The notes beneath the pieces were generated by a model that was not told the DNA's origin, ran no database searches, and saw nothing but the letters and a program-made list of their open reading frames with translations. Below, in pieces: positions 1 through 32,292 of a stretch of DNA of 32,292 nucleotides. This stretch comes from Desulfobulbus sp. Lineage in GTDB: Bacteria > Desulfobacterota > Desulfobulbia > Desulfobulbales > Desulfobulbaceae. Where the stretch lies: positions 1 to 32,292 of the forward strand of contig QZJD01000053.1 of the NCBI GenBank assembly GCA_003604995.1, in the 5' to 3' direction. Position numbers and translations under genes: made by a program. Within the stretch, counting starts at the first letter, position 1, and every line of letters begins with the position of its first letter.

Positions 1-99
1 GCGTGGTGGTGTCGGCCACGCGCAGGCGTACCCAGGGTACGTCGAGCATTGGCCGAACCCGCCACAACGCAGTAGATCGGACTTTTTGCGACGCCATCA
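1..99. repeat. Partial dispersed intergenic repeat at the left edge
   Basis: The stretch ends in GACTTTTTGCGACGCCATCA (80-99), preceded by a GC-rich body with CAGGCGTACCCAGGGTACGTCG. From memory, Geobacter, Pelobacter and Desulfuromonas genomes carry many intergenic elements bounded by inverted copies of TGATGGCTTCGTAAAAAGTC with a similar body, and this looks like one end of such an element; the other end lies outside the window. Read on the minus strand it gives a short open frame starting at 98 and running off the edge, which I take to be by chance. GCGTGG (1-6) can pair with CCACGC (16-21). The family assignment is recollection, not a search. Confidence 0.45.
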
Positions 100-127
100 T
101 TTTTGACTGGAAAAAAACAGGGATATT

Positions 128-157
128 AGGGTATTTATAGCACCGCCGATGTATAAT
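128..157 (+). promoter_or_regulatory. Possible sigma-70 promoter of the ppiD-like gene
   Basis: A perfect -10 box TATAAT lies at 152-157, 40 bases before the start codon, inside an AT-rich stretch. The matching -35 region near 128-134 (AGGGTAT) is poor, so an activator or an unusual -35 is possible. The ribosome site AAAGGAG precedes the ATG at 198. Confidence 0.4.
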
Positions 158-197
158 CGCTGATTTTCCCATTCTTGGATTAAAGGAGCAGAACCTC

Positions 198-2090
198 ATG
201 TTGAGTATATTGCGCAAGCGTGCCCAGTCCACCGTCATCCAGATCGTGGTCCTTATTATTGCCATCGTCTTTGTCTTCTGGGGGGTGGGGACCAACTTGG
301 GCGGCCGTCGCAATACTCTGGCCACGGTCAACGGCGAGGAAATTCCCTTTGACGCATTTCAACGCAATTACGACAATGCCGTGGATAATCTGCGGGTCCA
401 GTTCGGCGGTTCTATTCCCCCGGGGTTTCTGGAAGGGCTCGGCCTGAACCGGCAGGTCCTCAACCAGCTGATCCAGGCTGAAATCCTGCGCCAGGGAGGC
501 CGGGAAATGGGAATCATGGTCAGCAAACTGACCACCCAGGATGAAATCAAAGATATGAGCGTGTTTCAAACGAACGGCCAGTTCGATCTGAATCTGTACA
601 AGGCGGTTCTGGAGCAGAATCGGATGAACCCGACGTCCTTTGAAACCGGTCTGCAAAATGATCTGCTGGCCAGGCTGGTGAGCGAGGCCATTCAGGGCTT
701 TGCCGAGGTGCCGGACAGTCTGATTGCCTCACGGCATGATTACAGCAGGGAGCAGATCCGGCTCGTTTACAGCGCGGTGAAGAGCGAAGACCTGCGGGAC
801 GCGGTGGAGGTGAACGACAAGGATCTGGCGGCCTGGTATGAGCAGCGGAAGAATGACTATCTGCCGCCGCCCATGAGCAAGTTGCAGTATCTGTTTTTTA
901 AGTATGACGAGGATCTCGACCAGGTCACGGTCAGTGAAGAGGCTCTCAAGGCCAGGTATGAGGCGGAACGCGACAAATATTTTCAGCCTGAGCAGCGCCG
1001 GGCCCGGCATATCCTGCTGCGGGTGACGGAACAGGACGATGTCCAGACCAGGGCCGACAAAAAAAAGAAGGCGGAGGAGATCCTGGCCGAGGCCAGGGCG
1101 GGCAAGGATTTTGCGGAACTGGCCCGCCAACATTCCGAGGATTCTTCTGCTGAAAACGGCGGCGATCTTGGGTTCTTCAGCAAGGGCGCCATGGTCGAAT
1201 CCTTTGACAGCGCGGTATCCCAGCTGAAGCCTGGTGAAATCAGCCCGGTGGTGGAGACGGTCTTCGGCTATCATATCATCAAGCTTGAAGAGATCCGGGA
1301 GGCGACCACCCGTTCCTTCGAGCAGGTCAAGGAGGAGCTGGCCGACCAGATTCGGCGCCAGGATGGCAAGGGCCTGACGTTCAAGAGGGCCTCACAGGCC
1401 TATGAAGATATCTTCCGCGCCGGCAGCCTGGCCAGATATCAGGAGAGCCATCAGGAAGCGGTCAAGGAAACTGATTTTTTCAGCCGCAACGAACCGCCCG
1501 CGGAACCGGTTTCCGATCCGCAGTTTCTGCAGGCGGCTTTTTCCCTGAAAAAAGGGGAACTGAGTTCCATCATCGAGACCGGTAAAGGGTATGCCATCGT
1601 TTTCGTGAGCGACACCCAGGTTCCGGCCGCCCCGGAATTGAGCGAAGTGCGGCAACAGGTCGAAGCCGCTTTTCGGGTGGAAAAAAGCGTGGAGTTGGCA
1701 AAGGCGAGGGCGGAAACATTGTTGAAGGAGGCGCGGGACAAGAAAAGTTTGCGCGAGGCCGCCCCGAAGGAGATAGCGGTTCAGGAATCAGGGGCGATCC
1801 TTCGCTCCAATCCGGCCAGCAGCGGTGAGGTGCCCGCTCAGGTGGTGCAGCAGGCCTTTGGCCTGACCATGAAAGAACCGCTGCCCGCGGAACCGGTGGC
1901 CATCGGTGATACCTTTTATGTGTTTCAGCTCCTGGAGAAAAGTCTTGCGGAGAAGTCCCTGGACGACAAGGAAAAAGATCAGCTCCGTCAGCAGTTGCTG
2001 GCCGCCGCGGAAAACGACCTGATGGCCGACTGGCTGACCTGGATGCAGAGTCGAGCCGAAATCTGGGTCAACGAAGATCTGCTGAAATAG
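198..2090 (+). CDS. ppiD: PpiD/SurA-like membrane-anchored peptidyl-prolyl isomerase
   Basis: This is probably a periplasmic folding factor of the PpiD type, held in the inner membrane, that helps newly exported envelope proteins fold. A single uncleaved transmembrane helix spans about residues 13-33 after a short basic N-terminus. A SurA-N/PpiD-like chaperone region follows. A parvulin (PpiC-type rotamase) domain spans about residues 266-363, with the family's ARHILL start (His271), a GGDLGFF turn and the closing FGYHIIKL (His359). The C-terminal half is a second chaperone-like region, as in PpiD. At 630 residues it is close to E. coli PpiD (623). The start is supported by AAAGGAG just upstream. 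It appears to be a single-gene unit, followed by a 52-base palindrome. Family assignment is firm; the exact orthology (PpiD or SurA-like) is less so. Confidence 0.85.
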   Translation: MLSILRKRAQSTVIQIVVLIIAIVFVFWGVGTNLGGRRNTLATVNGEEIPFDAFQRNYDNAVDNLRVQFGGSIPPGFLEGLGLNRQVLNQLIQAEILRQGGREMGIMVSKLTTQDEIKDMSVFQTNGQFDLNLYKAVLEQNRMNPTSFETGLQNDLLARLVSEAIQGFAEVPDSLIASRHDYSREQIRLVYSAVKSEDLRDAVEVNDKDLAAWYEQRKNDYLPPPMSKLQYLFFKYDEDLDQVTVSEEALKARYEAERDKYFQPEQRRARHILLRVTEQDDVQTRADKKKKAEEILAEARAGKDFAELARQHSEDSSAENGGDLGFFSKGAMVESFDSAVSQLKPGEISPVVETVFGYHIIKLEEIREATTRSFEQVKEELADQIRRQDGKGLTFKRASQAYEDIFRAGSLARYQESHQEAVKETDFFSRNEPPAEPVSDPQFLQAAFSLKKGELSSIIETGKGYAIVFVSDTQVPAAPELSEVRQQVEAAFRVEKSVELAKARAETLLKEARDKKSLREAAPKEIAVQESGAILRSNPASSGEVPAQVVQQAFGLTMKEPLPAEPVAIGDTFYVFQLLEKSLAEKSLDDKEKDQLRQQLLAAAENDLMADWLTWMQSRAEIWVNEDLLK

Positions 2091-2570
2091 CGGGTGCCGG
2101 ATATCTGCACCGGCATCCTTGTCGGGAAGCGTCCTTTCAGGGGGCGGACCGCGGTCCGCCCCCTGAAAGGACGCTTCTGTTTTACGGAATGGGGCACGGG
2201 CCTTCCTCCGGCCGGTAAGCCGGGGGCGGCCCTTTCCGCCTGACCCTCCGGCCCGGCCGACCCGAAACCTTCATGCTTTTTATGTTCAAGAAACCAGTCG
2301 TTCATGGTACTATGCTTCCCTGTTGATTTTTTTCGGGGGCAGCAGTTGCCGGTCCCGCAAGACTGCGGTACTCAACCCGGCAACCGATGTAACGTGTTGC
2401 ATTCTGAGTGGCGGATGGTCGGTGCTTTATGTTGTTGCGACCTGGCCGTGGTTGATGACCCCGCTATACGTCAAATTACCGGTGGGCGCAGCGGGGCATT
2501 CACGATGCATCCGAATGCCCCGACCTGGGAATCGTTTTTCGCCTGATTCCGACATTTTTTTAAGGATTTC
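2091..2570 (+). other. 480-base gene-free region with nested hairpins before the SNF2 gene
   Basis: I see no credible gene here; the short open frames lack ribosome sites and family features. Besides the palindrome at 2126-2177 it holds a nested stem, GTTGCCGG (2345-2352) with CCGGCAAC (2377-2384), enclosing CCGCA (2355-2359) with TGCGG (2364-2368). A perfect 9-bp stem GGGGCATTC (2493-2501) with GAATGCCCC (2513-2521) follows. This may be a structured leader of the SNF2 transcript. I could not match it to a riboswitch family. No convincing promoter was found. Confidence 0.4.
2126..2177 (+). terminator. 52-base perfect palindrome after the ppiD-like gene
   Basis: Two 25-base arms (2126-2150 and 2153-2177) are exact reverse complements around a central GC, so all 52 bases form one palindrome with no loop. 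It begins 35 bases after the stop codon and is followed by TGTTTTA, a weak U-tract. It probably acts as a transcription terminator or an mRNA 3'-end shield. A smaller hairpin (TGCCGG with CCGGCA, about 2095-2116) lies just before it. The length and perfection are well beyond an ordinary intrinsic terminator. Confidence 0.6.
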
Positions 2571-5500
2571 ATGACCGCGGATCACCAACAGCATAACCTG
2601 GCGGATTTTGCTGCCCTTCCTCCCCTGGAGCAGGCCATTCTCCTTCTCGTCTCGGTTATCTACGAACCCGTTGCCGGTACCTTTCTTTCGCCCTGCCTGG
2701 TCCGGGCGGATTTCGGCGAACTCGGGACGTTCCGGCCGACCCGTGAAGCCCTGGAGGCGGCGTTGACCCGGTTGCGGGCCGGCAATTTCCTGAACGAAAA
2801 AAACCGGATCCCGCAGCCACTCGTGGAGTTTATCGCCCGGGAAGCGGTGCGCAGAGGGATCTTTTCCCAGTTGGCCGCCCTGGTGGAGAAAGTGGCTCCG
2901 GTTTCCTATCAGGCCGGCAAATGGTCAACTCGTTGCAGGCGAGCCATGCGGCAGTTCCGCATCGGGGTTTACGAAAGCGATTTTGAGAAAATCGATGAGG
3001 CCAAGTCCTTTTTCGATGAGAACTGCCGGCAACGGATGGGGGGGAAAGTCCCGGCAATCCCGGTTGTCGCGGAAGCATTTGCGCCGGAGTGGTTCGGGAC
3101 CCTGCCCGGTTCCTTGCAGTTTTATCTGCTGGAACAGGTTCTGCGCTACAGCATGGATCAGCTCCAGCACTATCCTTCCGTCCTTGCCTATCTCGGGGAT
3201 GAAGGGGCGCTGACCATCGGTCCCGATGAGCAGGTGCCGTTTCATCGGTTGCTGGCCGGCTACTCTCTCCTGCAGGGGCGCTTTGCCGACCTGGAGGATC
3301 TGCTCGCCAGGCATGCCGATTCCTTCAGGGCCTCGGGTTTTGCCGGAACATTGGCCTTCCTGCGCGGCGATACGGAGCGGGCCCATCTTCTGTTCAGCGA
3401 GGATCTGCGCCAGCTCCATGCGTTTTCAGGTGATCGGTCCGCCTTTTTTTTCGGCCTGCCGGGCCTGTTCTGTGTGCTTGCCCTGCTGGACAGGAATCAG
3501 GTCGGCGACCGCCTGCTGATCAAACAGTACATCGCCATTGCCCTGGCTCGCTATCAAGGCTGCCCGGAAGAGGTTCCCTACCTGTTCATCGATGCCCTGG
3601 TCGGCTCCCTGGACGGCTCCCTGCCGGATATGAAGGCGCTCACCGAACAGCTCCGGGCGGACGAAAGCAGTCTGACCCGATTTGTCTCGGGACTCTGTCT
3701 CTGCTGGATGGGCGTGGAAGTTCCCGAAGATTTCAGGAGATCTCTGGTTTCCGTCTACGAGCGAGCTGCCGACCAGGGCTTTGCCTGGCTGGCAATGGAG
3801 TCGGCTTTTCTTCTCAATGAACTTGTCCCGGAAAATCAGGAGGACGGCTATGGCCGGGCGGCGGCTGAATTGCGTTCCCGACTCGGCTGTCGTTCCGTGG
3901 TCAATATCATCGCCACGGAACGTTCCTGGAAACACAGCCTGCAGGAGCTGATCAGTCTGTCCAGCGCGGTCCGCGAGCAGGAGCAGACCACCCGGCTGGT
4001 ATGGCTGGTGAACTATGCCAAGGGTCGTCTCTCCTTTCAGCCCAGGGAACAGAAGCGCAAGGCAGACGGAACCTGGAGTAAAGGTCGCTCCATATCCTTG
4101 AATCGTCTTCTGGAACAGCGGGACCTTGACTTTCTCACCGTCCAGGACCGGCGGATCTGTGCATCCCTCCATCTCCTGCATGAGGAATCTCCGGGCAAAA
4201 GCGGCGGATACGGCTTTGATCCGGAAATAGCCCTGCCGGCCCTCATCGGTCATCCCCTTGTTTTTCTGGAAAAATCACCACAGACCCCGGTGGAGATCGT
4301 GGCCGGTGAGCCGGAACTGCTCGTGGAGCAGCAGGGCGAGTATCTGTTCATCCATTTTACCCAGGACATCGGCGAGGGTAAGGTGGTGGTCTGGCAGGAG
4401 ACTCTGACCAGGTTCAAGGTGATCCAGATCGACGACAATCATCGCCGCATAGCCGGGATCACCGGGCGCAAGGGATTGCGGGTGCCGGTCACCGCCAGCA
4501 GCCAGGTCCTGGAGGCCATCGGCCGTCTCGGCTCGCTGATGACCGTTCATTCGTCGGTGGGTGTCGATATCGGCAGCCAGAACGTGGAGGCGGTGGAGGC
4601 CGATCCCACCATCCATCTGCACTTCATCCCGTACGGCAGCGGTTTTCGCCTGGAGATGTTCGTCAAGCCTTTCGCGGTCGGCGGCCCCTATCTGAAACCC
4701 GGTGCCGGCGTGGCCAATCTGCTCGCCGATGTCAACGGCCGGCGTCTGCAGACCCGGCGCAATTTGCGCCTGGAAGAGGAAAAGGCCCGGGAGATCGAGG
4801 AGGGCTGCCCCATCCTCGACCTGGCCATTGATCTCGAAGAGGGCAATGTGCGGGAGTGGCACCTGCTCGATCCGGAGGAATGCCTCCAGGCCCTGTTGGA
4901 GTTGGAAGAGGTGCGGGACAAGGTGGTGCTGGAATGGCCCGAGGGCGGCAAGCTCTCGGTGCGTCGGCAGGCCGGGGTCAATCAGCTTAATCTCAATATC
5001 CGCACCAGCCAGCAGGACTGGTTCGGAGTCAGCGGCGGCCTGGTGCTCGACCAGGATGAGGTCATCGAGCTGAAAAGCCTGCTGGACAGCGTGAAGTTTT
5101 CCCGCAGCCGCTTCATTCCCATCGGCGACAGCCAGTTTATCGCCCTGACCCAGGAGTTCCGCAAGCGCCTGGAGGAATTAATGCTTCTCTCGGAGAGCAG
5201 GGATGGCGGCGAGGGTGATGAGGTGTTCATTCATCCCCTGGCCGCGCTTGCCCTGGATGATCTGACCCGGGAGGCGAAGACCAGCGCCGATGAAGGCTGG
5301 CAGAGGCAGCTGCGCCTTGTCCAGGAGGCCCAGTCCCTGACCCCGGAGGTGCCCTCCACCCTGCAGGCCGAGCTGCGTGATTACCAGGCCGAGGGGTTTG
5401 TCTGGATGGCGCGTCTTGCTCATCTAGGGGTCGGCGCCTGCCTGGCTGACGACATGGGATTGGGCAAAACCCTTCAATCCCTGGCGGCAATCCTGTATCT

Positions 5501-6740
5501 GGCAAAAGCAGGGCCCACCCTGGTGGTGGCGCCGACCTCGGTATGCATGAATTGGGAACAGGAAATCATCCGCTTCGCGCCCACCCTCAACATCCATTTT
5601 TTCAGCGGCGCGGAGCGCAAGGACCTGGTATCCGGTCTCGGCAAGTTCGACATCCTGATCACCAGCTACACCCTTCTCCAGCAGGAAATCAAGCTGCTGG
5701 AAACCGTGGAGTGGCAGAGCATCGTCCTTGACGAGGCCCAGGCCATCAAGAACGCCGGCACCAAGCGGTCCCGGGCGGCCATGCGCCTCAAGGGCCGGTT
5801 CCGTCTGATCACCACCGGTACGCCCATCGAGAACCATCTGGGTGAACTGTGGAATCTGTTCCGCTTCATTAACCCGGGTTTGCTCGGGTCCTACAAGCAG
5901 TTCAACGCCCGCTTCGGCATTCCCATTGAAAAGCATCAGGATCGCGATGCCCGGCGCAAGCTGAAAAAGCTCATCCGGCCCTTTATGCTGCGCCGGATCA
6001 AGGCGCAGGTCCTGGATGAGCTGCCGCCCCGCACCGAAGTCTCCCTGCGGGTGGAGATGAAGCCGGAGGAAATGCATTTCTACGAGGCCCTCCGCCAGCA
6101 GGCTCTGGAAAACATCGAGGGCAGCGCGGAGAAGACCGGCCGCCACTTGCAGATCCTTGCGGAGATCATGAAGCTGCGCCGTGCCTGCTGCAATCCCCGG
6201 CTGGTTTCTCCGGATATCGACATCTCATCCACCAAGATGGAGGTCTTTGCCGCGGTGGTGGATGAACTTTTGGGCAGCAGGCATAAGGCACTTGTTTTCA
6301 GTCAGTTTACCGGACATCTGGCCCTGATCAGGGAATACCTCGACGAGAAGAAGATTTCCTATAAATATCTGGACGGCACGACCCCCACCCGGGAACGGCA
6401 GCGCCAGGTGGAATCTTTCCAGGAGGGGGAGGGCGATCTGTTTTTGATCAGCCTGAAGGCCGGCGGACTTGGTCTTAACCTGACCGCGGCCGATTACGTC
6501 ATCCACATGGACCCCTGGTGGAATCCGGCGGTGGAAGACCAGGCGGCGGACCGGGCGCATCGCATCGGCCAGAAACGGCCGGTGACGGTCTACCGGCTGG
6601 TCACCGCCAACACCATTGAGGAAAAGATCGTCAAGCTGCACCAGGAGAAAAGGGACCTGGCCAACTCGTTGCTCGAGGGCTCCGACGTCAGCGCGCGGAT
6701 CAGCGCCGACGAGCTGCTGGCCCTGATCCGGGAAAAATGA
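2571..6740 (+). CDS. SNF2-family DNA translocase (Swi2/Snf2 ATPase)
   Basis: A large ATPase of the Swi2/Snf2 group (helicase superfamily 2), expected to use ATP to move along duplex DNA and displace or remodel bound proteins. The motor fills the last third: DDMGLGKT (Walker A, about residues 957-966), DEAQ (motif II, about 1053), TTGTPIENHLGELW (motif III), and the second lobe with VFSQFTGHL (about 1243), SLKAGGLGLNLT and DRAHRIGQ (motif VI, about 1327). Residues 1 to about 900 have no domain I can name; the first 450 are helical and could form repeats, and the region before the motor resembles the uncharacterised N-terminal part of other long bacterial SNF2 proteins. At 1389 residues it is longer than RapA (968). 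The ATG follows TAAGGATTTC. hisD starts 24 bases later, which suggests co-transcription. Confidence 0.9.
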   Translation: MTADHQQHNLADFAALPPLEQAILLLVSVIYEPVAGTFLSPCLVRADFGELGTFRPTREALEAALTRLRAGNFLNEKNRIPQPLVEFIAREAVRRGIFSQLAALVEKVAPVSYQAGKWSTRCRRAMRQFRIGVYESDFEKIDEAKSFFDENCRQRMGGKVPAIPVVAEAFAPEWFGTLPGSLQFYLLEQVLRYSMDQLQHYPSVLAYLGDEGALTIGPDEQVPFHRLLAGYSLLQGRFADLEDLLARHADSFRASGFAGTLAFLRGDTERAHLLFSEDLRQLHAFSGDRSAFFFGLPGLFCVLALLDRNQVGDRLLIKQYIAIALARYQGCPEEVPYLFIDALVGSLDGSLPDMKALTEQLRADESSLTRFVSGLCLCWMGVEVPEDFRRSLVSVYERAADQGFAWLAMESAFLLNELVPENQEDGYGRAAAELRSRLGCRSVVNIIATERSWKHSLQELISLSSAVREQEQTTRLVWLVNYAKGRLSFQPREQKRKADGTWSKGRSISLNRLLEQRDLDFLTVQDRRICASLHLLHEESPGKSGGYGFDPEIALPALIGHPLVFLEKSPQTPVEIVAGEPELLVEQQGEYLFIHFTQDIGEGKVVVWQETLTRFKVIQIDDNHRRIAGITGRKGLRVPVTASSQVLEAIGRLGSLMTVHSSVGVDIGSQNVEAVEADPTIHLHFIPYGSGFRLEMFVKPFAVGGPYLKPGAGVANLLADVNGRRLQTRRNLRLEEEKAREIEEGCPILDLAIDLEEGNVREWHLLDPEECLQALLELEEVRDKVVLEWPEGGKLSVRRQAGVNQLNLNIRTSQQDWFGVSGGLVLDQDEVIELKSLLDSVKFSRSRFIPIGDSQFIALTQEFRKRLEELMLLSESRDGGEGDEVFIHPLAALALDDLTREAKTSADEGWQRQLRLVQEAQSLTPEVPSTLQAELRDYQAEGFVWMARLAHLGVGACLADDMGLGKTLQSLAAILYLAKAGPTLVVAPTSVCMNWEQEIIRFAPTLNIHFFSGAERKDLVSGLGKFDILITSYTLLQQEIKLLETVEWQSIVLDEAQAIKNAGTKRSRAAMRLKGRFRLITTGTPIENHLGELWNLFRFINPGLLGSYKQFNARFGIPIEKHQDRDARRKLKKLIRPFMLRRIKAQVLDELPPRTEVSLRVEMKPEEMHFYEALRQQALENIEGSAEKTGRHLQILAEIMKLRRACCNPRLVSPDIDISSTKMEVFAAVVDELLGSRHKALVFSQFTGHLALIREYLDEKKISYKYLDGTTPTRERQRQVESFQEGEGDLFLISLKAGGLGLNLTAADYVIHMDPWWNPAVEDQAADRAHRIGQKRPVTVYRLVTANTIEEKIVKLHQEKRDLANSLLEGSDVSARISADELLALIREK

Positions 6741-6764
6741 TGACTTGGTAATTGAGGACAGGAG

Positions 6765-8084
6765 ATGACCATTCGAACGCTAAGGGTTGAAACGGAACAG
6801 GGACGGCAGTTCGTCGGCGATCTGCGAAACAGGTTCAGCTTCGGAGACGGAGGTTGCCGCGACAGCGTGGCGACGATCATCGAGGAGGTGAAAACGCGGG
6901 GCGACGAGGCTGTGGTTGATTACACCCGCAAGTTCGACGCGCCGATAATGACCGTCGCCGGGTTGCGGGTAAGCGACGAGGAGATCGAGACGGCCGTCCG
7001 GGAAGTGGAGGAGTCGTTTCTGGCTACCCTTCGCCTGGCCGCGGAGCGGATCAGATGTTTCCATGAACGGGAGATGGAGGATTCCTGGCTGCTGACCCGG
7101 GACGACGGTACGGTGACCGGTCGCCTGGTCCGGCCGGTGGATTCCGCGGGACTGTACGTGCCCGGTGGGCAGGGCGGTTCCACGCCTCTGGTTTCTTCGG
7201 TGTTGATGAACGGCATCCCGGCCCTCATCGCCGGAGTGGGGCGGCGGGTGATGGTGACCCCGCCCGATGCCCAGGGCCGGATCAATCCGGCGCTCCTGGT
7301 CGCGGCGCGAGAAGTCGGGATTACGGAAATTTACAAATGCGGTTCTGCCTGGGCCATCGCCGCCCTGGCCTACGGCACCGCGACCATTCCGGCGGTGGAC
7401 GTGATCGTCGGCCCCGGCAACCAGTATGTGGCCGAAGCCAAGCACCAGGTCATGGGCCGGGTGCGCATCGATATGATCGCCGGTCCCAGTGAGGTGCTGA
7501 TCGTCGCCGACGAAGAGGCCGACCCGGCGTTCATCGCCGCTGACCTGCTGGCCCAGGCCGAGCATGACCCGCAGGCCCTGGCCCTGCTCCTCACGACGAG
7601 CGAAGAGGTGGCGGCGCGCACCGTGGCGCAGCTTGAGCGGCAACTTCCTCGCCTGAGCCGTCAGGAGGTGGCCCGCCGGTCTCTTTTCGAGCGGGGAGCG
7701 ATTCTCCTGGTCACTGACCTGGAGGAGGCAATGCATGTTGCCAATGAGATCGCCATCGAGCACCTGGAACTGCAAGTGCGGGATCCCTGGCAATGGCTGC
7801 CCCGGGTGCGGCATGCCGGGGCCGTGTTCCTGGGCGGCTTCACCCCGGAGGCGGCCGGCGACTATGTGGCAGGACCCAACCACGTTCTGCCCACCATGGG
7901 CACGGCCCGTATCGCCTCGGCCCTGGGCGTGGAGACCTTTCTCAAGAAGAGTTCCATCATCTCCTATTCCAGGGAAGCCCTGTTCAACGATGCCGACCAT
8001 ATCCGCCTGTTGGCCAGGCTGGAGGGGCTGACCGCCCATGAGCGGTCGGTAACGGTGCGGGTGGAACAGGCGGCAAGGTCCTGA
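6765..8084 (+). CDS. hisD: Histidinol dehydrogenase
   Basis: This enzyme catalyses the last two steps of histidine synthesis, oxidising L-histidinol to L-histidine with two NAD+ in the cytoplasm. The 439 residues match the family's usual length of about 430-440. Expected zinc and catalytic residues are visible by analogy with E. coli HisD: Gln264 and His267 in AQAEHDPQA, Asp366 in DYVAGPNH and His425 in LTAHERS. The family signature around [15 protein letters not shown] is also present. A good ribosome site (AGGAG) lies 6 bases before the ATG. No other his gene is in the window, so hisD is detached from any his operon here. It sits between the SNF2 gene and rsmG and is probably read together with them. 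Confidence 0.97.
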
Positions 8085-8087
8085 GCC

Positions 8088-8756
8088 GTGGTCAGTGCCA
8101 TGGAACAGGAAGCGGAGCGGCTGCTCCGCCTGGGACTGCAACGGCAGTTGCTCCAGCTGCCGGACGGGGCGCTCGGTCATCTTCTCACCTACTGCCTGGA
8201 GTTGGAGAAATGGAACCGCAAGGTCAACCTCCTGGCCAAGGATACCCCGCTCTCCGATATCGTTGACAAGCATTTCCTTGATTCCCTGACTCTGGTTCCG
8301 CTTCTGGACCGGTTGCTGCCGGAAGGGGGGAGGCTGCTGGATGTGGGCAGCGGCGCCGGCTTTCCCGGCCTGGCGGTGAAAATCGCCCGGCCTGCCTGGA
8401 CGGTGACCCTGCTCGAACCTCGCGAGCGGCGGGGGATCTTCCTGCGCCACGTCATCCGAACGCTTAACCTTTCGCAGGTTCGTGTCGAACCCTCCCGTAT
8501 CGAGGAGGGACGGCTGGCACCGGAGTATCAGGTCGTCACCGGACGGGCGGTGGCCGAGGTTCCTTCTTTCCTGGCCATGGTCGAGGGGGTGGCCGCGCCG
8601 AATACCCATGTGGTGTGCATGCAGGGGGAGGAGGGTCGGCAGGAGCTGGTTACCGGCGACCGGGTCGGCGCCTTTGTCTGTATCGGGGTGGAGGAGACCA
8701 GGCTGCCGATCAGCGGTGCCCGTCGCTTTCTTCTGCTGTTTCGCCGGAACCTCTGA
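8088..8756 (+). CDS. rsmG: 16S rRNA (guanine-527-N7)-methyltransferase RsmG
   Basis: RsmG (GidB) places an N7-methyl group on G527 of 16S rRNA, using S-adenosylmethionine; its loss gives low-level streptomycin resistance in several bacteria. The SAM-binding loop LDVGSGAGFPG is at about residues 84-94, preceded by the family's WNRKVNLLAK segment and DSL box, and followed by RAVAEVPSF. The length of 222 residues is typical (about 205-240). The start chosen is GTG at 8088, three bases after the hisD stop; an ATG at 8100 would remove only four residues and cannot be excluded. The tight spacing implies coupling to hisD. The gene ends 22 bases from the end of the convergent kinase gene, with no obvious terminator between them. 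Confidence 0.95.
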   Translation: MVSAMEQEAERLLRLGLQRQLLQLPDGALGHLLTYCLELEKWNRKVNLLAKDTPLSDIVDKHFLDSLTLVPLLDRLLPEGGRLLDVGSGAGFPGLAVKIARPAWTVTLLEPRERRGIFLRHVIRTLNLSQVRVEPSRIEEGRLAPEYQVVTGRAVAEVPSFLAMVEGVAAPNTHVVCMQGEEGRQELVTGDRVGAFVCIGVEETRLPISGARRFLLLFRRNL

Positions 8757-8778
8757 TTCCCGCAAGGTACGCAAGGTC

Positions 8779-11082
8779 TCATTCTGCATCGAACGGCGGG
8801 TTCAGCGCCTGGTGCAGAACCCGGCTCAGTTCATCGAGGCGGTAGGGCTTGTTGACCGCGGCCTTGAAGCCGTATTTCCCGTAGTCGGCGACCACCGGGT
8901 CGCTGGAGTAGCCGCTGGAGACGATGCCCTTCACCTCGCCGTCAAGCTCAACAAGTCTGGCCATGGTTTCCCTGCCGCCCATTCCACCGGGGATGGTTAA
9001 GTCAAGGATGACGCAGGCAAAGGGGCTGCCCTCGTCCAGGGCCTTTGCATAGGCGGCAAGGGCTTCCTGGCCGTTGACGACAAGAGTGGGGCTGTAGCCG
9101 AGCTCCGTGAGCATCATGCCGGCCACCTCGCGGACGGTGTCGTCGTCATCCATGACCAGGATGCGACCCGCGCCTTTGAGGATTTCGCGGGGAGCTTCCC
9201 GCTCTTTTCCCGTTGGGGCTTCCGCCGCGGGCAGGTAGAAGGTGAAGGTCGTTCCCAGGCCTTCCTGCGAGGCTACCGTGATGCAGCCGCCATGCCGTCT
9301 GATGATGGAGTATACGGTGGAGAGTCCCAGGCCGCTGCCGGTTTTCTTGGTGGTGAAATAGGGGTCAAAGACAAAGGGCAGTTGATCGGCCGGGATCCCT
9401 GACCCCTGATCGCTGCAAGTCACCCGTACATACCTGCCCGGATCCAGGGGGAGCGAATCTTCCCCCTCGGTGATGAAATTGGTCGCGCGGACGGTCACGG
9501 TCCCGCCGTCGGGCATGGCCTGATTGGCGTTGATGATCAGGTTGTTCATGACCTGGGCAATCTGGCCACTGTCCGCGAGAACCGGCCGGAGATCGGCGGC
9601 TATCTCGAAGTCGAAAAGACAGTTCGAGCCGCGCAGGGTGAATTCGACACTCTCCCGCAGAAGCTGATCCAGGCTGATGACCTTTTTAATGGGAGCACCC
9701 CCCTTGGCAAAGGTCAGCAGCTGCTGGGTGAGTCCCCGCGCCCTCATCACCGCCTTTTCAGCCATTTCCAGCTTGGAGACGATCGCGGAAGCCGGATCGG
9801 CGGAAATCCTGGCCAGGGAGATGTTGCCGAGGATCGCCGTGAGCAGGTTGTTGAAATCATGGGCGATACCGCCGGCCAGTTGACCGATGGCCTTCAGCTT
9901 CTCCAGCTTGGAGATTTCTGATTCCAGCAGCCGTTTTTCCGAGATATCCCGGAAGACAAGGACCACCCCGAAGAGATTGCCCCGCTGGTCGAGAATGGGC
10001 GCGGCGCTGTCGGTGATAAATCGCTCCCAGCCGTCCCGGGCGATGAGGACCGCCCCGGCGGTGATATTGACGGCCCGGCCCGTGCTGATTACCCGCTGGA
10101 CCGGGTTTTCAATGCGTTTCCGGGTGGTAAAGTCCACCACATGGTACACCTCCTCCAGGGGTTGTCCTACCGCCTCGTCCATGGGCCAGTCGCAAAGATA
10201 TTCCGCAACCCGGTTGAGCATGAGGATGTTGCCCTTGAGATCGGTGGTAATCACCCCGTCGCCGATGCTGCGCAGGGTGATCGCCAGGCGTTCCTTTTCC
10301 ATGGCCAGCAGGTTTTCCGCGGATTTTCGCAGGGTGATATCCTGGAAGCTTTCAACGATGCCGACCACCTCGCCGGCCGCGTTGCGATAGGGGCGGGCGG
10401 TGACGATGAAATAGGACGGTTTTCCCGCCTCATCAATCTTCGCGCACTCCTCCACCACCTCCTCTTTGCCCTGGCTGATGAGCTTGACCGGGCATCGGTC
10501 GGTATTGCAGGCGGAACCCGGGCGGGAGGTATAGCATTTCAGGGTGGCTTTTTTGCGTCCGTCCCCTTCGAACATTGCATAATACGCGGCGTTGGCCTTG
10601 ATGATATCGTATCCGGTACTGGTGATGCAGATGGGAATGGAGCTGTTGAAGATGTTGTCCATGGAGGCCTGCGCCTCCCGCAGCTCGTGCTCTGTTCGTG
10701 CCTGCTTGGCGATTTCTTTTTGCAGTTCGTCGGATTTGCGGATCAGGTCGGCATGAGCGGCGGCAAATTTATTTTTCTCGGCGATGAGCTGTTCAATGGT
10801 CCTGCGACTGAGATTGATGACCAGAAGGACAAAAAGGGCGCCGGCCAGGAAGACCAGAGCGGAGACCAGTTCGAGAATCCGCTCTTTCTGGAGCAACTGA
10901 AGAAGCGCATATCCGCAGTAGCCCGAAAAGAAAAAAAACATCAGCAGGCTGATGACGTACCAGCGGCCCTGAAACTCAAGGGGGACGGAACGCCTGACCC
11001 TGAGACCGATACGGATGGCCGCGGCCATGATCAGGGTGCCGGCAGCCACCATGAGGATATTGATCAATTGAAAGGACGTCAT
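8779..11082 (-). CDS. Membrane PAS-containing hybrid histidine kinase with C-terminal receiver
   Basis: A hybrid sensor kinase of 767 residues. The N-terminus has three hydrophobic helices (about residues 1-25, 41-65 and 72-92) with no periplasmic domain, then a coiled coil. PAS 1 (about 135-250) carries Cys183, Cys192 and Cys197-Pro; PAS 2 (about 268-385) follows. The HisKA H-box GGIAHDFNNLLT has the phospho-accepting His408. An HATPase region has DQGSGIP and GSGLGLS boxes. A receiver domain ends the protein, with acidic pocket DDDD and phospho-acceptor Asp694 in LDLTIPGG. The open frame extends 25 codons upstream to 11157, but that extension is Arg/Pro-rich and lacks a ribosome site, so ATG at 11082 (MTSFQL) is preferred. 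No partner regulator is adjacent and the signal is unknown; the Cys cluster could bind metal, haem or a redox cue. Confidence 0.9.
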   Translation of the reverse strand: MTSFQLINILMVAAGTLIMAAAIRIGLRVRRSVPLEFQGRWYVISLLMFFFFSGYCGYALLQLLQKERILELVSALVFLAGALFVLLVINLSRRTIEQLIAEKNKFAAAHADLIRKSDELQKEIAKQARTEHELREAQASMDNIFNSSIPICITSTGYDIIKANAAYYAMFEGDGRKKATLKCYTSRPGSACNTDRCPVKLISQGKEEVVEECAKIDEAGKPSYFIVTARPYRNAAGEVVGIVESFQDITLRKSAENLLAMEKERLAITLRSIGDGVITTDLKGNILMLNRVAEYLCDWPMDEAVGQPLEEVYHVVDFTTRKRIENPVQRVISTGRAVNITAGAVLIARDGWERFITDSAAPILDQRGNLFGVVLVFRDISEKRLLESEISKLEKLKAIGQLAGGIAHDFNNLLTAILGNISLARISADPASAIVSKLEMAEKAVMRARGLTQQLLTFAKGGAPIKKVISLDQLLRESVEFTLRGSNCLFDFEIAADLRPVLADSGQIAQVMNNLIINANQAMPDGGTVTVRATNFITEGEDSLPLDPGRYVRVTCSDQGSGIPADQLPFVFDPYFTTKKTGSGLGLSTVYSIIRRHGGCITVASQEGLGTTFTFYLPAAEAPTGKEREAPREILKGAGRILVMDDDDTVREVAGMMLTELGYSPTLVVNGQEALAAYAKALDEGSPFACVILDLTIPGGMGGRETMARLVELDGEVKGIVSSGYSSDPVVADYGKYGFKAAVNKPYRLDELSRVLHQALNPPFDAE

Positions 11083-11235
11083 TTCGAGGCACCTGTCGCC
11101 TGCTCGGCCCGGAGCGTGTCTGAGCCCGGGACGGGCTTGTTCCCGTGGAAACCGCATCCGGTCAATTGCCGGTCTGGCGTATTTGCGCGGGCAAAGGGGC
11201 TATTGCTGGCAAAATGAATTATTTCCATTTTCAGC

Positions 11236-11264
11236 ATTGTAAAAAAATATACTGATTTTGGCAA
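11236..11264 (-). promoter_or_regulatory. Likely sigma-70 promoter of the hybrid kinase gene
   Basis: On the minus strand TTGCCA (11259-11264) and TACAAT (11236-11241) are separated by 17 bases, giving a start near 11229 and a leader of about 150 bases. The surroundings are AT-rich, unlike the neighbouring genes. Confidence 0.5.
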
Positions 11265-11327
11265 TATGAACAAAAACGAGCAAAATTACGGGTACTTGTT
11301 TTTTCTATGAGTAACAATGGCGCACGG

Positions 11328-11374
11328 ATCAGGTGGCGATGCGGTCGTTTACCTACCACAATGAGGTGGCGGTG
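11328..11374. repeat. 14-base direct repeat, copies 33 bases apart
   Basis: AT(C/G)AGGTGGCG(A/G)TG occurs at 11328-11341 and 11361-11374 with two mismatches. The spacing of about three helical turns would put both copies on the same face of DNA, so a regulator site is possible. No binding protein can be named. Confidence 0.3.
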
Positions 11375-11456
11375 AAAAGAGGAAAGAACAAATTCTGGTC
11401 AAAATTGTTCTGATTTGGTATGAAGAATTTTTTTTATGCGGGACTGGCAAAACTGA

Positions 11457-12659
<1,203 letters not shown>

Positions 12660-12672
12660 TGACGGCCGAACC

Positions 12673-13608
12673 ATGAACCGTCGCGTCAACATCCTGCTGG
12701 TCGCCAACCAGGCCTCCACGGAACTGGCCCGCTCCGTGGCCGCGCATCTACGTGTTTCCTTCACCGAGATGGTACGCAAGCGGTTTGCCGACGGTGAACT
12801 CTACCATGCCTTTCCCTGCGATGTCTCCGGCCGGGACGTGGTGATTGTCGCGGCTACGCCCGACGACTCCGCCCACCAGGAACTGGTGGACCTGATCGCC
12901 GGCGCCCGTTTCTGGAACTGCCGGACGGTCAACGCGGTGATTCCCTATCTGGGTTATTCCACCATGGAACGGGCCAGACCCGATTCCGGCGAGATCCCCA
13001 AGGGGATTACCCGTACCCGGCAGATATTCAGGGCCAGGCCGGACTACGTGGCCTTCATCGATCTCCATTCCGAGGCGGTGCTCCATGCCCATGCAGGAGA
13101 GGTCAAGACCATGAATCTGTGGACCGATAACCTGGCCGTGCGGAAGATTCAGGAGATCGGGGTGGAGGATTATGTGCTGGTCTCCCCGGACTACGGGTTC
13201 AGCAAGCGGGTGGCGCGACTGGCCGGACTGCTTGGCTGCCCGCATACCGCGGGCAACAAGGACCGCTATGACGTTGACAAGACCATTGTCGGCCAGCTGT
13301 CCAGCGCGGTGCGGGACAGATTGGCGATCATCTGCGACGACATGATCCGCACCGGCGGCTCCATGCTCCAGACCGTGGATCGCTGTTACGAGGCCGGCGC
13401 GAAGGATGTGATGATCATGGCCACCCACCTGGTCCTCCCCGAGGAGGCGCGGGCCCGGTTCAAGGCCCGGGGGATCAACCGGATCATCGGTTCGGATACC
13501 TATCCGGGCCGGCAGAGCGACGATCTGCTGGATATTTATTCGGTGGCGCCGCTGATCGCCGAGGAATTGAAGCATTATCTGCGCATTGAGCAAGAGTTGC
13601 CCGTTTAA
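12673..13608 (+). CDS. prs: Divergent ribose-phosphate pyrophosphokinase (PRPP synthetase-like)
   Basis: The fold and overall layout are those of PRPP synthetase, which makes phosphoribosyl pyrophosphate from ribose 5-phosphate and ATP for nucleotide, His and Trp synthesis. Two type I phosphoribosyltransferase halves are visible, with FADGELYHAF near the start, IDLHSE (His132) and the PRPP loop DDMIRTGGS (222-230). The sequence is far from standard: the usual ARQDR loop reads STMER (96-100), DKRR reads NKDRYD, and the PRPP loop has Arg226 where bacterial enzymes have Asp. The 311 residues are the normal length. The frame extends to 12628 inside leuB, but ATG at 12673 matches the family start better; neither has a clear ribosome site, so translational coupling to leuB (13-base gap) is likely. 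It may be a second, specialised enzyme or a paralogue with altered substrate. Confidence 0.8.
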   Translation: MNRRVNILLVANQASTELARSVAAHLRVSFTEMVRKRFADGELYHAFPCDVSGRDVVIVAATPDDSAHQELVDLIAGARFWNCRTVNAVIPYLGYSTMERARPDSGEIPKGITRTRQIFRARPDYVAFIDLHSEAVLHAHAGEVKTMNLWTDNLAVRKIQEIGVEDYVLVSPDYGFSKRVARLAGLLGCPHTAGNKDRYDVDKTIVGQLSSAVRDRLAIICDDMIRTGGSMLQTVDRCYEAGAKDVMIMATHLVLPEEARARFKARGINRIIGSDTYPGRQSDDLLDIYSVAPLIAEELKHYLRIEQELPV

Positions 13609-13687
13609 GGCAACGCTTGCCTGGCATGTTGACAACTGAGCTATAGAAAATTGGCCAAGGGAACAGAAAAGAGGTAGGGAATACGTT

Positions 13688-14806
13688 ATGCGAAAGGTAG
13701 GAATTGTCGGCTGGCGCGGCATGGTCGGTTCGGTCCTGATGGAACGGATGCGCCAGGAACAGGATTTTCAGGGGTACGAACCCTTCTTTTTTTCCACTTC
13801 CCAGGCCGGGCAGGCCGGGCCGGAGGTCGGCGGCCAGGTCCACCGGCTCCATGACGCCAATGACACGACGTTGCTGGCGAACATGGACATCATCCTCTCC
13901 TGCCAGGGCGGCAGCTACACCACCGGGGTCTATCCCGAGCTGCGCAAAAACGGCTGGCAGGGCTACTGGATCGACGCCGCCTCCACCCTGCGCATGGAAA
14001 AAAGCGCGGTCATCGTTCTCGACCCGGTCAACCGCGCGGTCATTGACCGGGCGCTGGCCGAGGGGATTAAAGACTACATCGGCGGCAACTGCACGGTATC
14101 GCTCATGCTCATGGGCCTGGCCGGCCTGTTTGAACAGGGCTGGGTGGAGTGGATCAGCTCCATGACCTACCAGGCCGCTTCCGGCGCCGGCGCCAAGAAC
14201 ATGCGGGAGCTGGTGACCCAGATGCGCTGCCTCGGCGATCGGAGCGCGCGCCTGCTCGATGATCCGGCCTCGGCCATCCTGGAGATCGACCGCACGGTCA
14301 CCGAGGGCCTGCGCGACAACAGCCTGCCCACCGCCAATTTCGGCGCGCCCCTGGCGGCGAGCCTGATCCCCTGGATCGACCGAGCCATGGACAACGGCCA
14401 GACCCGCGAGGAATGGAAGGGCATGGCCGAGACCAACAAGATTCTCGGCCTGGACGCCAGGCCGGTGCCGGTGGACGGCTGCTGCGTGCGGGTCGGCGCC
14501 ATGCGCTGCCACAGCCAGGGTTTGACCATCAAGCTGAACAGGGACGTGGGCCTGGACGAGATCAAGTCCGCCATAGCCGGCCACAACCAGTGGGTCTACC
14601 TGGTGGAGAACACCAAGGAGGAGACCTTGCGCGAACTGACCCCGGCCCGGGTCACCGGTACCCTGGATATTCCGGTGGGACGGCTTCGCAAGATGACTCT
14701 TGGCCCTCAGTACCTGGCCGCCTTCACCGTGGGTGACCAGCTGCTCTGGGGCGCGGCCGAGCCGGTGCGCCGGATGCTGAAGATCGTGCTGGAGCACCTG
14801 GGCTGA
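13688..14806 (+). CDS. asd: Aspartate-semialdehyde dehydrogenase
   Basis: Asd reduces aspartyl phosphate to aspartate semialdehyde with NADPH, the branch point to lysine and diaminopimelate, methionine and threonine. It is of the Gram-negative (E. coli-like) type: the N-terminal nucleotide loop [10 protein letters not shown], the catalytic Cys135 in GGNCTVS (the same number as in E. coli) and the base His275 in RCHSQGL are present. The 372 residues fit the family (about 367-370). GAGGTAGGG lies about 10 bases before the ATG. It follows prs by 79 bases and is closed by the strong terminator at 14837-14871, so it is likely the last gene of the leuB operon. Linkage of leuB and asd is, from memory, common in deltaproteobacteria. 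Confidence 0.96.
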
Positions 14807-14836
14807 GCAGCGCCGTAGTACCAGCTGGACCATCGG

Positions 14837-14871
14837 GCGGGAGGGGCAGTAGCCCGTCCCGCTTTTTTTTT
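14837..14871 (+). terminator. Rho-independent terminator after asd
   Basis: GCGGGAGGGGC (14837-14847) pairs with GCCCGTCCCGC (14852-14862) with one mismatch across the loop AGTA. Nine T residues follow (14863-14871). It closes the leuB-prs-asd unit. Confidence 0.93.
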
Positions 14872-14988
14872 GCGGTACCCGTCGTGGAGTGGAATGTTCT
14901 TGTCGCGACTGGCGGCAACTGCCTTGAATTGAAGGATATTTAGTTATTTTGATGCACAGAAGATCAGGAATTGTGTAATTTCATCCGT

Positions 14989-16347
14989 ATGGAAAACAAA
15001 GGGCAGATCAAAATCCTGGTGGTGGACGATGAAAAGGTCCATCGCTTCATGCTGACTTCGCTGCTCGGCGAATGGGGTTGGCAGGTCGAAGAGGCGGACG
15101 ACGGCTCCACCGCGGTGGCCGCGGTGGAGCGGGGTCCTTTTGACGCCATTCTCATGGATGTGCGGATGACCGCCATGGACGGCATGGAGGCCTTGCAGCG
15201 GATCAACGCCATTAATCCGGCCATCCCGGTGGTGATCATGACCGCTTATTCTTCCGTGGACTCAGCGGTGGAAGCCATCAAGATGGGCGCCCACGACTAT
15301 CTGACCAAGCCTCTGGATTTTGAGCGCCTGCGCCAGACCCTGGAGGCCGCCACTCAACACAAACGGCAGGCGGATAACAACGGACCGCTCCTCGACGTTC
15401 TGGACCAGGATTGCGGCATCATCGGCAACTCCAGGCCCATGCGCGAGCTGTGGGAATTGATCCTGCGGGTGGCGTCCAGCGAGGCGAATATTCTCATCAC
15501 CGGCGAATCCGGCACCGGCAAGGAGTTGGTAGCCGCCGCCCTGCACCGGAAAAGTCAACGGGCCGACGGGCCCCTGGTCAAGGTCAATTGCGCGGCCCTG
15601 GCCGAGAATCTCCTGGAATCCGAACTGTTCGGACACGAGAAGGGAGCGTTCACCGGGGCGGACCGGCGCCGGGAAGGCCGGTTTGTCCAGGCGGACCACG
15701 GGACCCTGTTCCTGGACGAGATCGGTGAAACCAGTCCGGCGATGCAGGCCAAACTCCTGCGTGTGCTGCAGGAGCACGAACTGCAGCGGGTTGGCGGCCA
15801 GGAGACCGTTCGGATCGATGTCCGGATCATTGCCGCCACCAACCGGGATCTGGAGAAAGAGGTTGCCGCCGGCCGCTTCCGCGAGGATCTCTACTATCGC
15901 CTGAACGTGGTGGTTCTGAACATGCCTGCTCTGCGCGACCGTCAGGGGGACGTCCCTCTGCTGGCCGACTATTTTCTCAAGAGGTTTGCCGAAAAGAACC
16001 GGCGGCAGGTCAAGGGCATCACCCCGGAGTGCATGGATCTGCTCACCCGTTATCCCTGGCCGGGCAACGTCCGGGAACTGGAAAACTCCATTGAACGGGG
16101 CGTGATCCTCATGCGCGGCGAGTATCTGGACGTGGGGGGGCTGCCTCTTGCGTTGCAACGCTGGGCCGGTGATAATGCAATGCCTCCGGGAGAAAGCGAG
16201 GAGCCGGCGACCTTGCGGGACGCGGAGCGCCTGCTCATCGTCAAGACCCTGGAGGAAACCGGGGGCAACCGCAGCGAGACGGCCCGTCGCCTGCAAATTA
16301 CCCGCAAGACCCTGCTCAGCAAGATCAAAAGCTATAATATTGAATAG
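14989..16347 (+). CDS. NtrC-family sigma-54-dependent response regulator
   Basis: A transcription activator that, when phosphorylated, opens sigma-54 promoters. The receiver domain (about residues 7-120) has acidic Asp13-Asp14, phospho-acceptor Asp57 in MDVRMTAMDG (the usual Pro after M is Thr) and Lys108. The AAA+ domain (about 144-365) has Walker A GESGTGKE (172-179), the sigma-54 contact loop GAFTGA (219-224) and Walker B FLDEIG (241-246). A Fis-type helix-turn-helix ends the 452-residue protein (GGNRSETARRLQITRKTL). ATG at 14989 is chosen because few residues normally precede the receiver; a TTG at 14971 would add six and neither has an ideal ribosome site. No kinase is adjacent, so it is an orphan regulator; the hybrid kinase at 8779-11082 is one candidate partner but nothing shows this. 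Confidence 0.93.
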   Translation: MENKGQIKILVVDDEKVHRFMLTSLLGEWGWQVEEADDGSTAVAAVERGPFDAILMDVRMTAMDGMEALQRINAINPAIPVVIMTAYSSVDSAVEAIKMGAHDYLTKPLDFERLRQTLEAATQHKRQADNNGPLLDVLDQDCGIIGNSRPMRELWELILRVASSEANILITGESGTGKELVAAALHRKSQRADGPLVKVNCAALAENLLESELFGHEKGAFTGADRRREGRFVQADHGTLFLDEIGETSPAMQAKLLRVLQEHELQRVGGQETVRIDVRIIAATNRDLEKEVAAGRFREDLYYRLNVVVLNMPALRDRQGDVPLLADYFLKRFAEKNRRQVKGITPECMDLLTRYPWPGNVRELENSIERGVILMRGEYLDVGGLPLALQRWAGDNAMPPGESEEPATLRDAERLLIVKTLEETGGNRSETARRLQITRKTLLSKIKSYNIE

Positions 16348-16377
16348 GTCATCGGGCCTGTTCACCCCGCGGAGTGT

Positions 16378-16583
16378 CGACAAGCCCGACTGCGGGATCA
16401 AAAAACTGAGGATTTCGCGGTAATCAAAAAAAATATTGCCAATCCCGGCAAAATCCATTTTCGTAGGAAGACCTGTTGACGCGGGTCTGTTCCCGTGGTA
16501 GAAGCCGTAATTTCAGCCGAACTCTGCTGTGTTGACTTTTATTTTTTCCCGGGATTCCGCGACAAGCCCGATCCCTGAGGATT
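16378..16583. repeat. Split direct repeat upstream of the aminotransferase gene
   Basis: CGACAAGCCCGA occurs at 16378-16389 and 16560-16571, and each copy is followed by CTGAGGATT (16406-16414 and 16575-16583). The two parts are 16 bases apart in the first copy and 3 in the second. They lie in the 259-base gap between the sigma-54 regulator and the aminotransferase, which otherwise holds no gene. The second copy is 23 bases before the aminotransferase ATG. Confidence 0.45.
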
Positions 16584-16606
16584 ATTTATATTTGAAGAGG
16601 TGAAGT

Positions 16607-17917
16607 ATGCGTACTGATATCGTCCATATCGGTGCAGGCGAGTTGACCTATGAAATCCGCAACATCGTCAATGTCGGCGAGAAGTTGCAGAAGCTCGGTG
16701 TCCGCGTCAACTGGGAGAACATCGGCGATCCGATCGCCAAAGGCGAGGGCATCCCGGACTGGATGAAGGAGATCGTGGTCGAGGCGGTCCGCGACAACGC
16801 AACCTACGGCTATTGCCCGACCAGGGGGATTCTCGCCACCCGGCAGTATATCGCCGAGCAGGTCAACAAGTTGGGCGGCGCCCAGATCGATGCCAACGAC
16901 ATCATCTTCTTCAACGGCCTGGGTGACGCCATCTCCAAGGTCTTCGGTTTCCTGAAGCGGACGGCCCGGGTCATCGTGCCCACGCCCAGCTACACCACCC
17001 ATTCCTCGGCGGAGGCGGCGCACGCCGGCGACCGGCCGGTGACCTATATCCTGGATCCCAATCACCTGTGGTACCCGGATATTGAGGATATCGAAAACCA
17101 TATCAAGTACAACCCCGCGGTGGCGGGCATCCTGATCATCAATCCGGATAATCCCACCGGCGCGGTCTACCCCGAGCATATTCTGCGCGATATCGTCGAT
17201 ATCGCCGAAAAGAACGACCTGTTCATCATCTGCGACGAAGTCTACCAGAACATGACCTACAACGGCACCACCGCCACCCCCATGGCCAAGGTCATCGGCA
17301 ACAAGGTGCCGGCGATCTGCATGCGCGGCATCTCCAAGGAAATGCCCTGGCCTGGCAGTCGCTGTGGCTGGATCGAGGTGTACAACGGCCATCGTGATCC
17401 GATGTTCGAGAAATATGTCAACTCGATCCTCAACGCCAAGATGGTGGAAGTCTGCTCCACGACCCTGCCCCAGACCGTGCTGCCCAAAATTCAGACCCAC
17501 CCCCGGTATCCGACTTATCTGGCGGAGCGGATCAAGCGCTATGAGCGCTGCTCGAACATCGCCTATGATATTCTGAAGGACGTCAAGGGGTTGCATGTTA
17601 ACCGGACCAACGGCGCCTTTTACATGAGCGCTGTCTTCCTGGACGGATTGCTGAACCATCGGCAGACCCTGCCCATTGCCGACGACAGCGTGCGCAAGAC
17701 CGTGGAAGGCCTGGTCACCGGCCCGGACGTGGCGCCGGATAAACGCTTTGTCTATTACCTGCTCGCCTCCACCGGGGTCTGCGTGGTACCGCTCTCATCC
17801 TTTGCCACCGATCTGCAGGGCTTTCGCATCACCCTGCTGGAAAAGGATGAAGAGGAATTCACCAAAATTTTCAAGACCATCGCTGAGAGCATCAAACAGT
17901 ATCTTCGATCAGCCTGA
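16607..17917 (+). CDS. PLP-dependent class I/II aminotransferase
   Basis: A fold-type I aminotransferase, likely acting on aspartate, alanine or a related amino acid with 2-oxoglutarate or pyruvate; the exact substrate cannot be read from the sequence. The PLP-binding lysine is probably Lys244 in RGISKEMPWPGSRCGW, with the partner Asp in ICDEVYQNM and the family NPDNPTGAVYP segment. The 436 residues are somewhat longer than classic AspC (about 396). The ATG at 16607 has AGAGGTG at the right distance. It has its own upstream region with a split direct repeat, and a 10-bp hairpin after the stop, so it is probably a single-gene transcript. It could be an alanine or aspartate aminotransferase, and I do not assign a symbol. 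Confidence 0.88.
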   Translation: MRTDIVHIGAGELTYEIRNIVNVGEKLQKLGVRVNWENIGDPIAKGEGIPDWMKEIVVEAVRDNATYGYCPTRGILATRQYIAEQVNKLGGAQIDANDIIFFNGLGDAISKVFGFLKRTARVIVPTPSYTTHSSAEAAHAGDRPVTYILDPNHLWYPDIEDIENHIKYNPAVAGILIINPDNPTGAVYPEHILRDIVDIAEKNDLFIICDEVYQNMTYNGTTATPMAKVIGNKVPAICMRGISKEMPWPGSRCGWIEVYNGHRDPMFEKYVNSILNAKMVEVCSTTLPQTVLPKIQTHPRYPTYLAERIKRYERCSNIAYDILKDVKGLHVNRTNGAFYMSAVFLDGLLNHRQTLPIADDSVRKTVEGLVTGPDVAPDKRFVYYLLASTGVCVVPLSSFATDLQGFRITLLEKDEEEFTKIFKTIAESIKQYLRSA

Positions 17918-17941
17918 TGCCGGCATGAGTTGACCCGCACC

Positions 17942-17972
17942 GTTCCGGGCATCCTTGGCGGGTGCCCGGAAC
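17942..17972 (+). terminator. Probable terminator hairpin after the aminotransferase
   Basis: GTTCCGGGCA (17942-17951) and TGCCCGGAAC (17963-17972) form a perfect 10-bp stem with an 11-base loop. The downstream sequence is pyrimidine-rich with TTTTCTTTTTTT some 20 bases later rather than directly after the stem. It is likely a terminator of the imperfect kind. Confidence 0.55.
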
Positions 17973-18019
17973 CACCTTTCTCACCCCTTCTTTTCTTTTT
18001 TTTCTATTCTGTCAGTCAC

Positions 18020-18048
18020 TTGACAAGGGACTGCGCCGTTCTTAAAGT
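18020..18048 (+). promoter_or_regulatory. Probable sigma-70 promoter of grpE
   Basis: A perfect TTGACA (18020-18025) is followed after 17 bases by TAAAGT (18043-18048), giving a leader of about 110 bases. I see no CIRCE operator or clear heat-shock sigma-32 box, so how grpE responds to heat here is not evident. Confidence 0.55.
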
Positions 18049-18164
18049 TGCCCACAGGCCGATGAGGCCTTCTGTATTTTATCCTGTTGTTCCCATGTTC
18101 TTTATGAAATCTGATCGCTGCTTGTGCCGCGGCCGGTTTCGTCTACTGTTTTGAGGAGAGGAAG

Positions 18165-18743
18165 GTGTCTGAGGAGAAAGACGTTCTACAGGAAGAGACC
18201 GCTGGGCAAGGGCCGGAATTTGCTGAAACCGAGGGCCAGGAGGGGGCAGCCGCTGAGGCGGACCAGCTGACCCGGGAAATTGCGATCCTCCGCCAGGAGG
18301 CTGATGAGAACCGCGATCGGCTGCTCCGTCTTGCCGCTGAGTTTGAAAATTATAAGAAACGGATGGAGCGGGAACGCGAATCCCTGCTCAAGTATGCAGG
18401 GGAAAACATCCTGCGGGAATTACTGGTGACCGTCGACAACCTGGAGCGTGCCCTGGAACAGGGAACGGCCGAGTCTGCTGATTCTTCGAAGCAGCTGGTA
18501 TCTCTTCTGGAAGGGGTGGAGCTGACCAGGAAGAACCTGCTTTCCGGCCTGGAGAAGTTCGGAGTGAGCCCGGTGGAAAGCGTCGGCCGGCCCTTTGATC
18601 CCAATGAGCAGGAAGCCCTGACCATGGAAGCCAGCTCCGATGTCCCGGCCAACCATGTACTGCGCGAATTCGTGAAGGGCTACCGGTTCAAGGACCGGCT
18701 TTTGCGGGCCGCCAAGGTCGTTGTTTCCGCTGGGCCGCAGTAA
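18165..18743 (+). CDS. grpE: Nucleotide exchange factor GrpE
   Basis: GrpE releases ADP from DnaK and resets the chaperone cycle in the cytoplasm. The protein has an acidic, disordered N-terminus (about residues 1-35), a long coiled coil, the conserved LAAEFENYKKR segment (about 57-67) and the C-terminal beta domain with HVLREFVKGYRFKDRLLRAAKVVVS. The 192 residues are typical (about 180-210). The start is GTG at 18165 with a strong GGAGAGGAAG ribosome site; no ATG fits. The gene is 177 bases before dnaK and has its own promoter-like sequence. Neither hrcA nor dnaJ is next to the pair, unlike the common hrcA-grpE-dnaK-dnaJ order. Confidence 0.95.
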   Translation: MSEEKDVLQEETAGQGPEFAETEGQEGAAAEADQLTREIAILRQEADENRDRLLRLAAEFENYKKRMERERESLLKYAGENILRELLVTVDNLERALEQGTAESADSSKQLVSLLEGVELTRKNLLSGLEKFGVSPVESVGRPFDPNEQEALTMEASSDVPANHVLREFVKGYRFKDRLLRAAKVVVSAGPQ

Positions 18744-18820
18744 GCGAAAACCTCGCTACGAGAACATTGCGGCTTTGACGATAAGTGATTGAAAATGGAG
18801 CTGATTTGCGGGGCATTTGC

Positions 18821-18850
18821 TTGACAACCGCTGATTCATGCACATTATAC
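18821..18850 (+). promoter_or_regulatory. Probable sigma-70 promoter of dnaK
   Basis: A perfect TTGACA (18821-18826) is followed after 18 bases by TTATAC (18845-18850), about 70 bases before the dnaK ATG. The sequence from 18840 to 18920 is AT-rich compared with both genes. No CIRCE inverted repeat is visible. Confidence 0.6.
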
Positions 18851-18920
18851 ATTGTACGGTTGCCGGCAGGTGCCGGTTTGCATATTCTACCAAGTGAAAT
18901 GATATAAGGAGCAGGAGAAG

Positions 18921-20849
<1,929 letters not shown>

Positions 20850-20870
20850 TCTCTTTTGTCGAGAAAACAG

Positions 20871-20907
20871 GGGAGGGCGGATACATTCTGCCCTCCCTTT
20901 TTTTTTT
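20871..20907 (+). terminator. Rho-independent terminator after dnaK
   Basis: GGGAGGGC (20871-20878) pairs with GCCCTCCC (20890-20897), extendable by two pairs, and a run of ten T residues follows (20898-20907). Confidence 0.95.
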
Positions 20908-20922
20908 ATTTTCGGCTATAGA

Positions 20923-20951
20923 TTGACAGGGGGAAGGCACAAAGGCATAAG
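20923..20951 (+). promoter_or_regulatory. Possible trpS promoter running into the 15-base tandem repeat
   Basis: A perfect TTGACA (20923-20928) lies just after the dnaK terminator. Seventeen bases on is CATAAG (20946-20951), a 4-of-6 match to the -10 box that lies within the repeat unit, so further -10-like boxes recur at 15-base intervals. A start here would give a leader of about 160 bases containing both repeats. No better promoter for trpS is visible. Confidence 0.4.
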
Positions 20952-20983
20952 GCACAAAGGCATAAGGCACAAAGGCATAAGGC
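20934..20983 (+). repeat. Tandem repeat, unit AAGGCACAAAGGCAT, 3.3 copies
   Basis: Three exact 15-base units (20934-20948, 20949-20963, 20964-20978) are followed by a partial copy. The region is between the dnaK terminator and trpS and codes for nothing recognisable. Perfect identity implies recent expansion, and copy number may vary between strains. Confidence 0.9.
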
Positions 20984-21028
20984 TGAAAGGGCAGATAAGG
21001 GTCATTCTCCCATCATATCCACCTTTCA

Positions 21029-21108
21029 CCCTAAAACCCTAAGCCCCTAAGCCCCTAAAACCCTAAACCCCTAAACCCCTAACCCCTAAAATCCTAATCA
21101 CCTAACCC
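21029..21108. repeat. Degenerate CCCTAA (telomere-like) tract before trpS
   Basis: About ten units of the form C(3-4)TA(2-4), some with an inserted G, fill 80 bases ending 11 bases before the trpS ATG. On the minus strand this gives eight runs of three or four G separated by 3-5 bases, enough for two G-quadruplexes. The plus strand and the mRNA are correspondingly C-rich. Confidence 0.9.
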
Positions 21109-21119
21109 AGAACAGGACA

Positions 21120-22088
21120 ATGAAGAGAATTCTTTCCGGCATTCAGCCTTCTGGCAAGCTCCATATCGGCAACTATTTCGGGATGATGAAAACCATGATC
21201 GACTACATGGAGTCATCTGACCTCTATGTATTCATCGTTGATCTGCACGCCCTTACTTCGGTCCATGACCGTGATCGCCTGCGCCAGGGCACCCTGGAGG
21301 CGGCTGCCGATTTTCTGGCGCTGGGGCTCGACCCCGACCGCTGCACCTTCTGGGTGCAGTCCGACCTGCCCGAGGTCTGCGAATTGACCTGGATCCTGTC
21401 CACGATCACCCCCATGGGGCTCTTGGAGCGCTGCCACTCCTACAAGGATAAGACCGCCAAAGGGCTGATTGCCAGCCATGGCCTCTTTTCCTATCCGGTG
21501 CTCATGGCCGCTGATATTCTCCTGTTTCAGTCCGAGATCGTGCCGGTGGGCAAGGACCAGAAGCAGCATCTGGAGGTAGCCCGGGACATCGCCATCAAGT
21601 TCAACAACACCTTTGGCGAAACCTTTGTGGTGCCGGAGCCGGCGATCGACGAAAATCTGGCCACCGTGCCCGGACTGGACGGTCAGAAGATGTCCAAGTC
21701 CTACAATAACACCATTCCGATCTTTGTGGAGGACAAGCCTTTGCGCAAGATCGTCATGTCCGTCCAAACCGATTCTACTCCTGTTGAGGCGCCGAAAAAT
21801 CCGGACACCTGCAACCTGTACACTCTTCTCAAACTGTTCATGCCCCCGGACCGCCTTGCCGAGATAAGGAGCCTCTACATCAACGGCGGGGCCGCCTACG
21901 GCCATATCAAACAGGAACTGTTTGAACTGATCCGGGATTATTTCGCCGAGGCCAGAAACAGGAAGAAGCAGCTGCTCGCCGACCCCGGCTATATCCGCGA
22001 GGTGCTGACCAAGGGGGCCGAAAAGGCGCGCGGCAAGGCAATCGTTACCCTGGACCTGGTCCGGGACCGGGTAGGATTGAAATACTGA
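21120..22088 (+). CDS. trpS: Tryptophan-tRNA ligase
   Basis: TrpS charges tRNA-Trp with tryptophan in the cytoplasm. It is a class Ic synthetase: the HIGN signature is at residues 15-18 and the KMSKS loop, here GQKMSKS, at 188-194. The 322 residues are the common bacterial length. The ATG follows ACAGGAC, an acceptable ribosome site only a few bases downstream of the CCCTAA tract. I found no T-box or Trp-rich leader peptide in the leader. The gene is followed after 31 bases by copy D of the shared hairpin element, then by a bacteriohemerythrin gene, which is probably a separate unit. Confidence 0.97.
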   Translation: MKRILSGIQPSGKLHIGNYFGMMKTMIDYMESSDLYVFIVDLHALTSVHDRDRLRQGTLEAAADFLALGLDPDRCTFWVQSDLPEVCELTWILSTITPMGLLERCHSYKDKTAKGLIASHGLFSYPVLMAADILLFQSEIVPVGKDQKQHLEVARDIAIKFNNTFGETFVVPEPAIDENLATVPGLDGQKMSKSYNNTIPIFVEDKPLRKIVMSVQTDSTPVEAPKNPDTCNLYTLLKLFMPPDRLAEIRSLYINGGAAYGHIKQELFELIRDYFAEARNRKKQLLADPGYIREVLTKGAEKARGKAIVTLDLVRDRVGLKY

Positions 22089-22119
22089 TGGTCTCGAAAA
22101 CAGAGAGACACGGAGCAGC

Positions 22120-22186
22120 CGCCACTTAAATTTCAGCACGTTCCAAGGTGTGCAGGACTCAGTCTCGCCCTCTTTGCGAGACTGAC
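22120..22186 (+). repeat. Four-copy hairpin element, copy D (before the bacteriohemerythrin gene)
   Basis: The block starting CAGCACGTTCCAAGG (22134) aligns without gaps to copy B at 20 of 29 positions. It is followed by CAGTCTCGC (22160-22168) paired with GCGAGACTG (22176-22184), a perfect 9-bp stem with loop CCTCTTT. The 3' end TTGCGAGACTGACA is identical to copy C over 14 bases. The hemerythrin ATG is 38 bases downstream. A U-tract is absent, so it does not look like an ordinary trpS terminator. Confidence 0.5.
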
Positions 22187-22224
22187 AGATACTGGCCCGT
22201 TACATCAACTTCAAGAGGTGAACC

Positions 22225-22632
22225 ATGGCGTTAATCCAGTGGAATGACAGTCTCAGCGTCAATATCGCGGAGATCGACCAGCAGCACCGGAAGCTCATCA
22301 GCCTGATCAATGATCTCAATGAGGCGATGAGCAAGGGCCAGGGCAGGACCGTGGTCGGCAAGATCATCCAGGGGCTGACCGAGTACACCAAGAGCCATTT
22401 TGCATTGGAAGAGCGGTATTTCGTCGCTTTCAATTATCCGGAAACGAGCAGGCATAAAAAAGAACATGCGGAATTTATCGCCAAGGTCTCCGAGTTCCGG
22501 GATGAGTATGAAAAGGGTCGGCTGGCACTTTCCATTGATGTCATGAATTATCTCAGCGACTGGCTTCGCCACCACATCAAAGGCGTGGACAAAAAATATT
22601 CAGCGTTTTTCAATGAACGGGGTCTGAAATAA
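22225..22632 (+). CDS. Bacteriohemerythrin
   Basis: A stand-alone hemerythrin-like protein that binds O2 at a non-haem di-iron site; in anaerobes such proteins are thought to scavenge, sense or deliver oxygen. All expected ligands are in place: His21 (IDQQHRKL), His58 and Glu62 (HFALEE), His77 and His81 (RHKKEHAEF), and His117 and Asp122 (HHIKGVD). The 135 residues are the usual length of the single-domain form, and the N-terminal WNDSLSVNIAEID matches the family. The ATG has AGAGGTG in front. It is cytoplasmic, with no signal peptide. It is preceded by copy D of the shared hairpin element and followed 59 bases later by a small secreted protein gene. Confidence 0.95.
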   Translation: MALIQWNDSLSVNIAEIDQQHRKLISLINDLNEAMSKGQGRTVVGKIIQGLTEYTKSHFALEERYFVAFNYPETSRHKKEHAEFIAKVSEFRDEYEKGRLALSIDVMNYLSDWLRHHIKGVDKKYSAFFNERGLK

Positions 22633-22691
22633 TTACGACCGCCCTGATAAATCCAACACGGACTTCCACCCCAGGAGCATAACGACTGCAT

Positions 22692-23174
22692 ATGAAAAAA
22701 TTATTTATTCTGTTGTTCCTCCTGGCCTTGACGCCTGCCGGCGTCTGGGCAGGCAATCCCGCGCCCTATACGGATGACGCCTTGCAGAAAATTAACAAGG
22801 CCATCAAAGGAACCCCGATGACGGAGCCTGTGCCTGAAACGGCAAAGGAGGACGTTCATCGACAAAATGTTGCGTATTTTTCCGAGGTGTTTGGCAAGGC
22901 GGGCTATAGCTTTACGGATACCATCGACAGGATCGTCGATGACATGAAGAATAATCCCAAGGCCATTCCTGAGGATCGGGAGACGGTCTACAATAAGGTG
23001 TATGTCCTTCTCCATATCCTGATGTACCAGTGCGATGCCGATCAGGTTGATTGTCTTGGGTTTTATCCCGCAAAGACGGCGGAATCCATCAAATGGTTCC
23101 GGGAAAACAGCGGGTTTAAACCGGGCGAACACCATCGGGAAAATAACAGAGCGGGCGGCGGCTTAAAAGACTGA
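22692..23174 (+). CDS. Small exported protein of unknown function
   Basis: I do not recognise this 160-residue protein. A clear signal peptide (residues 1-20, KK then a leucine-rich core, ending in VWA before Gly21) sends it to the periplasm or beyond. The mature part is helical and mostly charged, with two cysteines, Cys114 and Cys121, in YQCDADQVDCLGFYP that could form a disulfide or bind a metal. The C-terminus is hydrophilic and rich in His, Arg and Gly. The AGGAG is 14 bases before the ATG, longer than ideal. It lies 59 bases after the bacteriohemerythrin gene and may be co-transcribed, though a functional link is a guess. It converges on the ParA gene with 134 bases between. Confidence 0.75.
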   Translation: MKKLFILLFLLALTPAGVWAGNPAPYTDDALQKINKAIKGTPMTEPVPETAKEDVHRQNVAYFSEVFGKAGYSFTDTIDRIVDDMKNNPKAIPEDRETVYNKVYVLLHILMYQCDADQVDCLGFYPAKTAESIKWFRENSGFKPGEHHRENNRAGGGLKD

Positions 23175-23308
23175 TCCTGCGGCCCTGTTCAACAGGTTGC
23201 GGAGAAAAGGGTAACGCCCGAGGGAGTGTTGGGGCGAATCCGATAGGGAGGACGGGGCAGGCCGGAGCTTCCAGGCAGCGTTGTCTTCTCCCCCGGAACG
23301 GGGTGATA

Positions 23309-24259
23309 TCAACCCCGGCCTTGAAGGGTTGGGATGGGCAGCGCGCTGATTTCGCGGGCGAGCTGCAGGAATTGCCTGGCAACGGGACAGTCGGCATCGT
23401 ACTGACTGACCGGCAGGTTGACGATCTGCGATTCTTTCATCTTTTCATCGAGTTCAATGACCGTGTTCAGCACCCGGCTGCCGAACAGGTCTCGAATCTT
23501 GCGGTAAATGACCTTGGCGGCGGTGCTGCGGGGATCATGCATGGAGATCAGGATCCGGTAGTCAAGTTCTCGTCCGGTTTTTTTCTGCACCACCTTGATG
23601 ATGTCCTCGATTTTATGAATGCCGTGCATGGACAGGTATTCGCAGGGGGTGGGGATCAACACCCGGTGGGCGGCCATCAGGGCATTGAGGGTGCAGAAAT
23701 CGAGGGCTGGTGGGGTATCGAGAAGAATGAAATCAAAACGCTCGATAACCCATTGCAGTCGATCGCGCAGGAGAAATTCAAAATTGGGCCGGTACATATA
23801 GTGCTTGGTCAGCAGTGCCATCCGGCTGTTCGAAGGCAGCAGGCTCAGGTTGGGGTAGCGACTTGCGTGGACATGGGGCAGAAGGTTGTCGGCGCCGCTT
23901 TGCAGGATGTCGAAGAACGAGGCCGAGTTACTTGAGAAGCCCAGGGCGGTCGTCAGGTTTGCCTGGACGTCGAAATCGATCAGCAGGACCTTGTTCCCCT
24001 CCTGCGCCAGGGCCATGCCCAGATTGAGGCAGGTGGTGGTTTTGGCCACCCCTCCTTTCTGGTTGCTGATGGCGATGACCTGATGTCGTCGGCCTGCTTC
24101 CGGTTCTTCCGGGCGAAACAGCTCCGCGTCCCGCTCAAGTTTTTTACGGACCACGAAAGCGTGATTGCACTGCGCGCAGCGGACCTTGAAGGTGGGCTTG
24201 GAAATGGCTGAGACATCCAGATTGTAGCGGCTGTTGCACTTTTCGCATTGGATGAGCAT
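23309..24259 (-). CDS. ParA-family ATPase with N-terminal zinc ribbon
   Basis: A ParA/MinD-type P-loop ATPase, the group that positions plasmids, chromosomes or protein arrays using ATP-dependent gradients. The N-terminus (residues 1-40) is a zinc ribbon with Cys5, Cys8, Cys28 and Cys31, of the MJ0042/zinc-ribbon-5 kind. The deviant Walker A KGGVAKTT (68-75) has the signature Lys68 and Lys73. FDVQANLTTALG and LLDTPPALD are the switch and Walker B regions. At 316 residues it is a ParA of ordinary size plus the ribbon. Its ATG is 2 bases after the CheA-like stop, with AAGGAA overlapping that gene's end, so the two are coupled. ParA proteins beside che genes (ParC, PpfA) place chemosensory arrays in other bacteria; the same role is inferred here. 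No ParB is adjacent. Confidence 0.88.
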   Translation of the reverse strand: MLIQCEKCNSRYNLDVSAISKPTFKVRCAQCNHAFVVRKKLERDAELFRPEEPEAGRRHQVIAISNQKGGVAKTTTCLNLGMALAQEGNKVLLIDFDVQANLTTALGFSSNSASFFDILQSGADNLLPHVHASRYPNLSLLPSNSRMALLTKHYMYRPNFEFLLRDRLQWVIERFDFILLDTPPALDFCTLNALMAAHRVLIPTPCEYLSMHGIHKIEDIIKVVQKKTGRELDYRILISMHDPRSTAAKVIYRKIRDLFGSRVLNTVIELDEKMKESQIVNLPVSQYDADCPVARQFLQLAREISALPIPTLQGRG

Positions 24260-24261
24260 GG

Positions 24262-27200
24262 TCAGTTCCTTGCTGCGGCTGTTGCCGTTTTCATGAGTCC
24301 TGATACGTCGGCAATAAAGGAAAAGTCACCATCGCCCTTGATGGGTGCGCCGGCAGGCTCGTGATGGTCACGCATATGTTCGGCCAATGGCTTGACCGCG
24401 ATCTCTTCCAGGCCGATCAGCTCATCCACGAGCAGGCCGATGAGACCTTCATCGGTATTGATCACCACCACCGGAAAACGCGGCCCGTGCTCCCGGGCAC
24501 CCTCCACCCCGGCCAGGCCGGCCAGGGAATGGAACGGGATGTTTTCAGCGCGATAGGAAATCTGCTCGCCACCATCACCCTGAATCAAAAGTTCCGAGGA
24601 CGCCCGTAGTATTTCCTCGACACCGGACAAGGGCAGGGCGAAAACCTCGCCACCGGCCCGGACCTTCAACACCCGGAAGGTCGGCAGCTTCAACGGCACC
24701 AGCAGCCGGATGCAGGTGCCCTGACCAACCGTTGTGCTGCACTGAATTATGCCGCCCAGCCCGTCGATGATCGACTTGACCCGATCAAGGCCAGGTATCC
24801 GGGCGTTCGGCGGCGCGCCGGGTTCGGTGCTGAAGCCGGGCGTCATGATCAGGCGGGTCAGGTCATGGTCCGACATCCTGTAGAGTTCATCGCCGCTGAA
24901 CATCTGCCGCGCTAACGCCGTCGCCTTGATGATTTTGGGGTCGATGCCCCGCCCGTCATCGATTACCTCAATAACTACATAATTTCCCTCATGGGCGGCG
25001 CGCAGGGTGATGGCGCCCGTATCGCTTTTCCCGAGTTGCCGACGTTCCGCGGGTGATTCGATGCCATGCTCAACTCCATTGGTGATCAGGTGGAGCAGGC
25101 AATCGTTGATATCCTGGACGCTGAATTGGTCTATTTCCGTGTCCTCGCCCTGGATGCGCAGCTCCACCCGTCGTTTACTCTTTTGGGCGAGATCGGCCAG
25201 CACCTCATGGTACAGCTCGAACAGCCGGCCGGCCGGGATCATCTTCACTTTGAGGATGCCATCACGGATCTCGCCGGAAACACGCCTTAAGGAGCTGGTA
25301 GCTTCCTGCAGGCGGCCCAGCAGGTCCTGCAGGGGGGAGAGTTCGGTACGGTCCGTAATACTGGCCTCCCGCAGGCGATGGCGGAGATTGCCTACCTCCT
25401 GGTACAGGTGAGCGAGGGCGGAGCGATTGGCGACCAGTTCGCCGACTTGATCCAGCAGGCTGTCGAGACGGCCAGCATCCAGACCGAAGGATTGCCTGAT
25501 ATCCGGGGCGGAGATCTGCCCCTGCGCTTCGGAGGGAGGAGTTTTTTCAGAGGGCGCGATGTCCGCGGCGGCCAGAATTTCTTCAATAACCTGATCAATG
25601 GGTTTTGCCGCCGCCTGGTCGTCATCTTCAGCGGTTGCCTCCAGGGCTCCAAGCAGGCGCTCGAAGAGCTTGCGTTCTTCCTCGGTTTCTCGGACATCCT
25701 GGCCGGTCTGCGGTTCGGAAACCGCTTTAGCGGCCCTGGCCTTGGATTTGTCCATGGCCGCTTCCAGGGTGGGGACTTCCTCCTCCATGGATTTCAGGGC
25801 ATCGCTGAGCTTGCGGAAGAGCTCCTGGCGCTCCGGAGGGGTGCTCTCTGTTTCCGGGGTCGAGGCTTCCTCGGGAACGGTTTCCTCTTCGATGTCGTTG
25901 AACAGGGCGGTAAGATCATCAACCGGTTCGGTGAATTTCTTGCGTGACAACGGCGAGGGCATTTCCTCAAAAAGCAGATCCGCGGCAGGGGAATCACCAA
26001 AGGCGGCAAGGGCTTCGTCTTCCACATCGAAATCCAGGTCGTCTCCACCCTCGGCGGCGGCGAAGAGTTCTTCAACATCCTCGATCATCGGCTTGGTTGG
26101 GGCCGTGAGCTGTTCATCATCATCCAGAAACAGAGACTCGATATCCTCCCCCGGTTTTTTTCGTGGGGCTTCCTGCGCGGGAGCTCCGGCTGGTTCTTCT
26201 CCGCTGAGTGCGGCTATGGGTTCCGCACCGATGTCAAAAGAGACCTCTTCGCCTTCGATAAATTCACCGAAGAAATTTTCAATTTCAGGTAGGGTGTTTT
26301 CCTCGGCTGAAGCGGATTCTTCCACGTCGAACTGGAGTTCGGCACCGGCAAGGGCGGCAACGGGCTCAGGTTCTGAAGACGGCGCAGGTTCTTCATCTTC
26401 AAAGAGATACGCTGCATCCGGCGTCGTCTTATCCAAAGGAGTTTGCGGGGCGGGCGCTTTCGTTGGGGTCAGATCCGGCAGATCCACGCCAAAAGTGCTA
26501 AAGAATTCATCTACTTCTGAAACGGCTGCTTCCTTGATACGTGGAACGGCCCTGGTCTCGATAAACTCGTCGGCGCTGCTGAGTGCGGCGACTGGTTCCG
26601 GCTCCGGCGCGTTTTCTTCATCGGTAAGGGGATTTTCCACAGATAGGGACGGGGCAAGAAGAGGGGCCGCTTCGTGTTCATCGCCAAAAAAATTGTCCAC
26701 CTCCGGCAGGTCGGCGTCCAAGACCATGTGGGGTTCCTGCCAACGCTCTTCTTCATCGTACCCGGTCAGGGCGGCAACAGGCGCGGAATCGTCCAGGAAA
26801 GCCTCTTCATCCTCTTCCTCATCGTCCATGCCGATGAAAAGCTCCTTGAAGGATTCGCTCTCATCCGGCACATTTTCTTTCGGTTTCTTGGGAGGGGGGG
26901 GAGGGGCGGCCGGTTCGGGAACAATGGTGACGGGCGCGGACACTTCCTTGACTTCAGGGAATATTTCCAGGATTTTGCCGATCTTCTCGTCCATGAAGGC
27001 GAATGGCACAGCCGTACCCATGGACAGGTCGACGCCGGCCATTTCCAGTTCAGCGATCCACTGCAGGTAATATTCGGCCAGCTGGTCGTACCCCATGTAA
27101 TTCGCCGAGGCCTGCAGCTTGCCGACCAGCGCCGAACACTGGTCCACAATGGCAGATTTGTGCGCTTCCTTTGAATATCTGTCAACCAGGGTCCTCAGTT

Positions 27201-28437
27201 GGGACAGATTTTCCTGAAGCTGATCGACAAAAATTTGAAAAAGCTCCTTGTCAAATGCCGCACTCTGTCGCTCCTGATCGAAAAATGATGGGTCAAGCGT
27301 GACCGGCGCGGCTTGAATTCGTTTTTTTCGGGAAAGGGCCGCGCCTGTTTTTGGAGGTTCTGAATGAGGCTTTCGTTCGGGAGGTTCATGGCCGGAAAGC
27401 GCGGCAACAGGTTCGGCTGACCCGTCGAAGGTAGTTGCCATGTCGCCGAAAAAATCAGAGAACGGTTCGCCGTCTCCCGCTTTTGCACTGGTCTGAGCTA
27501 TGGCCGATGCGACAGACTGCGGCGGGGAGAGTTCGCCCCAGGCTTTGCGGACAGCGGCGGCGCTGGCCGGGGTGTCCTGCACTTGCGGGAACAGGCCGGC
27601 GATCATCGTGAGCCGTTCTTCCATGAAGGAAAGGGAGGTCGGAGTGCCCATGGTCAACTCGACCCCGGCCATTTCAAGTTCCGCCACCCACTGGAGGTAA
27701 TAATCGGCCAGTCGGTCGTAGCCCATATAATTGGCCGAAGTCTGTAATCTGCCGACCAGCTCCGAGCAAAGGGTGATGATTTTCGCCTGGTTGGGTGCTG
27801 CCGGATAATCGTTGATCAACGCCCGCAACAGCGAAATGTTTTCCTGCATCTGTTCGATGAATATCTGAAACAGCTCACGGTCATACTCCTGTTTTCTGAT
27901 TTCGTCGGGAAGCAGGGAAGACGCGTCTTCCGCTTCCTCGGCCACAGGATCCGTTGCTGGAAACTCCAAGGCGGGGGTGAGCTGCTCCAAGGCTGAAAAA
28001 GGGTCTGCTGGCTGAACAGGGGGGAGCGGCGAGGTCGCCGGCTGAACAACCTCGGAGGTCGCTGCCATCTCTTGCTGGATGCGTTTGAGCAGGTCCTTTA
28101 CCGTTGCCCGTTCTTTGTCCGTGGTATTCAGGTCATGGAGGAGCTTGCTCAGTCTGTCGCGACCGGCGGCAAGGATGTCGATCTTTTCCGGGTTGACGGC
28201 AAGGCGGTCCTGGCGAATTTGCTGCAGAAGGTTTTCCAGGTGAAAGCAGAGTTCGGAAATGCGGCCGAGTCCGGCCGGCAGTGCGCCATTTTTGATCGCA
28301 TGGACTGCACGGTAAATATCGTTGAGGAACTCCCGGTCATTGGGGTTCTTCTCATGCTTGAGCAAGCTCTGCTTGATCTGCTCAAGCCGGTCCGTGGCCT
28401 GGTCTATGAAACCGGCGTATTTGGAGGAGTCAGCCAT
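24262..28437 (-). CDS. CheA-like histidine kinase with one intact and two degenerate Hpt domains and a motif-rich linker
   Basis: A 1391-residue chemosensory kinase. Residues 1-110 are an Hpt domain with the likely phospho-accepting His46 in AVHAIKNGA. Residues 185-287 and 394-496 are two closely similar Hpt-like domains (each with LQxSANYMGYD and AELEMAGV) in which the His aligns with Gly, so they cannot take phosphate. A long acidic, probably disordered linker (about 500-970) carries PVAAL(S/T/A)G-type motifs near 341-349, 551-559, 614-621, 691-698 and 739-746, the first lying between the two Hpt-like domains. The conserved end has a dimerisation helix pair (about 985-1075), a CheA-type ATPase with N-box HLITNGVEHGIE, DDGRGID and GLDRVK (about 1110-1245), and a CheW-like domain (about 1250-1385). 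The multi-Hpt layout recalls PilL/ChpA of type IV pilus systems. It sits between the chemoreceptor and ParA genes. Confidence 0.9.
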   Translation of the reverse strand: MADSSKYAGFIDQATDRLEQIKQSLLKHEKNPNDREFLNDIYRAVHAIKNGALPAGLGRISELCFHLENLLQQIRQDRLAVNPEKIDILAAGRDRLSKLLHDLNTTDKERATVKDLLKRIQQEMAATSEVVQPATSPLPPVQPADPFSALEQLTPALEFPATDPVAEEAEDASSLLPDEIRKQEYDRELFQIFIEQMQENISLLRALINDYPAAPNQAKIITLCSELVGRLQTSANYMGYDRLADYYLQWVAELEMAGVELTMGTPTSLSFMEERLTMIAGLFPQVQDTPASAAAVRKAWGELSPPQSVASAIAQTSAKAGDGEPFSDFFGDMATTFDGSAEPVAALSGHEPPERKPHSEPPKTGAALSRKKRIQAAPVTLDPSFFDQERQSAAFDKELFQIFVDQLQENLSQLRTLVDRYSKEAHKSAIVDQCSALVGKLQASANYMGYDQLAEYYLQWIAELEMAGVDLSMGTAVPFAFMDEKIGKILEIFPEVKEVSAPVTIVPEPAAPPPPPKKPKENVPDESESFKELFIGMDDEEEDEEAFLDDSAPVAALTGYDEEERWQEPHMVLDADLPEVDNFFGDEHEAAPLLAPSLSVENPLTDEENAPEPEPVAALSSADEFIETRAVPRIKEAAVSEVDEFFSTFGVDLPDLTPTKAPAPQTPLDKTTPDAAYLFEDEEPAPSSEPEPVAALAGAELQFDVEESASAEENTLPEIENFFGEFIEGEEVSFDIGAEPIAALSGEEPAGAPAQEAPRKKPGEDIESLFLDDDEQLTAPTKPMIEDVEELFAAAEGGDDLDFDVEDEALAAFGDSPAADLLFEEMPSPLSRKKFTEPVDDLTALFNDIEEETVPEEASTPETESTPPERQELFRKLSDALKSMEEEVPTLEAAMDKSKARAAKAVSEPQTGQDVRETEEERKLFERLLGALEATAEDDDQAAAKPIDQVIEEILAAADIAPSEKTPPSEAQGQISAPDIRQSFGLDAGRLDSLLDQVGELVANRSALAHLYQEVGNLRHRLREASITDRTELSPLQDLLGRLQEATSSLRRVSGEIRDGILKVKMIPAGRLFELYHEVLADLAQKSKRRVELRIQGEDTEIDQFSVQDINDCLLHLITNGVEHGIESPAERRQLGKSDTGAITLRAAHEGNYVVIEVIDDGRGIDPKIIKATALARQMFSGDELYRMSDHDLTRLIMTPGFSTEPGAPPNARIPGLDRVKSIIDGLGGIIQCSTTVGQGTCIRLLVPLKLPTFRVLKVRAGGEVFALPLSGVEEILRASSELLIQGDGGEQISYRAENIPFHSLAGLAGVEGAREHGPRFPVVVINTDEGLIGLLVDELIGLEEIAVKPLAEHMRDHHEPAGAPIKGDGDFSFIADVSGLMKTATAAARN

Positions 28438-28462
28438 GATTCATTTTTACCGGTTCAGCAGT

Positions 28463-28525
28463 GTCAGTCTCGCAATGGGTTGCGGCTGACGCCGGCAACC
28501 TTAGAAAGTTGTTGCAAGCACGGCG
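28463..28525 (-). repeat. Four-copy hairpin element, copy C (before the CheA-like gene)
   Basis: On the minus strand CAACAACTTTCTAAGG is followed by TTGCCGGCGTCAG. A stem-loop pairs GTCAG with CTGAC and, inside it, CGCAA with TTGCG around loop CCCA. The core is 52 bases (28463-28514), the same as copy A. It fills most of the 136-base gap between the chemoreceptor and CheA-like genes and ends 25 bases before the CheA-like ATG. No ordinary ribosome site is obvious in those 25 bases, so the structure may matter for translation. Confidence 0.55.
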
Positions 28526-28573
28526 GTTGGGCAGCATGGTTATTTCCAGTGCATCCATGAGCAGAGGGGCGAT

Positions 28574-30898
28574 TCAGCTTTGGCTGCCATGGCCGGCGGC
28601 CCTGGTCGATAAATGCTGAACCGCGTTGTCGTCCTGGTCATCCTGAAGGATTTTTTTCATCATGTCTTCCAGGGGTTGCTCTTCCTCGGCCGGGGTGCGG
28701 GAAAGTGCTTCAAGTTGGGCAAGTCCGTCCGCTATGGCGCCGTTCAGAGGTTCGATCTCCCGGGTCAGGGAGTGCAGCCTGCCCCCGATTTGGTCGAATT
28801 CGGCAAGGAGCGCGCCGGTTTCGCCGACTTCCGTCTGGATGGCCGAGGCCCTGTTGCTCAGTTCCTCGATCTGTCCCAGACACGAAGTTGCGGTTGCGGC
28901 AAGGTGCTGAAGGGCTTGGCGCGTTTCATGGCCTGCTTGTTCACCCCCGGTGATACCAGCGTTGAGGTCGTCAAGCAGTCGGGTAACGTCCCGGGCGGTT
29001 TGCATGGCCTGCTTGGCCAGTTTATCCAGCTCTTCGGTGGCCGAACTCAATTCCTTGTCCGGTACGCCGGCGCGGCTCGCCTTGATGGCTGCATTCAGGG
29101 CCATTACGCTGGTCTGCTCGGTAAGTTCGGTGAAGGCGTTGACAATCTGGGCGATTTCCCCGGCCGGCAGGGAGAGGTTCGACAGGGTGTCGATCGCGTT
29201 GTTTATCGACTGCTCACAACCTGTCAGAGCCTGTTGCAGATTTCCCTTTTGTTCCGACAGGCCGTCAGTCAGATACTGCATCTGTTCGGTATCGGTTCGC
29301 AGCCGATCGACAACGGTACTGACCTGGTTCGCCACCTCTTTCTGTTGCAAAAAGCTACCGGTGAGTTGTCCCTCATGCTCCGCTTTGTCGCGAAGGCATC
29401 GTGAAAGGTGACCGGTATTCTGGGACAGGCTCGCAAGAAGGTCCTCGCTGCCGCCGGCATTTGCTGTTTGCTGGCGGTACAGGATGTTCAGGGCGCCGGC
29501 CAGACCGTCAAACTCGTTTTTTTCGAGAGGGAAGGCCAGATTCGGATCACCTTGGGCCGCCATGCGGTGGGCAATGTCGGTCATTCGCTGAAGGGGTGCG
29601 GCAAGGGATGCGGTGAGCTTCCGGGAGATGAACAGGAGGACGAGCACCGTGGCCAGCCAGGAACCGGCAATGACGGCTAGACTCAGCATCGGCACCCGGC
29701 CGGCTGTTGGCGGAGGAGAAGGGGCCGGGAGCGATACCTTGGGGGCAGACGCCGTGATTTGTTTCTCGAGTGCGGCAAAGTTGTTGTCAACGTCTGCCTC
29801 CAGGGCGGCGATTATCCTGTTCTGTTCCACCAGGGCGGCAAAGGCCGCCTGATTTTCCAGAATAACAGATTTCATGGCGTTTTTCCGTGCATCCGACGGA
29901 GCGGAGGAATCCAAGGCGTTGAGGGCCTCTTCCAACATTTTCGCAACCAGCGCCGCGCCGGCCGCATCACCTTGCTTCAGGTATGCTTCTTCCTGTTGGC
30001 GGAGGGTTTGAAGTGAATTCTCATCCCGGGATGGACCAAGGGTGCTGTGCAGTTTTTCGAGGTTCAGGGCGGCCTGATGCATGGCCTCTTCCTGTTTGAT
30101 CTGTTCCGCGGCAAAAGAAGCTGCCAGCGCGGGGTCGTTGGTCGTCAGGCTGACCGCCAGGTACCGGTCAAAAGCGGTTAAATAGTTGTTGATGCCGGTC
30201 TGGATGGCCTGGAGTTCCGGAGCGGGCAGTCCGCTTTTCAGCGCGGCCTCGGCCAGCTCATTGGCTGCGGCCGCCAGCAGTCGCTGGTTTTCGACGCCCG
30301 GGGCAGCGAAATAGTTCTGTTCGGCCCTGCCGAGCTTCAGCAATGCTTCTGTCAACCATTGGTTCTTCGCTCCAGGGACGGTCGGAGCGGCGGTAAGATT
30401 TTGGGCGGCCTCTTTCAGTTTCAACCTGAGGCCCGAATCGTCGTTAATCCCCTTGACTTCCCAGGCCTGGACCAGTTCATGAAATGAGGCGTTATAGCGC
30501 GAAACCAGCTGGGACAGCTGCGTCCCCGCCGGGGCATCTTTCCGGTCCTTGCCTTGAGTCTTCTTTCCCAGATCAAGGGCGTGGGCCAGCAGTTTTTTGC
30601 CTGCTTCTTCAAATTGAACCACGCTGGCCGGAGTCTGCTCTTTGCGGAAGGCCTGCTCGATGGCTCTCGCTTCCTGAAGGATCGAGGAGGCCTTGCCCGG
30701 TATCTGCCCGGATTTTACGTTCTGCGCTGCCGGGGACGTGACGGGCCGGGCTGCCGGCTGAGGCAGGGTAATGAGCGTGTAGAGGCTGTAACCGGCCAGG
30801 AGGGTGACCAGCAACAGAACGGCTCCCATGCTCATCTTGATTTTCGACCCGAGTCCGCCCCCGGCATATTTTTTTGAGCCGGAAGATCCTCTGCTCAT
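28574..30898 (-). CDS. Methyl-accepting chemotaxis-like receptor with HBM-like sensor and degenerate signalling tip
   Basis: A membrane chemoreceptor of 774 residues. TM1 is about residues 22-44 and TM2 about 403-425, enclosing a helical periplasmic domain of roughly 357 residues; its length and the RAEQNYFAAPG segment (191-201) suggest a helical bimodular (HBM)-like sensor, which in other receptors binds organic acids. A HAMP domain follows (about 426-480). The cytoplasmic coiled coil keeps the tip region as TEQTSVMALNAAIKASRAG (593-611), but the normal continuation (GEqGRGFAVVA) is replaced by VPDKELSSATEELDKLAKQ. The signalling domain ends early, with no C-terminal CheR-tethering pentapeptide. 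A strong GAGGAGGAGGAA precedes the ATG. It is presumably the input for the CheA-like kinase encoded next; the ligand is unknown. Confidence 0.86.
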   Translation of the reverse strand: MSRGSSGSKKYAGGGLGSKIKMSMGAVLLLVTLLAGYSLYTLITLPQPAARPVTSPAAQNVKSGQIPGKASSILQEARAIEQAFRKEQTPASVVQFEEAGKKLLAHALDLGKKTQGKDRKDAPAGTQLSQLVSRYNASFHELVQAWEVKGINDDSGLRLKLKEAAQNLTAAPTVPGAKNQWLTEALLKLGRAEQNYFAAPGVENQRLLAAAANELAEAALKSGLPAPELQAIQTGINNYLTAFDRYLAVSLTTNDPALAASFAAEQIKQEEAMHQAALNLEKLHSTLGPSRDENSLQTLRQQEEAYLKQGDAAGAALVAKMLEEALNALDSSAPSDARKNAMKSVILENQAAFAALVEQNRIIAALEADVDNNFAALEKQITASAPKVSLPAPSPPPTAGRVPMLSLAVIAGSWLATVLVLLFISRKLTASLAAPLQRMTDIAHRMAAQGDPNLAFPLEKNEFDGLAGALNILYRQQTANAGGSEDLLASLSQNTGHLSRCLRDKAEHEGQLTGSFLQQKEVANQVSTVVDRLRTDTEQMQYLTDGLSEQKGNLQQALTGCEQSINNAIDTLSNLSLPAGEIAQIVNAFTELTEQTSVMALNAAIKASRAGVPDKELSSATEELDKLAKQAMQTARDVTRLLDDLNAGITGGEQAGHETRQALQHLAATATSCLGQIEELSNRASAIQTEVGETGALLAEFDQIGGRLHSLTREIEPLNGAIADGLAQLEALSRTPAEEEQPLEDMMKKILQDDQDDNAVQHLSTRAAGHGSQS

Positions 30899-30998
30899 CT
30901 ATTCCTCCTCCTCAGTTGTCGCATTCGACGTATCCTTTAGCCGCTGTTGCCCCTGCCGTGCGGAATAGTATCAGAAAGGCCGGTTAGACGAAGCGAGA

Positions 30999-31691
30999 TC
31001 AGTCATCGTCATCGCCGTCCTGGGGAATGACCTCAGTACCCTGCATCATCATCGCGGTCAGGGTATTGTCGGTTTCGTGGGAAAACACTTCGGGCAAAGG
31101 CTTGATCCAGTACCTGGCCGGACCCCAGCTCAGCATTTCCTGCAGCGCTCCTACCCCGGCCTGCTGTTCTGTCCGGACATCGCTGATCACGCCGTTCTCG
31201 AATATAAATGTCCCTTTTTTGTCCAGTCCGGCACTGGCTTCCAGCAGACATGACTTCTGCATCATGTTGATCAGCGGGAGCATGGCCGGAATATAGATGC
31301 CGGGCCGGAAATTGATTTCGTCGCGACAGTCGAGCATCCTGATGATTTCGCCGTGGAGCCGGATGTGGTTGAAGGGTTTATTGATATAGCTGAACAGACT
31401 GTCGCCCTGGAATTTTTTTCTCAGTGCATGGTCGCGCAGGGAGGTGGTGACGATGCAGAGCATGTTCGGGTATTCCCGGGTCACGGTAGCCAGCAGTTCA
31501 ACACCGTCCATTCTCGGCATCTGCAAGTCGGTGACCAGGATGACCGCCTTGGTCGATTTAAGAATGGCCAGTGCCTGGACGCCGTGGACCGCGGTCTGGA
31601 TATCAAACTGGCCAAATTTCTGCAGTCCTGTTTTGAGGCTGCCAAGCAGCTTGACATCGTCATCCACGATCAGAATCTTATCTTTTCCCAT
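30999..31691 (-). CDS. Response regulator with receiver and PATAN-like (DUF4388) domains
   Basis: The first gene of the chemosensory locus. A complete receiver fills residues 1-122, with Asp10-Asp12, phospho-acceptor Asp55 in VTDLQMPRMDG, Thr83 and Lys105 in NKPF. Residues about 128-200 resemble a PATAN/DUF4388 domain (IPAMLPLINMM, GTFIFENGVISD and ALQEMLSWG). This domain occurs in cyanobacterial PatA-type regulators of pilus phototaxis, where the order is PATAN then REC. An acidic tail GDDDD ends the 230 residues. The frame continues upstream to 31775, but ATG at 31691 (MGKDKILIVDD) is the natural start. No DNA-binding or enzymatic domain is present, so it probably works by protein contacts as an output of the CheA-like kinase. 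It has a strong promoter about 300 bases upstream. Confidence 0.85.
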   Translation of the reverse strand: MGKDKILIVDDDVKLLGSLKTGLQKFGQFDIQTAVHGVQALAILKSTKAVILVTDLQMPRMDGVELLATVTREYPNMLCIVTTSLRDHALRKKFQGDSLFSYINKPFNHIRLHGEIIRMLDCRDEINFRPGIYIPAMLPLINMMQKSCLLEASAGLDKKGTFIFENGVISDVRTEQQAGVGALQEMLSWGPARYWIKPLPEVFSHETDNTLTAMMMQGTEVIPQDGDDDD

Positions 31692-31774
31692 GGAGCAACC
31701 TGATGATAAAATTTTCGCAATGCATATCCCGTTGTTCGGGAAAGTAAAAATACATCGTATCCTTTTGATCCCCA

Positions 31775-31856
31775 CGCAAAATGTGTCGACCGTGGCATGC
31801 CTCCTTCGGGAGGCACGAGAGTCTGGAGCATGCCGTCATCGGAAAAGCATTTTGCG
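31775..31856. other. Structured leader or RNA with nested stems and a UUCG tetraloop
   Basis: CGCAAAATG (31775-31783) pairs perfectly with CATTTTGCG (31848-31856). Inside, GGCATGC (31794-31800) is matched by GCATGCC (31828-31834). Innermost, GCCTCC (31799-31804) and GGAGGC (31809-31814) flank TTCG, the classic stable C(UUCG)G tetraloop when read on the plus strand. On the minus strand it would lie in the leader of the response regulator mRNA with loop CGAA. Which strand is transcribed as the working RNA is open; the tetraloop favours plus, the promoter at 32007-32036 favours minus. Confidence 0.45.
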
Positions 31857-31919
31857 GTTCAGAGATAGAATCGGTGCCGTATTCCCGGTAACCCGCAAGA
31901 AGTGGCTATGCTGGGCATT

Positions 31920-32003
31920 CGCCTCTGTATCTCAACAAGTTGCAGGGGTTGCCGGCGTCAGGCCTGCTCTTTTAGCGGAACCGGCATTCTTTACCGAACT
32001 GAC
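31920..32003 (+). repeat. Four-copy hairpin element, copy B
   Basis: CAACAAGTTGCAGGGG followed by TTGCCGGCGTCAG (31933-31961) leads to a longer loop region and then CTGAC at 31999-32003. Upstream bases CGCCTCTGTATCT (31920-31932) also resemble those before copies A and D. Unlike the other copies it lies opposite in direction to the nearest gene (the response regulator) and next to that gene's promoter. Its downstream partner, if any, would be on the plus strand beyond the window. Confidence 0.5.
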
Positions 32004-32006
32004 AAA

Positions 32007-32036
32007 ATTATATGAATAATACAAAAAAGAAGTCAA
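32007..32036 (-). promoter_or_regulatory. Strong sigma-70-type promoter of the chemosensory locus
   Basis: On the minus strand TTGACT (32031-32036) and TATAAT (32007-32012) are 18 bases apart in an AT-rich setting, the best consensus promoter in the window. The start would be near 32000, giving a leader of about 310 bases to the response regulator ATG that includes the complement of copy B and the nested stems at 31775-31856. Confidence 0.65.
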
Positions 32037-32077
32037 GCCGGCATCCTTTTTATTTGTTGAATATTATTCATTAATCT

Positions 32078-32119
32078 ATGACGGCCGCGCTTTCATTCAT
32101 TGTACGGCGCGACCGTCAT
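32078..32119. repeat. 13-base inverted repeat, ATGACGG...CCGTCAT
   Basis: Arms 32078-32090 and 32107-32119 match at 12 of 13 positions (ATGACGGCCGCGC against ATGACGGTCGCGC) with a 16-base loop. There is no T-tract after it. It could be a terminator for something to the right, an operator, or an element end. Confidence 0.5.
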
Positions 32120-32190
32120 GGCCTTTTCAACCGATTACAATGACCGAACGCGAAGTCACGCGCCTTCTACGGAACCGACAACTGATGCCG

Positions 32191-32221
32191 GGACACTAGT
32201 GTCCGGTTGTTATTCGAATAA
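32191..32221. promoter_or_regulatory. Two adjacent perfect palindromes (possible operator sites)
   Basis: GGACACTAGTGTCC (32191-32204) is a perfect 14-base palindrome and TTATTCGAATAA (32210-32221) a perfect 12-base one, with centres 18 bases apart. Such pairs suit dimeric regulators. No regulator can be named, and the gene they might control is outside the window. Confidence 0.35.
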
Positions 32222-32292
32222 TTTCAGCTGGTTGCACGATGGGGCGGGCTTGCTCGCGCAATCTCGATCCGTAATTAGCTGATATATCGTGC

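Follow-up and report, generated by a model that had tools for sequence, protein, structure and literature searches.

A ParA-linked chemosensory locus of Desulfobulbus sp. that may have been reduced in place to a docking scaffold

The four-gene locus at positions 23309-31691 of the window, by which we mean the whole 32,292-nucleotide stretch analysed (contig G000:C25 in full), most plausibly derives from a complete chemosensory cluster with a linked ParA, reduced where it stood, and the sequence comparisons suggest that what was a signalling machine now serves as a docking scaffold. On balance, we lean slightly towards a non-catalytic, ParA-linked, membrane-anchored scaffold that would dock PATAN receivers. 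The genes expected from an earlier sequence-only reading, encoding a REC-PATAN regulator, a receptor, a CheA-like protein and a zinc-ribbon ParA, were borne out by the open reading frames and Pfam matches, all on the minus strand. No CheR, CheW, CheY or CheB gene lies within the window, and no pil genes were found in the window or near the locus.

The four-gene order, whose conservation had been put forward as a check, was looked for and is present in 6/7 genus genomes, and thus reflects more than chance. The seventh genus genome (G502) carries the full form, which includes CheW and two CheB-like genes, and the folC flank of this full locus is common to four of the reduced loci. The full type is also found in other genera and in Gammaproteobacteria (full-type loci L077-L089, L091, L039, L040, L092-L096 and L100-L104). 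It has CheW, CheY, a canonical CheA G2 box and a canonical receptor tip, along with one or two additional CheB-like genes; an ABC importer lies downstream wherever the contig extends to it. No CheR gene was seen in the full-type loci. The full clusters share with the reduced type a zinc-ribbon ParA beside a CheA with histidine-less P1-like repeats, as well as REC-PATAN and CheB-like proteins, whereas the reduced type is without CheW and CheY and its G2 box and receptor tip are altered. Since the G502 locus is full, its flank is shared and the full type occurs in other genera, reduction in place appears the best account, and the genus lineage would have shed CheW together with the CheB-like genes of the operon; sister genera suggest that CheY was lost as well. 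We rejected a scenario in which the reduced locus coexists as an extra copy with a full one, given that ParA searches found one member of the ParA clade per genus genome and that the flank is shared; no full-type CheA of this kind was found in the six genomes with the reduced locus. The six reduced loci are set apart by a branch that is weakly supported in the ParA tree (78/69) and strongly supported in the CheA C-terminus tree (100/100), a value to which long branches may contribute.

The right end of the window lies about 600 bp upstream of REC-PATAN, so that the upstream neighbour was not visible to the sequence-only reading. The stretch from REC-PATAN to that end (31692..32292, no strand) is the start of an intergenic region common with a divergent PATAN-REC-CheB-like gene, itself on another contig of this genome (C29:283-1662). 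Positions 31998-32076 within it show 91% identity to the closest relative, and both contig ends (C25 and C29) correspond to portions of a single intergenic region there. On C29 the CheB-like gene gives way to another gene block, which also adjoins an orphan REC-PATAN on another contig of G502, and the window's genome is therefore rearranged at this point. The divergent gene was found in 7/7 genus genomes, and the catalytic triad residues S, H and D are all missing in the seven copies. The claim that CheB is absent thus holds for the window but not for its neighbourhood; similarly, of the cheR, cheB and cheY genes that were to be sought just outside the locus, cheR and cheY are absent beside the reduced loci but the triad-less CheB-like gene is present. 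With no CheR in the locus, the broader claim that active-looking adaptation enzymes are lacking is supported. The CheR genes of the window's genome are confined to contigs C11, C12 and C15, which also carry other CheA, CheW and CheB genes. A separate CheW or CheY was found neither in the window nor adjoining the other five reduced loci, and CheW-domain genes are present elsewhere in the window's genome.

The REC-PATAN gene (30999..31691) encodes 230 aa from a conserved ATG (31691) at which the homologues start, an upstream GTG at 31775 not being common to them. It matches PF00072 with 69.4 bits and PF14332 with 18.6 bits, the latter PATAN (DUF4388) score being below the Pfam cut-off of 25; the homologous part of a fused G502 protein reaches 32.7 bits. 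The protein shows 90% identity to its closest relative, with a dN/dS of 0.05, and keeps the acidic pocket, aspartate and lysine. A tree groups five of the reduced REC-PATAN proteins (99/99) and does not place L075, the G502 fusion or the G502 orphan; an origin of REC-PATAN by the splitting of a REC-PATAN-REC-CheB fusion, which this tree does not settle, was rejected as unproved.

The CheA-like protein (24262..28437, 1391 aa) comprises a P1/Hpt domain, two histidine-less P1-like repeats, a long linker, P3, P4 and P5, with Pfam matches above cut-off for P1, P3, P4 and P5. P1/Hpt (aa 3-99, 28141..28431) keeps its histidine (HAIKNGA), with K-G changed to K-N. The P3 dimerisation region (aa 976-1068, 25234..25512) was delimited by PF02895 (35.1 bits) and alignment; the P4 HATPase domain (aa 1069-1253, 24679..25233) keeps the N and G1 boxes as well as an F box (PGFST), and P5/CheW-like (aa 1254-1388, 24274..24678) matches PF01584 with 63.7 bits. 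The G2 box, or ATP lid, reads NARIPGLDRV (24778..24807) where the full loci have GRGVGMD; it is intact in 21/21 full loci and broken in 6/6 reduced loci, all of which have lost the G2 glycines partly or wholly (L090, on a short contig, is excluded from the CheA counts). The P1 histidine is lost in 3/6 reduced loci, where the N-box histidine position is also altered, and the three that keep it, including the window, show the K-N change. In the structure model P4 has a pLDDT of mostly about 80-90 outside the lid, which falls under 50 (residues 231-240) in a P3-P5 model that is poor overall (pLDDT 63). With the ATP-lid box broken in all six, the earlier view of this CheA as the kinase of a working pathway is not supported, and from its residues the protein is apparently turning into a pseudokinase, with catalytic residues lost while the fold and selection persist. 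Pseudokinases have precedents among ordinary histidine kinases.

The protein had also been called a multi-Hpt CheA, which is right for one P1/Hpt with a histidine but not for the two further Hpt-like repeats, which lack it. Repeat 1 (aa 182-287, 27577..27894), a 'decoy' domain identified by hhalign, AlphaFold2 and Foldseek, aligns with the Hpt profile (E 1.1e-5, probability 82), is modelled as a four-helix domain (pLDDT 88.8) and has CheA P1 1tqg as its best Foldseek match (TM 0.72/0.76, E 0.099), with a profile match to 1tqg at E 5e-4; repeat 2 spans aa 394-496 (26950..27258). VIA-align gives designed bundles and BRIL fusions scores similar to that of CheA P1 (design Z 13.4, 1tqg 13.1), and the fold alone is therefore no proof of kinship, which is shown by the profile and hhalign matches. 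No histidine was found in 55/55 P1-like repeats, which are widespread and occur in full loci too; the CheA repeat has a conserved SANYMGY face. Since such repeats and triad-less CheB-like proteins already occur in full loci, our data suggest that the system already docked partners before it lost the kinase.

The MCP-type receptor (28574..30898, 774 aa; PF00015, 59.9 bits) has two hydrophobic transmembrane-type stretches by hydropathy (about 20-46 and 402-436) and a weak HAMP; Pfam and NCBIfam give generic MCP matches only, and its description as PilJ-like is unsupported. Its tip (AIKASRAGVP, 29060..29089) has a lysine (codon 29081-29083) where 19/19 full-locus receptors have a glutamate, and the E to K and G to E changes are found in 6/6 reduced and 0/19 full loci (19 of the 21 full loci were counted, the receptor being absent from the stretch covered in L078 and L040). 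This glutamate corresponds to Tsr E385, for which an excerpt of PMC8144572 describes a lock with R388' within the trimer of dimers. The window receptor thus lacks the trimer-contact glutamate, and the receptor of the reduced locus is presumably without the usual array contacts.

All reading frames are open in the six reduced loci and dN/dS is far under 1 for every gene. It lies at 0.05-0.18 for REC-PATAN, ParA and the CheB-like protein, while CheA and the receptor are at 0.22-0.42. The mean pairwise identity in reduced and full loci was 48 and 67% for P1, 42 and 66% for P3, 48 and 71% for P4, and 40 and 69% for P5, compared with 66 and 51% for P1-like repeat 1, 62 and 36% for repeat 2, 65 and 58% for ParA, and 27 and 63% for the receptor end. 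This compares one genus (reduced) with two families (full), the latter represented by 7 of the 21 full CheA proteins, picked for spread, and by 5 of those 7 for the receptor. Selection persists, but its constraint has shifted from Hpt, P3, P4, P5 and the receptor to the two histidine-less P1-like domains.

The ParA-type ATPase (23309..24259, 316 aa; Pfam AAA_31, 161.6 bits) has an N-terminal CxxC..CxxC zinc ribbon (24152-24259; Zn_ribbon_4 PF13717, 43.8 bits) and an intact deviant Walker A (NQKGGVAKTT). Among 10 relatives C5, C8, C28 and C31 are invariant and KGGVAKT is conserved, and dN/dS is 0.10-0.16. The proposal that ParA is a component of the system stands, as its gene travels with CheA of this type in both reduced and full loci. 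Other zinc-ribbon ParA genes of the order (27-30% identity) adjoin unrelated genes such as prs. A scan of genome contigs listed at least 80 loci, most of which resemble ordinary ParA genes by match; of the six inspected, L100-L104 belong to the system and L105 does not.

Both PATAN proteins and ParA are conserved together. We infer a platform in which the receptor would hold the CheA-like protein in a membrane-anchored scaffold. Its two histidine-less P1-like domains, by now the best conserved of its regions, would serve as docking sites for REC-PATAN and for the divergent PATAN-REC-CheB-like protein. ParA may position the assembly or apportion it between dividing cells. From there the PATAN domains could control a surface machine, which is probably the motor of the type IV pilus; the receivers, if phosphorylated at all, would probably be so by another cellular kinase. 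A non-flagellar role, as suggested earlier, agrees with type II/IV pilus-type (PilB/PilT-type) ATPases in 7/7 genus genomes and a flagellin N-domain in 0/7. Several features count against the scaffold: the window retains the P1 histidine, N and G1 boxes and the receiver aspartate, so that some kinase activity is possible; the REC aspartate, needless in a phosphorylation-free system, is retained in 5/6 reduced loci; purifying selection on P4 (dN/dS 0.20, L073 vs L074) is also expected of an active ATPase; the shift of constraint comes from one genus compared with two families; and no pil gene adjoins the locus.

One reading that we judge unlikely, if worth keeping in view, is that CheA remains catalytically active despite its diverged ATP lid, in the lineage of the window if not elsewhere, phosphorylating REC-PATAN through P1 in a minimal adaptation-free pathway much like the one assumed in the sequence-only reading. 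The P1 histidine, the N, G1 and F boxes and, in REC-PATAN, the acidic pocket, aspartate and lysine are all in place in the window, and the P4 dN/dS is 0.20 in one pair; the G2, P1 and N-box losses described above, the K-N change in the other three loci and the lost conservation of P3, P5 and the receptor argue against it. It is less probable still that the complex reads receiver phosphorylation, another CheA or kinase phosphorylating the PATAN receivers while the pseudokinase only senses or sequesters them. The retained aspartates, the additional chemosensory genes on C11, C12 and C15 and the precedent of DivL, which as a pseudokinase binds DivK~P (PMC4211667, in part), would fit, but L075 has lost the aspartate (D to C) and keeps its operon, and nothing was found that connects the complex with another kinase. 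That the locus is merely decaying after loss of function is very improbable, for although catalytic motifs were lost in differing ways among members and receptor-end identity is low, the open frames, kept gene order, low dN/dS and two identical receptor-tip changes in all six loci speak against it.

In regards to known systems, the scaffold would resemble DivL of Caulobacter in having kept a kinase fold and lost catalysis. As far as the consulted portion of that source goes (PMC4211667), DivL is a DHp kinase that binds a receiver and has lost only its histidine, keeping all boxes including G2, whereas the window protein is a CheA and the reduced loci have lost G2 in six cases and the histidine in three. 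The cyanobacterial Pix/Tax systems likewise join a receiver to PATAN in a chemotaxis-like cluster (excerpts of PMC10519157 and PMC7690835), and PATAN domains bind PilB in Synechocystis (PMC10519157, excerpt). In these excerpts PATAN is N-terminal and ParA unmentioned, whereas PATAN follows REC in our operon gene and precedes it in the divergent gene, and the window locus has ParA; beyond the PATAN domain, nothing supports the parallel drawn earlier. Vibrio ParC/ParP and Rhodobacter PpfA/TlpT also have a ParA-like protein encoded with chemosensory genes or acting with a chemoreceptor cluster, according to the sections seen of PMC5706961. The window differs from the former in having a zinc ribbon on ParA and no ParP-like adaptor (no ParP with a CheW-like AIF domain was found, the sole PF01584 match on C25 being CheA itself), and from the latter in that PpfA serves a cytoplasmic cluster whereas the window receptor has two membrane-type stretches.

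In the open-access literature searched, no chemosensory operon without catalysis yet under selection is described. We tentatively propose that within one genus a chemosensory machine became a phosphorylation-independent, ParA-placed docking platform, its two histidine-less P1 domains matched to two PATAN receivers, and kinase, receptor coupling and adaptation dispensed with. If true, the genus would offer a before-and-after series, full in G502 and reduced in six genomes, that lets one ask what role a chemosensory scaffold has without phosphate and what ParA is for.

The sequence-only reading had placed a chemosensory locus at 23309-31691 of the window, and its four genes are borne out: a REC-PATAN regulator, a receptor, a CheA-like protein and a ParA lie in that order on the minus strand. 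The ParA has a zinc ribbon at its N-terminus, and its deviant Walker A motif is intact; the CheA-like protein contains the P1/Hpt, P3, P4 and P5 domains together with two more repeats and a long linker. A PVAALSG-like motif occurs five times in this linker (25513-27576) and four times in that of L072, a similar locus of the genus; both linkers also hold several VDNFFGD-like motifs, and the PVAALSG-like motif is absent from the CheA of L073 and L074, two further loci of the genus, and from 6/6 CheA proteins checked in the full loci described below. Going by their sequence, both kinds of motif look like short binding motifs. The window spans the whole of contig C25, from a genome of 2.64 Mb with an estimated completeness of 74%. 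Convergent with ParA, at 22225-23174, lie two genes, one hemerythrin-like and one of 160 aa without a Pfam match; neither had a counterpart in the gene sets compared from the other reduced loci.

This reduced order was found in six genomes of the genus (the window and L072-L076), and the full order in one, G502, where a REC-PATAN-REC-CheB fusion is followed by a receptor, CheW, a HAMP protein, CheA, a second CheB-like gene and ParA. CheY was not called in the G502 locus by gene prediction, and a receiver-like match containing one stop codon lies at its expected place. The full type with CheY occurs in sister genera and in another family of the same order, and an ABC importer whose binding protein is of the NMT1 type lies downstream there. 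In L039 and L079-L089 the importer, 3' of ParA, comprises a permease, an ATPase and an NMT1/SsuA-type binding protein, and several of these loci add another HAMP protein. The importer cluster may supply the receptor's signal in the full type; it is absent from the reduced loci. Among the matches listed, the same kind of cluster was present in Gammaproteobacteria (L101, L102 and L104), in Desulfatitalea (L100) and, partially, in a deltaproteobacterium (L103). No CheR gene was seen in full-type loci, where the CheR model was run on part of the flank genes, and the CheR genes of the window's genome are confined to contigs C11, C12 and C15.

ParA of this clade (E <= 1e-45) was found in 21 of 73 family genomes, including 7/7 of the genus. 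A phylum-level sample of 395 genomes contained 11 with this ParA, the zinc ribbon being covered by the match in only 6 of them (own genome counted in both). Members of a separate zinc-ribbon ParA family (L043, L044, L046 and others), 27-30% identical, are neighbours of prs or of small genes across many genomes in the order. Above 260 bits, hits to the REC-PATAN of the window were restricted to 7 of the 257 genomes of the order, all within the genus. G502 has two such genes, one of them an orphan (G502:C16:16930-17631, or L224:8930-9631) with no receptor, CheA or ParA nearby, which is 61-67% identical to the reduced-locus copies compared and has its receiver aspartate replaced by alanine.

In regards to reduction in place, an upstream folC is common to the full G502 locus and to the reduced L072, L074, L075 and L076, and most of them also share two further upstream genes, one of 751-811 aa and one of 134 aa; the L073 contig is too short to reach folC, and the upstream side differs in the window's own genome. 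Loss is the simpler reading, since the outgroups hold full loci.

The G2 box, the ATP lid in P4, reads GRGVGMD in 21/21 full CheA proteins and is broken in 6/6 reduced ones, two of its glycines being left in L073, L074 and L075 and one in the window. The first P1 histidine is present in 20/21 full proteins, the exception (L096) having a histidine in a later P1; in the reduced set, the window, L072 and L075 have histidine at this position and L073, L074 and L076 have arginine, and the alignment shows the same split at the N-box histidine position. The residue following the P1 lysine/arginine is N or D in all six reduced proteins. We take P1, N-box and related positions to have catalytic roles. 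The REC aspartate is present in 5/6 reduced loci and lost in L075. The receptor tip NAAIEAARAG..GKGFAV is found in 19/19 full receptors; in 6/6 reduced receptors its glutamate is replaced by lysine and its last glycine by glutamate. This glutamate is, by our placing, the equivalent of Tsr E385, which is described in PMC8144572 as forming an ionic lock with R388'.

The triad of CheB, as defined in a figure legend of PMC7698151, was complete in 4/19 first CheB copies of full loci, all four from one distant family (f56), in 0/21 second copies, because the histidine is replaced by E or D, and in 0/13 PATAN-REC-CheB-like copies. These losses indicate that CheB adaptation, as judged from sequence, was probably weak or absent already before the reduction. 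The PATAN-REC-CheB-like gene was found in 7/7 genus genomes, all three triad residues being missing in every copy; S, H and D were present in 3/3 canonical CheB proteins encoded in the window's genome, used as a control. It is divergent to the operon wherever one contig holds both sides, and in the window's genome contig C29 carries it at its left edge. The intergenic region of L072, the closest relative, matches both the window end (80 bp) and the C29 start (45 bp), so that C25 and C29 are very probably neighbours. Upstream of REC-PATAN, the intergenic stretch 31998-32076 is 91% identical to L072 over 80 bp, contains the palindrome GAATATTATTC and shares a 30-46 bp core with L073, L074 and L075; it is probably a shared divergent promoter or operator. 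An element centred on CACTAGTG lies near both contig ends (window 32185-32211 and G000:C29:80-107) and is likely a repeat at the assembly break.

Two or more His-less P1-like repeats are present in every CheA examined, with no histidine at the aligned position (0/55 repeats). They are related to P1 by hhalign (E 1.1e-5, probability 82), and repeat 1 of the window is modelled as a four-helix bundle (pLDDT 88.8) whose best Foldseek match is the CheA P1 1tqg (TM 0.72/0.76, with a weak E of 0.099), also found by its sequence profile (E 5e-4). In a descriptive comparison of mean identity, these repeats were higher in the reduced than in the full set, whereas P1, P3, P4, P5 and the receptor were lower; the lower identity of the catalytic parts is more striking because the reduced set is the narrower of the two in descent. 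For the closest reduced pair, L073 and L074, dN/dS (NG86) was 0.13 for REC-PATAN, 0.16 for ParA, 0.18 for the CheB-like gene, 0.34 for CheA (0.20 for P4 alone) and 0.42 for the receptor. The window and L072 gave 0.05-0.39, rough values since synonymous sites are near saturation.

Comparative analysis documents the reduction, the broken motifs, the selection and the co-conservation at the level of sequence, and our literature search, mostly of open-access papers, did not turn up an account of a locus of this kind. No match to the flagellin N-domain was obtained in the genus genomes (0/7), and secretion/pilus ATPases are present in 7/7. PATAN domains are reported to bind PilB in Synechocystis (PMC10519157, PMC7690835), and DivL (PMC4211667) is an example of how a kinase fold can turn into a module that binds a receiver. 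We propose that the locus was reduced in place to a ParA-linked, non-catalytic scaffold, in which the receptor would be the anchor, the P1-like repeats would dock both PATAN receivers, ParA would act as positioner and the pilus motor would be the target.

Follow-up and report, generated by a model that had tools for sequence, protein, structure and literature searches.

P2 is an optional domain in the CheA family and is absent from many CheA proteins. The CheY-binding peptide of FliM includes EIDALLNG. FliM docks on CheY at the α4-β5-α5 face, where I11, D12, and L14 make contacts (PMC3774744). In Vibrio CheA, the LID domain has the CheW-like AIF domain of ParP as its binding partner; LID is described as one domain and occurs only alongside an associated ParA-like localisation system (PMC5706961). 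Pseudomonas ChpA, of the Pil-Chp system, is a large CheA-type kinase with several Xpt domains (PMC12632253). Reports on ALR domains (PMC4395418) and FrzS (PMC1974792) describe degenerate two-component proteins that keep binding roles after loss of the phospho-residue.

The window analysed here (the whole 32,292-nt stretch of Desulfobulbus sp. contig QZJD01000053.1) contains a cluster that can be compared with each of these systems (Table 1). As in the Vibrio CheA-LID/ParP/ParC system, the cluster has a ParA-like ATPase, here encoded directly after cheA and with intact Walker motifs; unlike the Vibrio system, it has no parP-like or cheW gene, its ParA has an extra zinc-ribbon N-terminus, and the CheA linker carries repeated short peptides rather than one domain. 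A docking region in the linker of a ParA-linked CheA would not be without precedent, as the Vibrio LID illustrates (PMC5706961). As in ChpA, the kinase is large and has extra domains, here putatively of Hpt type; unlike in ChpA, these domains have G, S, or K at the position aligned with the P1 phospho-site (by-eye reading), with no consistent His, Thr, or Ser, and the protein has a linear-motif array and a ParA in its cluster. Like the CheY-binding peptides of FliM and CheZ, the linker motifs are short, acidic, and amphipathic, and EVDxFFG resembles FliM EIDALLNG, with Phe-Phe for Leu-Leu, a likeness of resemblance only. The linker would, like P2, recruit receivers between P1 and P3; unlike P2, it is not a folded domain. 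Unlike in the case of aspartate-less receivers, decay extends here to several members of a single chemosensory cluster at once. Literature searches on linker motifs of CheA and on CheA pseudokinases returned nothing on point.

Table 1. Features of the cluster in the window, with residue numbers for the CheA-like protein.
Feature	CheA residues	Coordinates	Strand	Remarks
Receiver-DUF4388 response regulator		30999..31775	-	Strongly conserved inside lineage
MCP-type receptor		28574..30898	-	Signalling tip degenerate
cheA-like gene	1391 aa	24262..28437	-	Pfam, AlphaFold2
P1/Hpt domain	10-97	28147..28410	-	HTIKG to HAIKN; three sister genomes lack the His
Hpt-like domain 1	~187-303	27529..27879	-	Predicted four-helix bundle; P1-site His absent
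Linker with motif unit 1				Between Hpt-like domains
EPFSDFFGDM	324-333	27439..27468	-	Acidic-aromatic; pairs with core 1
Core 1, AEPVAALSG	341-349 (EPVAALSG, 342-349)	27391..27414	-	
Hpt-like domain 2	~397-492	26962..27249	-	
Long acidic linker	500-977			
FKELFIGM	530-537	26827..26850	-	Acidic-aromatic; pairs with core 2
Core 2, SAPVAALTG	551-559 (APVAALTG, 552-559)	26761..26784	-	
LPEVDNFFGDE	577-587	26677..26709	-	Acidic-aromatic
Core 3, EPVAALSS	614-621	26575..26598	-	
SEVDEFFSTFG	640-650	26488..26520	-	Acidic-aromatic
Core 4, EPVAALAG	691-698	26344..26367	-	
LPEIENFFGEF	716-726	26260..26292	-	Acidic-aromatic
Core 5, EPIAALSG	739-746	26200..26223	-	
Three further LF variants	DIESLFLDD 765-773, DVEELFA 787-793, DDLTALFND 840-848	25894..26145	-	
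Proposed decayed sixth core, EALAAFGD	808-815	25993..26016	-	Unconserved in orthologue
Tail motif before P3	ERQELFRKLSDALKS (within 868-894), ERKLFERLLGALE (within 920-935), KPIDQVIEEILA (945-956)	25570..25836	-	
P3	987-1063			
P4 ATPase domain	1111-1250	24688..25107	-	G1 box DDGRGID kept; G2 box GRGVGMDVVK to RIPGLDRVK
P5/CheW	1256-1383			
ParA-family ATPase, N-terminal zinc ribbon		23309..24259	-	Directly downstream of cheA; Walker motifs and cysteines intact

Domain organization and predicted fold of the CheA-like protein

Pfam matches above cut-off were obtained in CheA for Hpt, H-kinase_dim, HATPase_c, and CheW, corresponding to the order P1, P3, P4, P5; P2 has no Pfam match in the protein, and Pfam identifies a single Hpt stretch only. 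AlphaFold2 confidently predicts helical bundles in both Hpt-like segments. A Foldseek search with a 565-residue multi-domain model of CheA was dominated by CheA P1 structures (E ~2e-3), for which P1 itself is a possible source. Outside the Hpt-like domains, the region lacking P2 is predicted by AlphaFold2 to be disordered. Specifically, the linker has pLDDT <50 and no secondary structure in two models, which were built from shallow alignments (9 and 5 sequences) and of which the second is poor (mean pLDDT 48). The linker is as acidic as had been claimed (D+E, 25%; K+R, 7%).

Two alternating motifs in the linker

Five matches to the core pattern (E/A)P(V/I)AAL(S/T/A)(G/S) lie at exactly the residues named in the original prediction, and the four acidic-aromatic strings that it placed between them were also found (starting at residues 324, 577, 640, and 716), the two kinds of motif alternating along the linker. 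Residue-shuffled linkers contain a mean of 5e-5 core matches, and so the cores are not chance; the most repeated 7-mer identified de novo, AEPVAAL, occurs in 5 copies (shuffles: mean, 2.7; maximum, 4). The DNA pattern of the core occurs at exactly five sites across the 2.64-Mb draft genome, all within cheA, and no other protein of the draft genome was found to contain the motif. The copies use different synonymous codons and are therefore not fresh DNA repeats, which rules out recent DNA duplication as their source. The supposed sixth copy, EALAAFGD, was rejected for lack of conservation, its counterpart in the closest orthologue being ETSAALRD. The interval originally assigned to the array starts at residue 341 and misses the acidic-aromatic motif at 324-333; it covers a strongly conserved motif at residues 868-956 and omits any mention of it.

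Comparison with the nearest orthologue bore out the expectation that cores are kept while flanks drift: 34/40 core residues (85%) and 151/381 remaining linker residues (40%) are identical (Fisher p = 4e-8), a difference that rests mainly on one close genome pair, one-to-one retention having been seen once, between the window and L057. The kinase module is 64% identical to that of the nearest orthologue. Within the lineage described below, PVAALSG is clear in four of six genomes (5, 5, 2, and 2 copies), and the other two, L040 and L041, have one acidic-aromatic motif and no core above threshold, indicating that the reduced system can do without the array. No convincing core was found among orthologues outside the genus-level group, and the core is thus no general family feature. 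The proposal that preserved cores mark binding sites accordingly gains from their retention amid drifting flanks in a linker predicted to be disordered, and loses from their restriction to one genus. The acidic-aromatic motif is spread more widely across the family than the core: 22 of 28 orthologues carry it above the level expected from shuffling, and its copies in the window are identical to the nearest orthologue at 59/90 residues. The expectation that orthologous linkers would share the motifs thus holds for the acidic-aromatic half and fails, beyond the genus, for the PVAALSG half.

A further motif, LFxxLSxALE...IDxVIEEI, precedes P3 and is retained, throughout the order, by almost every orthologue. 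This tail motif is 47/55 identical to the nearest orthologue, and AlphaFold2 predicts its helices at low confidence.

Gene losses and decayed sites in one lineage

Six related genomes form one lineage, with a cluster lacking cheW, cheY, and a second cheB. In particular, cheW, the cluster cheY, a HAMP-protein gene, and the cheB between cheA and parA are present in most outside loci and in 0/6 lineage loci. A search with an outgroup CheW as query revealed no CheW-like gene in the window or the five sister loci; in L041, the query gave one weak match, located inside cheA.

The P1 HT/SIKG and P4 GRGVGMDV boxes are intact in 22/22 outside orthologues and altered in 6/6 lineage members, and the receptor tip is altered in 6/6 lineage members. 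The P1 phospho-His or the receiver Asp is gone in 4/6 members: the His in three, and the Asp in a fourth, L039. The window CheA keeps P1 residues His46, Lys49, and Glu68, together with the N box and G1 box, and so may still be an active kinase. Rates of change are inverted, with P3, P5, and the receptor tip being the most conserved elements outside the lineage and the least conserved inside it (mean identity outside/inside: P3,.86/.42; P5,.87/.40; MCP signalling region,.87/.27). The elements conserved inside the lineage are the Hpt-like domains (.88/.67 for Hpt-like domain 1), the REC-DUF4388 regulator (.73/.68), and ParA (.74/.63). Apart from L039, the cluster regulator has a well-conserved α4-β5-α5 face.

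Discussion

We propose, giving the idea about an even chance, that this CheA is changing from a kinase into a scaffold and that its linker, intrinsically disordered, acts as a multivalent docking region. The family-wide acidic-aromatic peptide (hydrophobic-D/E-x-hydrophobic-F-x-D/E) would be the older half of the repeat unit, and the genus-specific PVAALSG core, ~10-40 residues further on, the younger half. The unit would have multiplied in the same lineage of six in which cheW, cheY, and one cheB were lost from the cluster and in which constraint appears relaxed on the kinase and dimerisation surfaces, the CheW-like surface, and the receptor tip; this combination suggests that CheA is most likely shifting from array kinase to a scaffold that would gather several copies of a cluster partner beside the ParA ATPase. 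The likeliest partner would be the receiver-DUF4388 regulator, whose recruitment may rely on linear motifs given that the protein lacks a P2 domain, although the conservation of the regulator may serve its own output instead of CheA binding. With the surfaces of the kinase, the CheW-like domain, and the receptor in decay, CheW and P5 are unlikely partners. We infer binding, partner identity, and a scaffold role from the motifs and their selective conservation, the predicted disorder, the gene absences, the catalytic-site changes, and the rate inversion.

The repeats could instead dock the adjacent ParA, making CheA a cargo adaptor like ParB, TlpT, or ParP that is positioned by ParA. The direct succession of cheA and parA in the lineage, where relatives have an intervening cheB, and the intact ATPase and zinc-ribbon motifs of ParA in all loci would fit such a role, for which PpfA-TlpT in Rhodobacter (PMC6829392) and ParC-ParP-CheA LID in Vibrio (PMC5706961) are precedents. 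However, relatives without PVAAL cores also pair CheA with ParA, which means that the presence of cores does not follow that of ParA; the order-wide tail motif tracks ParA better. Known ParA activators use basic peptides, whereas the linker is strongly acidic, and we regard docking of ParA by the repeats as unlikely.

A sticker-and-spacer layout, the lost constraint on P3, P5, and the receptor tip, and the position of unit 1 between two Hpt-like domains that are among the best-conserved parts are all consistent with self-association, in which cores or acidic-aromatic motifs would stick to each other or to the Hpt-like domains and the resulting cluster would take the place of the lost CheW/receptor lattice. 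This is quite unlikely in our judgement: both AlphaFold2 models, albeit from shallow alignments, leave the motifs undocked and unstructured near the Hpt-like domains and kinase core, with no sign of cores docked on either. We consider it distinctly improbable that internal duplication left the repeats behind with no binding role, alike by origin rather than by selection. Low-complexity acidic linkers readily gain and lose repeats, copy number ranges from 0 to 5 between close relatives, and L040 and L041 manage without cores; yet the peptide is kept despite synonymous differences between copies, and between species the cores are more conserved than the flanks and the kinase module.

The multivalent docking reading may tentatively be extended to the whole cluster, as a possibility that we rate below the docking role itself. 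Specifically, a phosphotransfer-free CheA might have been repurposed as a ParA-positioned multivalent scaffold, its linker peptides replacing the receptor/CheW lattice to hold regulators together, and perhaps serving type IV pili by placing the receiver-DUF4388 (PATAN-like) regulator.

The order-wide tail motif offers a separate, well-defined candidate docking element. CheA is usually viewed as an unchanging kinase at the centre of chemosensory arrays. With its array and catalytic surfaces loosened while the Hpt-like domains, linker motifs, regulator, and ParA are kept, the CheA of this lineage would be a natural case of a kinase becoming a scaffold, and a testable case of a CheA that may recruit partners by repeated short peptides in place of a P2 domain.

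Repeated peptides in the linker of a CheA-type kinase

The linker of the CheA-type protein contains five copies of the core (E/A)P(V/I)AAL(S/T/A)(G/S), with acidic-aromatic motifs (e.g. LPEVDNFFGDE) between them, all at the positions of the original prediction. Chance matches to the core pattern average 5e-5 in shuffled linkers of unchanged composition, and a de novo search returned AEPVAAL as the top 7-mer family of the linker. Across the draft genome (2.64 Mb, 74% complete), the core DNA pattern has five matches, all within the cheA gene, and the reversed pattern, serving as control, has one. Synonymous codons vary from copy to copy, indicating that the cores are kept as peptides.

AlphaFold2 predicts confident helical bundles at CheA residues ~187–303 and 397–492, which are 54% identical to one another and look like P1 domains minus the histidine. 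A Foldseek search with the whole model returned CheA P1 structures, matches that P1 itself may explain. The motif-bearing linker stretches, including 520–868 (modelled separately), have no predicted structure, and the tail motif preceding P3 is predicted as a helix at low confidence, in models built on shallow alignments.

Coordinates of the features (the window unless a locus is named)
Feature	Position	Strand	Basis or remark
CheA-type protein, 1391 residues	24262-28437	-	Pfam domains
CheA domains (residues)	Hpt 10-97; H-kinase_dim 987-1063; HATPase_c 1111-1250; CheW 1256-1383		Pfam
Tail motif	25570-25836 (CheA residues 868-956)	-	orthologue comparison
ParA with N-terminal MJ0042-type zinc ribbon	23309-24259	-	kept in 28/28 loci examined
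MCP	28574-30898	-	tip AAIKASRAG vs otherwise invariant AAIEAARAG
Divergent DUF4388-receiver-CheB gene	L057:1507-2967	-	upstream of regulator; also L038, L039, L040, L041
Regulator orthologue	L039:1523-2224	+	TDLQMP to TCLRMR, phospho-aspartate lost
CheA of more distant relatives	L036:7959-12614; L037:7950-12623		three tandem Hpt plus Hpt-like pairs

Cores appear lineage-limited and the tail motif nearly order-wide

The closest CheA orthologue (L057/L033, Desulfobulbaceae MAG UBA10518) has five cores in register with those of the window. As predicted, cores are kept while flanks drift: 34/40 core residues are identical, as compared to 151/381 in the remaining linker (Fisher p = 4e-8), a comparison drawn mostly from one close pair. 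Random five-window linker sets matched the core identity in 35/200,000 draws; both p-values are descriptive only, because motif positions were selected on the window sequence. Identity is 59/90 for the acidic-aromatic motifs, 47/55 for the tail motif, and 262/409 for P3–P5. The predicted decayed sixth core, EALAAFGD, has no counterpart in this orthologue.

Scanning with a profile whose seed copies came from the window, L057, and L038 gave 5, 5, 2, and 2 cores in four genomes of a six-member lineage (the window and its five sisters L057, L038, L039, L040, and L041; two closely related, key genomes drafts), left L040 and L041 below threshold, and detected no convincing cores in orthologues outside it. 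The scan also gave a single match of uncertain meaning in L044 (position 495) and one extra weak match in L039 (position 133); by eye, single decayed core-like strings are visible in L040 (NEALVSALTS) and L055 (TTVLAALSDD). In contrast to the lineage-limited cores, the acidic-aromatic motif exceeds shuffled expectation in 22/28 orthologues, with ALDSIFSDE an example in most of the family and 6–7 copies each in the window, L057, and L039. The linker element of widest observed spread is the tail motif, LFx(R/K)LSxALE followed by I/M-D-x-V-I-E-E-I, present order-wide in nearly all orthologues; it is a better candidate ancestral docking element than the cores.

Cluster reduction and decay of signalling sites

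In relatives from the family and order, the cluster mostly reads MCP, CheW, CheY, HAMP protein, CheA, CheB, zinc-ribbon ParA, preceded by a CheB-type gene (identities by Pfam for L046; presence and absence assessed on retrieved stretches). CheW had no match in L047 or in L034, whose fragment starts incomplete. In the six lineage members, cheW, the cluster cheY, the HAMP gene, and the cheB between cheA and parA are missing from the examined stretches, and receiver-DUF4388 (the regulator), MCP, CheA, and ParA remain. Five sisters have a divergent DUF4388-receiver-CheB gene upstream; the window contig stops before that point. The CheB domain of this gene has a weak score (33 bits vs 117 for the outgroup CheB), and its catalytic motifs appear altered. 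A fully supported branch, within a tree of long branches, separates the six in the kinase tree; in the ParA tree their support is 82/68 and their sister is L055, of the same genus yet with full cluster and canonical kinase.

P1 HT/SIKG and P4 GRGVGMDV are intact in 22/22 outside orthologues, and neither is canonical in the six. L038, L040, and L041 have lost the P1 histidine itself; L039 keeps it, but its regulator phospho-aspartate is Cys. As read from these sequences, CheA in four of the six genomes therefore cannot pass its phosphoryl group to the regulator in the usual way. The window CheA retains His46, Lys49, Glu68, and the G1 box and may thus retain activity. The regulator alpha4 helix has diverged in L039; alpha4-beta5-alpha5 is nearly invariant among sisters. 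The MCP tip, IEAARAG.HGKGFAVVADEV outside, is changed in 6/6 members; the change is E-to-K or similar, with K in 6/6.

Mean pairwise identity outside/inside the lineage is.86/.42 for P3,.81/.49 for P4,.87/.40 for P5,.87/.27 for the MCP signalling region,.88/.67 for Hpt-like-1 (a P1-like bundle),.74/.63 for ParA, and.73 (few pairs)/.68 for the regulator. Relative to ParA, median divergence goes from 0.47 outside to 2.0 inside for P3, from 0.38 to 2.05 for P5, and from 0.49 to 3.0 for the MCP signalling region.

A putative docking linker

Among described systems, the Vibrio CheA LID domain, to which ParP binds and which is connected with ParC (PMC5706961), comes nearest in concept, with a similar ParA logic. 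Unlike LID, the window linker has repeated short peptides, and no ParP-like gene was found in the examined stretches. ChpA shares extra Hpt-type domains (PMC12632253), and PpfA-TlpT is another pairing of ParA with a chemosensory protein (PMC6829392). A literature search that included few subscription journals turned up no CheA whose linker carries repeated motifs.

The most parsimonious reading is of a linker that is disordered and multivalent and whose short peptides would dock cluster partners, in a CheA that sheds its array-kinase role. The likeliest putative partner is the regulator: within the lineage, few proteins of the cluster are as well conserved, CheA is without a P2 domain, and receivers are bound by acidic amphipathic peptides, the FliM N-terminus being one example (PMC3774744). 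The main rivals are ParA as the linker's partner and self-association of the linker.

DUF4388, which the regulator carries besides its receiver, is related to PATAN. Cyanobacterial PATAN-receiver proteins are tied to the type IV pilus (PMC7690835), so pili are a reasonable guess for where the output may act.
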